A stretch of 64,000 nt of DNA from Parabacteroides sp. An277 (lineage in GTDB: Bacteria; Bacteroidota; Bacteroidia; Bacteroidales; Tannerellaceae): assembly GCF_002159645.1 (NCBI RefSeq), contig NZ_NFJB01000004.1, positions 62,001 through 126,000 on the forward strand. Reading direction: 5' to 3'. The notes beneath the pieces were generated by a model that was not told where the DNA came from, ran no database searches, and was given only the letters and a program-made list of their open reading frames with translations. Positions 1-64,000 of the stretch are shown in pieces. Position 1 is the stretch's first letter; each line of letters starts with the position of its first letter. Position numbers and translations under genes: made by a program.

Positions 1-920
1 TTCACCCAGTTGCCATTAACATCAGTTCCTGCTGGATATGTAGGATTCTGTGCAGCTGCCGAGTAAAACAGCATTCGTGTATCGAAAATGTCGTGTATCT
101 TTGACGAGTAGCCATATACACCAAAATCGCCAACTAAGCGACCATCGAAAGCCTTTTGTGTAGCATCAAGTTTTACCACTAAATTTCGGTAATCGTTAAC
201 TTTGACAATTGTATTATGATCCATAAAACCGAACGATGCTCGATAGTTTGAGTTTTCCGAACCACCGCTAAAAGCCAAGTGATGCTGATGTATCAAGCCC
301 GTACGAGTAATTACATCGTGAAAATTGGTGTTGTAGCCACCATTATTGTAATCTAATCCAAGTGCCTCTGCTGTAGCTATATACTCCGGGCCGTTGAGCA
401 TTTGCAGATGTTTATACATTGACTCGAATCCGTAGTTGCCATCATATGATATTTCGAAACCTCGCCCCGTTCCTTTCTTGGTCTTAATCTCAATTACACC
501 TGAAGCACCACGGGAACCGTACATTGCCGTTTCGGTAGCATTCTTCAAAATAGTGAAACTCTCGATGTCTGCGGGATATATGGTAGATAGCGTAGCGATG
601 TCAGATGTCACTCCGTCAATAATTACTAACGGGTCATTGCCACCCATAATGGATGTGGTACCACGCACACGGATACTATTCAGCATAGCGAGCCTGTCAG
701 TCCCATTAGTGGTGACGTTCACACCGGCAGACTGACCACTCAATACATCCAAAGCATTATTCAATGGTCCCTTCTTGATATTCTCGGGCCTGATATGCTC
801 TAATGATTTAGTCGCCGAAATGGTATCTTGTTTCTCTCTGATATTCTGTACTTGTGCATCAATTTTTTGAGCACTACAGATGAAGAACATTATGACAAGA
901 CAAAGACCGACTCTTCCCAT
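1..920 (-). CDS. SusC-like TonB-dependent receptor, N-terminal part
   Basis: The frame is open from an ATG at 918-920 to the left edge, so about 306 N-terminal residues are seen and the C-terminal barrel is missing from the window. A signal-like start (MGRVGLCLVIMFFICSA) is followed directly, at about residue 45, by a plug domain with the usual SusC features: a GVNV stretch, VRGTTS, DPLVIIDGV, and an ADIESFTILKNA..YGSRGASGVI..KTK block. Unlike the other two SusC proteins in the window it has no carboxypeptidase-regulatory-like domain before the plug. SusC proteins import glycans or peptides across the outer membrane with a SusD lipoprotein; a partner, if any, would lie left of the window. The frame was checked by hand at several points. 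Confidence 0.85.
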   Translation of the reverse strand, partial: MGRVGLCLVIMFFICSAQKIDAQVQNIREKQDTISATKSLEHIRPENIKKGPLNNALDVLSGQSAGVNVTTNGTDRLAMLNSIRVRGTTSIMGGNDPLVIIDGVTSDIATLSTIYPADIESFTILKNATETAMYGSRGASGVIEIKTKKGTGRGFEISYDGNYGFESMYKHLQMLNGPEYIATAEALGLDYNNGGYNTNFHDVITRTGLIHQHHLAFSGGSENSNYRASFGFMDHNTIVKVNDYRNLVVKLDATQKAFDGRLVGDFGVYGYSSKIHDIFDTRMLFYSAAAQNPTYPAGTDVNGNWV

Positions 921-1178
921 CTTGATTCGTTAAATCTCTGTAGATTCCCCAGACCAGACAGTTAATAAATCTTATACGCAATGTATTATAAAGAGGGGGA
1001 TTGGGAATCTGTACTATTTCCCTGCCTGTCCGTCCGCTTAGCCATTGTATATTTTTTTCTGTTATTTCATATCAGTGATGCTGATAATCCAGGCAAGAAC
1101 AGAGTAAACATCTACCTCTTTTATACATAAATCCTTTCCAAGGACTTTATAAGCGCAACCATTAACTACATTACATTA

Positions 1179-1210
1179 CAAAGGTAACAATAATTTGTCA
1201 TTTGAAGAAA
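1179..1210 (-). promoter_or_regulatory. promoter of the left SusC gene
   Basis: On the minus strand a TACCTTTG box (1179-1186) matches the Bacteroides -7 consensus TAnnTTTG. A TTTC about 20 bases upstream is a weak -33 candidate. It implies a 5' leader of about 250 bases before the ATG at 920. Confidence 0.5.
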
Positions 1211-1740
1211 TTTAGAAAAAAGAAAAAGTCATTATGCGTGATATTTTTTATTTAATTACGACATTTATCAAATACAAAAAATCATAGAAGGACAAAAATC
1301 TTTAAATGATTTGATTATAAACAAACTTTAAATAGTTAAATTGCAATAATACTATACCATGGTTGTTCTTTACCTTAATGTAATACTACTGTTATATATC
1401 TGGTCATTTATCTCCTTTTGTCGGATGCAAAGGTTGCCAAACCTCTTTTAGAAAACGAAAAGTTCAAGCGGTAAACCATTTGGAGCAGTTTCGTCCTCCG
1501 TTGGAGAGTAAACAGCTCCAAAACCTTTTCTTATTCATCGGCTTGGCTGAAAACTGCATCCGGCAACGGAGATAAACGACTGACGAAATAATAGCATAAA
1601 ACAGCATAGCCCCCCTTAATAAGGCAATTTTATCAATGCTGTTTTCATTCTTTTCAGAGGACTATTATTTTCGACAGAGAGAAATTTGGCAAGCGGCAGA
1701 TTTCACTCCCTCAAAAATAATAGATTTGAATTGCTGTCCT

Positions 1741-1875
1741 CTTGCCTTTATTGGAAATTGTAGTACCTTTGTAGTGGCTTGTGCGAACGAGCCAAGCAAT
1801 GTGGAAAGATGGGAACATCGAACCATCAATAAAGTACCGAAAAGAGGGAAAATACCCTCTACCACCGCTCTTTGA
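1741..1875 (+). ncRNA. candidate small structured RNA
   Basis: A Bacteroides-type promoter (CTTG 1741-1744, 19-base gap, TACCTTTG 1764-1771) is followed by three small hairpins: one near 1777-1794 closed by a GCGA tetraloop, GATG-GGAA-CATC near 1808-1820, and GAGGG/CCCTC near 1852-1862. Just upstream, GAGGACTATTATTTT and its complement form a further long imperfect stem (about 1660-1740). No protein-coding signal supports the overlapping frames. I vaguely associate this sequence type with recurrent intergenic elements in Bacteroides, but cannot confirm that here. Confidence 0.35.
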
Positions 1876-2101
1876 GTGTTAAGAAATAATAAAAAGGTTA
1901 AATCTTCACCTTTTAGAATGTACCCCTAAAGGTTATGCCCATATTTCTGACTTATAACTCACAAAATATTGAGTAATAACTGGTTGCAAATACTATGATT
2001 AAATCCTCATTAATCCTACATAATGATTACATCATAATTACTAACGTTCTCTCTTTATAGACAATTTTTTCATATTAATCTTTCCTTCCTGACTAATTCA
2101 A

Positions 2102-2136
2102 AAGGGTCCGTTCCTTTTTGTTAGGAACGAACCCTT
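2102..2136. terminator. hairpin terminator after the SusD gene
   Basis: AAGGGTcCGTTCCT (2102-2115) pairs with AGGAACGaACCCTT (2123-2136). It lies just past the stop of the minus-strand SusD gene. The following T-rich stretch is better on the plus strand than the minus, so the assignment is moderate. Confidence 0.55.
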
Positions 2137-2174
2137 TACTTATTTTTATATTACACTTTTACAACCAGTAACTA

Positions 2175-3974
2175 CTATTCTGACCAATATGGGTTTTGAA
2201 CCAAATTAGGATTCAAAACAATATCCTGTTTTGCTATTGGATTATAGTAATATTTAGGTTCAATGAAGTTCCAAGCATTTATTTGTGCAATCATCCGCAC
2301 ATAGCCTTTATCCCCTTCCGTTAATTCATAAGTATTACCATCCAAAATTTCAACTGTCAATTCATACTTTTGCTTATCTTCTTCCGGAATAGCATCAGCT
2401 TCTGCTTGGGTCGCTACTAAAGCGTAATCAGGCTCACCATCTCCTGTTAAATCAATATAACCTAATTGTCCTATATACATTCCTTCTGGAGCCTTTTCCA
2501 ATAGCTTACCACATCCCCACCGCATTAAGTCATCATAACGAAAACCTTCGCAAACCAACTCTATGCGTCTTTCTCTACGTATTTCAAAAACAGCCCCTCG
2601 TTGTGTAGAATTTACATTTGAATAACGCTCTGCCTGAACTGGGTCAATATTACTTAACCAATCCGATAAGGTAGCACGAGGTACGCCTGCACGATCACGA
2701 ATCAAATTAATCGTGTTATCTATATCCTCTTGCGTTAGTTCTCCCAATTCTGCTTTTGCTTCTGCATACATTAAAAGAATTTCGGCATAACGAATCACCG
2801 GTAAATCCGTATAAGACAATCCCCAGCTAATCTGATCATACGTACGAGGCTCAAATTTTACTTGTGGATATCCTCCATTAGAAATTTTTTGTCTATGAGG
2901 TTCATTCTCTGTTACACGCGTAAAACCTGGCGTCATGAAAGTTTGAGACATACGAGGATCACGGTTTTCAAAAACCTCTGTAAAAGTTTTTGTTTCATAT
3001 CCAGGTATATCTTGGAATCGTTTAGTTTTTCCATCTTCTATAACCAAATAATCCTCCATCAAATCCCGAGAAAGGCTTGTTTGCCAATCAAGTACAGCTT
3101 GAGCATTATGATATCGCCCTAATGATTTGTCATAATCTTCATAGAAAATCATCTCTTTGTTGGTAGAAAGATCTTCGCTGCAAAAAAGGGCTTCATAGGC
3201 AGGAATGTCACCCGAAGGCGTAGTAGATAAGCTATAAGAACCTGTATCCATTATCTTTTGGCAAGCTTCAATTGCTATCCGATAAAAACGTTCTGCATCA
3301 CTTAAGCCTAATTCCGTATGATACTTTCTCCATGAGCCTTCCGACAATGCAATGCGTGCTTGCATCGCTAATGCTCCATCCAACGACCAAACCGTACGGC
3401 TTGTTTCTTTATTCTGCATGTGATTCACTGCAAAGTCCAAATCTGCCATAATCGAATCAACAACCATGGCACGAGGATCTTGTGGTTTATAAAGTAATTC
3501 CTCGTCTGTTGTTTGCAAATCACGGCTGTACCAAGGAACATCCGAATAAGAGAGCACTTTATCATAATACAATTTGGCTCTAAACATACGTGCTAACCCA
3601 ACGTAATGGTCAATTTCTGCCTGATCTCCTTCCGCCTGTCCAGCTCTTGCTAACATAAAGTTAACGGTACGGATATCCTCCCAGTTCCATACGCTGGCAT
3701 TATCCGGATTTAATTCACCACGCATTTTGGTATAAATGCTCGTATTATCAATATAGATCATATTATCTGTTCCCAAGTCCCAATAACTGGAACCGATTAA
3801 CCCATATAATCCATTCGTATATAGCTCCAAATCCGTCGGATTTCGAAAGAACATCTCTTCTGTAATTGATGTTTCCGGATATTTATCCATAAATTCATCA
3901 TTACAGCTATTCAAACTAAAAAGGCCAATAACGCTTAATCCAAACGCCTTTATTATATTTCTTTTTACTATCAT
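2175..3974 (-). CDS. SusD/RagB family outer-membrane lipoprotein
   Basis: 599 residues with a lipoprotein signal ending in a lipobox (FSLNSC, Cys24). The body has the SusD pattern: an N-terminal TETSITEEMFF-like start, a TPR-type helical region around LARMFRAKLYYDKVL and a C-terminal stretch with LPVIRYAEILLMYAEAKAE and RRERRIEL-type motifs that mark the family. SusD proteins sit on the cell surface and act as the lid and ligand-binding partner of a SusC barrel. The gene follows the SusC gene with a 10-base gap, so the two form one transcript. No glycoside hydrolase or regulator gene accompanies the pair, so the substrate cannot be inferred. Confidence 0.93.
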   Translation of the reverse strand: MIVKRNIIKAFGLSVIGLFSLNSCNDEFMDKYPETSITEEMFFRNPTDLELYTNGLYGLIGSSYWDLGTDNMIYIDNTSIYTKMRGELNPDNASVWNWEDIRTVNFMLARAGQAEGDQAEIDHYVGLARMFRAKLYYDKVLSYSDVPWYSRDLQTTDEELLYKPQDPRAMVVDSIMADLDFAVNHMQNKETSRTVWSLDGALAMQARIALSEGSWRKYHTELGLSDAERFYRIAIEACQKIMDTGSYSLSTTPSGDIPAYEALFCSEDLSTNKEMIFYEDYDKSLGRYHNAQAVLDWQTSLSRDLMEDYLVIEDGKTKRFQDIPGYETKTFTEVFENRDPRMSQTFMTPGFTRVTENEPHRQKISNGGYPQVKFEPRTYDQISWGLSYTDLPVIRYAEILLMYAEAKAELGELTQEDIDNTINLIRDRAGVPRATLSDWLSNIDPVQAERYSNVNSTQRGAVFEIRRERRIELVCEGFRYDDLMRWGCGKLLEKAPEGMYIGQLGYIDLTGDGEPDYALVATQAEADAIPEEDKQKYELTVEILDGNTYELTEGDKGYVRMIAQINAWNFIEPKYYYNPIAKQDIVLNPNLVQNPYWSE

Positions 3975-3984
3975 AATTTCTATT

Positions 3985-6900
3985 TTAGAACGTTACATTT
4001 AAACCAAATGAATAAGAACGTTGCAATGGATACATTTGCCCACCCAAACATTCCGGGTCTATCTTATAATACTTGTACAAACCCGTTATTTCACAAAGAT
4101 TATCTCCTGAGAAGAATATGCGTAAACGATCGATGTTCATCTTATCAGTCCAAGCTTTAGGTAATGTATAACCTACCGACAAATTTTTCAAACGCGCATA
4201 AGTGGCATTCTGTAAATAACGAGTCTGGGCAATTCCTGCCTCATAACCGCTTTGTTCTGCTACATAAGCTTTGAAACGAGGGAAATAACCATTCGGATTT
4301 TCTTCGGTCCAACGGTCATAATAATTTCCTTCCGTTATATTCGTCCAAGGTTGTGCATAAATACCCCAAAAATACAAGTCTCCGCTTGGATTATAATTCT
4401 TTTTCAATACACCTTGTATAAACATATTAAAGTCAAACCCATTCCATTCAGCATTGAGATTAAAACCAAAAGCATAACGTGCACGGTTATTTCCTATGAT
4501 GGTATAATCTCCATGGTCTTCACGCGTCCAAGCTCCTTTATTAATTTTGCCATCACCGTTCAAATCCTTAAACTTCAAATCGCCAGGTTCTATCGGTCTG
4601 GTTCCAACGTAAGAAGTGACTTCCGTTTGGTCTGCATGATTATCTATATCCTCTTGTGAAGTAAAGAAACCTTCTGTAACTAATCCCCAAATGTCACCAA
4701 TTTCCCAACCTACATAATAATCATCCAACGTTCCTGTTTCATTCGCAAATTTAGTAATCCATGAGCGGCTATCACCTATATTAAAGCTTAAACCATAATT
4801 CAAGTCTTTGCCTGCCAGTTTAAACTGATCGCGCCATGTTACGGTTAAATCCCAGCCAGTTGTTTTTAAGTCGGCTGCATTAGCCAAAGGAACGCTCGTT
4901 CCTAATACGTTAGGCAAACTAGCTCCAGCTGTCAACATATCTTGTGTACGACGGATATATCCATCAACAGTCGCCGTTAAACGATTATTAAACAAATTGA
5001 TATCCATACCCCAGTCGGCTGTCGTAACCGTTTCCCAAGTTAAATCCGAAGAAACAAGTCCTGGAGCACCCACATAAACAGGTTGTTCCCCATTTATTAT
5101 TTGAGAAATCTTGCCTGAACCCATGGTTGCTAAATACGCATAATAATTTTCCCTCAAATCTTGGTTTCCTAAGCTACCGTAAGAAAAGCGGAACTTTAAA
5201 AAATCGATTACATCATGAACGGGTTCAAAGAAATCTTCCTCCGACACGACCCAAGCAATAGAACCGGATGGATTGAATACATATCGAGAATCATGCGGGA
5301 AACGGGATGTTCCGTCGTAACGCCCATTAAACGCAACGATATACCTATTATCATACGTATAATTCAAACGTCCAAATCCGCTTCGTAAAGCTATCGTATA
5401 AATGTTTTGCCCGACGCTCATATCTCCTGTTGCCAAATCCACAGATGGCAAAGAGGAAGTAATTAATTCTTTACGACTTGCAGATGTATAATTCTCCCGC
5501 CAATTTTCTTGATTGTAACCGACCATCGCGGTAAAATCATGCTTATCGTTAAATACTTTATGGAAAGTTGCATACGCATCAAATGTCAAGGTCCGGGCAT
5601 TTGTGTTATTAAAATAAGCTTGGCTGATTTCGTCTAATACAAATGCTTGTCTTTCCGGTCCATCATAATATTCTATGGGGAGCGAGTAGCCCTCTTCTGC
5701 ATTCTTTTGTGTCGAATAATTAAATGAACCATTTACCCATAATACATCTTTCAAAATGTCGATTTTGGTCGTAAACTGAGTCGTAAACGTGGTCTTTTGC
5801 TGGTTCCAGCGCCCGCCTTCTGCCATTCGGCCAAACACAGACGCGCCGCTTTCTGTCCACGTCCCATCCGGATTGTAAATAACATCCAACGGGTTAATTC
5901 GGTTTACTTCCCAATAATAGGAATCTCCTAAATAATTGGGCGAATCATAATCCGAAGTTACATAGCTTGTATTGTTGGCCACATGCCACCAATCCGCCAA
6001 TTTAAAGTCTAATTTGGAACGTAGATTATAACGGTTGTATTTATCTGTCCCATACTTGACCATACCATCTTGGAAATTATAATTGGCAGAAAAATAATAA
6101 TTCAATCGATCCGTCTTTCCCGAAATATCAATTGTATGGTTCGTTGAAAAGGCTAAGTTCTTATAGGCTTCTTTGAACCAATCTGTACTTCCGAAATAGG
6201 AATATGTTCCGTCTGGATTCAAATAGTAAGGAGACAACGAGGGGTCTTCCGAACGTCTTTGCGCATAAGCCAATTGATCGGCATTATAAAGGTTATACCA
6301 AGGATAAGACATGGTATTGCGCGTCGAAGCCACCAAATAGGGATCTGTTATCACATCTGCCATGCTACTCAACTTGCGCATGGCAAAGTTATTATTGTAA
6401 TTAATCGTCAATTTCTCTTGCCCGGCCGTCTTGGTCGTGACCAAAATGACACCGAAGGCAGCACGAGAACCATAAATAGCTGAAGATGCCGCATCTTTCA
6501 AAACGGAAATGCTTCCTATATCGGTCGGGTTCATTCGGTTCAACTCTTCTGCTGTCGAAACGACACCGTCTATTACAACCAATGGATCGCCTCCATTCAA
6601 AGAGGTCGTACCACGTATGTTAAACGTAGGGGAATCCGTTGCTTGACCACTTCCTATCGTCACATTCATATTGGCTACCGAACCTTGCAACGCCTGGCCG
6701 ACGTTCAACACAGGACGGTCGGCCAAAACTTCGGTAGGTACTGTAGCTACCGCACCCGATAGGTCCACTTTCTTCTGTACACCGTAACCTACCACCACCA
6801 GTTCGTCCAGCGACTGCGAATCTTCCTGCAACGATATATCAAGGTGTGTTTGATTTCCTACCTTGACTTCCTGCGTCGTATATCCAATGTACGAAATTTG

Positions 6901-7197
6901 CAAGATAGTTCCTGCCGGCACATTTTCTAAGGTAAAGTTTCCATCCAAGTCGGTTATCGTACCCGTCGTCGTGCCTTTGATGACGACATTCGCGCCTGTC
7001 ACGGGTCCATACTGGTCTGTCACGGTACCCGTTATACTCCTTCCCTCTTGCTGAAGAATGGTAAGGGCATTGGCATCCGCGTCGACAGACGTGGATGCGC
7101 CGCTTCCGGAAGCGGCTTGAGCCACGCTTGCAGAGAACAACATACCTCCCACCAACAAGCGTCCTACTGAAATTGTCAATGTGTTTCTTTTGTCCAT
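3985..7197 (-). CDS. SusC/RagA family TonB-linked outer-membrane receptor
   Basis: 1070 residues: signal peptide (about 1-30, ending VAQAA), a carboxypeptidase-regulatory-like beta-sandwich (about 55-130, SITGTVTDQYGPVTGA), the transition DELVVVGYGVQKK, a plug with PLVVIDGVVS and GSISVLKDAASSAIYGSRAA, and a 22-strand-type barrel ending in an aromatic residue (LNVTF). It would form the TonB-powered channel under the SusD lid encoded next to it. The pair stands alone without enzymes. The promoter is a TACCTTTG box at 7222-7229 on the minus strand. No inverted repeats suggestive of phase variation were found upstream, in contrast to the pair at 44 kb. Confidence 0.95.
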   Translation of the reverse strand: MDKRNTLTISVGRLLVGGMLFSASVAQAASGSGASTSVDADANALTILQQEGRSITGTVTDQYGPVTGANVVIKGTTTGTITDLDGNFTLENVPAGTILQISYIGYTTQEVKVGNQTHLDISLQEDSQSLDELVVVGYGVQKKVDLSGAVATVPTEVLADRPVLNVGQALQGSVANMNVTIGSGQATDSPTFNIRGTTSLNGGDPLVVIDGVVSTAEELNRMNPTDIGSISVLKDAASSAIYGSRAAFGVILVTTKTAGQEKLTINYNNNFAMRKLSSMADVITDPYLVASTRNTMSYPWYNLYNADQLAYAQRRSEDPSLSPYYLNPDGTYSYFGSTDWFKEAYKNLAFSTNHTIDISGKTDRLNYYFSANYNFQDGMVKYGTDKYNRYNLRSKLDFKLADWWHVANNTSYVTSDYDSPNYLGDSYYWEVNRINPLDVIYNPDGTWTESGASVFGRMAEGGRWNQQKTTFTTQFTTKIDILKDVLWVNGSFNYSTQKNAEEGYSLPIEYYDGPERQAFVLDEISQAYFNNTNARTLTFDAYATFHKVFNDKHDFTAMVGYNQENWRENYTSASRKELITSSLPSVDLATGDMSVGQNIYTIALRSGFGRLNYTYDNRYIVAFNGRYDGTSRFPHDSRYVFNPSGSIAWVVSEEDFFEPVHDVIDFLKFRFSYGSLGNQDLRENYYAYLATMGSGKISQIINGEQPVYVGAPGLVSSDLTWETVTTADWGMDINLFNNRLTATVDGYIRRTQDMLTAGASLPNVLGTSVPLANAADLKTTGWDLTVTWRDQFKLAGKDLNYGLSFNIGDSRSWITKFANETGTLDDYYVGWEIGDIWGLVTEGFFTSQEDIDNHADQTEVTSYVGTRPIEPGDLKFKDLNGDGKINKGAWTREDHGDYTIIGNNRARYAFGFNLNAEWNGFDFNMFIQGVLKKNYNPSGDLYFWGIYAQPWTNITEGNYYDRWTEENPNGYFPRFKAYVAEQSGYEAGIAQTRYLQNATYARLKNLSVGYTLPKAWTDKMNIDRLRIFFSGDNLCEITGLYKYYKIDPECLGGQMYPLQRSYSFGLNVTF

Positions 7198-7221
7198 TTA
7201 TGCTATTTTAAAAATTCGGCG

Positions 7222-7255
7222 CAAAGGTATCCGCTTTTCTTTACAAGAACGTTTC
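7222..7255 (-). promoter_or_regulatory. promoter of the SusC-SusD pair
   Basis: TACCTTTG on the minus strand (7222-7229) fits TAnnTTTG; a CTTG-like -33 box lies about 18-19 bases further upstream. The box ends about 25 bases before the start codon, so the leader is short. Confidence 0.6.
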
Positions 7256-7352
7256 ATAAATATTCATAAACGCTACATTATGGTTACATAATAATTACAG
7301 CACTCCTCGGCTCTTTCAGTTAAACGCAGATTGATGGAAAAACAATCGAACA

Positions 7353-7380
7353 CAAAAAGGGCGGACACGCGTGTCCGCCC
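7353..7380 (-). terminator. terminator made of a 22-bp palindrome
   Basis: GGGCGGACACGCGTGTCCGC plus CC (7359-7380) is a perfect palindrome; on the minus strand it is followed by five T, giving a strong intrinsic terminator for the gene at 7409-8536. Related palindromes recur near 42928 and 51845. Confidence 0.75.
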
Positions 7381-7408
7381 CTGTTAATTATTCATTGTTA
7401 ATTATTCA

Positions 7409-8536
7409 TTACCACAGCGTGATGGGCTCCGGATATTCCACCACCAGCGGACTGCCGCCGTCGTAGGTCTCGATACGGACTTTATATTGTCCTTCTGTCA
7501 AGTCTGGCACCATGGTAAATTCGCAACCGGTCTCTGTGACGTTGGTGATGGTCTCCGGGTTAATCCATTCGATGTAATCCTGATCATTGACAAGCCCGAT
7601 GACGTGCTCCAACGTACCATCCTGTCCTTTCAATGTGAAGCCTTGATATTCCACGCCGGTTTGCTTGCCTCGCTCAATGCGATGCGGATTCTCCGGGTCG
7701 CCCCCCTCTTTTTGGTAAACGGCGGTGATTTCCGGAGTGACGGGAGTAGGTTCGGGTTCGGATTCCGGCTCCTCCTCTTCTTCGTCGTCCGTGCCGGGCT
7801 TCACGCCGCGACGCTCCAAGACGTCTTCCAGTTGGGCAATCAGTGAATTGATTTCATCGATGACGGCACCCAGTTCCGTACGCGTTTCTTCGTCTTGCGT
7901 CGCGATTTCGTTGGCCAGATAAAGCGCATTAATGGCGTTTACCAAAGACACATACGCGTCGTCCACCTTCGGGCGGATGGTCTTCATCGTCTCTTGTTCG
8001 TCGCGCTTGCGTTTCTCGCGCGAACGCGCATTCAGAGTCTCCTTGAAATCCTGGTTCGCCTCGTCCAACTTCGCCACAGCCTCGTCCAAAGCCAGCTCCG
8101 TCACAGCCAGTGCGTAAGTGTCCGACTTCAAAACAGCCACCCACGCGTTGATTTCCGCCGTATTTTCCGCATACGACTTGTTGTGGGCATCGGCATAAGG
8201 TCTCATGGCATGTTCCAGCAGCTTAGCAGCCGCCTTCTTCGCCTCGATAGGACAATATAAATTACTCTCTATCTGTCCCTTCAAGTAGAGGGCAATCTCA
8301 TCACGAATACGGTCTTTCGCTTCGATATCTTCCGTCTGTTCGAATCCCGTATTCGGTTTGTAAATGAGTTTTTCCTGCCCAAACCATCCCGTATACGTAG
8401 AATATTGCTTCGAAATTTTATATTTCTCCGCAAATTCCGGCGTGATGGCCTCGGTCACGTTCGTATGGTAATCCACATGTTCGCCATTGCGAGCGTTACT
8501 TCTTAATTTCCGGGTTATTCCTTTTATCTTTTTCAT
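7409..8536 (-). CDS. helical protein with a C-terminal Ig-like (DUF4469-type) domain
   Basis: 375 residues, no signal peptide or membrane segment. Residues 1-245 are charged and helical and resemble the Bacteroidetes DUF6261 family as I remember it. An acidic, proline-rich linker follows (DDEEEEEPESEPEPTP, about 250-266). Residues 270-375 are a beta-rich domain, RIERGKQTGVEYQGFTLKG...DLTEGQYKVRIETYD, that aligns by eye with the C-terminal domain of the HU-like protein at 50274-51014, whose family carries DUF4469, an Ig-fold domain. Function is unknown; the protein is probably cytoplasmic. The ATG at 8534-8536 follows a roughly 340-base leader filled by tandem repeats, with the promoter beyond them. 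Confidence 0.7.
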   Translation of the reverse strand: MKKIKGITRKLRSNARNGEHVDYHTNVTEAITPEFAEKYKISKQYSTYTGWFGQEKLIYKPNTGFEQTEDIEAKDRIRDEIALYLKGQIESNLYCPIEAKKAAAKLLEHAMRPYADAHNKSYAENTAEINAWVAVLKSDTYALAVTELALDEAVAKLDEANQDFKETLNARSREKRKRDEQETMKTIRPKVDDAYVSLVNAINALYLANEIATQDEETRTELGAVIDEINSLIAQLEDVLERRGVKPGTDDEEEEEPESEPEPTPVTPEITAVYQKEGGDPENPHRIERGKQTGVEYQGFTLKGQDGTLEHVIGLVNDQDYIEWINPETITNVTETGCEFTMVPDLTEGQYKVRIETYDGGSPLVVEYPEPITLW

Positions 8537-8568
8537 TATATGTATAATTTAAATTTGTATTCAAAATA

Positions 8569-8848
8569 CTTTCCAGCATGCTGGAATCCTTCGCGACGTG
8601 GTCGGCATGCTTTCCAGCATGCTGGAATCTTTCGCGACGTAGCCGGCACGCTTTCCAGCATGCTGGAATCTTTCGCGACGTGGTCGGCACGCTTTCCAGC
8701 ACGCTGGAATCTTTCGCGACGTGGCCGGCACGCTTTCCAGCATGCTGGAATCCTTCGCGACGTGGCCGGCACGCTTTCCAGCATGCTGGAATCTTTCGCG
8801 ACGTGGTCGGCACGCTTTCCAGCACGCTGGAATCCTTCGCGACCACGT
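8569..8848. repeat. seven-copy 41-bp palindromic tandem array
   Basis: Units begin at 8569, 8610, 8651, 8692, 8733, 8774 and 8815, exactly 41 bp apart. Each contains the 16-bp palindrome TTCCAGCATGCTGGAA (CACGC variant in two copies) and a second small stem CGAC-GTG-GTCG. Copies differ at a few positions, such as CCTT/CTTT and GTGG/TAGC. The array lies between a promoter at 8882-8913 and the minus-strand gene starting at 8536, so it should be transcribed as that gene's 5' leader. It is not a CRISPR, because no unique spacers exist. Confidence 0.9.
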
Positions 8849-8881
8849 TTTTTTACCTCCTTATACGATTGCATTCGTGGG

Positions 8882-8913
8882 CAAAGATAAAGGAGTAAAA
8901 GATAAAAGTCAAG
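8882..8913 (-). promoter_or_regulatory. promoter upstream of the repeat-filled leader
   Basis: On the minus strand, TATCTTTG (8882-8889) preceded by CTTG (8910-8913) with a 20-base gap matches the Bacteroides consensus. Transcription toward lower coordinates would pass through all seven 41-bp repeats before reaching the start codon at 8536. Confidence 0.55.
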
Positions 8914-9061
8914 ACTTTTATTTGTGTTGTTCAACATGTTTTTCTATTTTTCCTGTCCGATGAACGCGCCGGATTCAGACAAACGCGCTGCAAAATTATC
9001 ATCCACACCCCCGATTTGAATTATTATTTGAAAGAAAAATGCAGAATTTCCTTTTAAATTC

Positions 9062-9092
9062 TTTGCAAATTGGAAATATTGCCTTACATTTG
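9062..9092 (+). promoter_or_regulatory. ilv operon promoter
   Basis: TTTG (9062-9065), a 19-base gap and TACATTTG (9085-9092) are a full match to the Bacteroides primary-sigma consensus. Transcription would start near 9099, about 17 bases before the leader-peptide ATG. Confidence 0.8.
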
Positions 9093-9115
9093 CAACCGAA
9101 ATAAAAACAAAAAGC

Positions 9116-9199
9116 ATGTTGAACGAATGGTTGCATATGATTCTTGTCGTGAACTTGTCTGTCGTGAGCCAAGCAGGAGAAAGGTATGCAAGACGTTGA
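9116..9199 (+). CDS. ilv leader peptide (attenuation sensor)
   Basis: A 27-residue frame from ATG 9116 to TGA 9197. Residues 1-17 are MLNEWLHMILVVNLSVV: nine of them are Leu, Val or Ile, the end products of the operon downstream. The stop codon lies just after the 5' arm of an antiterminator helix (9176-9184). This is the classic layout of a ribosome-mediated attenuator: stalling at the Leu/Ile/Val codons leaves the antiterminator arm free, while translation to the stop covers it. Recognition rests on position, composition and pairing; no homology search was possible. Confidence 0.8.
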   Translation: MLNEWLHMILVVNLSVVSQAGERYARR

Positions 9200-9257
9200 G
9201 ACGTGCCGCCAATCATGCAAACAGCCTTTCTCCCCACAAGAAGAGAAAGGTTTTTTT
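9176..9257 (+). terminator. ilv attenuator: terminator and competing antiterminator
   Basis: Terminator: CCTTTCTC (9225-9232) pairs with GAGAAAGG (9243-9250) and is followed by seven T (9251-9257). Antiterminator: GGAGAAAGG (9176-9184) pairs perfectly over nine bases with CCTTTCTCC (9225-9233), using the same arm, so the two folds exclude each other. The antiterminator arm lies inside the leader-peptide frame, eight codons downstream of its Leu/Val-rich part. Confidence 0.85.
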
Positions 9258-9292
9258 ATTAATAGAATATGGTAACTGAAAGGAAGATAAAG

Positions 9293-11125
9293 ATGAAGAA
9301 TCCGTTAAGAAGCGCATACAGCACCGAAGGCCGACGCATGGCCGGGGCACGCGCCCTCTGGTGTGCCAATGGGATGAAAAAAGAACAGTTCGGCAAGCCG
9401 ATTATTGCCATTGTCAATTCGTTTACCCAGTTTGTGCCGGGGCATGTCCATTTGCATGAAGCCGGACAGCTGGTGAAGGCGGAAATCGAAAAACTGGGAT
9501 GCTTTGCCGCTGAATTTAACACCATTGCCATCGACGACGGCATCGCGATGGGGCACGACGGCATGCTTTATTCGCTTCCCTCGCGCGACATCATCGCGGA
9601 TAGCGTAGAATATATGGTAAACGCCCACAAGGCAGACGCGATGGTGTGTATCAGCAATTGCGACAAAATCACGCCGGGCATGCTCATGGCAGCCATGCGG
9701 CTCAATATCCCGACGGTGTTCGTCTCGGGCGGCCCCATGGAGGCGGGCGAATGGAACGGGCGGCACCTGGATTTGATTGACGCCATGATTGAAGCCGCCG
9801 ATACGTCCGTCAGCGACGAGCAGATTGCCGAAGTAGAGCGCCACGCCTGTCCGGGCTGCGGATGCTGTTCGGGCATGTTCACCGCGAACTCGATGAATTG
9901 CCTGAACGAAGCCATCGGGCTGGCCCTTCCGGGAAACGGGACGATTGTAGCGACGCACAAGAACCGCGTCCAACTGTTTAAAGATGCCGCGAAACTCATC
10001 GTCGAAAATGCGTATAAATATTATGAAGAGGGAGACGCCTCCGTCCTGCCGCGCAGCATCGCCACACGGCAAGCCTTCCTGAACGCGATGTCGCTGGACA
10101 TTGCCATGGGCGGCTCGACGAACACGGTGCTCCATCTTTTAGCCGTGGCGCACGAAGCGGAAGCGGACTTCACGATGGACGATATCGACCAGCTCTCGCG
10201 CCGGATTCCTTGCCTCTGCAAAGTAGCCCCCAATACCCCTGTCTACCATGTGCAAGACGTGAACCGCGCAGGGGGCATCCTTTCCATCATGCACGAACTC
10301 CTGAAGGCGGGCTTGGTAGACGGCAAGACGAAACGGGTAGACGGGAAAACCTTGGCCGAGGCCATCGATGAATATGCCATCACGTCGCCGCACGTCACCG
10401 CAGCAGCCTTGCAGAAATACAAAAGCGCGCCCGGCCATCAATTCTGCATCCAAATGGGCGCACAAGAAAATTACTATCAAGAATTAGACACCGACCGGAC
10501 AGCCGGTTGCATCCGCGACATTGCCCACGCCTATTCGAAAGATGGCGGATTGGCCGTATTGAAAGGAAACATCGCTGAGGACGGATGCGTAGTCAAGACG
10601 GCAGGCGTAGATGAAAGTATCTGGAAATTTACAGGACCGGCAAAGGTGTTCGATTCGCAAGAAGCAGCCTGCGAAGGCATCTTGGGCGGGAAAGTCCAGG
10701 CGGGCGATGTGGTAGTCATCCTCTACGAAGGACCGAAAGGAGGACCTGGCATGCAAGAGATGCTCTACCCTACCTCCTATATCAAGAGCCGTCATTTAGG
10801 AAAAGCCTGCGCGCTGATTACGGACGGACGTTTCAGTGGAGGGACATCAGGCCTCTCCATCGGACATATCTCTCCCGAAGCGGCCGCGGGTGGAAACATC
10901 GGCCTGGTGAAAGAGGGCGACCTCATCGAGATAAACATTCCGGAAAGAAGCATCCGGGTCCAGCTCTCCGACGAAGAGCTGGCCAAACGACGTCAGGCGG
11001 AAGAGGCACGCGGCCCGAAAGCCTTCACGCCTCCTGTTCGCCAACGGGAAGTATCCAAGGCATTAAAAGCCTACGCAAAAATGGTTTCGTCGGCCGACAA
11101 AGGCGGTGTTAGAATAATCGATTAA
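9293..11125 (+). CDS. ilvD: dihydroxy-acid dehydratase
   Basis: Dehydrates 2,3-dihydroxy-isovalerate and 2,3-dihydroxy-3-methylvalerate to the 2-oxo acids that become valine/leucine and isoleucine. About 610 residues, normal for the IlvD/Edd family. Iron-sulfur cysteines are visible in ISNCDK and [13 protein letters not shown], and the family signatures [13 protein letters not shown] and GRFSGGTSG are intact. The usual N-terminus [20 protein letters not shown] favours the ATG at 9293, preceded by AGGAAG; an in-frame ATG at 9269 would add eight residues. First gene of the ilv operon, directly after the attenuator; ilvB follows after 10 bases. Confidence 0.96.
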
Positions 11126-11135
11126 AGAAAAAGTT

Positions 11136-12833
11136 ATGGAAAAAGAAATGTTAACAGGAGCGGAAATATTGATGCGCTCGTTGGAGCGTGAAGGGGTACA
11201 AACACTCTTTGGGTATCCGGGCGGAGCTATTATCCCCGTGTTCGATGCCTTGTATGACCATCGCGAAAAACTCCACCACATATTAGTACGCCACGAACAA
11301 GCGGCTGCCCATGCCGCACAAGGATATGCGCGCTCGTCGGGCAAGACAGGCGTTTGCTTGGTCACCAGCGGACCAGGTGCGACCAATACTATCACCGGTA
11401 TTGCCGACGCCATGATAGATAGCACGCCGATTGTCGTCATTGCCGGACAAGTAGCCACCGGATTTTTAGGAACAGACGCATTCCAAGAGGTCGATTTGGT
11501 AGGCATTACGCAACCTATCTCGAAATGGAGTTACCAAATCCGCCGGGCAGAAGACATCGCATGGGCTGTCTCACGCGCTTTTTATATTGCACGGAGCGGA
11601 CGGCCGGGTCCTGTGGTATTGGATTTTAGTAAAAATGCGCAAACCGAACAAGCGGAATATGAACCGGTGACCGTCGATTTCATTCGTAGTTACGACCCCG
11701 ACCCTGAGATAGATTACAAACAAATCGCAGAGGCCGTGGCACTCATCAACGAAGCGAAGAAACCTTTTGCCTTGGTAGGACAAGGCGTAGAATTGGGAAA
11801 CGCCCAATCAGAATTGCAACAATTCATCGAGAAAACAGATATTCCATGCGGATGCACTATGTTGGGGCTTTCTGCCTTGCCTTCCAACCATCGGTTGAAC
11901 AAAGGCATGCTCGGAATGCATGGAAATTTAGGCCCGAACATCAAGACCAACGAATGCGATGTACTTATTGCTATCGGCATGCGTTTCGACGACCGTGTTA
12001 CAGGTAAATTAGAGACCTATGCCAAGCAAGCTAAAATCATACATTTGGATATAGACCCTTCGGAAATTGGAAAAAACGTGCCGGTTACAGTTCCTCTCTT
12101 AGGAGATTGTAAGAAGACATTAGCGCTTTTGACCGAGCTTGTCCAAGCCCATAAACATACCGACTGGATTGAAAGTTTCCACTCCTACGAAGAAACCGAG
12201 TTCAACCAAGTCATTAAGCGGGAAGTATATCCGACGGAAGGACCGCTCAATATGGGCGAAGTTGTTCATGCCGTAAGCGAGGCAACCCGCCATGATGCGC
12301 TCCTGGTAACGGATGTGGGACAGAACCAAATGATGGCGTGTCGCTATTTCAAGTTCTCACGCCAGCGGAGCATTATCACTTCGGGAGGTATGGGAACGAT
12401 GGGATTCGGACTCCCGGCAGCTATTGGGGCTACCTTCGGACGTCCCGACCGTACAGTATGTTTATTCTTAGGCGACGGCGGACTTCAAATGACTCTTCAG
12501 GAATTCGGTACCATTATGGAGCAACGAGCCCCGGTTAAAATCATTCTCTTAAACAATAATTATTTGGGGAACGTACGTCAGTGGCAAGCGCTGTTCTATG
12601 CGCATCGTTATTCTTTCACGCCCATGATGAATCCGGATTATCAGCAAATTGCAGCAGCGTACGGTATCCCTTCGCGACGCGTCATGAAGCGAGAGGAATT
12701 GGAAGAGGCTATCCAGGAAATGCTCACGACCGACGGTCCCTTCTTCCTCGAAGCGTGCGTAATAGAAGAAGGCAATGTGCTGCCCATGACTTTGCCGGGT
12801 AATTCTGTCAATCAAATGTTATTAGAATGTTAA
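11136..12833 (+). CDS. ilvB: acetolactate synthase, large subunit
   Basis: ThDP-dependent enzyme that condenses pyruvate with pyruvate or 2-oxobutyrate, the first common step of branched-chain amino acid synthesis. 565 residues, typical length. The N-terminal ThDP half has GYPGGAIIPVFDAL and the catalytic-type Glu in RHEQAAAHAAQGYAR; the C-terminal ThDP/Mg motif is GDGGLQMTLQE...NNNYLGNVRQWQ. The middle domain carries GMRFDDRVTG, as in FAD-dependent synthases. It lies 10 bases after ilvD and 10 bases before ilvN, so the three are co-transcribed. Confidence 0.96.
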   Translation: MEKEMLTGAEILMRSLEREGVQTLFGYPGGAIIPVFDALYDHREKLHHILVRHEQAAAHAAQGYARSSGKTGVCLVTSGPGATNTITGIADAMIDSTPIVVIAGQVATGFLGTDAFQEVDLVGITQPISKWSYQIRRAEDIAWAVSRAFYIARSGRPGPVVLDFSKNAQTEQAEYEPVTVDFIRSYDPDPEIDYKQIAEAVALINEAKKPFALVGQGVELGNAQSELQQFIEKTDIPCGCTMLGLSALPSNHRLNKGMLGMHGNLGPNIKTNECDVLIAIGMRFDDRVTGKLETYAKQAKIIHLDIDPSEIGKNVPVTVPLLGDCKKTLALLTELVQAHKHTDWIESFHSYEETEFNQVIKREVYPTEGPLNMGEVVHAVSEATRHDALLVTDVGQNQMMACRYFKFSRQRSIITSGGMGTMGFGLPAAIGATFGRPDRTVCLFLGDGGLQMTLQEFGTIMEQRAPVKIILLNNNYLGNVRQWQALFYAHRYSFTPMMNPDYQQIAAAYGIPSRRVMKREELEEAIQEMLTTDGPFFLEACVIEEGNVLPMTLPGNSVNQMLLEC

Positions 12834-12843
12834 TGTAAAGCGT

Positions 12844-13404
12844 ATGGAAAATAAGACATTATATACCATCATCGTCCATTCGGAGAATATTGCCGGTATC
12901 TTAAACCAAATCACGGCTGTATTTACCCGTCGGCAAATCAACATTGAAAGCCTGAACGTATCGGCTTCGTCTATCCAAGGCGTACATAAATATACGATTA
13001 CCTGCTGGACTACGCCCGATATCATCGAAAAGGTAGTGAAGCAAATCGAGAAAAAGATGGATGTCATCCAGGCTCATTACTTCACTGATTCGGAGATTTT
13101 CCAACATGAAGTGGCTTTATATAAAGTATCGACGCCAGAGTTTCAAAACAACCCGATGGCTTCTCACATCATTCGCCGCTATAACGCGCACATTGTCGAG
13201 GTGAACCCGATTTTCTCGATTGTGGTCATGGCGGGATTAAGCGATGCCATCACGTCGCTCTACCAAGAATTGCAATCGGTCAACTGTGTCCTTCAGTTCG
13301 TCCGCTCTGGAAGGATTGCCGTATCGACCAGTTGCTTTGAGCGGGTCAATGAATACTTAGCGCATCGTCTCGAACGATACCAAAAGGAGAGGCAAACGAA
13401 ATAA
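12844..13404 (+). CDS. ilvN: acetolactate synthase, small regulatory subunit
   Basis: 186 residues with an N-terminal ACT domain (YTIIVHSENIAGILNQITAVF, about 7-75) that in this family binds valine for feedback inhibition, and the C-terminal small-subunit domain (about 100-180, with the conserved ELQSVNCVLQFVRSGRIAVS). It associates with the IlvB subunit encoded directly upstream. Confidence 0.95.
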   Translation: MENKTLYTIIVHSENIAGILNQITAVFTRRQINIESLNVSASSIQGVHKYTITCWTTPDIIEKVVKQIEKKMDVIQAHYFTDSEIFQHEVALYKVSTPEFQNNPMASHIIRRYNAHIVEVNPIFSIVVMAGLSDAITSLYQELQSVNCVLQFVRSGRIAVSTSCFERVNEYLAHRLERYQKERQTK

Positions 13405-13477
13405 GTTAGAATCAAAATCGTTTATCGTTAGAATCAAAAACGATTATAGTTTACATCGCAAGGAATGACAAGCAAGA

Positions 13478-14230
13478 ATGGAAACAACTACAACGCTAAA
13501 TAAAATAGGTTCTTATTCATTTGTCGCGGAACCTTTCCACGTGGATTTTACGGGAAAGTTAACGCTCGGCGTGCTGGGTAACCACTTGTTGAATTGCGCA
13601 GGGTTTCATGCAGAGGAACGAGGTTTCGGCATGGCTACCTTAAACGAGCAACATTATACATGGGTCCTTTCCCGTTTGGCGATAGAAATGGAAGAGATGC
13701 CCTATCAATATGAACCGTTTACGATTCAAACATGGGTAGAGAACGTGTATCGCCTCTTCACCGACCGTAATTTCGCGATCTTGAATAAGGAAGGAAAGGC
13801 GATAGGATATGCCCGTTCGGTATGGGCGATGATTAGCATGGAAGATAGGAAGCCCATCGACCTGTTGAGCTTGCACGGCGGGAGTATTACAGATTATATC
13901 TGCGATAAGCCTTGTCCCATCGACAAGCCCGGGCGCATCAAAATTTCCGTTCAAGAACCCGCCGCCCTGCATCAAGCAAGGTATAGCGACATTGATGTGA
14001 ACGGACACGTGAATAGCATTAAATACATCGAGCACATCCTCGATTTATTCCCGCTTGAACGTTTCCGCCATCAATTCGTCCGTCGTTTTGAGATGGCGTA
14101 TGTGGCGGAAAGTTATTACGGCGATACGCTCTGTTTTTATCCGGAGCAGAAAGGGGAACTTGAGCAGGACATAGAGGTTCGTAAGAACCACGCGGACGTG
14201 GTAGTCCGAAGCAAAATAATTTTTGCGTGA
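13478..14230 (+). CDS. acyl-ACP thioesterase
   Basis: 250 residues of the FatA/FatB-like acyl-ACP thioesterase family, a double hotdog fold. The C-terminal half has the expected catalytic block, ARYSDIDVNGHVNSIKYIEHILD, with the Asp-x-Asn-x-His pattern. It would release free fatty acids from acyl carrier protein. It sits inside the ilv operon between ilvN (73-base gap) and ilvC, a placement I recall from other Bacteroides-type genomes; the metabolic reason is not evident from sequence. The gap upstream holds a short repeated motif, GTTAGAATCAAAA, with a weak AATCGTTT/AAACGATT stem. Confidence 0.88.
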   Translation: METTTTLNKIGSYSFVAEPFHVDFTGKLTLGVLGNHLLNCAGFHAEERGFGMATLNEQHYTWVLSRLAIEMEEMPYQYEPFTIQTWVENVYRLFTDRNFAILNKEGKAIGYARSVWAMISMEDRKPIDLLSLHGGSITDYICDKPCPIDKPGRIKISVQEPAALHQARYSDIDVNGHVNSIKYIEHILDLFPLERFRHQFVRRFEMAYVAESYYGDTLCFYPEQKGELEQDIEVRKNHADVVVRSKIIFA

Positions 14231-14269
14231 AATAAGAAGAAACATGTTTATTTTTAAAATAAGAAGAAA

Positions 14270-15313
14270 ATGGCAATTATGAATTTTGGCGGGGTCAATG
14301 AAAACGTAGTGACCCGCGAAGAATTTCCTTTGGAAAAAGCAAGAGAAGTGTTGAAAGATGAAGTAATCGCGGTCCTCGGATATGGCGTCCAGGGACCCGG
14401 GCAGAGTTTAAACCTCCGCGATAACGGTTTCAACGTGATTGTCGGACAACGTCCGGGCAAGACTTATGACAAGGCCGTGGCGGATGGTTGGGTTCCGGGC
14501 GAGACGCTCTTCGGCATCGAAGAGGCGTGCGAACGCGCTACCATCATCCAGGTATTGCTCTCGGATGCGGCACAAATCCAGTGCTGGCCGACGATTAAGA
14601 AACACCTGACGGCCGGGAAAGCTCTCTACTTCTCGCACGGTTTCGCCATCACGTATAGCGACCGTACGCACATCGTACCGCCCGCAGATGTGGATGTGAT
14701 TATGATTGCGCCGAAGGGTTCGGGGACTTCGCTCCGTCGTATGTTCCTTCAGGGACGCGGGTTGAACTCCAGCTATGCTATCTACCAGGATGCGACAGGC
14801 CGCGCGTGGGAGCGTGTCATTGCGCTCGGTATCGGCGTGGGCTCCGGCTACCTGTTCGAGACGACTTTCAAGAAAGAGGTTTACTCCGACTTGACAGGCG
14901 AGCGGGGTACCTTGATGGGCGCTATCCAGGGCTTGCTGTTGGCGCAGTATGAAACGCTTCGCGAACATGGCCACGAGCCGTCGGAAGCTTTCAACGAGAC
15001 CGTGGAAGAGCTGACACAGTCGCTGATGCCCCTCTTCGGGGAAAACGGTATGGATTGGATGTATGCCAACTGTTCTACCACCGCTCAGCGCGGCGCGTTG
15101 GATTGGATGGGCCCGTTCCACGATGCCGTCAAGCCGGTCTTTGAGAAGCTTTACAACGAAGTAGCTTGCGGAAACGAAGCGCAACGTTCGATTGACTCCA
15201 ATTCGCAGCCAGACTATCGCGAGAAACTGAACGCCGAGCTGAAGGCTTTACACGACAGCGAGATGTGGCAAGCCGGAGCGGTAGTGCGCAAACTGCGTCC
15301 GGAGAATAACTAA
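14270..15313 (+). CDS. ilvC: ketol-acid reductoisomerase
   Basis: Isomerises and reduces 2-acetolactate and 2-aceto-2-hydroxybutyrate. 347 residues, the length I associate with Bacteroidales enzymes. The Rossmann motif is GYGVQGPGQSLNLRDNG; the cofactor loop reads VGQRPGKTYDKA, and the acidic metal-binding residues lie in DLTGERGTLMGAIQG and SEAFNETVEELTQ. The cofactor loop differs from the classic NADPH-type arginine/serine loop, so preference for NADH versus NADPH is open. Last gene of the ilv operon, 39 bases after the thioesterase gene. Confidence 0.95.
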   Translation: MAIMNFGGVNENVVTREEFPLEKAREVLKDEVIAVLGYGVQGPGQSLNLRDNGFNVIVGQRPGKTYDKAVADGWVPGETLFGIEEACERATIIQVLLSDAAQIQCWPTIKKHLTAGKALYFSHGFAITYSDRTHIVPPADVDVIMIAPKGSGTSLRRMFLQGRGLNSSYAIYQDATGRAWERVIALGIGVGSGYLFETTFKKEVYSDLTGERGTLMGAIQGLLLAQYETLREHGHEPSEAFNETVEELTQSLMPLFGENGMDWMYANCSTTAQRGALDWMGPFHDAVKPVFEKLYNEVACGNEAQRSIDSNSQPDYREKLNAELKALHDSEMWQAGAVVRKLRPENN

Positions 15314-15328
15314 TCCAATTTTTTTCCC

Positions 15329-15461
15329 TACCTTTGCCCCGCTTGGGGCAAGATAGTGTTTTGTAATCCTCATCGGAGGGCAACAGGTGCCGGATAAGAT
15401 GACTGGGTAAAACCATTCAGCTTGTCCGGCATTGTTATGTTTATTACCAAAGGAATGTTTT
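15329..15461 (+). promoter_or_regulatory. structured leader of the MATE gene, possible riboswitch
   Basis: A TACCTTTG box (15329-15336, no good -33 box) is followed by three hairpins: GCCCC-GCTT-GGGGC (15336-15349), CCTC/GAGG (15368-15379), and an 11-bp stem TGCCGGATAAG (15388-15398) with CTTGTCCGGCA (15421-15431) enclosing CTG/CAG and GGT/ACC pairs. No T-run follows the last stem, so it is not a plain terminator. The sequence did not match any riboswitch consensus I could recall. Confidence 0.4.
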
Positions 15462-16802
15462 ATGAAGAAAGAATTGGATTTGACAACGGGCAAGGTCCCG
15501 AAGGTGCTGCTTCAGTTTGCGGTGCCTTATTTGTTGGCGAATCTCCTGCAGGCGTTGTATGGAGGGGCGGATTTGTTTGTCGTGGGCATGTATGATGATG
15601 CAGCCAGTGTGGCGGGCGTGGCGATTGGAAGTCAGGTGATGCAGACCGTCACGGGCATTATCTTGGGGCTCACTACAGGCGTGACGGTGCTTATTGGTAT
15701 TGCGACAGGCGCGCGCAACGAGCGGGATTTAGCGTCTATCATGGGCTCCTCTATCTGGCTTTTCGCAGGGTTGGGATTGTTATTGACGGTCTGCATGACG
15801 GTGTTTCACAATGCCATTGCCCTCTTGATGCATACGCCCGTCGAGGCGATGCGCGATACGCAACATTATCTCCTCATTTGCGCGCTGGGTATCCCTTTCA
15901 TTATTGGCTATAATGTGGTGTGCGGTATTCTGCGCGGTTTGGGGGATTCGCGGACGCCGCTCTACTTCGTGGCGTTGGCTTGTGCGATAAATGTCCTGCT
16001 CGATTTTCTATTGGTGGGGGGATTCCACTTGCGGGCTATGGGTGCCGCTATCGCGACGGTCGCTTCGCAGGGGATTAGCTTTGCTACGGCTTTGGGCTTT
16101 CTCTATCGGCGCGGATTTCATTTCCCCTTCTCGCGGCGCGATATCCGCTTGAATCCTCAACATGCCAAACGCATCTTGCTGCTGGGTGCGCCGATTGCTC
16201 TCCAGGATGCGCTTGTCAACGTATCGTTTCTTATCATTACAGTCATTGTCAACCAGATGGGCGTGATTGCGTCGGCGGCACTGGGCGTAGTCGAAAAAAT
16301 CATTGTCTTTGCGATGTTGCCTCCGATGGCTATCTCGTCGGCCGTGGCAGCCATGACGGCCCAAAACTACGGGGCGGGACTGACCGAGCGGATGCGGCGT
16401 TGCCTCTGGTCGGGGATAGGCATGGCGCTGGTGTTTGGTGTTTCAGTTTGTCTCTATTCCCAATTCTGGCCGGAGACTTTAACGGGTATTTTCACGCGCG
16501 ACGCGGATGTTATTGCCATGGGTGCGACCTATCTACATGGCTACAGCCTCGATTGCGTCATTGTCAGCTTTGTATTCTGTATCAATTCCTATTTCAGCGG
16601 GCAAGGCAATTCTTGGTTTCCGATGATACACAGTCTCATTGCCACCTTCCTTTTCCGCATACCCCTCTCGTGGGCTTTCAGTCATATCGACTCTACTTCG
16701 TTGCTATGGATGGGCTTTGCGCCGCCACTCTCCACGATGGTATCGCTCCTCATCTGCTTCTGGTATATGCATAGACAAGCCAGAATAGAACCTAAAATTT
16801 AG
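15462..16802 (+). CDS. MATE family multidrug/cation antiporter
   Basis: About 446 residues from the preferred start MKKELDLTTGKVPKVLLQF (15462, after AAAGGAATG); an upstream ATG at 15432 would add ten residues lying in the structured leader. Twelve hydrophobic segments in two homologous halves, with FAVPYLLANLLQALYGGADLF near the N-terminus and an AMLPPMAISSAVAAMTAQNYGAG block in the second half, are typical of MatE exporters that use Na+ or H+ gradients to expel drugs or metabolites. The substrate is unknown. It is the last plus-strand gene before a convergent pair. Confidence 0.9.
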   Translation: MKKELDLTTGKVPKVLLQFAVPYLLANLLQALYGGADLFVVGMYDDAASVAGVAIGSQVMQTVTGIILGLTTGVTVLIGIATGARNERDLASIMGSSIWLFAGLGLLLTVCMTVFHNAIALLMHTPVEAMRDTQHYLLICALGIPFIIGYNVVCGILRGLGDSRTPLYFVALACAINVLLDFLLVGGFHLRAMGAAIATVASQGISFATALGFLYRRGFHFPFSRRDIRLNPQHAKRILLLGAPIALQDALVNVSFLIITVIVNQMGVIASAALGVVEKIIVFAMLPPMAISSAVAAMTAQNYGAGLTERMRRCLWSGIGMALVFGVSVCLYSQFWPETLTGIFTRDADVIAMGATYLHGYSLDCVIVSFVFCINSYFSGQGNSWFPMIHSLIATFLFRIPLSWAFSHIDSTSLLWMGFAPPLSTMVSLLICFWYMHRQARIEPKI

Positions 16803-16810
16803 GATGCGGA

Positions 16811-17045
16811 GACTTTCGGGACACTCCCGAAATCTTCCCGCAACCTGCGGCGGACTTTCGGGACACCCCCGAAACCTTCACGCAACCTGCGGCGGACTTT
16901 CGGGACACCCCCGAAACCTTCTCGCAACTTGCGGCGGACTTTCGAGACACCCCCGAAACCTTCACGCAACTTGTGGCGGACTTTCGGGACACCCCCGAAA
17001 CCTTCCCGCAACCTGCGGTGGACTTTCGGGATACCCCCGAAAAAC
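16811..17045. repeat. six-copy 42-bp tandem array between convergent genes
   Basis: Units start at 16811, 16853, 16895, 16937, 16979 and 17021. Each has two stems: TTTCGGG-acacc-CCCGAAA and CGCA-acc-TGCG. Variation between copies is mostly single bases. The array fills the gap between the stop of the MATE gene and the stop of the minus-strand propeller gene. Because 42 is a multiple of three, frames stay open with 14-residue repeats on both strands, but these are by-products of the repeat. Confidence 0.9.
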
Positions 17046-17108
17046 ACACGTAGCCAATGGGAGGCGTGTATTATAATAGGGAAACCTTCCGCTCCCTACG
17101 TGCCTGAA

Positions 17109-18653
17109 TTATTCTTCGTAGATAACCTTCCGGAAGGTTTCGGGAGCGATGCGCACTGGCTCACGCGTCAGTTCCGGGACGTTGTAACTCTTCAGGAGAA
17201 GCAGGTTTTGCGCCGGGTCGCATTGTGGCAAGAGAAATGCCTTATGCGCCTGTCCCGCAGCGTCGAAATAGGCTATATAGAGACGTGTATAGGAGCCATC
17301 ATCGCGCCTCGAACTAAACACAATCCACCGCCCGTTGCTGCTCCAAGCGTGATAGCTGTCGGCATCGTTGCTATTCGCTTCGCGGAGCGGATAAGTCTCA
17401 CCCGTCTGCAAATCCTTCACCCAGAGGTCTGCGCTTTTGTGCCAAATATGGAATTGCCCGTAATTGCCCTCGGTGTAAAGCAGGTAACGACCGTCGGGAC
17501 TCACGCGGGGCAGCGTGGCGCTCTTGCCGCGAGACGCGCTATCGACTACCCGCTCCGGCGAACCCCACTTTCGCGTGCGGATATCAAACGGCAGGCGCAG
17601 GATGTCGTACCGGATGGATGGATAATGCAACAACAGGTCGCCCGTCGAAATCGAGTCGGGATGCGCATTCACCCGGCGCGCATCAGCCGCAGCATAGTAT
17701 AGATAATCGCCCGCCGGAGACCACGCGGGGAAGGTTTCCCACAGGCTATCCGTGCGGCAGACCCATTGGATACGTCCCTGCGCCGCGTCATACAAAAACA
17801 GGTCGGATGCCCTATCCATGACCTCCACCTTCTCTTCATGCTGCATGTGGAAAGCCTGCCCGGTACGGTTCGAAGAAAACGCAATCCAATCTTGCGTGGG
17901 ATGCCAGGCCGGATAGACCGCCCCCATCGGGACAGAATCCGCCGGGAAAGTGAGCTTGCGCACCTCGTCGCCCTGCACCAAGACCGTGCCGGCATGGTTG
18001 GTCCGGACGTGAAACAGCATCCTATCCGTACCATATTGCTGGAACGAATGGCAATTCACGCAATGATTCTCGTCGTAATGAAACCGCCGGTTGTTCTCGT
18101 AGAGGGTAGACACGTCGAAATTCTCCATACAACGCTGATAGAGGCCCAATTGGCGGTAATAAGAATAGCCCGGCTCAATCAGGCGGTAAGCGACATAAGG
18201 GTCCATCTCCTCGGGCGCAACGAAAAAAGAGCAAGCCGGATAACGCACCCAGCCCGCCGACGAACGGGCGTAGACCGTCAGCTGGAGACTATCCCCCCGA
18301 TGCGCGTCCAGCAAGCGATGCCAGGCCTCCACCTCGAACTGAATCGTCTGGGAGGCCTTGGCCGATGCCACCAGCTCGGCCCCCTCCTTCCCCACGACAG
18401 CGACATAATTGATACCCGGAGACCGTACCAGGAAATTCAAGGGGGCGATATTGGGCGGCACCGTCACGCTTCGGTAATCGGGATAGATAGAAAGCGGTTC
18501 CGACGTCGCGGTATAATTTTCAGGGATATCTAACGACTTTTCTACACAAGAAAGGCCGCAGCAAACGGCCCAAACAAATCCGAAAATGCGGCACAGCCGG
18601 GAGGACTTTCTCAATTCACGCCCCCACTTCGCCGCGGTTGGTATCTTTTCCAT
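17109..18653 (-). CDS. beta-propeller lipoprotein with a CxxCH haem motif
   Basis: 514 residues. A long basic N-terminus and a lipobox (CCGLSC, Cys36) predict an exported lipoprotein. An N-terminal Ig-like part is followed by HCVNCHSF, a c-type haem attachment motif (Cys198, Cys201, His202), and then PD40/TolB-like propeller repeats: YPAWHPTQDWIAFSSNR, FPAWSPAGDYLYY, LPRVSPDGRYLLYTE, YHAWSSNGRWIVFSSRR. The single CxxCH could bind haem c, but no cytochrome genes adjoin it. It overlaps the upstream membrane-protein gene by 43 bases, implying coupled translation. Role unknown; I recall relatives loosely named cytochrome c biogenesis proteins in Bacteroidetes. Confidence 0.75.
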   Translation of the reverse strand: MEKIPTAAKWGRELRKSSRLCRIFGFVWAVCCGLSCVEKSLDIPENYTATSEPLSIYPDYRSVTVPPNIAPLNFLVRSPGINYVAVVGKEGAELVASAKASQTIQFEVEAWHRLLDAHRGDSLQLTVYARSSAGWVRYPACSFFVAPEEMDPYVAYRLIEPGYSYYRQLGLYQRCMENFDVSTLYENNRRFHYDENHCVNCHSFQQYGTDRMLFHVRTNHAGTVLVQGDEVRKLTFPADSVPMGAVYPAWHPTQDWIAFSSNRTGQAFHMQHEEKVEVMDRASDLFLYDAAQGRIQWVCRTDSLWETFPAWSPAGDYLYYAAADARRVNAHPDSISTGDLLLHYPSIRYDILRLPFDIRTRKWGSPERVVDSASRGKSATLPRVSPDGRYLLYTEGNYGQFHIWHKSADLWVKDLQTGETYPLREANSNDADSYHAWSSNGRWIVFSSRRDDGSYTRLYIAYFDAAGQAHKAFLLPQCDPAQNLLLLKSYNVPELTREPVRIAPETFRKVIYEE

Positions 18654-20119
18654 TGCGTTTCATCTACTTGATTCTGATAATAATAATAAAAAGGATAGAA
18701 ATGACGGTAAGTCTCGCGCAACGACTCGATATCCTTCGGTGGCTGCGAGACATATTGCTGCACAAAACGGTGCACCTCCTGCACGACTTGCGGACGTATC
18801 TGAAAATGAGCGAGCACCTCCGGATGCTCCAACGCATACAAAGCAATCGCCTGCTCTACGACCACGGGAAGCTGTTTACCCCGATATACCTGCGCCCGCT
18901 GTACCACGGAGGAAAGCTGCTTTGCGTACAGGCACGCAGCCAAAGACACCTCGAGCGCCGCTGCACTCCGCACCTGGTTCGTCTGTACATTGTACCCGAT
19001 AAAAAGCGGCGCACGGTACGCCTGCTCGAACGAGTCGGTCATCGGCGCCAACTCCAGCACGCGGTGGAAATACGGGTCGGCCCACACCCGCTCCGGATGC
19101 GCCACCATCGCGCCATACCGCCGCACAAACGCGCCCTCGAAAGGATGTTGGGATAATTGGTAAAGGTACTTGTTCGCCAATGCATATTCACCATTGAGCA
19201 GGGCCGCATACGTGAGCAACTTCAGCGTGTAGCAAGAGGGACCCTCTATGACCATACGCTCCATCGCCTGGTGATAGGCGGGATATACCAATCCAGCCGT
19301 GAGACACGCTTCGGCATAGTAGAGGTCGGAACCATCATCCGGCAAACCGCCCCAATCTACCAAGCCCAGGTCCGGATACTGGTACGGGATGTCGAGCCAA
19401 TGATTTAATAACTGTCCGGAATGCACCCACGCGATAGCGTGATAAGCCGCCACCGCACGAGTAGGGTGAGATGCCTTTCGGGCAGTTTGCTGCATCGATT
19501 GCCAATCCTGCCGCAAATAATCCCGCTGCAGAGAGGCCGTCAAGCGTTCGTTCTCCTTTCCCCACCAGGCATACATCCCGAGCGAAAAGAAAAGCACGAC
19601 CGCCATGACACAGGAAAAGGCATCGCCCCGACCTCGCTCCGCTCCTTGGAGGAAGAAAAAACGACCCAATGCAAGCAAAAACATCCCCGCGAACAAAGCC
19701 AAGGGAACCAGAAAAACCCACGAAGGCTCCGATTGATAATACAGGTTCAACCCCCGATGCAAGAACCCCAGCCCCACGAGGCACACGGGCAATACCGACA
19801 GCCACTCATACTTTCCCCGCAGATTCGCACCATATTGAAAGAGACATACGCTGCCCGCCAAAAGTAACGCCCAGACGAATCCGCCGAGCCACGGCTCGTG
19901 AAACAAGCATAAGAGGAAACGCCCCACGACATAAAACCATCCACCCGGTTGTTCGCGTACGAAATGCATCGCCTCCTCTTCGAAAGAGAAGAAACTATAC
20001 TGTGCTGCCATGTAAAAGACATCGCCATAAAGCCAAGCCGCAAAAAACCAACAACCCACCAAGGTTATCACCGGCAATGACCATGAACCGAGGGAAGAGA
20101 GACAGAATGTGTGTTTCAT
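18611..20119 (-). CDS. multi-pass membrane protein, DUF6057-like
   Basis: About 502 residues from the preferred start MKHTFCLSSLGSWSLPVI (an upstream ATG at 20146 is possible). The first 200 residues hold about six hydrophobic segments, with WFFAAWLYGDVFYMAAQYSFF and LLLAGSVCLFQYGAN; the rest is a helical, TPR-like soluble part rich in Tyr (LKLLTYAALLNGEYALANKYLYQL). It resembles the Bacteroidetes DUF6057 family as I recall it. It is co-transcribed with the propeller lipoprotein that overlaps its end, so the two probably work together at the envelope. Function unknown. Confidence 0.7.
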   Translation of the reverse strand: MKHTFCLSSLGSWSLPVITLVGCWFFAAWLYGDVFYMAAQYSFFSFEEEAMHFVREQPGGWFYVVGRFLLCLFHEPWLGGFVWALLLAGSVCLFQYGANLRGKYEWLSVLPVCLVGLGFLHRGLNLYYQSEPSWVFLVPLALFAGMFLLALGRFFFLQGAERGRGDAFSCVMAVVLFFSLGMYAWWGKENERLTASLQRDYLRQDWQSMQQTARKASHPTRAVAAYHAIAWVHSGQLLNHWLDIPYQYPDLGLVDWGGLPDDGSDLYYAEACLTAGLVYPAYHQAMERMVIEGPSCYTLKLLTYAALLNGEYALANKYLYQLSQHPFEGAFVRRYGAMVAHPERVWADPYFHRVLELAPMTDSFEQAYRAPLFIGYNVQTNQVRSAAALEVSLAACLYAKQLSSVVQRAQVYRGKQLPVVVEQAIALYALEHPEVLAHFQIRPQVVQEVHRFVQQYVSQPPKDIESLRETYRHFYPFYYYYQNQVDETQWKRYQPRRSGGVN

Positions 20120-20148
20120 CAGGTATTCCTTTCTTGTTTTAGGCAAAG

Positions 20149-20625
20149 TTACGCTTTCTTGTAAGGAACGCCAAACGCTTTACCGCTCATTGATTCGATT
20201 TCTACCCGCCAAACCTTCACATTCCGCACCGCGGGAGCTCCATACGTAAATGTCCGTCCGCTGTATTGACGCATCAAGATGTCCAATGCCTCAACCTTCC
20301 TCTCAAAATCCTCCACAAACACGACCTTGCCCCAACAAATGACACTCGCCGAACGCATCCGATAGCTACAGGCCACTTCATCGTGTTGGGCAACCAATTC
20401 GGCCGATGGACAGAAGGTAATACATACGCGCGGATTCCGGCCGAGCGTCTCAATGCTTCGCCCTTCCTGCGCCGAATGAAGGTATATTACGCCATCCTTA
20501 TAACCAAAATTCATAGGCAATACATACGGTACGCCGTCCGTATCCGCCATCCCGACAAAGCAAATCCGGCAGGATTGCAGGATTTCCTCCATCTGTTCTT
20601 TTTCTGTATAAACTACGGTTTTCAT
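20149..20625 (-). CDS. NimA-like pyridoxamine 5'-phosphate oxidase-family flavoprotein
   Basis: 158 residues with the FMN-binding split-barrel pattern: CFVGMADTDGVPYVLPMNFGYKDGVIYLHSA, then RNPRVCITFC and SYRMRSASVICWGKVVFVED. This matches small proteins of the NimA/NimB type, some of which are linked to nitroimidazole resistance, while most are uncharacterised reductases. The nim link is only family resemblance and does not predict resistance. It lies 29 bases upstream of the membrane-protein gene and is probably in the same transcript. Confidence 0.8.
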   Translation of the reverse strand: MKTVVYTEKEQMEEILQSCRICFVGMADTDGVPYVLPMNFGYKDGVIYLHSAQEGRSIETLGRNPRVCITFCPSAELVAQHDEVACSYRMRSASVICWGKVVFVEDFERKVEALDILMRQYSGRTFTYGAPAVRNVKVWRVEIESMSGKAFGVPYKKA

Positions 20626-20704
20626 CTTTCTTACTTTCTATACATTATTATATAAAAGGAAAACTCCCCGTCAATCTTCTCCATTTTCTCCGACTTCTTT
20701 CCGC

Positions 20705-20760
20705 CCAGATATAAAAAGCGGAGCCCTCTTATCTTGCGACAAAAGAACTCCGTATCCATT
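20705..20760 (-). terminator. terminator after the inositol-phosphate synthase gene
   Basis: On the minus strand an imperfect hairpin based on CGGAG and CTCCG is followed by CTTTTTATA. It lies directly past the stop at 20778. Confidence 0.55.
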
Positions 20761-20777
20761 CATTTTCAACAAAAATA

Positions 20778-22085
20778 TTAATCTATTTCCTCATCAGCTT
20801 CGTATCCGCCCATTTCGCGAAGCGCATTCTTCAGCATGACATACTGCTGGAAGAGGTGGTTGATAGGCACTTCGTTCTGCGTATAGTCGTGCATCGGGCT
20901 CTTGAGGAAGAAACTCAAGAAACGCTGGATACCATAACGACCCGCACGAGCAGCCAAGTCGCTCAACAAAACCAAATCCAAGCAAAGCGGAGCAGCCAAA
21001 ATGGAATCACGACACAAGAAGTTAATCTTGATTTGCATCGGATACCCCATCCAACCGAAGATATCGATATTGTCCCAACCCTCCTTATTGTCATTGCGAG
21101 GCGGATAATAGTTGATGCGGACTTTATGATAATAATCCGTGTACAAATCCGGTTGGTTTTCCGGAACTAAAATAGATTCCAAAGTAGAAAGCTTGCTGAC
21201 TTCTTTCGTGTGGAAGTTAGCCGGTTCGTCCAATACCAAACCATCGCGGTTTCCTAAAATATTCGTAGAGAACCAACCCGAAAGACCTAAGCAACGTGTA
21301 CCGATAATCGGAGCGAAACCAGACTTAACCAATGTTTGTCCCGTCTTGAAGTCTTTTCCTGCGATAGGCAACTTCGTTTTCTCTGCCATTTCCCACATGG
21401 CCGGAATATCAACCGTTGTATTCGGAGCACCCATAATAAACGGAGCGCCCTCGGCTAATGCCGCATACGCATAGCACATAGACGGTGCAATATGTTCGCG
21501 ATCATCCGCCTTCATAGCCTCTTCCAACGCCGCCAATGAGCCATGTATTTTTTCATCCACTGGTACATAGATTTCCGTCGAAGCAGCCCAAAGCACTACG
21601 ATACGTGCACATCCATTCTTTTCCTTGAATTCACGGATATCTTTACGTAATGCTTCTACCATTTCCCAACGGGTTGCACAATCTTTCACGTTATTTCCTT
21701 CAAGGCGTTTTGCATAATTATGGTCGAAAGCCGCTTTCATCGGGACGATCTTCTCCAGTTCGTCCTTTACCGGATTGATGTCTTTCTCTTTCAATACTTC
21801 TGCATTGATGGCCGATTCATACGCATTGGCTGGATACACATCCCAAGCACCAAATACGATATCATTCAAATTAGCGATAGGAACTATTTCATTATAATGA
21901 AGATATTTCTTATCCTTACCCCGACCAACACGAATCTTATCGTATTGAGTCATCGATCCCACGGGCTTTGCCAATCCTTTACGCGTCATCAACACACCCG
22001 TCATAAACGTAGTCGCAACGGCTCCTAAACCTACACACAGCACCCCGAGCTTACCGGTTGCCGGTTGTACATTCATTTTTCCCAT
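20778..22085 (-). CDS. myo-inositol-1-phosphate synthase
   Basis: About 435 residues from MGKMNVQPATGKLGVLCVGL (ATG 22083-22085); a further ATG nine codons upstream is less likely. It converts glucose 6-phosphate to 1L-myo-inositol 1-phosphate with NAD+. The N-terminal Rossmann motif is GVLCVGLGAVATTFMTG, and the family block with FMGAPNTTVDIPAM, GKDFKTGQTLVKS and NILGNRDGLVL is intact. In Bacteroidales this enzyme feeds inositol phospholipids and inositol sphingolipids. No other inositol-lipid gene is next to it here; it has its own promoter and terminator. Confidence 0.92.
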   Translation of the reverse strand: MGKMNVQPATGKLGVLCVGLGAVATTFMTGVLMTRKGLAKPVGSMTQYDKIRVGRGKDKKYLHYNEIVPIANLNDIVFGAWDVYPANAYESAINAEVLKEKDINPVKDELEKIVPMKAAFDHNYAKRLEGNNVKDCATRWEMVEALRKDIREFKEKNGCARIVVLWAASTEIYVPVDEKIHGSLAALEEAMKADDREHIAPSMCYAYAALAEGAPFIMGAPNTTVDIPAMWEMAEKTKLPIAGKDFKTGQTLVKSGFAPIIGTRCLGLSGWFSTNILGNRDGLVLDEPANFHTKEVSKLSTLESILVPENQPDLYTDYYHKVRINYYPPRNDNKEGWDNIDIFGWMGYPMQIKINFLCRDSILAAPLCLDLVLLSDLAARAGRYGIQRFLSFFLKSPMHDYTQNEVPINHLFQQYVMLKNALREMGGYEADEEID

Positions 22086-22143
22086 TTCGTTTTCTTTTCT
22101 ATTATTGATCATTTAGTTTTACATATTCTCATCGATAATTGCG

Positions 22144-22151
22144 CAAAGGTA
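22144..22151 (-). promoter_or_regulatory. -7 box of the inositol-phosphate synthase promoter
   Basis: TACCTTTG on the minus strand, about 60 bases before the start codon, fits TAnnTTTG. The -33 element is not clear. Confidence 0.5.
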
Positions 22152-22314
22152 CGCTTTTCTTTGAATACAGAGATAGAAAAGATTCGCTTTTTGTGGTCTA
22201 AATGCCCAAAATCTCTGAAAACATACCGTTAGTAGAGCCTATCATAGGGTGATTAGAAAGGGAAATCTATATCCGAAAAGAATTATTTGCAGAAATATTT
22301 CCGTATTCTTGTTG

Positions 22315-22342
22315 TTTGGTACATAGATTTAACCTACCTTTG
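22315..22342 (+). promoter_or_regulatory. promoter of the frd/sdh operon
   Basis: TTTG (22315-22318) and TACCTTTG (22335-22342) lie 68 bases before the first start codon. The 16-base gap is shorter than the usual 19, so the -33 choice is tentative; the -7 box is convincing. Confidence 0.6.
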
Positions 22343-22410
22343 CATTCATAATTAAACAAGCGATTGAGGATAATTTATAAACACAATTAAATAACTTAAA
22401 CTATTATCTT

Positions 22411-23085
22411 ATGTGGTTACTTAATTCTTCTATCGGGAGGAAGCTGATAATGAGTATATCAGGACTCTTCCTAATTTTGTTTCTGTTGTTCCACCTGTGT
22501 ATGAACATCGCGGCGGTATTCTCCGGCGAAGCTTACAACATGGTTTGTGAGCTGCTGGGTACGAATTGGTACGCTTTGCTCGGCACATTGGTGCTGGCTG
22601 CCGGTGTGGTAATCCACTTCGTGTATGCTACTATCTTGACGTTGCAGAACCGTAAGGCTCGCGGAAACGACCGCTATGCAACAAGTGCTCGCCCCAAAGG
22701 TGTAGAATGGGCTTCACAGAACATGTTCGTTCTGGGTGTAATCGTCATTTTAGGATTGATTCTCCATTTGAGCCATTTCTGGGCGGAAATGATGTTTGCT
22801 GAATTAGCCGGAATTCACGGAGATATTGCTCCGACAGACGGCGCAACGTTTATCAACTTCTATTTCCAGGGCAATATCGTAAATACGGTATTGTATCTCA
22901 TCTGGTTTACCGCTTTGTGGTTCCACTTGACGCATGGTTTCTGGTCGGCTATCCAAACACTGGGTTGGAACAACAACATCTGGTTGAGCCGCTGGGAATG
23001 CATCTCTAAATGGGTAGCAACCATCATCTGCGGTTTGTTCGCTATCATTACAATTATCTTTTATGTAAATGGTGTAGGAGCATAA
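22411..23085 (+). CDS. succinate dehydrogenase/fumarate reductase cytochrome b subunit
   Basis: 224 residues, five hydrophobic segments, of the single-anchor (type B) SdhC/FrdC family found in epsilonproteobacteria and Bacteroidetes. Candidate haem-ligand histidines lie within segments (FLLFHLCMNIAAVF, LVLAAGVVIHFVYA, LILHLSHFWAEMM, LWFHLTHGFWSA). It anchors the FrdAB catalytic subunits and passes electrons between menaquinol and fumarate, the terminal step that makes succinate in anaerobic Bacteroidales. First gene of a three-gene operon. Confidence 0.93.
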   Translation: MWLLNSSIGRKLIMSISGLFLILFLLFHLCMNIAAVFSGEAYNMVCELLGTNWYALLGTLVLAAGVVIHFVYATILTLQNRKARGNDRYATSARPKGVEWASQNMFVLGVIVILGLILHLSHFWAEMMFAELAGIHGDIAPTDGATFINFYFQGNIVNTVLYLIWFTALWFHLTHGFWSAIQTLGWNNNIWLSRWECISKWVATIICGLFAIITIIFYVNGVGA

Positions 23086-23106
23086 AACTTAAAAACTAAA
23101 AAGAAT

Positions 23107-25050
23107 ATGGCAGAAATTAATTCTAAAATACCTCAAGGCCCGTTGGCTGAGAAGTGGACAAATTATAAAGCTCATCAGAAATTGGTGAACCCTGCTAACA
23201 AGCGTCGTTTGGATATCATCGTTGTAGGTACTGGCTTGGCTGGTGCTTCTGCGGCTGCATCGTTAGCAGAGATGGGATTTAACGTATTGAACTTCTGTAT
23301 ACAGGATTCTCCTCGTCGTGCTCACTCTATCGCTGCTCAGGGAGGTATCAATGCAGCTAAGAACTATCAGAACGATGGTGACTCTGTATACCGTTTGTTC
23401 TATGATACCATCAAAGGTGGAGACTATCGTGCTCGCGAAGCAAACGTATATCGTTTGGCAGAGGTTTCTAATAACATCATCGATCAATGTGTAGCACAGG
23501 GTGTTCCTTTCGCTCGCGAATATGGTGGATTATTAGATAACCGTTCATTCGGTGGTGCACAAGTATCCCGTACGTTCTATGCCCGTGGCCAGACCGGTCA
23601 GCAATTGCTTTTAGGTGCTTACTCTGCATTGAGCCGTCAAATTGGCAAGGGCAAAGTAAAAATGTATACACGTCACGAAATGTTGGACGTTGTTTTGGTA
23701 GACGGTCGTGCTCGTGGTATCATCACGCGTAATCTAATCACCGGTAAGATTGAACGCTATGCCGCTCATGCTGTAGTAGTCGCAACAGGTGGTTATGTAA
23801 ATACCTTCTTCTTGTCAACCAATGCTATGGCATCTAATGGTTCTGCGGCTTGGCAATGCTACAAGAAGGGCGCTTACTTTGCTAATCCTTGTATGGTGCA
23901 GATTCACCCGACTTGTATTCCGGTGAAGGGCGACTTCCAGTCCAAACTGACGTTGATGTCTGAGTCTTTACGAAACGATGGACGTATCTGGGTTCCCAAG
24001 AAACTGGAAGATGCAAAGGCATTGCAGGCAGGTACAAAGAAAGGAAAAGATATTCCGGAAGAAGACCGCGACTATTATTTGGAACGTCGTTATCCAGCAT
24101 TCGGTAACTTAGTTCCGCGTGACGTAGCTTCACGTGCTGCTAAAGAACGTTGCGATGCAGGTTATGGTGTAAACAATACAGGCCGTGCCGTATTCCTCGA
24201 CTTTTCGGAGGCGATTGGTCGTCTGGGTAAGGAAGTAGTTAAGCAGAAATACGGTAACTTGTTCGATATGTACGAAGAAATTACTGATGATAATCCATAC
24301 GAAACTCCGATGATGATCTATCCGGCATTGCACTATTCGATGGGTGGTCTGTGGGTTGACTATGAATTGATGACGTCTATACCTGGTTTGTTTGCCATTG
24401 GAGAAGCGAACTTCTCTGACCATGGTGCTAACCGTCTGGGTGCTTCTGCCTTGATGCAAGGGTTGGCTGATGGTTACTTCGTATTACCTTATACGATTCA
24501 AAACTATTTGTCAGATCAGATTCAGGTTCCGCGTTTCAGCACAGATTTGCCAGAGTTTGTTGAAGCAGAAAAGAAGATTAAGGATCGTATCAACAAGCTG
24601 ATGAACATCAAGGGTAAGGAAACCGTTGACTCTATCCACAAACGCTTAGGACATATCATGTGGGAACATATCGGTATGGCTCGCGATGAACAAGGGTTGA
24701 AAGAGGCTATCCAAATGTTGAAAGACTTGAAGAAGGAATTCTGGAGCAATGTCTTCATTCCAGGTTCGGGCGAAGACCAGAACACGGAGCTTGAAAAGGC
24801 CTTGCGTGTGGCTGACTTCCTTGAAATCGGTGAATTGATGGCTCGCGATGCCTTGAACCGTGCTGAATCTTGTGGTGGTCACTTCCGCGTAGAGCATCAA
24901 ACGGAAGAGGGCGAAGCTCTCCGCCACGACGACAAGTTCATGTACGTAGCTTGCTGGGAATACCAAGGCGAAGACAAAGACCCGGTTATGTTGAAGGAAG
25001 ATTTGAACTATCAGTTCGTCACTCCGCAAACACGTAATTACAAGAAGTAA
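23107..25050 (+). CDS. frdA: fumarate reductase/succinate dehydrogenase flavoprotein subunit
   Basis: 647 residues. An FAD-binding [17 protein letters not shown] motif near the N-terminus, the [13 protein letters not shown] block around the His that covalently binds FAD, substrate residues in [14 protein letters not shown], and the [20 protein letters not shown] segment. It catalyses fumarate/succinate interconversion on the cytoplasmic face. It lies 21 bases after the cytochrome subunit gene and 28 bases before frdB. Codon use is T-ending and regular (GGT, CGT), as in highly expressed genes. Confidence 0.95.
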
Positions 25051-25078
25051 TAACATCAATTTCAAAACGTAGAAAAAT

Positions 25079-25831
25079 ATGGATAAAGATATAAAAGTCA
25101 CCCTAAAGGTTTGGCGTCAGAGAGGTCCGAAAGAAAAAGGACAATTTGAGACTTACCCGATGGAAATCCACCAAAGTGTTTCTTTCCTCGAAATGTTGGA
25201 TATCTTGAATGAGCGTTTGGTGAAAGAAGGCAAAGAGCCCATCGTATTCGACCACGATTGCCGCGAAGGTATCTGCGGTATGTGCTCATTGTATGTGAAT
25301 GGCCATCCACACGGACCGGCAACTGGTGCTACTACTTGCCAGCTCTATATGCGCCGTTTCCACGATGGCGAAACAATTACGATTGAACCATGGCGTTCGG
25401 CCGGTTTCCCGGTTATCCGCGACTTGATGGTCGATCGTTCGGCTTACGATAAGATTATGCAGGCCGGTGGTTTCGTATCGGTGAATACAGGTGGAGTTCC
25501 TGATGCCAATGCGATTCCCATCCCTAAGAAGGATGCCGACTTAGCTATGGATGCGGCCGCTTGTATCGGATGTGGTGCTTGTGCTGCTGCTTGTAAGAAC
25601 GGCTCAGCTATGTTGTTTGTCTCTGCGAAAGTTAGCCAATTGGCATTGCTTCCGCAAGGTCGCGTAGAAGCTGCCCGTCGCGCGAAAGCTATGGTTGCCA
25701 AGATGGACGAACTGGGCTTCGGAAACTGTACAAACACTCGCGCTTGTGAGATGGAATGCCCGAAGAACATATCGGTTAGCAATATTGCACGTTTGAACCG
25801 TGAGTTCCTGAAAGCTAAGCTAAAAGACTAA
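25079..25831 (+). CDS. frdB: fumarate reductase/succinate dehydrogenase iron-sulfur subunit
   Basis: 250 residues with three cluster sites: CREGICGMC for the 2Fe-2S centre, [11 protein letters not shown] and [12 protein letters not shown] for the 3Fe/4Fe centres. It carries electrons between the quinone-linked cytochrome subunit and the flavoprotein. A strong terminator follows. Confidence 0.95.
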
Positions 25832-25855
25832 TCACATAAGATTACTGATAAGCGA

Positions 25856-25892
25856 AAGCCTTGCCTGCGTTATGCAGACGAGGCTTTTTTAT
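25856..25892 (+). terminator. intrinsic terminator of the frd operon
   Basis: AAGCCT and CTGC pair with GCAG and AGGCTT around a GTTAT loop, with a small internal loop, followed by six T. Confidence 0.85.
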
Positions 25893-25913
25893 TTTATATA
25901 CCTGATAATCAAG

Positions 25914-26053
25914 CCAACGATCGTTGGCAACATTCCCAAGCCCTTGGACGACCCGCCAACGATCGTTGACAACATTCCCAAGCCCTCGGACAACCTGCCA
26001 ACGATCGTTGGCAACATTCCCAGGTCCTCGGACAACCTACCAACGATCGTTGG
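25914..26053. repeat. four-copy 42-bp palindromic array
   Basis: The 14-bp palindrome CCAACGATCGTTGG starts at 25914, 25956 (one base changed), 25998 and 26040, 42 bp apart. Between palindromes a second, weaker stem is present (CCAAG-ccc-TTGG in the first copy). The array lies between the frd terminator and the promoter of the collagen-like lipoprotein gene, so it is probably little transcribed from either side. Confidence 0.88.
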
Positions 26054-26104
26054 CTAAACAAAAAATAATCCACGCATTTTGCCTCTCTTTCTCAAAACTT
26101 TTTT

Positions 26105-26112
26105 TACATTTG
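26105..26112 (+). promoter_or_regulatory. promoter -7 box of the collagen-like lipoprotein gene
   Basis: TACATTTG, 31 bases before the start codon. A TTTG at 26078-26081 is a little too far for an ideal -33 box (23-base gap). Confidence 0.5.
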
Positions 26113-26143
26113 CAAAACTATATAGAAACGATAAAGAAAGACA

Positions 26144-26638
26144 ATGAAAAAGATTATTGGATTATTACTTTTAGCAGTTGCTTTTGCTTCGTGCGAAGGA
26201 CCGATGGGACCGGAAGGGCCAATGGGTCCAGAAGGACCACAGGGACCGGCAGGTAGTAGTGGAGATGGTGTGATAGAAGGTTGGCGATATGCTACTTTTT
26301 CGGTAAACAGCAACGATTGGCAGGAAATTGCCAACGTAGATGGAAATCCTTGCTATATGTGCGAGTTCGAGTGGGATGACATCACAGATTATGTTTACAA
26401 TGAAGGATTGGCTATTGGAAGTATCTATACGACAGTAGGTGAAGTGGAAACCTTATCGCCCCTGCCTTACGTATTACACCGGCAAGGAACAGATGATGCG
26501 GGCAACCCGATTTATTGGACAGAGACTTATACATTCGACTATAATCCTGGATACGTTGCCTTTTATGTAACTTACAGTGATTTCTTTATGGATCAGCGAC
26601 CGGGTAACATTGATTTTCGCGTATCCATTCTTTGGTAA
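26144..26638 (+). CDS. small lipoprotein with a collagen-like Gly-Pro segment
   Basis: 164 residues. A lipobox (AVAFASC, Cys17) is followed immediately by a short collagen-like run, GPMGPEGPMGPEGPQGPAG, about six Gly-X-Y triplets, and then a globular domain of about 120 residues rich in Trp, Tyr and Asp with no motif I recognise. The run right after the lipidation site would act as a stalk or trimerising segment. It is probably exposed on the outer membrane. The gene ends shortly before the serine acetyltransferase gene but need not share its function. Confidence 0.8.
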   Translation: MKKIIGLLLLAVAFASCEGPMGPEGPMGPEGPQGPAGSSGDGVIEGWRYATFSVNSNDWQEIANVDGNPCYMCEFEWDDITDYVYNEGLAIGSIYTTVGEVETLSPLPYVLHRQGTDDAGNPIYWTETYTFDYNPGYVAFYVTYSDFFMDQRPGNIDFRVSILW

Positions 26639-26649
26639 AACCAGCACAA

Positions 26650-27555
26650 ATGGAAGCAAACATTTTGAGGCAGACGGTCGAGAAGCTGTCGGATGAAGCG
26701 TCATACGGACGGTTGTTTCACAGCAGCCGCGACGAAGAAGCACTTCCTTCTGGTAAGAACTTGAAGCAAATCATCCATCTTTGTCGTGCGATTCTTTTCC
26801 CAGGATATTATGGGTCTGCACGTATCAACAAACAGACCATAAAGTTTCATACCGGTGTATTGATTGAAACACTCCATTCGCTTCTCGTCCAAGAGATCCA
26901 TGCCGGAATTTGTTTTGCCGACAACGATTGTCTGGCCTGCTCGGAAAAAGAACGGAACGAACAAGCCGTACGACTCTCTGAGCAATTCGTCGCCTCATTG
27001 CCTGAGCTACGGCATATGCTTTCCACAGACGCAGAAGCGACTTATAATGGAGACCCTGCCGCTCGCGACTTAGGTGAGGTTATCTTTTGCTATCCCGGGT
27101 TCCGAGCCATCTGTAACTATCGGATAGCTCATCAACTTTTTCTGGAAGGCGTGCCTTACATTCCACGAATCATTACGGAATTAGCCCATTCCGAAACAGG
27201 CATCGATATCCATCCCGGAGCCTGTATCGGACATCACTTTTCGATAGACCACGGAACCGGTACCGTCATCGGTGAGACCAGTATCTTAGGAAATTACGTC
27301 CGTATATTCCAAGGCGTCAGTTTAGCAGGAGAAAAATTCCCGCCTGACGAGAATGGAAACGCCATCCGGGGTATCGCACGGCATCCAGTTGTAGGTAATC
27401 ATGTGACAATCTATTCAAATGCGACCTTGCTCGGCCATATCCATATCGGAGACGGCGCAACCATCTATGGAAACGTCTGGCTGACACACGACGTAGCAGC
27501 AGGCGAATCTATCGGCCAACCACAAAGCACAAAACAAAAATACAACACGAAATAA
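26650..27555 (+). CDS. cysE: serine O-acetyltransferase
   Basis: About 301 residues of the EpsC/CysE type. An N-terminal helical region (about 1-165) precedes a left-handed beta-helix of hexapeptide repeats: IDIHPGACIGHHFSIDHGTG, VIGETSILGNYVRIFQGVSL, GNHVTIYSNATLLG. The catalytic-type Asp-His pair is in SIDHGTG. It transfers acetyl from acetyl-CoA to serine, the first step of cysteine synthesis. The ATG at 26650 is preferred over a TTG at 26632 that would overlap the preceding stop. No cysK is present nearby. Confidence 0.88.
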   Translation: MEANILRQTVEKLSDEASYGRLFHSSRDEEALPSGKNLKQIIHLCRAILFPGYYGSARINKQTIKFHTGVLIETLHSLLVQEIHAGICFADNDCLACSEKERNEQAVRLSEQFVASLPELRHMLSTDAEATYNGDPAARDLGEVIFCYPGFRAICNYRIAHQLFLEGVPYIPRIITELAHSETGIDIHPGACIGHHFSIDHGTGTVIGETSILGNYVRIFQGVSLAGEKFPPDENGNAIRGIARHPVVGNHVTIYSNATLLGHIHIGDGATIYGNVWLTHDVAAGESIGQPQSTKQKYNTK

Positions 27556-27579
27556 CATCAAAATAGTATCAATATCACA

Positions 27580-29001
27580 ATGGGAGAGACATTCGAAATG
27601 GTGGCTAAAACCCTATACGGGTTGGAAGAAGTCCTGGCAGGCGAACTGACCGCCTTGGGCGCAAACGACATCCAAATAGGCCGCCGCATGGTTTCCTTTA
27701 CAGGCAACAAAGAGTTACTGTATCGAGCAAATTTCTGCTGCCGTACTGCCCTGCGCATCCTCATGCCGGTCTATCACTTTAAGGCGAAAGATGCCGATAC
27801 AGTCTACACGGAAGTCAAAAAAGTGGAATGGGAAAAATACTTGACACTCGACAAGACTTTTGCCATCGACTCAGTCATTTACTCGGAAGACTTCAACCAC
27901 TCGAAGTTCGTAGCCTACCGTACCAAGGATGCTATCGCGGATTACTTCTTCGAAAAATACCAGAAACGTCCATCTGTACGGGTAAACAATCCGGACTTAT
28001 ACATCAACATCCATATCTCACACAATGACTGCACGCTTTCCATAGACAGCTCTGGTGAAAGTCTCCATAAGCGAGGTTATCGTGTAGGGCAGGCGGAAGC
28101 GCCCCTCAACGAGGTACTAGCTGCCGGTATGATTCTGATGACCGGTTGGAAAGGCGAATCCAATTTCATAGATCCGATGTGCGGTTCCGGTACTTTGCTT
28201 ATCGAAGCCGCCATGATTGCCTTGAATATCGCTCCTGGTATTCACCGCAAGGAATTTGCTTTTCAAAAGTGGGTGGATTACGACGAAGAGCTGTTCGACC
28301 ACATTTACAACGACGATAGCCAAGAACGGGAGTTCACATTCAAATGCTATGGTTCGGATATCTCGCAACAAGCCATCGATATCGCTACCGAAAATGTACG
28401 CAGTGCCGGACTCCGAAAGTACATCGAACTGGAAACAAAACCGTTCCAACAATACACGGAAGCACCGCAGCCGGGCATCCTCATCACCAACCCTCCTTAC
28501 GGAGAACGCATCTCCAGCCGCGATTTGTTAGGATTATACAGCATGATTGGAGAACGATTGAAACACGTTTTCATGGGATACAACGCTTGGATTCTGAGCT
28601 ATAAGGAGGAATGTTTCGATAAGATTGGTCTCCATCCCTCGGAGTGTATCAAGCTGATGAACGGTTCGTTGGAATGCGAATACCGGCAATACGAGATGTT
28701 CGAAGGCAAGAAGAAAGAATTTAAAAAGAAGGAAGAATTAAAAAACAAGCAAGAAGAAACCCGCACGCCCCGGAAGGAAAACGGACAACGTCCGGCAGGA
28801 CCACGTATCAAGAAGGTAGACAAACCCGAACGACGCTTCGCGGCTGCCCATCGCAACGACGAAGATTGGAACGGTGGACGCTCGTTTGAGAAAGGCCCTG
28901 CCAAGATGCGTTATCGGGAAAACAACGACCGCAAGCGTTTCGACCGGCGCTCTTCTTCGTTTGATAATAAGAAAAAGAAAGGACGTTTCTATGAAGATTA
29001 A
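27580..29001 (+). CDS. THUMP-domain 23S rRNA (guanine-N2) methyltransferase, RlmL-like
   Basis: 473 residues. An N-terminal ferredoxin-like/THUMP region (about 1-165) and a class I methyltransferase domain with FIDPMCGSGTLLIEAAMIA (AdoMet site) and the NPPYGERI catalytic motif. The last 90 residues are a low-complexity basic tail rich in Lys, Arg and Glu (KKKEFKKKEELKNKQEE, NDRKRFDRRSSSFDNKKKK), likely an RNA-binding extension. By family it methylates G2445-type positions of 23S rRNA. Its stop overlaps the start of the peptidase gene. Confidence 0.88.
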   Translation: MGETFEMVAKTLYGLEEVLAGELTALGANDIQIGRRMVSFTGNKELLYRANFCCRTALRILMPVYHFKAKDADTVYTEVKKVEWEKYLTLDKTFAIDSVIYSEDFNHSKFVAYRTKDAIADYFFEKYQKRPSVRVNNPDLYINIHISHNDCTLSIDSSGESLHKRGYRVGQAEAPLNEVLAAGMILMTGWKGESNFIDPMCGSGTLLIEAAMIALNIAPGIHRKEFAFQKWVDYDEELFDHIYNDDSQEREFTFKCYGSDISQQAIDIATENVRSAGLRKYIELETKPFQQYTEAPQPGILITNPPYGERISSRDLLGLYSMIGERLKHVFMGYNAWILSYKEECFDKIGLHPSECIKLMNGSLECEYRQYEMFEGKKKEFKKKEELKNKQEETRTPRKENGQRPAGPRIKKVDKPERRFAAAHRNDEDWNGGRSFEKGPAKMRYRENNDRKRFDRRSSSFDNKKKKGRFYED

Positions 29002-31195
29002 GCATGTTTTAGCCAGTTTATTCTTATTGTTTCCGCTAAGTTTGATGGCACAAGAGAAAGAGTTGACGCTGCAGGATTTGATTCCGGGTGGCAAAAACTA
29101 CGCGAAATTCCAGCCCGAGAACCAATCAATTATCTGGGTGGGCGACGATATGTACCTCACGCAAGAGGGGAAAGATTCCTACCGGGGTGCGAAGCCGGGA
29201 CAATATCCTGAGATTCGCGTCAGCCGCACAAAACTGAACGAGGCTCTGCTGAAAGCCGGGTTGGACACGGTTTCCCGCCTGCCGCATTTCACGGTCCCGT
29301 ACCGAGGCGAGTCCATCGTAGCCTTCACCAGCCGCAATCACCGTATACATTATAATATAGATACGCGCGAGGTGGTGGGCGATTATGCCCTGCCTAAAAA
29401 GGGAACGAACCTGGATTTCTGTCCCGCGAACCGCTACACAGCCTTTACCGAGGGGCAGAACCTGAAGGTCATCTCGCCGGAAGGAAAGACAATTGACGTC
29501 ACGAACGAAACTGCACCGGGTATCGTATGTGGGACGTCGGTACACCAGAATGAGTTCGGTATCTATAAAGGAACATTCTGGTCACCTAATGGAACAGCAC
29601 TCGCCTTCTACCGGATGGATGAGAGCATGGTAACGGATTATCCTTTCGTGAATATCGACAAGCGTGTAGCGACTGCCGAGCCTCATAAATATCCGATGGC
29701 AGGAATGAAGAGCCACCACGTAACAGTAGGTATCTATAACTTACAATCCGGCAAAACAGTATGGCTCAAGACCGGAACACCGAAAGAGAAGTTCCTCACG
29801 AACATTGCATGGTCTCCGGATGAGCAGCATATCTACATCGCTGAAGTAAACCGCGAGCAGAACGAAATGAATCTCGTCTCCTACTCAGCCATCACAGGCA
29901 AAAAAGAGAAAGTGTTCTTCACAGAGAAAGATGATAAATATGTGGAACCGCAACACCCTGCACTGTTCGTCCCTGGCAAACCTGACCAGTTTATCTGGCA
30001 AAGTGAACGGGACGGCTTCAATCACCTCTATTTATATAACACAAACGGTGAGCTCTTGAAGCAGTTAACTCAAGGTGAATGGGTAGTTCTCTCCGTAGAA
30101 GGTTTCGACGAAAAAGGTGAGCATCTTTTCTTCACTGGCACGAAACCACATCCGCTTAGCTCCTACAGCTATGGAACTCCGCTTTGCATCACGAACTGGA
30201 AGCTGAACCTCAAGAAGGGAGACGCTCAGTGTCTGAACCACGAAGCCGTCATAGGGAGCGGCGTACACTACGCTTCAGTCTCGCCTTCAGGACGGTACAT
30301 CATTGATAACTATTCCTCATGGGACATTCCCCGCAAGATTGTCCTGACCGACACCAAGAAGAATAAAGAGCTGACCACACTCCTCGTGGCAGAGAATCCC
30401 TACAAGGATTACGATATGCCGGAGGTAGAACGAGGGAAAATCAAAGCCGCTGACGGCGTAACAGACCTGAATTATTTCTTGGTAAAACCATTAAACATGG
30501 ATTCCACAAAGCAATATCCTACGATCGTTTATGTCTATGGCGGCCCGCACGCCCAGTTGGTAACAGGTTCGTGGATGGGCGGCGTCAGCGGATGGGACAT
30601 TTACATGGCACGGCGCGGATATGTAATTTTTACGGTAGACGGACGCGGGTCGGCCAACCGAGGTCATGCTTTCGAAAGCGTCATACACCGGCAATTGGGC
30701 GTAAACGAGATGGCAGACCAAGTAAAAGGCGTCGAGTTCCTGAAGACGAAACCGTATGTCGACCCCGACCGCATCGGTGTGCATGGCTGGAGCTTCGGTG
30801 GATTCATGACTACCAACCTGATGTGTTCCTATCCAGACCTCTTTAAGGTGGGTGTGGCCGGAGGGCCGGTTATCGACTGGGAAGAGTACGAGATTATGTA
30901 CGGCGAGCGTTACATGGACCGTCCGCAGGAGAATCCCGAAGGATATAAGAATTCCAACCTGAAGCTCAAGGCGAAAAACCTGAAGGGGCATCTGCTCTTG
31001 ATACACGGGGATATCGATCCCGTCGTGGTATGGCAACACAGCCTGGGTTTCCTCAAAGCCTGTGTAGACGCAAATACCTATCCGGACTACTTCGTCTACC
31101 CGCGCCATGAGCATAACGTAATCGGACGGGACCGTCCGCACCTCCACGAGAAGATTACGCGCTACTTTGACGACTATCTGAAAAACAGCCGTTAA
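28991..31195 (+). CDS. dipeptidyl peptidase IV (S9B family)
   Basis: 734 residues from MKIKHVLASLFLLFPLSLMA, a clear signal peptide; the ATG at 28991 overlaps the preceding stop by a few bases. It releases X-Pro and X-Ala dipeptides from peptide N-termini, probably in the periplasm. An eight-bladed propeller (about 40-480) precedes an alpha/beta-hydrolase with GVHGWSFGGF (nucleophile Ser601), HGDIDPVV (Asp676) and YPRHEHNV (His706/708). The C-terminal part strongly resembles DPP IV of Porphyromonas gingivalis. It suits an organism that feeds on proline-rich proteins. Confidence 0.93.
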   Translation: MKIKHVLASLFLLFPLSLMAQEKELTLQDLIPGGKNYAKFQPENQSIIWVGDDMYLTQEGKDSYRGAKPGQYPEIRVSRTKLNEALLKAGLDTVSRLPHFTVPYRGESIVAFTSRNHRIHYNIDTREVVGDYALPKKGTNLDFCPANRYTAFTEGQNLKVISPEGKTIDVTNETAPGIVCGTSVHQNEFGIYKGTFWSPNGTALAFYRMDESMVTDYPFVNIDKRVATAEPHKYPMAGMKSHHVTVGIYNLQSGKTVWLKTGTPKEKFLTNIAWSPDEQHIYIAEVNREQNEMNLVSYSAITGKKEKVFFTEKDDKYVEPQHPALFVPGKPDQFIWQSERDGFNHLYLYNTNGELLKQLTQGEWVVLSVEGFDEKGEHLFFTGTKPHPLSSYSYGTPLCITNWKLNLKKGDAQCLNHEAVIGSGVHYASVSPSGRYIIDNYSSWDIPRKIVLTDTKKNKELTTLLVAENPYKDYDMPEVERGKIKAADGVTDLNYFLVKPLNMDSTKQYPTIVYVYGGPHAQLVTGSWMGGVSGWDIYMARRGYVIFTVDGRGSANRGHAFESVIHRQLGVNEMADQVKGVEFLKTKPYVDPDRIGVHGWSFGGFMTTNLMCSYPDLFKVGVAGGPVIDWEEYEIMYGERYMDRPQENPEGYKNSNLKLKAKNLKGHLLLIHGDIDPVVVWQHSLGFLKACVDANTYPDYFVYPRHEHNVIGRDRPHLHEKITRYFDDYLKNSR

Positions 31196-31209
31196 AGCCC
31201 TACTCCAGA

Positions 31210-31347
31210 AGCTGCCCGAGAGGGGTTTTAATATCTCGGGCAGACCACCTCCGACATCTGCAGCAGACTACCTCTGCTATCTCGGGCAGATGTCAGTACA
31301 TATCTGCGGCAGATGTCGGACCCCATCTCGAGCAGATGTCGGAACAC
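31210..31347. repeat. terminator-like hairpin and five 23-bp hairpin repeats
   Basis: TGCCCGAGA (from about 31213) pairs with TCTCGGGCA to form a hairpin just past the DPP IV stop. The second arm is also the first of five units of 23 bp at 31233, 31256, 31279, 31302 and 31325, each built on an ATCTnnnGCAGA-type stem (best copy ATCTGC-GGCAGAT). The units diverge more than in the 41-42-bp arrays. Confidence 0.75.
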
Positions 31348-31409
31348 AGTAGACGAATATCAATAAAACATTAATTAATAACGAATTACATTTAAAACAT
31401 AAATTAGAT

Positions 31410-32681
31410 ATGAATATACTGCTATTAGGTTCAGGTGGACGCGAACATGCGATTGCCTGGAAGATTGCACAGAGTCCGAAAGTGGACCATTTGTTTATCG
31501 CGCCGGGCAATGCCGGAACAGCCCAGACGGGCACGAACGTGGACATCAAGGCAGACGATTTCGATGCCATCCGATCGTTTGTGCTGGCAAACGACGTGCA
31601 GATGGTCGTCGTAGGACCGGAAGACCCGCTGGTAAAGGGCGTGTACGACTTCTTCAAACAGGACGAGGAACTGAAGGAAATACCGGTCATCGGCCCTTCG
31701 AAAGCCGGCGCGCAACTGGAAGGAAGCAAGGACTTTGCCAAAGCCTTCATGCAGCGTCATCACATTCCGACGGCACGCTATAAGAGCATCACGGCCGAGA
31801 ACCTGGAAGAGGGATACGCCTTTTTGGAATCGCTCGCAGCACCGTATGTATTGAAAGCCGACGGACTGGCAGCGGGGAAAGGCGTGCTCATCGTTGATTC
31901 GCTGGAAGAGGCGAAAAAGGAATTGGGCGACATGCTGGGCGGTATGTTCGGAGAAGCAAGCCGGACGGTGGTCATCGAGGAATTCCTCGACGGCATCGAA
32001 TGCTCTGTATTTGTAGTCACAGATGGGAAAGACTATAAGGTCTTGCCGGTGGCAAAAGACTATAAACGCATCGGCGAAGGTAACACCGGGCTGAACACCG
32101 GGGGTATGGGCGCCGTATCACCTGTCTCTTTTGCCGACCACGACTTCCTGCAAAAAGTTGAGGAGCGCATCATCCGTCCGACGGTAGACGGCCTTCGCGA
32201 AGAGGAATTAGACTACAAAGGTTTTATCTTCTTCGGCCTGATTAACGTGAAAGGCGAACCGATGGTGATCGAATATAACTGCCGTATGGGCGATCCGGAG
32301 ACGGAGGTTGTGATGCTTCGTATCCAGAGCGACCTGGTAGAACTGCTGGAAGGTATCGCAAAGGGCAACCTGAAGGAGCGTATTCTCCTGCAAGACCCAC
32401 GCTACGCTACGACGGTTATGCTCGTCAGCGGCGGTTACCCGGAAGCCTACGAGAAGGGGAAAGTCATCACCGGACTGGACAAAGTATCACCCGAAAACAT
32501 CCTCTTCCACGCCGGGACCAAACAGGAAAACGGGGAAATACGGACGAACGGAGGTCGCGTCATCGCCGTCAGCTCCTATGGCGCCACACAAGACGAAGCC
32601 CTGGCGAAGTCGTACGCCGGAGCCCGCGCCATCCAATTCGACAAAAAGTACTTCCGTACCGACATCGGATTTGACCTGTAA
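31410..32681 (+). CDS. purD: phosphoribosylamine-glycine ligase
   Basis: 423 residues of the ATP-grasp GARS family, normal length. It joins glycine to 5-phosphoribosylamine, the second step of purine synthesis. Motifs include the start [39 protein letters not shown] (ATP-grasp lysine), [10 protein letters not shown] and [10 protein letters not shown]. It is monocistronic, with a strong terminator after it. Confidence 0.96.
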
Positions 32682-32698
32682 ACCAATATAAGCATAAG

Positions 32699-32747
32699 AA
32701 CGCGGAGGCACAGCGGGCGATTTGCCCCTCTGGCCTCCGCGTTTTTT
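32699..32747 (+). terminator. intrinsic terminator of purD
   Basis: A 10-bp stem (ACGCGGAGGC with GCCTCCGCGT) followed by six T. The minus-strand gene ends just beyond at 32761, so the hairpin may serve both strands, although the T-run favours the plus strand. Confidence 0.85.
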
Positions 32748-32760
32748 ATGCCTTACTTCG

Positions 32761-33966
32761 TTATTTAACGACGACTTTATACGTCTCCTGCTGGCACTTT
32801 ACGATATAGATGCCTGTGCTCAACGGAATTGTCTGCTCTCCCGCTACCTTTGCGTGGTAACGGCATACGCCCTGGATGCTATATACTTGCACCGGTACAA
32901 CCTCCGAAGTAGCGACGGTCAGTGCACCGTTCGAGGTCCAAACCTTGCAGATTGATGCTGCATTGGGCTGGATGGATTCGTTGGCTACGCTGCTGCCTTG
33001 CGGAAAGTAATAGGTATCGCGATAGGATATAGACCACGCATCGCCTTCTGCGTTCTTATATGATACAGTCTGTACGCGCGGATTTCCCTCCGTCATTTCA
33101 TACTTGACCGCGTAGCAAGTCGTTTGGCCATTGTCCGTTGTTATCTGTTCAGCTGTGTAATTTAAGTCATCATCGCCGGTATAAGCATAAGTAATATCAC
33201 GTGTATAAGTTATGACATCACCGTCCATCCAGAAATAATGGGAGGAATGCATCCGATTCAAGGAATCATACGTGATATTCTCCTCGCCGCGTTGTATCCA
33301 CATTGTCTCATCGCCCTTCCATTCATCGAAACCTAAGTAAATAATCTTGGTTACATCTCCTGCCTCATTCAAGGTACGTTCTTGCATACCAATTGTACGT
33401 CTAGCATAAACGCCTTCTGTAAAAGTAGAATCGATGCTCATGTAATTGCAAGTGCCGTCTTCTCTATAGAAATAAGACTCTGAGCTGTGCATTTCGTCCG
33501 AGACCGTATAAGTATCCGTCAATCGGCCTTGCGTATCGTAGATATTGGTGGTTGTTTCTGTCGATGCCTGACCGTCGTTTATTGTTTCATACACAGTACG
33601 GATCCGTTTTCCATTCTCATCATACGTATAGACATAAGAGTAATACTTCTCATTCGCCCAATTCGAGGTGGAAACATCCCACTTATAACCTTCAATACTT
33701 GCAACTTGTCCATTTTCTGTGTATGCATACAGATATTTGTACATCTTTGCACCATTTCCATCCGTTCGGATTACGCTGTCGATTTGGTTCGTCCCTGCGC
33801 TACGCAACAAACTGACCGGATTTTGTACAAGGGTAGGATTACTGAGAGATTCCGCTTGAATCTGAATACCGAGTTGCGGTCCAGATTGCGATGTTACCTG
33901 CTGCGCCTGTACGCTCATTCCACATACTACGCTGGCCATGAGAGCCAAAAAGTAATGCTTTTTCAT
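32761..33966 (-). CDS. exported protein with a type IX-secretion-like C-terminal domain
   Basis: 401 residues with a signal peptide (MKKHYFLALMASVVCGMSVQA). The middle (about 60-320) is made of repeating YD/RHS-like beta motifs such as YTYDENGKRIRTVYETIND and NIYDTQGRLTDTYTVSD. The last 75 residues, VQVYSIQGVC...STGIYIVKCQQETYKVVVK, look like a type A sorting domain used by the Bacteroidetes type IX secretion system, which would place it on the surface or outside the cell. No T9SS component is in the window. It is preceded by a leader of about 280 bases that is partly duplicated upstream of the next minus-strand gene. Confidence 0.7.
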   Translation of the reverse strand: MKKHYFLALMASVVCGMSVQAQQVTSQSGPQLGIQIQAESLSNPTLVQNPVSLLRSAGTNQIDSVIRTDGNGAKMYKYLYAYTENGQVASIEGYKWDVSTSNWANEKYYSYVYTYDENGKRIRTVYETINDGQASTETTTNIYDTQGRLTDTYTVSDEMHSSESYFYREDGTCNYMSIDSTFTEGVYARRTIGMQERTLNEAGDVTKIIYLGFDEWKGDETMWIQRGEENITYDSLNRMHSSHYFWMDGDVITYTRDITYAYTGDDDLNYTAEQITTDNGQTTCYAVKYEMTEGNPRVQTVSYKNAEGDAWSISYRDTYYFPQGSSVANESIQPNAASICKVWTSNGALTVATSEVVPVQVYSIQGVCRYHAKVAGEQTIPLSTGIYIVKCQQETYKVVVK

Positions 33967-34027
33967 GTTATTATGCTCCTATTCCGCAGTGTTCCCCTTC
34001 CCGCGGGTTAATTAATAATGTAAAAGA

Positions 34028-34105
34028 GGCGTAGGGAACTGTCGTTGTTACCGCATCGAGGCTCTGGACTGCCCACCGTAAAGTAATAAACGACAGCCCT
34101 ACGCC
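34028..34105. repeat. 78-bp inverted repeat inside a gene leader
   Basis: GGCGTAGGG and ACGACAG-type arms form a long imperfect stem (left GGCGTAGGGaaCTGTCGTT, right AACGACAGcCCTACGCC, with GTTAC/GTAAT continuing inward). It lies between the conserved leader segment and the start codon at 33966. The second copy of the leader does not contain it, so it is an insertion or a locus-specific structure. Confidence 0.65.
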
Positions 34106-34150
34106 GAATGCAGTTATATAACATCCCCTTAAGGGATTGGATATAACAAA

Positions 34151-34313
34151 CATTGGCGCAGAAGCCGTACCTTTTATCCTTTACGGTGAAATTGTCCAGA
34201 TTTCGACGCAGGATAATATCGAAACGCTTCTACGTTAATTCTTCAATACGAGGGCAAATATCGGAATTATCTTTTAAAATGCAAACGAAATGCAAATTTA
34301 TTTTCTCAAAATG
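34151..34313 (-). ncRNA. duplicated structured leader, copy 1
   Basis: The minus-strand promoter is TTTG, 19 bases, GATATTTG (34255-34262). Downstream the RNA can fold into nested stems: AGAAGC/GCTTCT (outer), TTATCCT/AGGATAA (middle) and GAAAT/ATTTC (inner) around CTGGACA. The same promoter and folds recur at 35955-36110, with the inner stem changed to AAAAT/ATTTT, a compensatory change. It leads into the gene ending at 32761. No known riboswitch class was recognised. Confidence 0.6.
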
Positions 34314-34315
34314 AA

Positions 34316-34373
34316 AACGCGGAAACGAGAAGATTATATTGTCATCTCCGGCTTCCGCGTCTCTTTACCTTAG
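34316..34373 (-). terminator. hairpin after the coiled-coil lipoprotein gene
   Basis: On the minus strand ACGCGGAA pairs with TTCCGCGT followed by TTTC, at the end of the gene starting at 35843. Confidence 0.65.
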
Positions 34374-34391
34374 TACGCCTTCTTGATTAGT

Positions 34392-35843
34392 TTACCAATC
34401 TTCCCACTCCGATTTCTGAAGTCCATATTTCTCACGCAAACTCCGCATTTGGCCTTGGATATATTCCTTTTGGGAGTCATTATAGTCATCCATGCCTGTA
34501 TCCATCCTACGAAGTTGGTTCTCGTAATCGCGATAAACCCGATCCATATCTTGCTTTTGTCCTAATTCTGATAAAGACGTTCCCTTTTCACGGTCAGCAC
34601 TTATATTCGAACTTCGAACCGTACTTGGGTCACCTCCTTCTTCCATTACTCGAATCCGCTCCCTACACGTCAAAATCCTCTTTTCTATATTCTTTAACCT
34701 CGCAGTATTAGTCGTTGTAGCTTTCAAATTACGTTCTGCAGCTCCTGTTCCATAGTTGCCTTGCCCTGCGCGAACTTGCCCACGATTTAAGCGAAGAGAA
34801 GTCCCTGCACGAGCGACTTGTTTACTTCCCGAACTGGATATCGTTTTACGAATGCCAGCCCGTTGTTTGATTAGACGTTCACGCTCGGCATAAAGCTGTT
34901 GCAATTTCTGTTTTTCTCTCGCCAACTCGGAAGCCCATGGATAGTTGGAAGGAACAGAGTTCACACCATTCACCATTTCCACAGATTCTACAACACTACT
35001 CTGGCTGTTTGCTTGTGCTTCCTCGAGCGCTACACCTGTAGCAGTCAGTGCCGCACCAACCTCATCCAGTGTGGAAAGAGCTTTATCCCAACGCTCTTCC
35101 TTTTCTTTTACTTTCTTATTATGTCCATCGACATATGCTTGCAATTCGGCAACTTGATACCTCAAATCATAAGAAGGAACCATCCGCTTCAAATCTTTCA
35201 ATACCAAATAAGCATTATGATATCTTCCTTCTTCCATTTCCAAAGCAGCCAGCTCTTCCAATGCCAAGGCACATATGCCTTCTTCATTTCGATGGTCCTG
35301 TGCTATCGCTTTCCGAAGGTATTCCCTTTTCATCTTGCTCTTTTCGGCATTATAAGCCATATCCATATATTCATAACAATCAGATTCTGATTCATCCCAT
35401 AAATAGGCATTGTTTACCTTCTTATCATTCAATACACGGGCATGGTCAAAGAAGAAGGCTACAGGGAAAATAATATCGGCCAGAAAAGCCGTATTAAACT
35501 TCCGGCTAAGTTTGAAATGAGCCGGTTCATATCCTGTCTTTATGGCATAAACCCGGCTCTTCCCTTGTTTATATTGCTTTGTCGAGAGTGTCAACACACC
35601 ATTCCCTTCCGCATCCGTAGAACCGACATAAGTTATTACATCATCGGTTTTATACGCATTTAATGCGCCCATTTCCTTTTCATAACCATCAAAACTCGCA
35701 TTCGACTTTTGATTAACCAAATAAAAGTCTGTTTCAGGAATACCTTTAACCTTCACATAGCGCGACGACTCATAATTATGAATACCGCACGACGTCAAAA
35801 AGCAAGCTATTGCTCCAAGACAAATAACACCAAACCGTCTCAT
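34392..35843 (-). CDS. lipoprotein with TPR-like and coiled-coil regions
   Basis: About 483 residues from MRRFGVICLGAIACFLTSCG, a clear lipoprotein signal with lipobox LTSC; upstream in-frame starts would put the signal in the middle. After a beta-rich part (about 25-120) comes a helical segment resembling TPRs (MAYNAEKSKMKREYLRKAIAQD, LEMEEGRYHNAYLVLKDLKR), then a long charged coiled coil (LAREKQKLQQLYAERERLIKQR, LKNIEKRILTCRERIRVMEE). I do not recognise the family. It carries the same kind of leader as its downstream neighbour, suggesting shared control. Confidence 0.7.
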   Translation of the reverse strand: MRRFGVICLGAIACFLTSCGIHNYESSRYVKVKGIPETDFYLVNQKSNASFDGYEKEMGALNAYKTDDVITYVGSTDAEGNGVLTLSTKQYKQGKSRVYAIKTGYEPAHFKLSRKFNTAFLADIIFPVAFFFDHARVLNDKKVNNAYLWDESESDCYEYMDMAYNAEKSKMKREYLRKAIAQDHRNEEGICALALEELAALEMEEGRYHNAYLVLKDLKRMVPSYDLRYQVAELQAYVDGHNKKVKEKEERWDKALSTLDEVGAALTATGVALEEAQANSQSSVVESVEMVNGVNSVPSNYPWASELAREKQKLQQLYAERERLIKQRAGIRKTISSSGSKQVARAGTSLRLNRGQVRAGQGNYGTGAAERNLKATTTNTARLKNIEKRILTCRERIRVMEEGGDPSTVRSSNISADREKGTSLSELGQKQDMDRVYRDYENQLRRMDTGMDDYNDSQKEYIQGQMRSLREKYGLQKSEWEDW

Positions 35844-35954
35844 CTTTAAATCACTTTTGTTCTCCGTTCCCAAAAAGAATTTAATAAAACAAAGAAGCGC
35901 AGGAACCATCGCTTACTACTACTGCACCCAAACTCTTGACTATCGCCTGCAAAC

Positions 35955-36110
35955 AAGCGCAGAAGCCTTGCTTTTCTATCCTTTACAGTAAAATAATCCA
36001 GATTTTGATACAGGATAATATCGAACGCTTCTACATTAATTAATTCACAATTACAAGAACAAAGTTCGGCATTTTCTTTTAAAATGCAAACGAAATGCAA
36101 ATTTATTTTC
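35955..36110 (-). ncRNA. duplicated structured leader, copy 2
   Basis: About four in five bases match copy 1 at 34151-34313 over roughly 160 bp, including the promoter (TTTG, 19 bases, GAACTTTG at 36060-36067). The three nested stems are kept: AGAAGC/GCTTCT, TATCCT/AGGATA and AAAAT/ATTTT. The leader runs about 210 bases to the lipoprotein start at 35843. Confidence 0.6.
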
Positions 36111-36178
36111 CTTTATCCCCTATCTAAACTTTCCAACATGCTTAAGAAAACTTCTGAAGATAACTACTTTTCTGCACG

Positions 36179-36255
36179 CATCGTCGATGTTTCTTTATCT
36201 TTAGCCTAAAGATACACAAATATCGACGATACGTATACAAATATCGACGATATTT
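36179..36255. repeat. cluster of four short hairpins, spacing about 21 bp
   Basis: CATCG-T-CGATG (about 36179), TATCTTTA-gcc-TAAAGATA (about 36196) and two copies of CAAATATCGACGATA starting at 36217 and 36238, 21 bp apart. It sits in the gap between divergent genes. Confidence 0.65.
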
Positions 36256-36362
36256 GAAGAAAATGTAGTTACCAATGGAAGTTTTCTCGCCGTGTAAGGA
36301 AGTTTTCCCCAAAGGATATACGTTTTTCCTCCAGCAAAATGTTTTGGAATCTAAAAATTGCG

Positions 36363-36370
36363 TACCTTTG
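36363..36370 (+). promoter_or_regulatory. -7 box of the 36404 gene promoter
   Basis: TACCTTTG, 33 bases before the start codon; TTTG at 36343-36346 is a possible but close -33 box. Confidence 0.5.
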
Positions 36371-36403
36371 CGCGTCTTTATAAAAACAAGCACAAACGAG
36401 CGT

Positions 36404-37405
36404 ATGTTATATTCCAACCAGCGAAATGGATTGATATCTGCAGGGACACTTTTATATATCCTTGCGGGATGCTTGGCATGTTGGGGGGCATGTTATGTCC
36501 GTTCGATGGGTTATCCAATTCAAGAAGAAGCGGGTACGCCTCTCATCTGGCAATTCTTAAGCCGGCAATTTTCGAGCGTGACGCAAGCCTATATCATAGG
36601 GTTTGTGCTGATGGCCGGCGGTGCTTTCCTGGTACACCGCGCCAATTACGCGCTGATGCTGATTCGCGAAAAGACATTTCTGCCCATCCTGATTTACGTA
36701 TTATTGGTGAGTACGAACGAAGACTTCCTTCCGCTGAAGGCCACTTCGTTTGGGGTTTTTTTTACAATCCTGGCCATTTACGAACTATTCACAGCCTACC
36801 ACGACGCGCATAACCGGCGGAATATCTTCAACGCCGCGTTGCTCATTTCGCTGGGCAGCCTGATATGGGTCCATATCCTTTGGCTCATCCCGCTGCTGTG
36901 GTACGGGATGTATCTTTTCAGAGTGTTGAGTTTCCGGACCTTTCTCGCCACATTGCTGGCACCAGCGGCCATCTATTGGATTGTAGGAGTCTATGCACTG
37001 GGGCAACAAGACTTGGGATTGTTCACACAACCATTCGAGTCGCTCTTTACCTTCCACCCGCTTCGCATAACCGGAAACACCCTGTGGGACTGGATAGCCA
37101 TCGGTTATCTTATCGGACTGACCCTTTTAGCATCCATCCACATCCTGACGCACGAATACGAAGACAACCTGCGGACGCGCGAGTTTTTAGCATTTCTTAT
37201 CTTGCTCTCCCTCTCGTCGTTCGCCCTATACTTCCTTTATGAGCAATCATCCGAAGAGTTTTTACAGATAGCCTGCTTCCCGGCATCTATCCTGATTGCG
37301 CATCTTTTTACCGTCGTACGGAACCGTTGGACGCAAGGACTGTTCCATTTCACTAATTTATTATTTATTATTTTATTTATTCTTCGCATATGGAATTTCT
37401 CATAG
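36404..37405 (+). CDS. multi-pass inner-membrane protein of unknown function
   Basis: About 333 residues from MLYSNQRNGLISAGTLLYIL; the start at 36404 fits the promoter at 36363, whereas the longer frame from 36275 would begin upstream of the promoter. Around nine hydrophobic segments with short loops, for example AAIYWIVGVYAL and LLFIILFILRIWNF. It is a Bacteroidetes-type membrane protein I cannot name with confidence. It overlaps the following YqaA-like gene by 16 bases, so translation is probably coupled. Confidence 0.75.
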   Translation: MLYSNQRNGLISAGTLLYILAGCLACWGACYVRSMGYPIQEEAGTPLIWQFLSRQFSSVTQAYIIGFVLMAGGAFLVHRANYALMLIREKTFLPILIYVLLVSTNEDFLPLKATSFGVFFTILAIYELFTAYHDAHNRRNIFNAALLISLGSLIWVHILWLIPLLWYGMYLFRVLSFRTFLATLLAPAAIYWIVGVYALGQQDLGLFTQPFESLFTFHPLRITGNTLWDWIAIGYLIGLTLLASIHILTHEYEDNLRTREFLAFLILLSLSSFALYFLYEQSSEEFLQIACFPASILIAHLFTVVRNRWTQGLFHFTNLLFIILFILRIWNFS

Positions 37406-37839
37406 AATATGGATATATTGGCGTCTTTGTTGCGGCTTTCCTGGCAGCTACCGTATTACCTTTCAGCAGTGAAGTCGTACTAACGGGTGTCCTTTTGGCA
37501 GGAGCTACTTATTGGCCCTGTATGATAGCCGCCACGCTGGGCAATTTCTTAGGAGGCATGAGTTGCTATTGGCTGGGGATGCTGGGCAAAATAGAATGGA
37601 TAGAGAAATACCTGAAGCTCGATGCAGCGAAAGTATACAAAGTGCAAGATTGGATAAAGAACAAAGGTTCGTGGATGGGGTTCTTCGTTTTCTTGCCGGG
37701 CGTGGGAGACTTTATCGCGGTCGCGCTGGGTTTCCTTCGGGCAAACGTATGGATTGTAGCCATCTCCATGTTTGCCGGCAAAGCCATACGCTATTGGGTA
37801 TGGATGGAATTTGTCTATCAAGTACAATCGTATATATAA
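37390..37839 (+). CDS. YqaA/DedA-like membrane protein
   Basis: 149 residues with four to five hydrophobic segments and the SNARE-associated (DedA) pattern: GVFVAAFLAATVLPFSSEVVL at the start, LGNFLGGMSCYWLG, and FLPGVGDFIAVALGFLR, which matches the re-entrant helix motif. Members are thought to flip or handle lipids. The short length points to the YqaA subgroup. Confidence 0.85.
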   Translation: MEFLIEYGYIGVFVAAFLAATVLPFSSEVVLTGVLLAGATYWPCMIAATLGNFLGGMSCYWLGMLGKIEWIEKYLKLDAAKVYKVQDWIKNKGSWMGFFVFLPGVGDFIAVALGFLRANVWIVAISMFAGKAIRYWVWMEFVYQVQSYI

Positions 37840-37881
37840 CAAAAAAACATTATATTTGTATTCCGTTTAAGTTAAAAAGAA

Positions 37882-38775
37882 ATGAATGTAAAGCTATCAA
37901 GAACACCTAATCGGCAATTCGTTTTGCGAGAGTTAAAAGATTATCTCATGATTGCTTTGTCCATGGTCATCTATGGAATCGGATGGACGCTTTTCCTCCT
38001 GCCCAACGACATTACGACAGGCGGCGTCCCAGGTATCGCCTCCATCGTGTATTTCGGCACCAAGTTGCCTGTACAATACACGTATTTCGCCATCAATGCC
38101 ATCTTGCTCCTTTTGGCACTGAAAATCTTAGGTTTCAAATTTACCATTAAGACCATCTTTGCGGTCTTTACACTGACGGCTTTTTTGGCCATTATCCAAA
38201 AGTTTACACCTGAAGAGCCGCTTTTGCAAGACCAACCTTTCATGGCTTGTTTACTGGGTGCTACGTTCTGTGGAAGTGCGATTGGGTTGGCTCTTTCCTA
38301 CAACGGAAGTACAGGAGGAACGGATATTATTGCCGCGATTATCAACAAGTACCGTGATGTATCATTGGGTACGGTGGTTCGGATGTGCGATATGGTCATT
38401 ATTACCTCCAGTTACTTCGTGCTGCAAGATTGGGAAAAGGTAATTTATGGTTATGTAACGCTCTATGTCAGCAGTTTTGTACTCGACCAAATCGTCAACG
38501 GCAACCACCAATCGGTTCAATTCTTTATCATCTCAAAACATCACGAAGAAATTGCCCGACATATCACAAAAGACATGCACCGAGGCGTGACAATCCTTAA
38601 CGGCACCGGTTTTTATACCGGAAACGACGTTAAGATGCTCTTCGTGCTGGCCAAAAAACGCGAATCGAACTACATTTTCCGCCTCATCAAAGACATTGAC
38701 CCCAATGCTTTTGTGACGCAAAGCAACGTAAAGGGTGTCTATGGAGAAGGGTTTGACCATATCAAAGTAAAATAA
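37882..38775 (+). CDS. YitT family membrane protein with DUF2179 domain
   Basis: 297 residues. Five to six hydrophobic segments (about 20-210) with the family block FLLPNDITTGGVPGIASIVYF and SYNGSTGGTDIIAAIINKY, then a cytoplasmic DUF2179 domain (about 215-295: VQFFIISKHHEEIARHI...GRGVTILNG-type...VLAKKRESNYIFRLIKDIDPNAFV). A TATATTTG promoter-like box lies just upstream near 37850. Function of the family is not settled. Confidence 0.9.
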   Translation: MNVKLSRTPNRQFVLRELKDYLMIALSMVIYGIGWTLFLLPNDITTGGVPGIASIVYFGTKLPVQYTYFAINAILLLLALKILGFKFTIKTIFAVFTLTAFLAIIQKFTPEEPLLQDQPFMACLLGATFCGSAIGLALSYNGSTGGTDIIAAIINKYRDVSLGTVVRMCDMVIITSSYFVLQDWEKVIYGYVTLYVSSFVLDQIVNGNHQSVQFFIISKHHEEIARHITKDMHRGVTILNGTGFYTGNDVKMLFVLAKKRESNYIFRLIKDIDPNAFVTQSNVKGVYGEGFDHIKVK

Positions 38776-38815
38776 AATTCGTACTTTTGCACCGTACTAA
38801 AAAAGGAATAACAAT

Positions 38816-39640
38816 ATGTCTGTAGCAAAAAGAGATGATGAAATAAAGAAGGTAACGGCATCGAAATTACAAGAAATGAAGCTGAAGGGCGAAAAGATTT
38901 CGATGCTGACCGCGTATGACTTTACCATGGCTACTTTGATAGACCAAGGAGGTGTAGATGCTATCCTGGTAGGTGATTCGGCTTCGAACGTCATGGCTGG
39001 TTATGATACGACGCTGCCCATCAAGGTAGACGAGATGATTTACCATGCCTCTTCCGTAGTACGAGGCGTGCGCCGGGCGCTGGTCGTATGCGATATGCCG
39101 TTTGGTTCCTATCAAATAGAAGCGACGGAAGGCGTACGCAACGCAGTTCGCATGGTACAACAAAGCGGATGTGATGCTTTGAAATTGGAAGGTGGCATAG
39201 AGATTGTGCCCACGGTACGACGCATTATAGAAGCCGGTATTCCCGTGATGGGCCATTTAGGATTAACGCCGCAAAGCATCCATAAATTCGGGTCGTATGC
39301 CGTACGGGCCAAAGAGGATGCCGAAGCTCAAAAGCTAATGGACGATGCACTTGCCCTCCAAGAGGCGGGTTGCTTTGCAATCGTGCTTGAAAAAATTCCG
39401 GCAACCTTGGCTAAACAAGTTACCGAACAACTCTCTATCCCTACCATCGGCATCGGAGCAGGTAATGCTACCGACGGGCAAGTCCTCGTCGGGCAAGACA
39501 TGTTAGGGATGAACCAAGGCTTCAAACCGAAGTTCTTACGCCGATATGCCAACTTGGCAGAAAATATCATGCAAGCAGTCCACGCTTACACGGAAGATGT
39601 CAAGCGCGAAGACTTTCCCAACGAACAAGAGCAATATTAA
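38816..39640 (+). CDS. panB: 3-methyl-2-oxobutanoate hydroxymethyltransferase
   Basis: 274 residues of the PEP/pyruvate-like TIM barrel family. It adds a hydroxymethyl group from methylene-tetrahydrofolate to 2-oxoisovalerate, the first committed step to pantothenate; the substrate comes from the ilv pathway encoded at 9-15 kb. Signatures: [75 protein letters not shown] box at 38782-38789 is a likely -7 element. Confidence 0.95.
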
Positions 39641-39654
39641 AAGAATGATACGGA

Positions 39655-42144
39655 ATGGACGAGAAAAAGAGCCATATTACGCGGAAAGTCGTATGGGGCT
39701 ATTTGCTATTACTTTTGATTGCAGTCTGTTCCGTATCTTATATTTATAGTATCATTCAACAGTTAGCTGTTGAGGAAGCGCCTGATACCACGGTTCGGCA
39801 AAAAGCATACTTAGTCACCAACACCCTTTCGCTCCTCTACGAAAGTGAAGCCTTAGGACAACTGGTCGGACGACCGGAAAACGACTTGCGGAACTTCAAC
39901 CGCACCATGCGCAAAGCACAAGCGAACCTTGATTCGCTCCGCGTATTGCTATCGGATTCTATCCAACAGCTCAAAGTCGATACGATTCAAGACCTTTTGC
40001 GCCAAAAACGATGGAACACATTAAGCCTTTTGGAAACGTTGACAGAGTGGAATGCCGGACGCCTTTACCGGGAAAATATCGAACGAGTCATTGCTGTCCA
40101 GGATTCCGTCGTGCAACAAGTAAGGGATACCATTGCGCAACCGACTGTCCGCGAAATCGTAGAAGTAAAGCAAGATACCGTTATCATCCCGAAGAAAAAG
40201 AAAGGTTTTTTCCGCCGGTTGGCAGACGCATTTTCTTCCAAGCACGAAGAGGATACAAGTTTTGTACTCAAGACCACACGCCAGTTGGTAACCGATACCA
40301 TACGTGTCGCCTACAACCCGTCGGATACCATCGTGCAAGTATTGCGCAACCTGCAAGATACCGTAGCCGACCAAAGCAAGCAACTGGCGGATGTCCTTTG
40401 GCAACGAGCTGCCAATCTCCGGTACAACAACTCCATCGTATCGAATAAAATCAATCAAATGTTGCGCGACATCGAAGAGGAGGAGGTCGAACAGACCTTG
40501 GAAAGGGCTCAACATAAACAAGCTTTGTTGCGCGAAACGACCCGTCTCATCGCCAGTGTCGGTTTGATTGCCGTCATCGTAGCCGTCTTCTTCTTGATTA
40601 TTATTATCCGGGATATTTCCCGAAGTTATTATTATCGCCGGCAATTAGAGAAAGCAAAACAGTTTGCCGAGGATTTGCTACAGAGCCGCGAACAGTTGAT
40701 TTTGACCATCAGCCACGATATACGTGCGCCTTTATCGTCTATCATTGGTTACATCGAATTGCTTTTGCGCCGCCATCCCGACGAAAGGCAACGTTATTAC
40801 CTGGACAATATGAGCAGTTCGGCGCAGCATATCCTTTCGTTGGTAAACGACCTATTGGATTATCATCGATTGGAATCCGGCCAAATGGAAATACATCCTG
40901 TCCCCTTCTCGGTTTCAGCGCTATTGAAAGAGATTTACGTAAGTTTCAAGCCTTTGGCGGAAGCAAAAGGACTGGAGTTCGTCTTGGATGCCAAGCCCGA
41001 CTATATGGAACAGACCTATTGGGGCGATACCATCCGGCTGCGGCAAGTCGTGAGCAACCTCTTGTCGAATGCCATCAAGTTTACGCCGGAGGGGAAAATA
41101 CGGCTACGGGCCGCTATCGAGTTCAAGCATGAGCGCATGTTCGAATTGGATGTAACCGTATCGGATGCCGGACCAGGTATTCCGGTGTCGGAACAGGAGC
41201 GTATCTTCGGGGACTTTACCCGTTTGGAAGGCACCTCGCAAGTCGAAGGTTTTGGATTGGGGCTTTCCATCACGCGTCGTTTGGTGACGCTCTTGCATGG
41301 GACGTTGGCCGTGCATAGTGTTGTTGGTACCGGGAGCGATTTTATCCTCACGCTTCCCCTTCCGTTGTCCGATAAAGAGGTAAAAGCGCCGGCTGCCGAA
41401 GAAGCGCCCCTGTCGCTTTCAAACGAACGGACCGTTTATTGCTTACTGGTCGACGATGATGCCATCCAACTGGCGCTCACCGAGGAATTGCTTAAGCGAA
41501 GCCACGTCGAAGTGGTATGCGTTTCCAACCCACATGTCGTATTGGAGGTGTTGCGGAATTCGCGCTTCGATGTTATTATCACCGATATCCAAATGCCGGG
41601 CATGGATGGCTATCACCTCTTAAAGCAAATCCGCCAATCCGGCATTCCCGGTACCGACCGCCTGCCGGTTGTCGCGCTCTCGGCCAGTGTGGCCAACGAA
41701 CATACGCATTACATCGAGAGTGGCTTTACGGACTTCCTGAACAAACCCTTCACGGCGGCCCAACTGATTGAATTGCTGAACCGCCTCCTGACGACACACC
41801 TCGAACCGGTAGCCCAACTCAATTTTGCCGGTTTAACGGCTTTTGCAGGTGATGATGCGGATGCGTCTGCCTCTATTCTCCGTACCTTTATCGACGAGAC
41901 TTCGCATAGCATCGACCTTTTGCACCAGGCCGCTGAAGCGAAAGACCGCACGGAAGTTTCCCGCCTTTCGCATAAGTTGATTCCGTTGCTCACGATGTTG
42001 GGTGCCAATCATCTGGTACAAAAACTACGCATCTTGGAAAAGAATGATGCCGAACTGACCGAGTCGGGTTGGGAAACGCTCCTCGGCGAAGTCATCGATG
42101 CGCTGACCGACATCGTTTGTCAAGCACGCGAAAAGGCCCGGTGA
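39655..42144 (+). CDS. hybrid sensor histidine kinase with receiver and Hpt domains
   Basis: 829 residues. First membrane helix at about 14-34, an extracytoplasmic region of about 260 residues, second helix at about 300-320 (VGLIAVIVAVFFLIIIIR). Cytoplasmic part: HisKA with SHDIRAPLSS (phospho-acceptor His354), HATPase with NLLSNAIKFTPEG and GFGLGLSI, a receiver with VDDDA and ITDIQMPGMDG (Asp644), and a C-terminal Hpt helix bundle with LSHKLIPLL (His773). It lacks a DNA-binding output, so it must pass phosphate to a separate regulator not seen here. It follows panB by 14 bases but is probably functionally unrelated. Confidence 0.9.
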   Translation: MDEKKSHITRKVVWGYLLLLLIAVCSVSYIYSIIQQLAVEEAPDTTVRQKAYLVTNTLSLLYESEALGQLVGRPENDLRNFNRTMRKAQANLDSLRVLLSDSIQQLKVDTIQDLLRQKRWNTLSLLETLTEWNAGRLYRENIERVIAVQDSVVQQVRDTIAQPTVREIVEVKQDTVIIPKKKKGFFRRLADAFSSKHEEDTSFVLKTTRQLVTDTIRVAYNPSDTIVQVLRNLQDTVADQSKQLADVLWQRAANLRYNNSIVSNKINQMLRDIEEEEVEQTLERAQHKQALLRETTRLIASVGLIAVIVAVFFLIIIIRDISRSYYYRRQLEKAKQFAEDLLQSREQLILTISHDIRAPLSSIIGYIELLLRRHPDERQRYYLDNMSSSAQHILSLVNDLLDYHRLESGQMEIHPVPFSVSALLKEIYVSFKPLAEAKGLEFVLDAKPDYMEQTYWGDTIRLRQVVSNLLSNAIKFTPEGKIRLRAAIEFKHERMFELDVTVSDAGPGIPVSEQERIFGDFTRLEGTSQVEGFGLGLSITRRLVTLLHGTLAVHSVVGTGSDFILTLPLPLSDKEVKAPAAEEAPLSLSNERTVYCLLVDDDAIQLALTEELLKRSHVEVVCVSNPHVVLEVLRNSRFDVIITDIQMPGMDGYHLLKQIRQSGIPGTDRLPVVALSASVANEHTHYIESGFTDFLNKPFTAAQLIELLNRLLTTHLEPVAQLNFAGLTAFAGDDADASASILRTFIDETSHSIDLLHQAAEAKDRTEVSRLSHKLIPLLTMLGANHLVQKLRILEKNDAELTESGWETLLGEVIDALTDIVCQAREKAR

Positions 42145-42297
42145 GGAATAAAATTGGGGAATTATTCCACACCTTCCACACTTTCGTTCCACACTTCCAC
42201 ACTTCACAGGCGTCATTCTTCCTTTCCACAGGTATAATTACAGCCGATTATAGGCGTTTTTCCCACTTTTTACAGGCATAATCCCTGTTTGGCTAAG

Positions 42298-42469
42298 TTT
42301 GGCACGATATTCGTATATAGAATAAGCGACATACATAATAAGTGTTTCTACATTTATCCGTTTTTATAGGTTAAATCTTACTCTAAGGTAAAAGAGTAGT
42401 AAGTTAAAGTGTTTTTTTGATTAAGTCTGCTAATGAGAGGCCTCCTCGGGAGAGTGAGCCTCTTTTTTT
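42298..42469 (+). ncRNA. candidate small RNA with terminator
   Basis: TTTGGCACGATATTCGTATA (42298-42317) resembles a sigma-54 promoter at the -24 element (TGGCAC) but has GT, not GC, at -12, so the promoter is doubtful. Downstream are a hairpin CTTACTCT (42377-42384) with AGAGTAGTAAG (42393-42403) and a clear intrinsic terminator, AGAGGC (42436-42441) with GCCTCT (42458-42463) plus seven T. No open frame fits this interval. The terminator could instead serve the kinase gene ending at 42144. Confidence 0.4.
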
Positions 42470-42579
42470 ATGCCCTGTTCCCACGTCATGCGCGAACAAA
42501 AAATAGGAAATGCCACGCAGATACCCATTATGCTACACACCCAAATTCCAAGGGGAAAAACGAGCCCCTTGTGTGGCTG

Positions 42580-42640
42580 CAGGCCTCGCTTCGCTTCGAC
42601 CGCGCAGCTATGCATTGAAGCCCTCTTCGAGGACTCTTTT
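42580..42640. repeat. dispersed repeat, GCGAGGCCTGCAG type, copy 1
   Basis: On the minus strand this reads CGGTCGAAGCGAAGCGAGGC followed by CTGCAG. Close copies occur near 42885, 50047, 51742 and, in the opposite direction, near 51885. All lie between genes. Confidence 0.7.
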
Positions 42641-42671
42641 ATATCCATACCGATGGTGTAGTAAAACAGGA

Positions 42672-42843
42672 AAATAGGATTAAGAAGTAACTGAAAAGCT
42701 CCCCTGCTTTGATAGGGGAGCTGGCGAAGCGATAGCTGAGACTGAGGGGTTCATACACACAAAAAGAATATCAACCCCTCACCCCTTCGGGGAGCTCCCC
42801 TATCAAAGCAGGGGAGCTTTTCAGTTACTTCTTAATCCTATTT
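42672..42843. repeat. perfect 51-bp inverted repeat element
   Basis: The arms 42672-42722 and 42793-42843 are exact reverse complements over 51 bases. Each arm also contains its own palindrome (AGCTCCCCT and AGGGGAGCT), and the 70-base centre has a further pair (GAGGGGTT and AACCCCTC). A related element lies at 51611-51740. It contains no gene and behaves like a mobile hairpin element. Confidence 0.9.
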
Positions 42844-42849
42844 CCTTAT

Positions 42850-43050
42850 TCTGATACACCATCCATCTTCAAGTAACCGTAGGTCGAAGCGAAGCGAGGC
42901 CTGCGGTATCGTATAGGCTCGTAGGGTCGGACCCACGCGTGTCCGCCTTTATATTCCGTTCTGTGTATCTATCTTATTCGAAGGTATAGTTCCATGTGCT
43001 GAAGGAGGCAGAAATTATCCCTTGTCCATTATCCATTGTCAATTTATTTT
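42850..43050. other. repeat-derived gap before marC
   Basis: Holds a second GTCGAAGCGAAGCGAGGCC repeat (about 42885), a degenerate GGGTCGGACCCACGCGTGTC palindrome (about 42927) and short TCCATTATCCATTGTC repeats. A TACCTTTG box at 43053-43060 is a plausible marC promoter. Confidence 0.55.
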
Positions 43051-43092
43051 CCTACCTTTGTCCTGCTGCTTTAAAACAAAAACAAGAAAGAT

Positions 43093-43749
43093 ATGAACGA
43101 TACTGTATTTCCTTTTGCGCTGTTGTGCTTCACCTCCTTCTTCACCTTGATTAACCCGTTGGGCACCATGCCTGTCTTTTTGTCGATGACAACCGGCATG
43201 TCGGCGAAGGAACGGGAAAAAATCGCCCGCAAAGCGACGGCTGTCGCCTTCTTTATCATGATTTCCTTTACCATCTTCGGGCCTTTCCTTTTCCAACTAT
43301 TCGGTTTATCGACCAATGGATTCCGCATTGCGGGCGGGATTGTCATCATGAAGATTGGCTACGACATGCTCCAAGCGCACTACACACATGTGAAGTTCGA
43401 TGAAAAGAGCCTGCAGCAGACGGCCGACGATATCTCTGTCACCCCGCTTGCCATCCCGATGCTATGCGGCCCGGGCGCGATTGCCAATGGCATCGTGTTG
43501 ATGGAAGATGCCGGCACTTGGGTGAACAAGGCTGTCCTCATAGGGGTGATTGCTTTGGTGTTTGTCCTGACTTTTTTCATCCTCAAAGCCTCCACGCGGT
43601 TGGTGCTCCTAATGGGCGAGACGGGCAACAACGTCATGATGCGCCTCATGGGGCTTATCTTGATGGTCATTGCGGTGGAATGTTTCGTGAGCGGAGCCAA
43701 ACCTATCTTAGTGGATATCCTCCAGCAAGGGACTGCCTCAGATTCATAA
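43093..43749 (+). CDS. MarC family integral membrane protein
   Basis: 218 residues with six hydrophobic segments and family hallmarks: TSFFTLINPLGTMPVFLSMT at the start, FRIAGGIVIMKIGYDML, and PLAIPMLCGPGAIANGIVLM. MarC proteins are annotated as antibiotic-resistance-associated, but their function is unproven. The gene stands alone, and its 3' side faces the invertible promoter segment; in the present orientation that promoter fires toward marC on the antisense strand. Confidence 0.9.
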   Translation: MNDTVFPFALLCFTSFFTLINPLGTMPVFLSMTTGMSAKEREKIARKATAVAFFIMISFTIFGPFLFQLFGLSTNGFRIAGGIVIMKIGYDMLQAHYTHVKFDEKSLQQTADDISVTPLAIPMLCGPGAIANGIVLMEDAGTWVNKAVLIGVIALVFVLTFFILKASTRLVLLMGETGNNVMMRLMGLILMVIAVECFVSGAKPILVDILQQGTASDS

Positions 43750-43875
43750 GGAATCTGTGGTCATCTGTTAAATCCGCATTCTGTGCGCGGAAGGAGGCGG
43801 AATAGAACGGCCGGCTCCTAATATAATATAGGTATAGAGATTCCTTACGCTGAAGGAGGGGAATGAGTCTTTGAA

Positions 43876-44124
43876 GTTGTCTTATCAAGACTACGTCAGT
43901 TTAACCGTGATTCGCGTTAGAAACGCTACAAATGTAGTTATTCTTTTCTTAAAATCAAGTATAAAATAGAAAAAATATTATCTCAAAGTGATTTTTTTCT
44001 TTGAGACTACTCTTTTTATACCTAACACTGTTCTATTTTAACGCTTCAAATGTTAAAATCGAGACCTTAATCACGCCCAAGACCCGGAATTTACTCAAAA
44101 CTGACGTAGTCTTGATAAGACAAC
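43876..44124. promoter_or_regulatory. invertible promoter segment flanked by perfect 27-bp inverted repeats
   Basis: The repeats 43876-43902 and 44098-44124 are exact reverse complements (each includes CTTATCAAGACTACGTCAG); matching stops at both edges, which is how recombination sites look. The 195-base centre carries one good promoter, on the minus strand: CTTG (43956-43959), 19 bases, TACATTTG (43929-43936). It points away from the SusC gene at 44210, so that gene is read as OFF. Inversion would place the -7 box at 44064-44071 on the plus strand, about 140 bases before the start. No invertase gene lies in the window. Confidence 0.85.
43929..43959 (-). promoter_or_regulatory. promoter inside the invertible segment, facing left
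   Basis: CTTG, 19-base gap, TACATTTG on the minus strand fits the Bacteroides consensus. No comparable plus-strand promoter was found in the segment. Confidence 0.75.
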
Positions 44125-44209
44125 GTCAAAAAACAAAAGGCGCAAGTAAGCTAACCCCGCTGATTCTGTTACAACAAGGACATATTTTAAACTAACTAAA
44201 TTAATATTT

Positions 44210-47200
44210 ATGCCAAACAAGACAACAAATTCCATTTGTTTGCTATTAGTGGCAACTGCATTGAGCATCACAGGTAATGTGTACGCAGAAATTGCCCCGG
44301 CAAACCCGAATGCCCTCCGTGCACAGCAGGACGGCACAGTGACGGGAAATGTGGTGGATGCTTACGGTCCGGTCATCGGTGCATCTGTAATCATCAAAGG
44401 TACAACTACGGGTAATATTACCGACATGGACGGTAACTTTACCTTGGAAGGTGTGAAGAATGGCGACGTCATTCAAATCTCTTACGTGGGATACACGACG
44501 CAGGAAATCGTTTACAACGGACAGCCCTCTATTAGTGTGACTTTATCTGAAGACTCCGAGCAATTGGAAGAACTCGTGGTAACGGCGTTGGGTATGAAGC
44601 GTTCTGAAAAGTCGTTGGGTTACGCCATGACGGAATTGAAGAGCGAGGATTTGAACAAGAACGTTATCAACCCGGTTTCCGCTTTGCAAGGTAAAGTAGC
44701 CGGTGTGGAAATCTCCGGGTCTGATGGTGGTATGTTCGGTTCTACCAAAATCTTGATTCGTGGTGCTTCTACCTTGGGTAAGAACAACCAGCCGATTTAC
44801 GTAGTCGATGGTGTGATTCTGGATAATGGTATCAAAGATGGTGATCCAGATTATACACAGACCGATGCCGACTACGGTAATGAATTGAAGAACTTGAACC
44901 CGGATGACTTCGAAACGGTATCTGTCTTGAAAGGTGCTGCCGCTACCGCCCTCTACGGTTCGCGTGGTTTGAATGGTGCCGTCGTGATTACGACCAAGAG
45001 CGGTAAAGGCATGGACGGTTTGGGTATCAACTTCTCGCAAACCGTAGGTATAGACCACATGCGTAAACAACCTAATTTGCAGTATGAATATGGTCCTGGC
45101 CAGTATTCAGGTAATGTTTCTTATGGTCAAACTGATGCGAATGGCAACTATTACAAGTTTGATAACGCGGGACAGTTTATGTTGAATAATTCCGGACAAC
45201 ATACGGTACTTGGTATGACGGGACGCCATTGGGGACCGAAATATGATGGTTCTACTATTGAACTTTGGGATGGTAGTACTGGTGTATATAGTCCGTATGA
45301 AAACAACATGGTAGATGCGTATGATTTGGGTGTCAACTCGAATACAAACATTTCAGTAAGTGGTTCGAATGAAAAGACATCGTTCTATACATCATTGTCC
45401 TATAAATATGCAAATGGTACGTTGCCTAACAATAGTTTTCAACGCCTTTCGTTTTTAGGTAAAGCTACACATAAGATTACAGACAGAGTGGAAATTGAAG
45501 CTTCTATGAGTTTTGCTACATCTAAACCAAGAAATGCACAAGCAAACTTAGGTGAGGCCTTCATTGATACCAATATCGGTCCGTTCGGAGGTTTGTATGA
45601 TACTCGCTATTGGAGAACTCGCTATAAGGGTTCACACGGAGGTTTGGCAAGTTCTGACTATGGTGATGAATATGCAAACGTTCCGGGTATCAGCCAGTGG
45701 TGGAATATTTTTGAAAATGATTACCGCCAGACGGAAACTTCGGTTCGCCCTGCGTTGATTTTGAATATAGACCTCTTCGATTGGTTAAAGTTCCGTGCGG
45801 AAGGTAACTACAATAATTATAATAAACGATTCGAAAGTAAGCAACCTGGTACAGGATATGCGAATACCAACTCCGGTTATTATGGCTTAGGTCTGTATGA
45901 AAAGGAACAGACGAATTTCAACGCTACCTTTACGTTGAATAAGACTGTAGGTGATTGGACATTTGGCGGATTCTTACGTGGTGAATATTTCAATAACTAC
46001 GAAATGAATATGTCGATGAATACGAATGGAGGTTTAGTTGTACCGAACCAATATTTCATCGAAAACTCCCGTAATGCGATTTCTTACACAGGTAAGTTGC
46101 AATACGAGAAGCGTATGCTTTCTATCGCATTCCAAGCTAGTGCCAGCTGGAAAGACCAAATCTTTATGGATGTAACCGGACGTAACGACTGGTCTTCTTC
46201 ATTGGTTTATGCAGATACGCATGGTAACTACTCTTATTTCTATCCGTCAGTAAATGGTTCTTGGTTGATTACTTCTACGTTCCGCGATCAATTGCCGGAA
46301 TGGATTTCTTTTGCCAAGATTCGTGGATCTTGGGCGCAGGTAGGTAACGATACAGAGTCTTATATTATTAACTCAGCTTATTCGTTGAATACTTCTACGA
46401 TGGCTAATGGTAGCAGTGTATATGCGTTGTCTCTGCCTTCAACCGCTTATTCTACGGATTTGAAGCCGGAACGCAAGAATGCTTGGGAAATTGGTTTGGA
46501 CTGGCGTTTCATCGAGAACCGTATTGGCATTGACTTTACGTATTATAAAGAAAATACGAAAGACCAGATTATGTCAATCTCTGTTCCGTCTGTTTCAGGT
46601 ATTAGCAACCAGTTAATCAATGCGGGTAATATCCAGAACAAGGGTGTTGAAATCGCGTTGAACACGACTCCGTATCAAAATAAGGATTGGACTTGGGATT
46701 TGAACTTTACCTATACCAAGAATACCAGTAAGATTGTTGAGTTGCATGAAAATGTAGCAGATTACATCTTGTTGGAAGGTGATCCTGCTTATGGTAACTA
46801 TCGTATTGGTTCTGTAGCCAAGGTAGGTTCTGAATATGGTTTGTTGATGTCTGACTCAAAAGTAAAAGTTGACGAAGCAACAGGTCTTCCTGTATTGGAT
46901 GCTACTTCTTACTATTCTGATATGGGTGCCATGTATTACCAGCGTGCTGGTACGGCTGAAATCATCGGTTCTATCCAACCGGACTTCTTAGGTTCTGTCA
47001 ATACAACTGTAAGTTACAAGAACTGGAGTTTGAGTGCTTCATTCGATATGCGCTTCGGTGGTTATGTAGCATCTTACGGTTCTCGTTATGGTACAGCTTA
47101 TGGTTTGACGGAAACATCATTGGCTGGACGTGATTCAGAACATGGTGGTATTACTTATACCTCTATGTGGGATGGCAAGACTTATAATGACGGTGTGATT

Positions 47201-47638
47201 CCGGTAGGTATCATTGAAGGCGGAACGACTTTGACCCGTCCGGATGGTGTAACGTATACGGTCGCAGAAGGTGGTGAAACATTCCAGCAGTTGTATGACA
47301 AGGGTATTGTAGAACCGTTGCATGCTTCATCTTGGACTTATTGGAATAATGCTTGGTCTACAGGTACTATAAATGATAATTGGTTTAAGAAATTGAACTA
47401 TATTGCTTTCCGTGAACTTTCATTGAGTTACCGTGTGCCGAAATCGTTCTGCGAGAAGTTCCATGCAAAGAACTTGAACTTGTCGTTTACAGCTCGCAAC
47501 TTAGGTTATTTGTTGAACTCGATGCCGAATAAGGAAAATCCGGAATCAGTTCGTGGTACTTCTGCTTCTGAGTTCCGTGTTCGTTCGTTCGACGGTCTTA
47601 CTACCAGCTATATGTTTACTTTAAATGTTGGATTCTAA
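44210..47638 (+). CDS. SusC/RagA family receptor, phase-variable candidate
   Basis: 1142 residues: signal peptide (MPNKTTNSICLLLVATALSI, cleavage after about 26), a carboxypeptidase-regulatory-like domain (about 43-120, GTVTGNVVDAYGPVIGASVI), LEELVVTALGMKRSEKSLGY, a plug with PIYVVDGVILDNG and FETVSVLKGAAATALYGSRG, and a barrel ending LNVGF. It belongs to the branch that pairs with SusD-like_2 lipoproteins. The upstream invertible promoter suggests ON/OFF switching. Codon use is regular and T-ending, as expected for a strongly expressed surface protein when ON. Its SusD partner follows after 16 bases. Confidence 0.95.
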   Translation: MPNKTTNSICLLLVATALSITGNVYAEIAPANPNALRAQQDGTVTGNVVDAYGPVIGASVIIKGTTTGNITDMDGNFTLEGVKNGDVIQISYVGYTTQEIVYNGQPSISVTLSEDSEQLEELVVTALGMKRSEKSLGYAMTELKSEDLNKNVINPVSALQGKVAGVEISGSDGGMFGSTKILIRGASTLGKNNQPIYVVDGVILDNGIKDGDPDYTQTDADYGNELKNLNPDDFETVSVLKGAAATALYGSRGLNGAVVITTKSGKGMDGLGINFSQTVGIDHMRKQPNLQYEYGPGQYSGNVSYGQTDANGNYYKFDNAGQFMLNNSGQHTVLGMTGRHWGPKYDGSTIELWDGSTGVYSPYENNMVDAYDLGVNSNTNISVSGSNEKTSFYTSLSYKYANGTLPNNSFQRLSFLGKATHKITDRVEIEASMSFATSKPRNAQANLGEAFIDTNIGPFGGLYDTRYWRTRYKGSHGGLASSDYGDEYANVPGISQWWNIFENDYRQTETSVRPALILNIDLFDWLKFRAEGNYNNYNKRFESKQPGTGYANTNSGYYGLGLYEKEQTNFNATFTLNKTVGDWTFGGFLRGEYFNNYEMNMSMNTNGGLVVPNQYFIENSRNAISYTGKLQYEKRMLSIAFQASASWKDQIFMDVTGRNDWSSSLVYADTHGNYSYFYPSVNGSWLITSTFRDQLPEWISFAKIRGSWAQVGNDTESYIINSAYSLNTSTMANGSSVYALSLPSTAYSTDLKPERKNAWEIGLDWRFIENRIGIDFTYYKENTKDQIMSISVPSVSGISNQLINAGNIQNKGVEIALNTTPYQNKDWTWDLNFTYTKNTSKIVELHENVADYILLEGDPAYGNYRIGSVAKVGSEYGLLMSDSKVKVDEATGLPVLDATSYYSDMGAMYYQRAGTAEIIGSIQPDFLGSVNTTVSYKNWSLSASFDMRFGGYVASYGSRYGTAYGLTETSLAGRDSEHGGITYTSMWDGKTYNDGVIPVGIIEGGTTLTRPDGVTYTVAEGGETFQQLYDKGIVEPLHASSWTYWNNAWSTGTINDNWFKKLNYIAFRELSLSYRVPKSFCEKFHAKNLNLSFTARNLGYLLNSMPNKENPESVRGTSASEFRVRSFDGLTTSYMFTLNVGF

Positions 47639-47654
47639 TAAAGATACAGACACA

Positions 47655-49568
47655 ATGAAATCTAAAAATAATTATAAGAAAATATTGATTGCCTCCTTGA
47701 TGGGAGCCGCAGTCTTGGGTACGACCAGTTGCCGGGATGATTTCGCGGATATCAATACCAGCCCGTCGCAGGTAACTACTCCGCAGCCAACCTATTTGTT
47801 CGCGCAAGCTGTGTTGGATTTTGAAAACTCAGGTTATACTTATTGGTTCTACAATGCGCCTATGATGTTCGAATGGGCTCAGATGGCGACGCCGACAGAT
47901 AGTTATACGGCTACATTTACCACGACAACGGCCAGTGGAGACCAAGGTTCTCAATACCTGAGAACATTGAAATATGTCAATGAAGTAAAGTATTACCAGT
48001 CTACCTTGAGTGAAGAGGAAGCTGCGCAATACAACCAGATTCTGGCTTGCCTGAATATCATGACTGCTTATCTGGGCATCTTTGACTCGGATATGTATGG
48101 TGATCTCCAATTTACAGAAGCTGCACAAGCTTTACATGGTGGTACATTAACACCTGCTTATGACACATTGGAGAGCTTGTATGATTTGTGGTTAACTCAA
48201 TTGGATGAAGCAATCAATACATTGACTACAGCTACAAACCAAATTGAGTTGAATACACAAGACGTAGTCTATGGTGGAGACATGGCTAAATGGGCAAAAT
48301 TGGCTAATTCAGTTAAACTGAGAATCGCATCCCGTTTGTTAATCAGAGACCGTGCTCGTGCTTTACAGATTGCACAACAAGTAGCCACAGCTTCTTGTGG
48401 GTATATTGACACGATGGACGATGCTATGTTGTTCAATAAGTCAACGCATAATACCAGTTCGGATGATTACGCTTTCCATTGGAGCAATGGTTTTATGGAT
48501 GGTACAGCTGCCAGCCAGCGTGTCATGAATTTCATGGTGGAAAATCAAGACCCGCGCGTTCGTTTCTGTTACCAGAAAAACGAATGGAACTCACGCATTG
48601 TGCAGGCATTCTACGACCAAGACCGGGAAATCCCGTCTTACATCGAAGAAAACGTAGAATATACGACAGATGCCAATGGACATAAGCAATTTGTAGCTTG
48701 GAAAGGATTAGGCGAACCGTGGGTACGCTATTATGGTATTCCAGTTGAGTTTAATGCGCGCGATAATGCTGCCCAGTATGGTGACTACTTCAACTACGAT
48801 ACCCAGTATATGATTTATGAAGTAGGAGGTACAAACTACAAATCTTACCGTCCGTACTCTATGTTCCAGCAGCAAATGATTATTGGACGTTATTATACAA
48901 CTACTATCCCGACAGTTCCAGGTGGTCCGGTTATCGAACGTACTGAAAACCGTCCTTGGTATGGTTTGTATATGGGTGCTGCAGAAGTAAACCTCTCATT
49001 GGCTGAGTTCGCTTTATTGGGTGCTGCATTGCCACAGTCGGCTGAATATTATTACAACCGTGGTCTGGAGGCTTCTGTCCGGGAATATGACCGTTTAGCA
49101 GGTTTGAACCAGATTGCTTATTATGGCACTACATACGATTATGACCCGAATGAAGTTTCTATCGAACTGAAAGACGGTGAAATCGAAGCCATGATGGCAA
49201 ACGAAGATTATCAATTGACAGGTTCTCAGGCAGAGCAGTTGGAAAAGGTATATATCCAACAAATGTTGAACTTCACGCTTTATCCAAATGAGCAATTTGT
49301 AACTGCACGTCGTACGGGTCTGCCTAAATTCAATTCGAATTTAATTGCTCGTGAAAACTTCACAGTAGTTCCGGTAACGCAGATTCCGCGTCGTTTCGAT
49401 ACAGGTATTCCTTTGGAAACGGAATTGACTTACCAGATCGAATTGGATGCATTGGCTCGTCAAGGTCTCACACCGACATCTGCAGGTCCTAACGGTCAAA
49501 TCTTACACGACGAACGTTTGTGGCAAGATGTAGGTGCTCCGGAATGGGGCGCAGGTCCACAATTATAA
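47655..49568 (+). CDS. SusD-like lipoprotein (SusD-like_2 type)
   Basis: About 637 residues from MKSKNNYKKILIASLMGAAV with lipobox GTTSC (Cys26); the longer frame from 47625 would overlap the SusC end and lacks a proper signal start. It has the pattern of the second SusD family: FADINTSPSQVTTPQPTYLF near the N-terminus, ILACLNIMTAYLGIFDSDMYGDLQFTEA, DMAKWAKLANSVKLRIASRL and a C-terminal region with FTLYPNEQFVTARRTGLPKF. It forms the lid of the SusC pore encoded upstream and would switch with it. Confidence 0.93.
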   Translation: MKSKNNYKKILIASLMGAAVLGTTSCRDDFADINTSPSQVTTPQPTYLFAQAVLDFENSGYTYWFYNAPMMFEWAQMATPTDSYTATFTTTTASGDQGSQYLRTLKYVNEVKYYQSTLSEEEAAQYNQILACLNIMTAYLGIFDSDMYGDLQFTEAAQALHGGTLTPAYDTLESLYDLWLTQLDEAINTLTTATNQIELNTQDVVYGGDMAKWAKLANSVKLRIASRLLIRDRARALQIAQQVATASCGYIDTMDDAMLFNKSTHNTSSDDYAFHWSNGFMDGTAASQRVMNFMVENQDPRVRFCYQKNEWNSRIVQAFYDQDREIPSYIEENVEYTTDANGHKQFVAWKGLGEPWVRYYGIPVEFNARDNAAQYGDYFNYDTQYMIYEVGGTNYKSYRPYSMFQQQMIIGRYYTTTIPTVPGGPVIERTENRPWYGLYMGAAEVNLSLAEFALLGAALPQSAEYYYNRGLEASVREYDRLAGLNQIAYYGTTYDYDPNEVSIELKDGEIEAMMANEDYQLTGSQAEQLEKVYIQQMLNFTLYPNEQFVTARRTGLPKFNSNLIARENFTVVPVTQIPRRFDTGIPLETELTYQIELDALARQGLTPTSAGPNGQILHDERLWQDVGAPEWGAGPQL

Positions 49569-50110
49569 TCAATGGATTATAGAATATCTCTCTAAAAGCC
49601 GGGGGCGTAAAAGCCCTCGGCGATATAAACAAAACATATATAGGTGCCTTGGTTGGCATTTATATAACAACGGGGAAACCCGAAGAGGTCTTTATTTAAT
49701 GAAAGACAAATGGCTAAGTGGGAATCAGAGGACGGTGAAACCGTCCCACCATGCTTAACCGCGGGTGGCACGTAGTGGCACCTGCGGTAGGATAGTCCAT
49801 CTGTTCCGACCTCGAAGGGGTCGAACGGGGATTGTGATGTAGTTCGACCCCTTTGAGGTCGAGGTTCTTGGGTGAGACGGTGTCCCGCAGGTGTCGTTTC
49901 ACGCCACCCACGGTTAAGCATCGTTAGATGGCGCTGCCGTCTGCTGCATCTATATAACCAACGGGGGCAACCCGAAGCGATCTTTATTTCCTGAAAGGAC
50001 AAGTGGAAGCAGGACGGTATAACCGTCCAACTATGCTTAGCTGCACGGTCGAAGCGAAGCGAGGCCTGCAGAGTTCTCGCATACAATGCTCCGCTTTGAA
50101 GAAAACTTCT
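49569..50110. repeat. repeat mosaic with a 169-bp inverted repeat
   Basis: No gene. The nested inverted repeat 49752-49920 has outer arms of about 36 bases beginning TGCTTAACCG and ending CGGTTAAGCA, which include GGGTGGC and ACCTGCGG, and inner arms CGACCTCGAAGGGGTCGAAC / GTTCGACCCCTTTGAGGTCG. An imperfect direct duplication flanks it: about 49658-49757 and about 49950-50040 share ACCCGAAG, TCTTTATTT and a GGACGGT...ACCGTCC stem. A GTCGAAGCGAAGCGAGGCC repeat follows at about 50047. Confidence 0.8.
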
Positions 50111-50117
50111 ACTGAAG

Positions 50118-50200
50118 AATGCTTATTCGGCCGCAGGGATTGCGCCCTTTAGGTATTATAAAATGTGTTTTTAGAGGGGGCGGAATACGCATCCCGCCCC
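50118..50200 (+). ncRNA. two-hairpin module 1
   Basis: AATGCTTA (50118-50125) pairs with TAGGTATT (50150-50157), two G-U pairs, around an inner CGCA-GGGAT-TGCG hairpin; a GC-rich hairpin GGGGCGG / CCGCCCC (50177-50200) follows. It is the same plan as modules at 51180, 51288 and 51412, and lies just upstream of the HU-like gene. Confidence 0.45.
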
Positions 50201-50273
50201 TTACACAAAACGAGTAAGTATTCCTCAGCGAGAGATAAAAATGAGTATGGTAACTTTTTAAAATAGAATAATT

Positions 50274-51014
50274 ATGGCAGAAAAAGAAAAAGAATACTTA
50301 TGGAAGTTTGGTATTCGAGACAACACGATGACTCCAGACGATACCACCGATTACATTGCAACGGTAGACAAAAATCAGACATTGAGTATTGAAGATATTG
50401 CCAAGCGCATTGTTAAAAAGCGTACGGAATATCGGCCCGATACGATTGCCAATATTGTCAATATGTTCGAAGAAGAAGCCCGATATGCTATTGCAGAAGG
50501 AAACAATCTGATTATGAACAATGTCCGTTTTCAAATAGCCATTTCAGGCATATTCGATGCGGAAGGTATAATCGACCCGGAAAAGAACAAACCGGAAATC
50601 AATGTCATTCCTTCCGATACGTTGAAAGCGGAACTGGATAAAGTAAGAATTGAATATAATAAGCAGAAATTAGCGCAAGGCGGGGCTGAAATTGTGAAGG
50701 TGACCGATTTGACAACAGGCGCTACCAATGGCGAAATCGGACGGGGACATCCTATAGAAGTATCGGGCTATAAAGTCAAAGCAGTGAATGCAGATGGAAC
50801 AGGAATAGGCGAAGTTTCCTTGGTAAATGATGCAGGATATAAAGAACCTATTACCTCGTTGATATACAACGAACCATCTTATTTCACTTTCATCTGTCCA
50901 GACGATTTGACCGAAGGGCAGTATACGTTGGAAGTAGTGACGTATTATACTACGAATAGTACAAAACTATTGAAAACACCGCGGACGTTGACTTATCCTG
51001 TCACTTTGGTATAG
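50274..51014 (+). CDS. HU/IHF-like DNA-binding protein with DUF4469-type C-terminal domain
   Basis: 246 residues, no signal. Residues about 15-125 match the Bacteroidetes HU-like DNA-binding domain (DYIATVDKNQTLSIEDIAKRI, FEEEARYAIAEGNNLIMNNV, FQIAISGIFD); residues about 150-246 are an Ig-like domain (IGRGHPIEVSGYKVKAVNADG, DLTEGQYTLEVVTYY) of the DUF4469 type. The same C-terminal domain is fused to a different helical N-terminus at 7409-8536. The protein probably binds DNA without sequence-specific regulation being evident. It is embedded in hairpin repeats on both sides. Confidence 0.82.
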   Translation: MAEKEKEYLWKFGIRDNTMTPDDTTDYIATVDKNQTLSIEDIAKRIVKKRTEYRPDTIANIVNMFEEEARYAIAEGNNLIMNNVRFQIAISGIFDAEGIIDPEKNKPEINVIPSDTLKAELDKVRIEYNKQKLAQGGAEIVKVTDLTTGATNGEIGRGHPIEVSGYKVKAVNADGTGIGEVSLVNDAGYKEPITSLIYNEPSYFTFICPDDLTEGQYTLEVVTYYTTNSTKLLKTPRTLTYPVTLV

Positions 51015-51017
51015 GTT

Positions 51018-51127
51018 CCTATCCTGGCAAGGATACGGTCCTATCCTTATAAGGATACAGTGCTATCCTTGTAAGGATACGGTGCTATCCTTATAAGGAT
51101 AGGATGCTATCCTAAAAAAGGATACAG
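51018..51127. repeat. five-copy 22-bp palindromic array
   Basis: Units start at 51018, 51040, 51062, 51084 and 51106. Each contains TATCCTTATAAGGATA or a close variant (GGCAAG, TGTAAG, AAAAAAG centres). The outer arms TATCC/GGATA are constant while the centres vary. It starts four bases after the stop of the HU-like gene and so lies in its 3' end. Confidence 0.9.
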
Positions 51128-51179
51128 GGCAACCAGATGAAAAGACATTAAAAAGAACAGATAAACACTTAATAGCTAC

Positions 51180-51252
51180 GGCCGCAGCGATGCGCCCAAG
51201 GCACTTTATTTAGATTTTTTTCGGAAGGCGGTTTCACGGCCGCCTTCCTTTT
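51180..51252 (+). ncRNA. two-hairpin module 2
   Basis: GGCCGCAGCGATGCGCCC (51180-51197): a CGCA/TGCG stem with a GCGA tetraloop. Then GGAAGGCGG (51223-51231) with CCGCCTTCC (51240-51248) and four T, an intrinsic terminator. Confidence 0.5.
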
Positions 51253-51275
51253 AAACAGGACTATTAGCTTTATAT

Positions 51276-51366
51276 GTCTACCCCGAAGGCCGCAGCGATG
51301 CGCCCAGGTAGATAGTTATTAATTACAACTATAAATCGGAGCGGCTCCGCGCGCGGGGCCGCTTTT
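51276..51366 (+). ncRNA. two-hairpin module 3
   Basis: GTCTACC (51276-51282) pairs with GGTAGAT (51307-51313) around the same CGCA-GCGA-TGCG hairpin (51288-51305). It is followed by AGCGGC / GCCGCT and TTTT (51340-51366). Confidence 0.5.
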
Positions 51367-51398
51367 CCAAAAAGACGAAAGAGCAAACAAAGATATGG

Positions 51399-51498
51399 CA
51401 TCTACAGACAAGGCATGCAGCGATGCACCCGAGTAGATGATTCTTTATTGTTAAATTAAACTTTGGAGGGCGGCGGGGTAACACCTGCCGCCCTTTTT
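51399..51498 (+). ncRNA. two-hairpin module 4
   Basis: CATCTAC (51399-51405) pairs with GTAGATG (51433-51439); the inner hairpin is TGCA-GCGA-TGCA, a paired change from the CGCA/TGCG of modules 2 and 3. It is followed by GGGCGGC (51468-51474) with GCCGCCC (51487-51493) and five T. Confidence 0.5.
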
Positions 51499-51587
51499 CA
51501 TTGAAAATGAGGAGCGTTCTTTGACATGATGATTGTGGCAAAAAAAATGGGAATCTAAAGACATATAGAAATGGAAACAGGGTACGC

Positions 51588-51945
51588 ATTTGAAAAGAGG
51601 AGCTATAAAAACTATCTGAAAAGCTCCCCTGCCCTTAGGGGAGCTGGCGAAGCGATAGCTGAGACTGAGGGGTTCAATATCTCATAATAAGTAATAACCC
51701 CTCACCCCTGCGGGGAGCTCCCCTAAGACAGGGGAGCTTTTCAAAGCGAGGCCTGCAGCCACAAGCGTTCCGAAATACGATTTGAAAAGAGGAGCTTTTC
51801 AGATAGTATGCCCCCAACATGAAAGATACACCGAATGGAATATAAGGGCGGACACGCGGGTCCGCCCCTACTATCCTATACGATACCGCAGGCCTCGCGC
51901 CGCTTCGACCCACGGTTACCTGAAAATAGGACCTCTTCGAGTGTC
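51588..51945. repeat. repeat mosaic before the helicase gene
   Basis: Contains a relative of the 42.7 kb hairpin element (51611-51740: GAAAAGCTCCCCTGCCCTTA, GGCGAAGCGATAGCTGAGAC, GAGGGGTT/AACCCCTC), flanked by two copies of TTTGAAAAGAGGAGCT (about 51591 and 51782). A degenerate GGCGGACACGCGGGTCCGCC palindrome follows at about 51845, then an inverted copy of the GCGAGGCCTGCAG repeat with CCCACGGTTACCTGAAAATA near 51885-51930. Confidence 0.8.
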
Positions 51946-52043
51946 TACAAAGATAACCGTTTTTGATGACCTAACAGCACGGACGTTTTTATAAATTTCG
52001 CAGTACAGTCCATCCGTAATTCCAAACGGAAGCCATTTTTTCG

Positions 52044-52051
52044 TACATTTG
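52044..52051 (+). promoter_or_regulatory. -7 box of the helicase promoter
   Basis: TACATTTG. Its position shows that translation must begin downstream, which supports the GTG start at 52082. Confidence 0.6.
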
Positions 52052-52081
52052 CACCTCGAAAAGATAAAGATAAGACAAATT

Positions 52082-54343
52082 GTGGAAGAATATTTGGCAG
52101 AATTGAACGAAAGCCAACGCGAAGCGGTGGTATATTGCGAAGGTCCCCAACTGGTTGTAGCCGGTGCGGGGTCGGGCAAGACGCGGGTATTGACCTACAA
52201 GATTGCTTGGCTGTTGAAGCAGGGATTACGTCCATCGTCTATCCTGGCTCTGACCTTTACCAACAAGGCCGCCCGCGAGATGAAAACCCGCATCGCAGCC
52301 ATCGTAGGCGAAAGCACAGCCCGAGGGTTGTGGATGGGCACCTTCCATTCCATCTTTTCGCGCATTTTGCGCCGGGAAGCTGCCGCCATTGGATTCCCGG
52401 CCCAATTCACGATATATGATGCGTCCGATTCGAAGAACCTTCTCCGTACGATTATCAAGGAGATGCAGCTGGACGACAAAATCTATCGCCCCGGAATGGT
52501 ACAAAGCCGCATCTCGAATGCTAAAAACGCACTTATCACATGGCGAGCTTACGAACAAAACAAAGAACTTATCGAAAGCGATATCCGTTGTAAAGTCCCG
52601 GAATTACGGGAAATTTACAAACGATACCAGAACCGCTGCCTCCAAGCCGGCGCGATGGATTTCGATGATTTGTTACTCCAGACAAATATCCTTTTCCGCG
52701 ATTACCCGGAGATATTGGCACGTTATCAGGATGCCTTCTGCTATGTGTTGGTAGACGAATACCAAGATACGAACTTCGCCCAACACCTCATCGTTAAACG
52801 GCTATGCGAAAAGCAGCCACACCTGTGTGTAGTAGGCGATGACGCGCAAAGCATCTATTCCTTCCGCGGAGCAAACATCGACAACATTTTGCAATTCCGA
52901 AACGCATACCCGGGCTGCAAACTCTTTAAGTTGGAACGGAACTACCGCTCGACGCAAAACATCGTGAATGCCGCCAATAGCTTGATAGACAAAAATCGGG
53001 AACAAATCCCCAAGCATGTCTATTCGGAAAAGGAAGAGGGCAACAAGATTCGCCTCCTCGCCACCTACTCCGACTACGAAGAGGCCTACGCCGTGGCGGC
53101 CCGCCTCCAAGAAATGAAGCGGACGGAACGGGACCGATACCAAGATTATGCCATTCTTTACCGTACCAATGCGCAATCCCGCCTGCTGGAAGAGGCCTTG
53201 CGTAAGCGGAACATTCCTTATCGCATTTACGGGGGATTATCGTTCTACCAACGCAAAGAGGTCAAAGATATGATTTCCTATTTTCGCTTGATAGTGAACC
53301 CACACGACGAAGAGGCGTTCAAGCGGGTTATCAATTATCCGGCACGCGGCATCGGCGATACGACGATTCAGAAACTGACTACCGCCGCTACGACCCACCA
53401 ATTAAGCCTTTGGCAAGTACTCCAAACTCCTTTGGAATATGGTGTAAACATCAACAAAGGAACGGCTGGGAAATTGGCTGCTTTTCGGGACATGTTGACG
53501 GCATTCATCGACAAATTGGGCACTTTGCCTGCCGACGAATTGGCATTATTCATTGCACGCGAGAGCGGAATCATCCACCTATTGTCGCAAGACCGTTCGA
53601 CAGAAGGCATCTCAAAGCTGGAAAACCTGCAGGAGCTATTGAAAGGGATGGTTGAATTTTGTGAAATACGGAAAGAGGAAGGCAACGCGCATGTCTCGTT
53701 GGCCGATTTCCTGGCAGAAGTTTCGCTCCTGACCGACCAAGATGACGAAACGGATGAGCACCGCGACAAAGTAACCCTCATGACCGTCCATGCCGCAAAA
53801 GGGTTGGAATTCCCCAACGTTTTTATTGTAGGCATGGAAGAGGATTTGTTTCCTTCAGCCTTATCAAAAGAAAGTCCACGGGCCGTAGAGGAAGAACGCC
53901 GTCTGTTTTATGTGGCGTTGACGCGTGCCGAGCAGAACTGTTGGGTGTCGTATGCCCGGAGCCGATACCGGAACGGACAAACAGCGATGTGCGTGCCCAG
54001 CCGCTTCTTGCGCGATATCGACAGTCGTTTCTTAGAGGCCACATCAGCCGAAGACCGTCCTATCTTCCAAGCTCCATCTCATTCAACTACCCCGGAAGCA
54101 ACGACCCGCATATCTCCATCCCCGCGTAAAATGACCCGTATCGAACCAACCTCGCACGCGGCCACACAAGCTGATTATTCAGACCTACAAATCAACACAC
54201 GTGTATGGCATGAACGTTTTGGCGAAGGTATTATCCGGGCGTTGGAAGGCGATGGAAATAACCGTAAAGCAGTAGTCGATTTTGACAAATGCGGACAAAA
54301 ACAACTTTTACTAAAATTTGCCCGCTTAAAAGTGATTGAGTAA
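52082..54343 (+). CDS. UvrD/PcrA-type superfamily 1 DNA helicase
   Basis: About 753 residues. A GTG start (giving M/VEEYLAELNESQREAV, the usual family N-terminus) is preferred, because the frame upstream overlaps the promoter. Motifs in order: Q-motif LNESQREAV, Walker A GAGSGKT, Walker B VDEYQDTN, GDDAQSIYSFRGA (motif III), ERNYRST (IV), VTLMTVHAAKGLEF (V) and RRLFYVALTRA (VI). The last 60 residues include the C-terminal RVWHERFGEGIIRALEGDG Tudor-like PcrA tail. It unwinds DNA 3' to 5' in repair and in clearing replication blocks. Confidence 0.93.
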   Translation: MEEYLAELNESQREAVVYCEGPQLVVAGAGSGKTRVLTYKIAWLLKQGLRPSSILALTFTNKAAREMKTRIAAIVGESTARGLWMGTFHSIFSRILRREAAAIGFPAQFTIYDASDSKNLLRTIIKEMQLDDKIYRPGMVQSRISNAKNALITWRAYEQNKELIESDIRCKVPELREIYKRYQNRCLQAGAMDFDDLLLQTNILFRDYPEILARYQDAFCYVLVDEYQDTNFAQHLIVKRLCEKQPHLCVVGDDAQSIYSFRGANIDNILQFRNAYPGCKLFKLERNYRSTQNIVNAANSLIDKNREQIPKHVYSEKEEGNKIRLLATYSDYEEAYAVAARLQEMKRTERDRYQDYAILYRTNAQSRLLEEALRKRNIPYRIYGGLSFYQRKEVKDMISYFRLIVNPHDEEAFKRVINYPARGIGDTTIQKLTTAATTHQLSLWQVLQTPLEYGVNINKGTAGKLAAFRDMLTAFIDKLGTLPADELALFIARESGIIHLLSQDRSTEGISKLENLQELLKGMVEFCEIRKEEGNAHVSLADFLAEVSLLTDQDDETDEHRDKVTLMTVHAAKGLEFPNVFIVGMEEDLFPSALSKESPRAVEEERRLFYVALTRAEQNCWVSYARSRYRNGQTAMCVPSRFLRDIDSRFLEATSAEDRPIFQAPSHSTTPEATTRISPSPRKMTRIEPTSHAATQADYSDLQINTRVWHERFGEGIIRALEGDGNNRKAVVDFDKCGQKQLLLKFARLKVIE

Positions 54344-54405
54344 CATAGTTTTTGTGTAATTTTACACTCGCATTTAAAAAGACGAGTCATTAATAAGGAT
54401 AAGAT

Positions 54406-55359
54406 ATGGGTATATTTAGTTTTTTCAGCAAAGAAAAAAAAGAGACATTGGATAAGGGCCTTTCCAAAACGAAGGAAAACGTCTTTACCAAAATCACGCG
54501 TGCCATAGCTGGTAAGAGCAAGGTGGACGACGCTGTGCTGGATAATCTGGAAGAGGTATTGATTACCTCGGACGTCGGCGTGGAAACTACGCTGAAAATC
54601 ATCGACCGCATCGAAAAAAGGGTAGAAAGAGATAAGTACGTTACCACCTCCGAACTGACAAACATCCTACGGGAAGAAATCGCCAACCTGCTGACAGAGA
54701 ACAATACGGAAGATGGCGAAGGATTTGACCTGCCGGCCGATAAACGTCCGTATGTCATCATGGTCGTAGGCGTAAACGGGGTAGGTAAAACAACTACCAT
54801 CGGCAAATTAGCCTACCAATTCAAGAAAGCCGGAAAGAAAGTATATTTGGGTGCAGCTGATACCTTCCGTGCGGCAGCAGTCGAGCAGTTAGTGATTTGG
54901 AGCGAACGGGTAGGCGTGCCTATCGTCAAGCAAAAGATGGGTTCCGACCCGGCTTCTGTCGCATTCGATTCGCTCAGCTCGGCCAAAGCGAACGATGCAG
55001 ACGTAGTCATCATCGACACCGCCGGCCGTTTGCACAACAAAATCAACCTGATGAACGAATTGACCAAAATAAAGAACGTGATGAAGAAGGTGGTCCCCGA
55101 CGCACCTCATGAAGTATTGCTCGTACTCGACGGTTCGACCGGCCAGAACGCCTTCGAACAGGCCAAGCAATTCACCGCTGCCACCGAAGTAAACGCGCTC
55201 GCCGTCACGAAACTGGACGGTACCGCCAAGGGAGGCGTCGTCATCGGCATCTCCGACCAGTTCCGCATCCCCGTTAAATACATCGGTTTGGGCGAAGGCA
55301 TGGAAGATTTGCAAGTTTTCCGCAAGCGCGAGTTCGTCAATTCGTTGTTTGGGGAATAA
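54406..55359 (+). CDS. ftsY: signal recognition particle receptor
   Basis: 317 residues: the NG GTPase core with only a short N-terminal extension and no long acidic A domain. Motifs: GVNGVGKTTTIGKLAYQFK (G1), DTFRAAAVEQL, DTAGRLHNKINLM (G3), TKLDGTAKGGVVIGI (G4/G5) and GLGEGMEDLQVF at the end. It docks ribosome-SRP complexes at the membrane for co-translational insertion. Confidence 0.95.
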   Translation: MGIFSFFSKEKKETLDKGLSKTKENVFTKITRAIAGKSKVDDAVLDNLEEVLITSDVGVETTLKIIDRIEKRVERDKYVTTSELTNILREEIANLLTENNTEDGEGFDLPADKRPYVIMVVGVNGVGKTTTIGKLAYQFKKAGKKVYLGAADTFRAAAVEQLVIWSERVGVPIVKQKMGSDPASVAFDSLSSAKANDADVVIIDTAGRLHNKINLMNELTKIKNVMKKVVPDAPHEVLLVLDGSTGQNAFEQAKQFTAATEVNALAVTKLDGTAKGGVVIGISDQFRIPVKYIGLGEGMEDLQVFRKREFVNSLFGE

Positions 55360-55364
55360 AAGTC

Positions 55365-55490
55365 CCGGCAGACAACCTGCCCAGCATTCGGCAGTACCTC
55401 GGCCCTACAGGTAGGGCGAAGGTCACCCTAAGCCTAAGGCGAAGGTCGCCCTAAACTTAAGGCGGAGGCAGCCCTAAGGCGCATCATATA
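55365..55490. repeat. short hairpin repeats between ftsY and rimO
   Basis: About three units of roughly 23 bp of the form AAGGCGAAGGTCGCCCTAAA: AGGGcgaaggtcaCCCT, GGCG-aaggt-CGCC, GGCGGAGGCAGCCCT. A separate GCCCAGCATTCGGC stretch precedes them. Confidence 0.65.
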
Positions 55491-55514
55491 TAATTATAAG
55501 ACTTAAGGACAAGA

Positions 55515-56816
55515 ATGAGAAAGAATAAAGTAGACATCATCACGTTAGGTTGCTCGAAAAACTTAGTGGATTCGGAACAGTTGATGCGCCAGTTTGCGGC
55601 CAATGGCTACAAGGTGGAGCACGACCCGCATCGCATTAACGGGGAAATCGTAGTGGTCAATACGTGCGGTTTCATTGGAGATGCACAAGCGGAATCCATC
55701 GAGATGATTCTCGAACTGGGCGAGGCGAAAAAACAAGGAAAGATAGGCAAGCTATTTGTCATGGGTTGCCTTTCGGAACGTTTCATGCACGACTTAGTAC
55801 AGGAATTGCCCGAAGTAGATCGCTTCTACGGAAAGTTTAATTGGAAAGAGTTGATTTCAGATTTGGGCAAAACATATCATGCGGAATTGGCTCACGACCG
55901 CATCCTTACCACACCCAAGCATTATGCCTACCTGAAGATTGGCGAAGGATGCAACCGCACCTGCTCTTATTGTTCGATTCCGCTCATTACGGGGCCATAC
56001 CAATCTCGCCCCATGGAGGAATTGGTAGAAGAGGTCAAGCTCTTGACCCGCCAAGGCGTAAAGGAATTCCAACTCATTGCCCAAGATTTGACCTTCTACG
56101 GATTGGATCTCTACAAGCGGATGGCTCTGCCCGAATTGGTGGAGCGCATCTCGGATATACCCGGTGTCGAATGGATTCGACTTCACTACGGTTATCCGAC
56201 GCATTTCCCCTACGATTTGCTACGCGTAATGCGCGAACGGGAGAACGTATGCCGTTATATGGACATCGCCCTGCAACACATTAGTGACCGGATGCTCAAA
56301 CTGATGCGAAGGAACATTACGAAGGCGGAAACTTACGAACTCTTGAAACGGATGCGCGAAGAGGTACCAGGAATCCACCTCCGCACCACATTGATGGTCG
56401 GACATCCAGGCGAAACCGAAGAGGACTTTGAAGAGCTATTGGCTTTTGTCCGTCAAGCCCGTTTCGAACGGATGGGTGCTTTTGCTTATAGCCACGAAGA
56501 AGGAACTTATGCTTATTTGCATTACACGGACGACGTCCCGCAAGAGGTGAAACAAACTCGGTTGGATACGCTGATGGCTATCCAAGAACGCCTATCTTTG
56601 GAAACAAATACAACGAAAATCGGACACGAATATAAGGTAATCGTCGACCGGGAAGAAGAAGACTTTTACGTAGGGCGAACCGAGTTCGATTCGCCTGAAG
56701 TCGATCCAGAAGTATTGATACGCAAAGAAGAGGGTAAAGCATTGAAAACGGGGCATTTTTACCAAGTAGCCATCGAAGATGCGCAAGCTTTTGAACTATA
56801 TGGAAAAAGTGTATAA
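55515..56816 (+). CDS. rimO: ribosomal protein uS12 methylthiotransferase
   Basis: 433 residues: an N-terminal UPF0004 domain (VDIITLGCSKNLVDSEQLM, with further cysteines in VVNTCGFIGDA and VMGCLSERF), a radical-SAM domain with GEGCNRTCSYCSIP (Cys146, Cys150, Cys153), and a C-terminal TRAM domain (about 370-433). It adds a methylthio group to a conserved Asp of S12. It is followed closely by HU-type genes, an arrangement I recall as common in Bacteroidetes. Confidence 0.95.
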   Translation: MRKNKVDIITLGCSKNLVDSEQLMRQFAANGYKVEHDPHRINGEIVVVNTCGFIGDAQAESIEMILELGEAKKQGKIGKLFVMGCLSERFMHDLVQELPEVDRFYGKFNWKELISDLGKTYHAELAHDRILTTPKHYAYLKIGEGCNRTCSYCSIPLITGPYQSRPMEELVEEVKLLTRQGVKEFQLIAQDLTFYGLDLYKRMALPELVERISDIPGVEWIRLHYGYPTHFPYDLLRVMRERENVCRYMDIALQHISDRMLKLMRRNITKAETYELLKRMREEVPGIHLRTTLMVGHPGETEEDFEELLAFVRQARFERMGAFAYSHEEGTYAYLHYTDDVPQEVKQTRLDTLMAIQERLSLETNTTKIGHEYKVIVDREEEDFYVGRTEFDSPEVDPEVLIRKEEGKALKTGHFYQVAIEDAQAFELYGKSV

Positions 56817-56833
56817 TCCAACAGGTATTCCGC

Positions 56834-57124
56834 ATGAAAAGTAAAGAGGTCATAACAGAATTGGCACAACGCATGGGATGGACTACGCAGGAAGTCACCA
56901 AGATGATTTCGGCACTCGGTTCGGCGGTCGGCACCAAGTTAATGGAAGGAGATACACTCACGCTCCCTGATTTCGGACAATTCGAAGTGCGGAAGAAAAT
57001 GGAACGCATCTCGGTAAACCCGACGAATAGCAAGCGATACCTCGTACCGCCCAAGTTAGTCCCTGTATTTAAGCCAAGTACAACGATCAAAAATCATTTA
57101 AAAGAAATGGAAGGCGATGAATAA
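56834..57124 (+). CDS. HU family DNA-binding protein
   Basis: 96 residues, single HU domain: KSKEVITELAQRMGWTTQEV, then LPDFGQFEVRKKMERISVNP and LVPPKLVPVFKPS. The usual HU arm motif GRNP is replaced by RISVNPTNSKRYLVPPK, as in divergent Bacteroidetes paralogues. It overlaps the next gene by 8 bases. Confidence 0.88.
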   Translation: MKSKEVITELAQRMGWTTQEVTKMISALGSAVGTKLMEGDTLTLPDFGQFEVRKKMERISVNPTNSKRYLVPPKLVPVFKPSTTIKNHLKEMEGDE

Positions 57125-58106
57125 CCGATTGGGATTATCTGAAATAGCCGCTCTTTTGGCGGAACAAACGAAGAAAAGTACGGAAGAGACAGAACATTTC
57201 CTCCGCGAATTCATTCATGTCGTATCCGAAGGTGTCTATGCCGATAAAATCGTTAAAATAAAAGGATTAGGTACTTTCAAATTGATTCGCGTGGAAGAAC
57301 GGGAAAGTGTTTCGGTCCATTCGGGCGAAAGATTCCTCATCCCTTCCCACTATAAATTCGCTTTTGTACCAGATAAAGACTTGAAAGAATTGGTAAATAA
57401 ACCTTTTTCCCTATTCGAAACCACTGAATTGAATGAGTCTGTCACATTCGACGATATGAACACCTCGCCAGATTCGCCCGATGCAGAAGAGACTCTCGAA
57501 GAATCTGTGGAGGAAATCCTACCGGAAAAACGAATACCCATTCAAGCCACAACATCCGAAAAGCCACAAGCACGCGAAGAAATACCCATACCTTCCCCAT
57601 CAAAAAAGAATACACAATGGATGGGTTGGGTAGCTTGTCTAATCATTTTACTGGTTGCTGGAGTAGGCTATATCAGCTATATGAGCGGCCTCTTCCAACC
57701 CATCCAGCCCGTGGAAGAAAAGCAGATAGCTTTATCAGATACCACGTTGTCAAATGGAAAAACGACGCCGTCGATGGAAGAAAGCACAACGTCGTTTTCG
57801 GATTCCACGCCTACAAAAAAACAACCGACCGACACGATACCTGCAGTGCCAGAAGACATCGCGATCACGACCATCCAAGCCGGAGACCGATTAGCTTCTA
57901 TTGCCCAAAAATATTACGGACATAAGTTTTTTTGGGTATACATATATCAACATAATAAACAAGTTATTGCAAATCCTAACAACATTCCCATCGGGACGGA
58001 AATCCGCCTTCCCAACCCAACCTTATATGAAATAGATGCACACGACCAAAACTCCATCCAAAAAGCAGCCCAATTGCAATCCCAAATCTTATCACAGGAA
58101 TTTTAA
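57117..58106 (+). CDS. HU domain - transmembrane - LysM fusion protein
   Basis: 329 residues. Residues 1-95 are an HU-like DNA-binding domain (GLSEIAALLAEQTKKSTEET, VKIKGLGTFKLIRV, FAFVPDKDLKELVNKPF). An acidic, proline-rich linker (about 100-165) leads to a single membrane helix (about 168-189, WMGWVACLIILLVAGVGYIS), then a Ser/Thr-rich linker and a LysM domain (about 249-300, TTIQAGDRLASIAQKYYGHK). This order would put DNA binding in the cytoplasm and peptidoglycan binding outside it. Translation is coupled to the HU gene upstream, suggesting a heteromer. Confidence 0.88.
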   Translation: MNNRLGLSEIAALLAEQTKKSTEETEHFLREFIHVVSEGVYADKIVKIKGLGTFKLIRVEERESVSVHSGERFLIPSHYKFAFVPDKDLKELVNKPFSLFETTELNESVTFDDMNTSPDSPDAEETLEESVEEILPEKRIPIQATTSEKPQAREEIPIPSPSKKNTQWMGWVACLIILLVAGVGYISYMSGLFQPIQPVEEKQIALSDTTLSNGKTTPSMEESTTSFSDSTPTKKQPTDTIPAVPEDIAITTIQAGDRLASIAQKYYGHKFFWVYIYQHNKQVIANPNNIPIGTEIRLPNPTLYEIDAHDQNSIQKAAQLQSQILSQEF

Positions 58107-58224
58107 ACGGACTCTTAGTATTATTTAACTGCAAAAGTAAGAGATACGGATTTAACATTTCTAATTTTGTGCAGCTTAAAAAGAAACGATTATAACAATA
58201 AAAAAGATATAGACATTATCACTT

Positions 58225-59220
58225 ATGAATCAGACAGTAGATATTCGTGAATTGAATGAACGGATAGAGAGTAAAAGTTCCTTCGTGAACATGATAACCA
58301 TGGGCATGGACCAAGTTATCATCGGACAGAAGCATCTGGTGGAATCTTTATTGATTGGTTTACTTTCAGATGGACATATCTTATTGGAAGGAGTCCCAGG
58401 ATTAGCTAAAACATTAGCTATTAAGACACTTTCATCATTAATTGATGCCAAATACAGCCGAATCCAGTTTACGCCAGATTTACTTCCAGCCGATGTAATC
58501 GGAACCATGATTTATAGTCAAAAAAGCGAAGAATTCCAAGTAAAACAAGGACCTATCTTCGCTAATTTCGTATTGGCAGATGAAATTAACCGTGCGCCTG
58601 CCAAAGTACAAAGTGCTTTACTGGAGGCCATGCAAGAACGCCAAGTGACGATTGGCGAACAAACATACAAACTCCCGGAACCATTCCTCGTCATGGCGAC
58701 CCAAAACCCGATTGAGCAGGAAGGAACTTATCCACTTCCGGAAGCGCAAGTCGACCGTTTCATGTTGAAAGTCATTATCAATTATCCGAAGAAAGAAGAA
58801 GAGAAATTGATTATCCGACAAAATATTTCGGGTACAAAAGCCGATATCAAACCGATTTTAAGCAAAGAAGAGATTCTCGAAGCGCGGAAAATTGTACGCG
58901 AAGTATACTTAGACGAAAAGATAGAACGCTACATAGTAGACATCGTTTTTGCTACTCGTTTCCCGCAAGAATATGGTTTGGCTAATTTAAGTAACATGAT
59001 TTCCTTCGGAGCGTCTCCGCGTGCATCAATCAGTTTGGCATTAGCCGCTCGTACATATGCCTTCATCAAACGTCGCGGCTATGTGATTCCAGAAGATATT
59101 CGCGCAGTGTGCCACGATGTATTGCGGCACCGTATTGGTTTAAGTTACGAAGCAGAAGCCAACAATTTGACGACCGAGGAGGTCATTAGTGAAATCTTGA
59201 ACAAGGTAGAAGTACCCTAA
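58225..59220 (+). CDS. MoxR-type AAA+ ATPase
   Basis: 331 residues: Walker A GVPGLAKT, Walker B VLADEINRAPAKVQSALLEAM, sensor FLVMATQNPIEQEGTYPLPEAQ, and a C-terminal lid. MoxR ATPases work as chaperones with VWA-domain partners, here BatA and BatB downstream. The stop overlaps the next start by one base (TAATG). Confidence 0.93.
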   Translation: MNQTVDIRELNERIESKSSFVNMITMGMDQVIIGQKHLVESLLIGLLSDGHILLEGVPGLAKTLAIKTLSSLIDAKYSRIQFTPDLLPADVIGTMIYSQKSEEFQVKQGPIFANFVLADEINRAPAKVQSALLEAMQERQVTIGEQTYKLPEPFLVMATQNPIEQEGTYPLPEAQVDRFMLKVIINYPKKEEEKLIIRQNISGTKADIKPILSKEEILEARKIVREVYLDEKIERYIVDIVFATRFPQEYGLANLSNMISFGASPRASISLALAARTYAFIKRRGYVIPEDIRAVCHDVLRHRIGLSYEAEANNLTTEEVISEILNKVEVP

Positions 59221-60089
59221 TGGAAACGAGTGAACTACTGAAAAAAGTTCGCCGGATAGAAATCAAAACGCGCGGTCTTTCGCGGAATATCTTCGCCGGA
59301 CAATATCACTCTGCATTCAAAGGACGTGGTATGGCTTTCAGCGAAGTGCGCGAATACCAATATGGCGATGATATCCGAGATATCGATTGGAATGTGACAG
59401 CACGTTATGTCCGGCCTTATGTCAAAGTATTCGAAGAAGAGCGCGAACTGACCGTCATGCTACTGATTGACGTGTCAGGAAGCCGTGATTTCGGTTCCAT
59501 TCAAGTTATGAAGAAGGACATCATTACCGAGATTGCAGCTACGTTAGCCTTTTCGGCAATACAAAACAATGATAAGATTGGCGTAATTTTCTTTTCCGAT
59601 AAAGTGGAAAAGTTTATACCTCCGCAGAAGGGAAAGAAACATATCTTATATGTGATTCGTGAGTTGATTGATTTCCAACCTGAAGATCGTCAAACAGATA
59701 TTAGCCAAGTATTAAAATATCTGACCAATGCGATAAAGAAGCGTTGCACGGCGTTCTTGATTTCGGATTTCATCAACAAAGGAAGTTTTAAGGACGCGCT
59801 TACCGTAGCAAACAGAAAGCACGACATGGTGGCCATTCAGGTATACGACCGTCGGGAAACAGAACTCCCTGCCGTCGGCCTGATGAAAATCAAAGATGCA
59901 GAAACGGGAAAGGAACAATGGATTGATACCTCTTCTATGCGTGTCCGCCAAGCTTACGAGAATTGGTGGAAAGAGCGCCAGACAGCCATGGACAATACAT
60001 TTAAGAAATGTCGGGTAGATTCAGTCTCTATTCGGACAGAAGATGATTATGTAAAGTCGTTGATGACGCTTTTTGATAAACGGAATTAA
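59220..60089 (+). CDS. DUF58 protein with degenerate VWA fold
   Basis: 289 residues. The DUF58 hallmark GRGMAFSEVREYQYGDDIRDIDWNVTARY splits into REYQYGDDIRDIDW; a MIDAS-like LLIDVSGSRDFG follows (about 82-93). No membrane segment. It is the usual partner of MoxR ATPases; function of the pair in the cell envelope is inferred from the operon. Confidence 0.9.
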   Translation: METSELLKKVRRIEIKTRGLSRNIFAGQYHSAFKGRGMAFSEVREYQYGDDIRDIDWNVTARYVRPYVKVFEEERELTVMLLIDVSGSRDFGSIQVMKKDIITEIAATLAFSAIQNNDKIGVIFFSDKVEKFIPPQKGKKHILYVIRELIDFQPEDRQTDISQVLKYLTNAIKKRCTAFLISDFINKGSFKDALTVANRKHDMVAIQVYDRRETELPAVGLMKIKDAETGKEQWIDTSSMRVRQAYENWWKERQTAMDNTFKKCRVDSVSIRTEDDYVKSLMTLFDKRN

Positions 60090-60091
60090 AC

Positions 60092-61096
60092 ATGAAATGG
60101 ATAAAGAAAAATATCATAGTCCTATTATTGTTTGCTTGGGCGACAGGAGCCTATGAAACAAAAGCACAATCGCTGATAGAAGTGCGGATTGATTCGGCCG
60201 CTATCTTGATTGGAGAGCAAACGAAATTGCATCTGACCGTGACGACGCCGAAAACACATCCTGTACAAATCCTTATTCCGGTAGATACTTTGATGCGCGG
60301 TGTGGAAATACTGGATGCCTCGAAACCCGATTCGTCGCTCATCGAAAACGACCGCTTGGTAATTAAGCAAGATTTGTTGATTACGTCATTCGATTCAGCG
60401 TTGTATTTGCTTCCTCCTTTGAAAGTAGTGGACGGCACCGACACGGTGGCCTCTAATCAAGTGGCCTTGAAAGTATCGACTGTACCCGTGAATGCCGATA
60501 AACCAGAGGAGTTCAACGACATTAAGAATGTATGGAAACCTCCTTTCGTCTGGGCCGATTATTATCCCATTATCTATGGCGTGCTGTTGGGCTTATTTTT
60601 GCTTTGCGTTTTGTTGTATATTATCAAACGTTTGCGAAATCATAAATCATTGTTGCCATTTGCAGCTCCTGAAGAGCCTAAATTACCTCCATACGAGCAA
60701 GCCATAAAAGAATTGGACGAAATTAAGACCCGCAAGCTGTGGCAACAGGGCTTGAATAAGGAATATTACACGGCATTGACCGAAACTTTGAGACGTTATA
60801 TAGTAGAACGTTTCGGAATCAATGCGATGGAAATGACATCGGGCGAAATCCTGACGATGTTACAAGACAAAAAAGAGGTTCATCCTGTTTTTGAAAATTT
60901 GAAACAGATACTGAACCTTTCGGATTTTGTGAAATTCGCCAAAGTACATCCATTGCCTGATGAAAATGATTTGAGTATCTCAAACGCCTATTCGTTTGTG
61001 GAAGAGACCAAGCCCGAGGAAACAACTCAGGATAAAGGGAACCTCGAACAACAGGCGACAGAGGAATCGAATAATGATGCTAAAATAAAAGAATAA
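60092..61096 (+). CDS. BatD-like membrane protein
   Basis: 334 residues: signal peptide (about 1-25), an extracytoplasmic beta-sandwich (about 26-145, LIEVRIDSAAILIGEQTKLH), one membrane helix (about 165-187, PIIYGVLLGLFLLCVLLYII), and a cytoplasmic helical domain (TALTETLRRYIVERFGINAMEM) with an acidic tail. It resembles the small membrane proteins that sit between the DUF58 gene and batA in Bacteroidetes. Separated from neighbours by 2 and 1 bases. Confidence 0.75.
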   Translation: MKWIKKNIIVLLLFAWATGAYETKAQSLIEVRIDSAAILIGEQTKLHLTVTTPKTHPVQILIPVDTLMRGVEILDASKPDSSLIENDRLVIKQDLLITSFDSALYLLPPLKVVDGTDTVASNQVALKVSTVPVNADKPEEFNDIKNVWKPPFVWADYYPIIYGVLLGLFLLCVLLYIIKRLRNHKSLLPFAAPEEPKLPPYEQAIKELDEIKTRKLWQQGLNKEYYTALTETLRRYIVERFGINAMEMTSGEILTMLQDKKEVHPVFENLKQILNLSDFVKFAKVHPLPDENDLSISNAYSFVEETKPEETTQDKGNLEQQATEESNNDAKIKE

Positions 61097-61097
61097 A

Positions 61098-62084
61098 ATG
61101 GTATTTGCGAATCCAAACTATTTGTATTTATTGCTGCTGTTGATACCGCTCATCGCTTGGTACATTTATAAATTAAGGAAAAGCCAAGCGAGTCTGCAAG
61201 TCTCTTCGGCAGAAGCATTCGAAGCTCCCGGCACCATTTCGTGGCGCGTTTACTTGCGTCATGCGCCTTTCGTGTTGCGTATGTTGGCCATCGCGGTCTT
61301 GATTGTCGTGTTGGCGCGTCCGCAATCGACAAACAGTTGGCAGAATTCGACCACGGAGGGTATCGACATTGTAATGGCTATCGATATATCGACCAGTATG
61401 CTTGCCGAAGATTTAAAACCGAACCGCTTGGAAGCAGCTAAAGATGTGGCAGCGTCATTCATCAACGGGCGGCCGAACGACAATATCGGTTTGGTCGTTT
61501 TCGCGGCAGAAAGTTTCACACAATGCCCTTTGACTACCGACCATGGCGTGTTGCTCAATCTCTTCAAGGATATTCAACCGGGTATTATCCAAGACGGAAC
61601 CGCGATCGGTGTCGGATTGGCTAACGCCGTCAGCCGCATCAAAGACAGCCAGGCGAAGTCGAAAGTAATTATCCTTTTGACCGATGGCGTGAACAATACG
61701 GGCGAAGTGGCGCCTGTGACGGCTGCCGAGATTGCGAAGACATTCGGCATCCGGGTGTATACGATTGGCGTCGGGACGCAAGGTGAAGCGCCTTATCCCA
61801 TCCCGACTGCATTTGGCGTCCAATACCAGAATATTCCGGTCGAAATCGACGAGCAAGTGTTGAAACAGATTGCTTCGACAACAGGCGGGCAATATTTCCG
61901 CGCGACGGACAACGCCAGCTTGAAGGAAATCTATTCGGAAATTGACCAAATGGAAAAAACGAAAATCAGCGTACAAGAATTCAGCAAGAAACAAGAAGAA
62001 TACAAGAACTGGGCTTTGCTGGTCTTTGCCCTCCTGCTGGTCGAAGTTTTGTTGAGAAATACAGTGTTAAGAAATATCCCATAA
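61098..62084 (+). CDS. batA: BatA, von Willebrand factor A protein
   Basis: 328 residues: two N-terminal hydrophobic segments (about 8-20 and 57-75), a VWA domain with MIDAS motif AIDISTSML (DxSxS), GLVVFAAESFTQCPLTTDHG and LLTDGVNNTGEVAP, and a C-terminal membrane helix (WALLVFALLLVEVLL). Bat proteins are linked to oxygen tolerance and stress survival in Bacteroides fragilis; the mechanism is unclear. Confidence 0.92.
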   Translation: MVFANPNYLYLLLLLIPLIAWYIYKLRKSQASLQVSSAEAFEAPGTISWRVYLRHAPFVLRMLAIAVLIVVLARPQSTNSWQNSTTEGIDIVMAIDISTSMLAEDLKPNRLEAAKDVAASFINGRPNDNIGLVVFAAESFTQCPLTTDHGVLLNLFKDIQPGIIQDGTAIGVGLANAVSRIKDSQAKSKVIILLTDGVNNTGEVAPVTAAEIAKTFGIRVYTIGVGTQGEAPYPIPTAFGVQYQNIPVEIDEQVLKQIASTTGGQYFRATDNASLKEIYSEIDQMEKTKISVQEFSKKQEEYKNWALLVFALLLVEVLLRNTVLRNIP

Positions 62085-62100
62085 CAAAAAGATAGGAATT

Positions 62101-63120
62101 ATGTTTCGTTTTGCACATCCGGAATTTTTATATTTGCTGATTGCTTTGCCTGCACTGGTGCTGTTTTTTATCTATGCGAACGTGCAGAAGCGAAAGGCCG
62201 TGAAACGATATGGCAATCCCGCCCTCTTGGGCGCGCTGATGCCCGATGTCTCTTGGAAACGCCAACATCTGAAGTTTTGGCTTTCGCTGGGAGCTATCGC
62301 GGCCTTGATTGTGGTGATTGCCGGCCCGCAATTTGGGACGAAGTTGGAGACGGTCAAACGGCAAGGCGTCGAAATCATGGTCTGTCTCGACGTATCGAAC
62401 TCGATGCTGGCGGAAGACGTGGCACCGAATCGATTGGAGAAAGCGAAGCAAATGTTGGCCAAGCTGACCGACGGCTTCACCAACGACAAAGTGGGCATGA
62501 TTGTCTTTGCTGGCGACGCTTTTACGCAGCTCCCCATCACGTCTGATTACATCTCGGCCAAGATGTTCCTTTCCTCTATTTCGCCGGAAATGGTCTCGAC
62601 GCAAGGTACGGCCATCGGGGCAGCTATCAACCTCGCGGCCCGCTCTTTCACGCCCAACGAGGCTTCGGAAAAGGCTATCATCGTCATCACCGACGGTGAA
62701 AACCACGAAGACGACGCCGTGGGAGCGGCCAAAGCGGCAGCGGATAAGAAAATCCACGTGAACATCGTCGGGATGGGCGACCCGAAAGGCGCGCCGATTC
62801 CCCTCGGCGGTGGGAACAACTATATGAAAGACAACGCCGGGAACGTGGTCATCACGAAGATGAACGAACAAATGTGCCAGGAAATCGCCGCGGCGGGACA
62901 GGGCATGTACGTCCGGGCAGACAATACTAACTCGGCGCTCAAGGCGTTGCAACAGGAAATCGGGAAAATGAGCAAGACCGACCTCGAAAGCAAGGTGTAC
63001 TCGGAATACGACGAGCAGTTTCAGGTCTTCGCCTGGATTGCCCTCGTCCTTTTGGTGGCGGAATTCCTGACACTCGACCGCAAGAACCATGTTTTCCGGC
63101 GGATTCGGTTGTTCAAATAA
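62101..63120 (+). CDS. batB: BatB, von Willebrand factor A protein
   Basis: 339 residues with the same plan as BatA: two N-terminal hydrophobic segments, VWA with CLDVSNSMLAEDV (MIDAS), GMIVFAGDAFTQLPITSDY and VITDGENHEDDAVG, and a C-terminal membrane helix (FAWIALVLLVAEFL). BatA and BatB are clear paralogues and probably form a complex. Confidence 0.92.
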   Translation: MFRFAHPEFLYLLIALPALVLFFIYANVQKRKAVKRYGNPALLGALMPDVSWKRQHLKFWLSLGAIAALIVVIAGPQFGTKLETVKRQGVEIMVCLDVSNSMLAEDVAPNRLEKAKQMLAKLTDGFTNDKVGMIVFAGDAFTQLPITSDYISAKMFLSSISPEMVSTQGTAIGAAINLAARSFTPNEASEKAIIVITDGENHEDDAVGAAKAAADKKIHVNIVGMGDPKGAPIPLGGGNNYMKDNAGNVVITKMNEQMCQEIAAAGQGMYVRADNTNSALKALQQEIGKMSKTDLESKVYSEYDEQFQVFAWIALVLLVAEFLTLDRKNHVFRRIRLFK

Positions 63121-63131
63121 AAAGACAGGCG

Positions 63132-63365
63132 TTTTCCGGCGGGGAACGCAAAGGAAACGACGTCTCTCGGTTGTTTCCGTTAGGGAATGTAAAAGAAACG
63201 CCGTCTCCAGCCTGTTCCCGTTAAGGAATATAAAAGAAACGACGTCTCTAGCCCGTTCCCGTTAGGAAATATAAAAGAAACAACGTCTCTAGCCTGTTTC
63301 CGGACGGAAGGAAGGAAAAGACGCCGTCTCTGGGTCGTTTCCAGACGGAAGGAAAGGGAAATAAG
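63132..63365. repeat. six-copy 41-bp tandem array inside the bat operon
   Basis: Units start at about 63132, then 63173, 63214, 63255, 63296 and 63337. Each begins GTTTCCgttagGGAA-like (TTCC/GGAA stem), closes with GAAAC pairing back to GTTTC, and carries a conserved ACGTCTCTAGCC-like tail. The array lies between the batB stop and the batC start, within the presumed operon. Confidence 0.85.
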
Positions 63366-63407
63366 AAAAAAGATATAGAATCAAATTAGCATGAACGAAA
63401 AACGAAT

Positions 63408-64000
63408 ATGATACGAATGAAAACAATACGGAAACCGGTCTTATGCGCGGCGGTTTTGCTCGTCGGCGCCTCGGCTTTCGCCCAGAAAGCGGAACGCAAG
63501 CAGGTACGCGAAGGGAACGACCTTTATAAGACGGAAAAATATACCGAAGCGGAGATTGCCTACCGCAAAGCGCTCGACGTGAACCCGCGCTCGACAGAGG
63601 GTACCTACAACCTGGGCAATTCCCTTTACAAACAAAAGAAATTCGACGAAGCGGCCGAACAATACCAGCTCCTCGCCGGGCAGGAGGCCAAACTACGGGA
63701 AACGCCTGAAGGACGTACTCGCTTGGCCGAAGTCTATCATAATATGGGCAACATCGGCATGCAAAAGAAGGAATATTCCCAGAGCGTCGAAGCCTACAAG
63801 CAGTCGCTGCGCCTGAATCCGGCCGACGACGAGACGCGCTACAACCTCGCGCTGGCGCAAAAACTCCTGAACGACCAACAGCAGAATCAGGACCAGAGCC
63901 AAAACGAGCAAAACCAAGAGCAACAACAGGAACAAAACCAACAGCAGCAGCAACAACAACCGCAGCAACCAGACGACCAAAAGCAAGACAAAACGCAGGA
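63408..64000 (+). CDS. batC: BatC, TPR protein (C-terminus beyond the window)
   Basis: The frame is open to the right edge (about 197 residues seen). The start is ATG 63408 or, nine bases on, ATG 63417 giving MKTIRKPVLCAAVLLVGASA, a signal peptide ending ASAFAQ. Three TPR-like units follow: EGNDLYKTEKYTEAEIAYRK, GTYNLGNSLYKQKKFDEAAE, NMGNIGMQKKEYSQSVEAYK. After about residue 155 comes a Gln/Asn-rich low-complexity tail. It is a periplasmic scaffold for the Bat complex. Confidence 0.88.
   Translation, partial: MIRMKTIRKPVLCAAVLLVGASAFAQKAERKQVREGNDLYKTEKYTEAEIAYRKALDVNPRSTEGTYNLGNSLYKQKKFDEAAEQYQLLAGQEAKLRETPEGRTRLAEVYHNMGNIGMQKKEYSQSVEAYKQSLRLNPADDETRYNLALAQKLLNDQQQNQDQSQNEQNQEQQQEQNQQQQQQQPQQPDDQKQDKTQ

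Follow-up and report, generated by a model that had tools for sequence, protein, structure and literature searches.

Upstream of a SusC-SusD gene pair in the window (the whole stretch of 64,000 nucleotides from Parabacteroides sp. An277 analysed here), two inverted repeats enclose a single promoter that faces away from the pair. This arrangement raises the question of whether the promoter is a phase-variable switch and, if so, which enzyme turns it. SusC/SusD transporters rank among the main nutrient importers of gut Bacteroidota and may also be targets of phages or of the immune system, so that the copies in the ON state decide both the diet of a cell and its attackers. Our sequence comparisons suggest, with a probability of about 0.9, that the window locus has a phase-variable promoter, inverted by a trans-acting tyrosine recombinase whose targets include at least four further SusC loci.

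The repeats and the promoter at the window locus

The first-pass annotation had reported two exact 27-base inverted repeats 195 bases apart. These repeats were recovered in the window sequence (43876-43902 and 44098-44124), and we found that, if one mismatch is allowed, the arms lengthen to 33 nt (43870-43902 and 44098-44130; 195 bp between them), the whole invertible piece being 261 bases with the arms included (Table 1). Each arm on its own is a near-palindrome, GACGTWGTCTT-NNN-AAGACWACGTC, with a short centre that is the same in both sites, which is the form expected for a putative tyrosine-recombinase site. When the window was shuffled 100 times with its dinucleotides preserved, the 19-nt core never appeared, three mismatches being allowed. 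The near-palindromic form of the arms and the further copies in the genome (see below) are additions to the first-pass annotation.

Palindromic arms that form hairpins in RNA could also be the operator pair of a transcription factor, or a terminator or attenuator, rather than recombination sites. We consider this extremely improbable, because neither binding sites nor hairpins explain the opposite orientations of the segment among paralogues and orthologues, because contigs break exactly at such repeats, and because terminator prediction gave no call at the repeats or between the OFF-state promoter and the MarC gene.

When both strands of 43740-44209 were searched for TTG-N18-21-TAnnTTTG, there was one exact match (shuffles averaged 0.034). 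It was the minus-strand promoter, CTTG/19/TACATTTG, that had been described as facing away from position 44210; no plus-strand match was found in this region, even with one mismatch, in line with the earlier statement that there is no rival promoter. The genes downstream, which had been named a SusC-SusD pair, matched the TIGR04056 and PF12771 profiles. As in Bacteroidales invertons, a promoter enclosed by inverted repeats precedes a surface gene. As assembled, the promoter points to the MarC gene and would read antisense to it. Inversion about position 44000 would bring the -7 box to the plus strand at 44064-44071, facing the SusC start, and our recomputation gave the same position as the earlier estimate. 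In the window (TACATTTGTAGCGTTTC), the -7 box TACATTTG is followed by TAGCGTTTC, a downstream context close to that of the sister loci in the ON state (TAGCGTTC and CAGCGTTC), yet the box faces away from SusC. The window copy was called OFF because the promoter faces SusC at the three intact sister loci, and not from one motif alone; the earlier call of the OFF orientation is thereby confirmed. Inside the invertible segment there is also a dyad, TTTTAAC-N-GTTAAAA, which would be upstream of the promoter once ON and is a putative regulator site, possibly a second layer of control.

Table 1. Positions of the (putative) switch elements and of the neighbouring genes in the window
Feature	Position	Strand	Remarks
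MarC-family membrane protein, upstream	43093..43749	+	PF01914 E 1.1e-57
Putative distal recombination site, left arm	43870..43902	+	33-nt arm, 97% complementary to right arm; site family recurs at other SusC loci
Left-arm near-palindromic core	43873-43897		GAAGTTGTCTT-ATC-AAGACTACGTC
Predicted invertible promoter segment, 195 bp, OFF orientation	43903..44097	.	Homologous segment inverted at paralogue C49
-7 box TACATTTG	43929..43936	-	Sole exact match in 43740-44209
-33 box CTTG	43956..43959	-	19 nt upstream of -7 box
Dyad TTTTAAC..GTTAAAA	44035..44059	.	Kept at C49 and G027 C1, partly at C21 (L141, L125, L036)
Putative proximal recombination site, right arm	44098..44130	-	Core 44103-44127
SusC/RagA family TonB-dependent outer-membrane transporter, 1142 aa, predicted controlled gene	44210..47638	+	TIGR04056 E 1.5e-182
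SusD-like lipoprotein, 647 aa, overlaps susC end	47625..49568	+	PF12771 E 3.9e-38

Sister loci and the orientation of the segment

A search for other copies of the repeat, which the first-pass annotation had called for, was performed on the genome of the window (G000; 3.68 Mb in 101 contigs, the window being on contig C36), and four more SusC loci were found to carry the same site. The site family is present at C36, C15, C23 and C91 and at the ends of C25 and C21. At C15, C23, C91 and C25, the nearer copy lies roughly 60-120 bp before the SusC start. The first three of these loci have another copy, inverted, some 155-195 bp farther from the gene, and the Bacteroides-type promoters between the arms face SusC, namely are ON (TAATTTTGCAGCGTTC, TACCTTTGTAGCGTTC and TATCTTTGCGTACTTC, respectively). 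The fourth sister locus is divided between two contig ends (C25 and C21). The 4-nt centre of the site differs among the five loci and is the same in both arms of each locus (TATC in the window, TAGC at C15, AAAC at C23, AAGC at C91, and AACC at C25 and C21); C25 and C21 were taken as the halves of one inverton because the AACC centre is common to both. In the relative G009, the centres match in 12 of 12 pairs among the matches listed. Exchange by tyrosine recombinases needs a matched central overlap, so that matched private centres would make inversion at a single locus more likely than rearrangements that join different loci. Five SusC loci in G000 have one site in common, from which we infer control by a single enzyme: since the same sites lie at at least four other switches, one remote recombinase probably flips all five.

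The orientation of the segment was compared among paralogues and orthologues. A SusC paralogue at C49 (G000:C49:14758, L141) has the same SusC N-terminus as the window gene and a similar leader, and its promoter segment is opposite to that of the window, in the ON orientation (alignment 194 inverted versus 45 the same way; shuffle maximum 46). No recognisable recombination sites are left at C49, which reads as a former switch now locked on; invertons of the window family can lose their sites. There were no recombination sites at C8. The relative on contig C1 of G027 has the segment in the orientation of the window (177 versus 51). The orthologous SusC proteins of G005 and G018 are identical at 1078 of 1142 aligned positions. 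The flanks of their genes are collinear (left score 1140, right 176) with an inverted core (230 versus 38), and TACCTTTG points towards SusC in one genome and away from it in the other; collinear flanks around an inverted core indicate that elements of this kind do flip. Because a further SusC-like gene begins in the left flank and runs the other way, the flip at this locus probably selects between two transporters. Note that the orientation comparisons of L122 with L142 and of L131 with L136 were uninformative, since they concern two divergent SusC genes with one segment viewed from both sides.

Several contigs end at sites of this family. C25 stops where the repeat has its inner edge, at most 2 nt from the site core, C21 begins within a segment resembling that of the window, and contigs of G001 (two), G019, G022, G026 and G028 start or end within 2 nt of the site. 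Contig breaks at so short a repeat suggest that the reads held both orientations.

The two orientations were thus seen at the C49 paralogue and the G005/G018 inverton and not at the window locus, which has one orientation only in the assembly and, given this, could be slow or locked. A fossil segment that is now locked OFF, with SusC silent or driven from elsewhere, would agree with the single assembled orientation, as well as with the loss of sites from the C49 paralogue and the absence of any at C8. However, the 27-nt identity of the arms, the intact promoter, the matched centre and the end of C25 of the same genome at its repeat all speak against such a fossil, which seems to us quite improbable. 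The sister loci that share the site and its position, the opposite orientation at C49 and the inverted core of G005/G018 all support the invertible promoter that the first-pass annotation had proposed.

Candidate recombinases and their sites

The search for a tyrosine or serine recombinase gene in G000, also called for earlier, gave 16 PF00589 (tyrosine) and 2 PF00239 (serine) matches, none of them beside the window-type sites. The enzyme that most likely serves the window switch, and with good probability does so, is the 325-aa recombinase of C47 (G000:C47:42149-43123; PF00589 E 7.7e-20). Its orthologues directly adjoin a SusC/SusD pair with an inverton in G002, G003, G004, G005 and G006, so that a PF00589 gene is linked to the site family in five relatives. 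In G000 the gene is remote, no window-type site being found within about 10 kb of it, and the ABC-recombinase neighbourhood is preserved from G005 to G000.

A real inverton might also be turned by a different enzyme, such as the 315-aa recombinase of C31, the 412-aa recombinase of C11, the Mpi-like serine recombinase of C24, XerC/XerD or a mobile-element integrase. The number of recombinase matches in G000 with none beside the sites, the close orthologues that C31 and C11 also have in G027, and the lack of an inverton adjoining the C47 gene in G000 are in favour of this explanation. However, neither the C31 nor the C11 family was found beside a window-type site, and C31, C11 and the Mpi-like gene have other repeats nearby. 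The C31 recombinase (G000:C31:30575-31519, L060) was the first lead (82% orthologue in G027, next best 57%) and was rejected because a different site, CTTATTTATGAAATAAG, adjoins it, 3' of the gene both here and in most relatives examined. The C11 recombinase (G000:C11:83058-83939, L028) was also rejected, since this gene and its G027 orthologue (L058) have their own site around TCTCTT-NNN-AAGAGA, and the repeat near the Mpi-like gene differs from the window site. We therefore regard a different enzyme as unlikely, though by no means far-fetched, and retain the C47 recombinase as the preferred candidate.

Two of these other recombinases appear to belong to separate systems. The C31 family (relatives L062-L080) is often multicopy per genome with the inverted repeat usually after the gene, and together with CTTATTTATGAAATAAG it is a predicted second, self-linked inverton system. 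The C11 recombinase is near a WecA-like sugar-phosphate transferase, has its own inverted repeats GTACTTCTCTTCGTAAGAGAGGTACA, and probably forms a capsule or exopolysaccharide switch. The Mpi-like serine recombinase (G000:C24:9540-9968, L030; 200 aa) has an imperfect inverted repeat nearby. On the contig of the window, the tyrosine recombinase at C36:46973 resembles a mobile-element integrase and has a 98% identical counterpart in G027.

Of the 39 genomes of the genus, 2 had the exact window-type site, and so did 2 of the 125 genomes of the family; in named genomes, the exact-site matches were one Parabacteroides MAG and one contig labelled as a Clostridia MAG (CANQJK010000014.1, L041 405-423). 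In other species, an inverton with the site TAGTTCT-NNN-AGAACTA occupies the same place at relatives of the window SusC. The TAGTTCT site is strongly enriched in many genomes, with counts versus control of 56 and 3 in G009, 26 and 2 in G010, 30 and 2 in G014, and 30 and 1 in G038; it is absent from G000, where the counts were 0 and 3. Six or more such sites were found in 13 of the 19 genomes with an arm-bearing orthologue, in 1 of the 13 without an orthologue and in none of the 7 with an arm-less one. The comparison of arm-bearing with no orthologue gave P = 0.0008, in a test which treats related genomes as independent and uses a cut-off of 6 chosen after the counts were seen.

PF17293, the arm-binding domain present in the G003 and G005 orthologues, is absent from the C47 enzyme, which has PF13102 and PF00589. 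The identity of the C47 enzyme is 66% with the G027 orthologue and 44-51% with the other orthologues compared, and the latter are 62-96% identical mutually. In a FastTree tree of the orthologues, the short forms (G012, G034, G000, G027, G029, G030 and G028) make up one clade with a local support of 0.95, and they have 22-64 residues before the core-binding domain versus 106-161 in the others. The sites in this clade are TAGTCTT/AAGACTA (G000 and G027), TAGTCTT/AGGACTA (G028) and TAGTTTT/AAGACTA (G030), mostly paired as invertons, and one pair in G030 has a divergent SusC gene on either side; the pattern used gave no site in G012, G034 or G029. Since the changed sites were found only in part of the short-form clade, the evidence that enzyme and sites changed together is suggestive. 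A tentative history, to which we give slightly less than even odds, is a one-time loss of the arm-binding domain in a master recombinase, followed by drift in recognition from TAGTTCT/AGAACTA to TAGTCTT/AAGACTA, TAGTCTT/AGGACTA or TAGTTTT/AAGACTA, with many unlinked targets following. If true, such co-divergence would be a natural experiment in which a trans-acting recombinase and its whole target set change specificity. The series of sites across species would then be a tractable case of recombinase specificity shifting with many targets, useful for evolution and for picking orthogonal recombinases.

In G028 and G030, the site pairs L197 3413/3601, L198 3412/3632 and L199 3604/3761 precede a conserved gene, MNW(K/R)..LLSVLLLCLALPNHAQ, which is apparently the first in a fimbrial-type operon.

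Proposed mechanism and relation to known switches

In the mechanism that we propose, a tyrosine recombinase supplied in trans would bind the near-palindromic sites at 43870-43902 and 44098-44130 and invert the intervening DNA. In the OFF state, the lone TAnnTTTG promoter would read leftwards and leave SusC/SusD without a promoter; in the ON state, the -7 box at 44064-44071 would drive reading through the right site into susC-susD. The binding arms would be common to all loci, the private 4-nt centre would limit exchange to the site pair of each locus, and the same enzyme would serve at least four other SusC loci in G000. The C47 enzyme comes from a lineage without the arm-binding domain, the target of which would have drifted from TAGTTCT-NNN-AGAACTA to TAGTCTT-NNN-AAGACTA. 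If this enzyme is correctly assigned, deletion of one gene would lock at least five SusC/SusD loci together. The ON transcript would carry a copy of the site as a hairpin in its 5' untranslated leader. In B. fragilis NCTC9343, more such repeats between promoter and genes are accompanied by less transcription of the EPS operon (PMC4747536), and because of this inverse relation the leader repeat may influence transcription at the window locus too.

Promoter switching of SusC/SusD is already known. In B. fragilis, Tsr0667 is described as a trans-acting tyrosine recombinase that inverts SusC/SusD promoters (Nakayama-Imaohji 2009, as cited in PMC4747536 and PMC11852207). As far as this description goes, the window system would resemble it in that a tyrosine recombinase would act in trans at several distant loci on segments controlling SusC/SusD outer-membrane proteins. 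Compared with Tsr0667 by description only, the window system differs in being from Parabacteroides and in having a single site pair at each locus, with simple inversion of the promoter, and the site GACGTWGTCTT-NNN-AAGACWACGTC. Tsr19 (BF2766) of B. fragilis, a tyrosine recombinase that flips one local and one distant promoter, is similar in the TAnnTTTG -7 boxes and in the repeats between promoter and genes, but its targets are the EPS operon and an outer-membrane gene cluster, and the enzyme is beside one target (PMC4747536). Mpi, a master enzyme that inverts many capsule promoters within the B. fragilis genome (PMC4747536, PMC12632263), would be comparable to the proposed enzyme in its number of targets, but it is a serine recombinase of capsule loci, and the gene of G000 that is Mpi-like in size and family is the one at C24 and not the C47 candidate.

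SusC/SusD invertons are described as widespread in gut Bacteroidales from PhaseFinder analysis of metagenomes, P. distasonis included, and that set likewise has invertible segments near SusC/SusD, with no Parabacteroides enzyme or site named in the passages found (PMC10939037). P. distasonis is also known to have inversions (PMC5903667). The openly readable main texts searched named neither an enzyme nor a site for the SusC switches of Parabacteroides. What is new here is the site sequence, together with the apparent co-divergence of enzyme and site.

Further inverted repeats are present near the window locus (42579-42904 and 42672-42843) and at L036 207-337. They include a GCAGGCCTCGCT..CTTCGACC element, which C21 has too, and form a REP-like repeat family.
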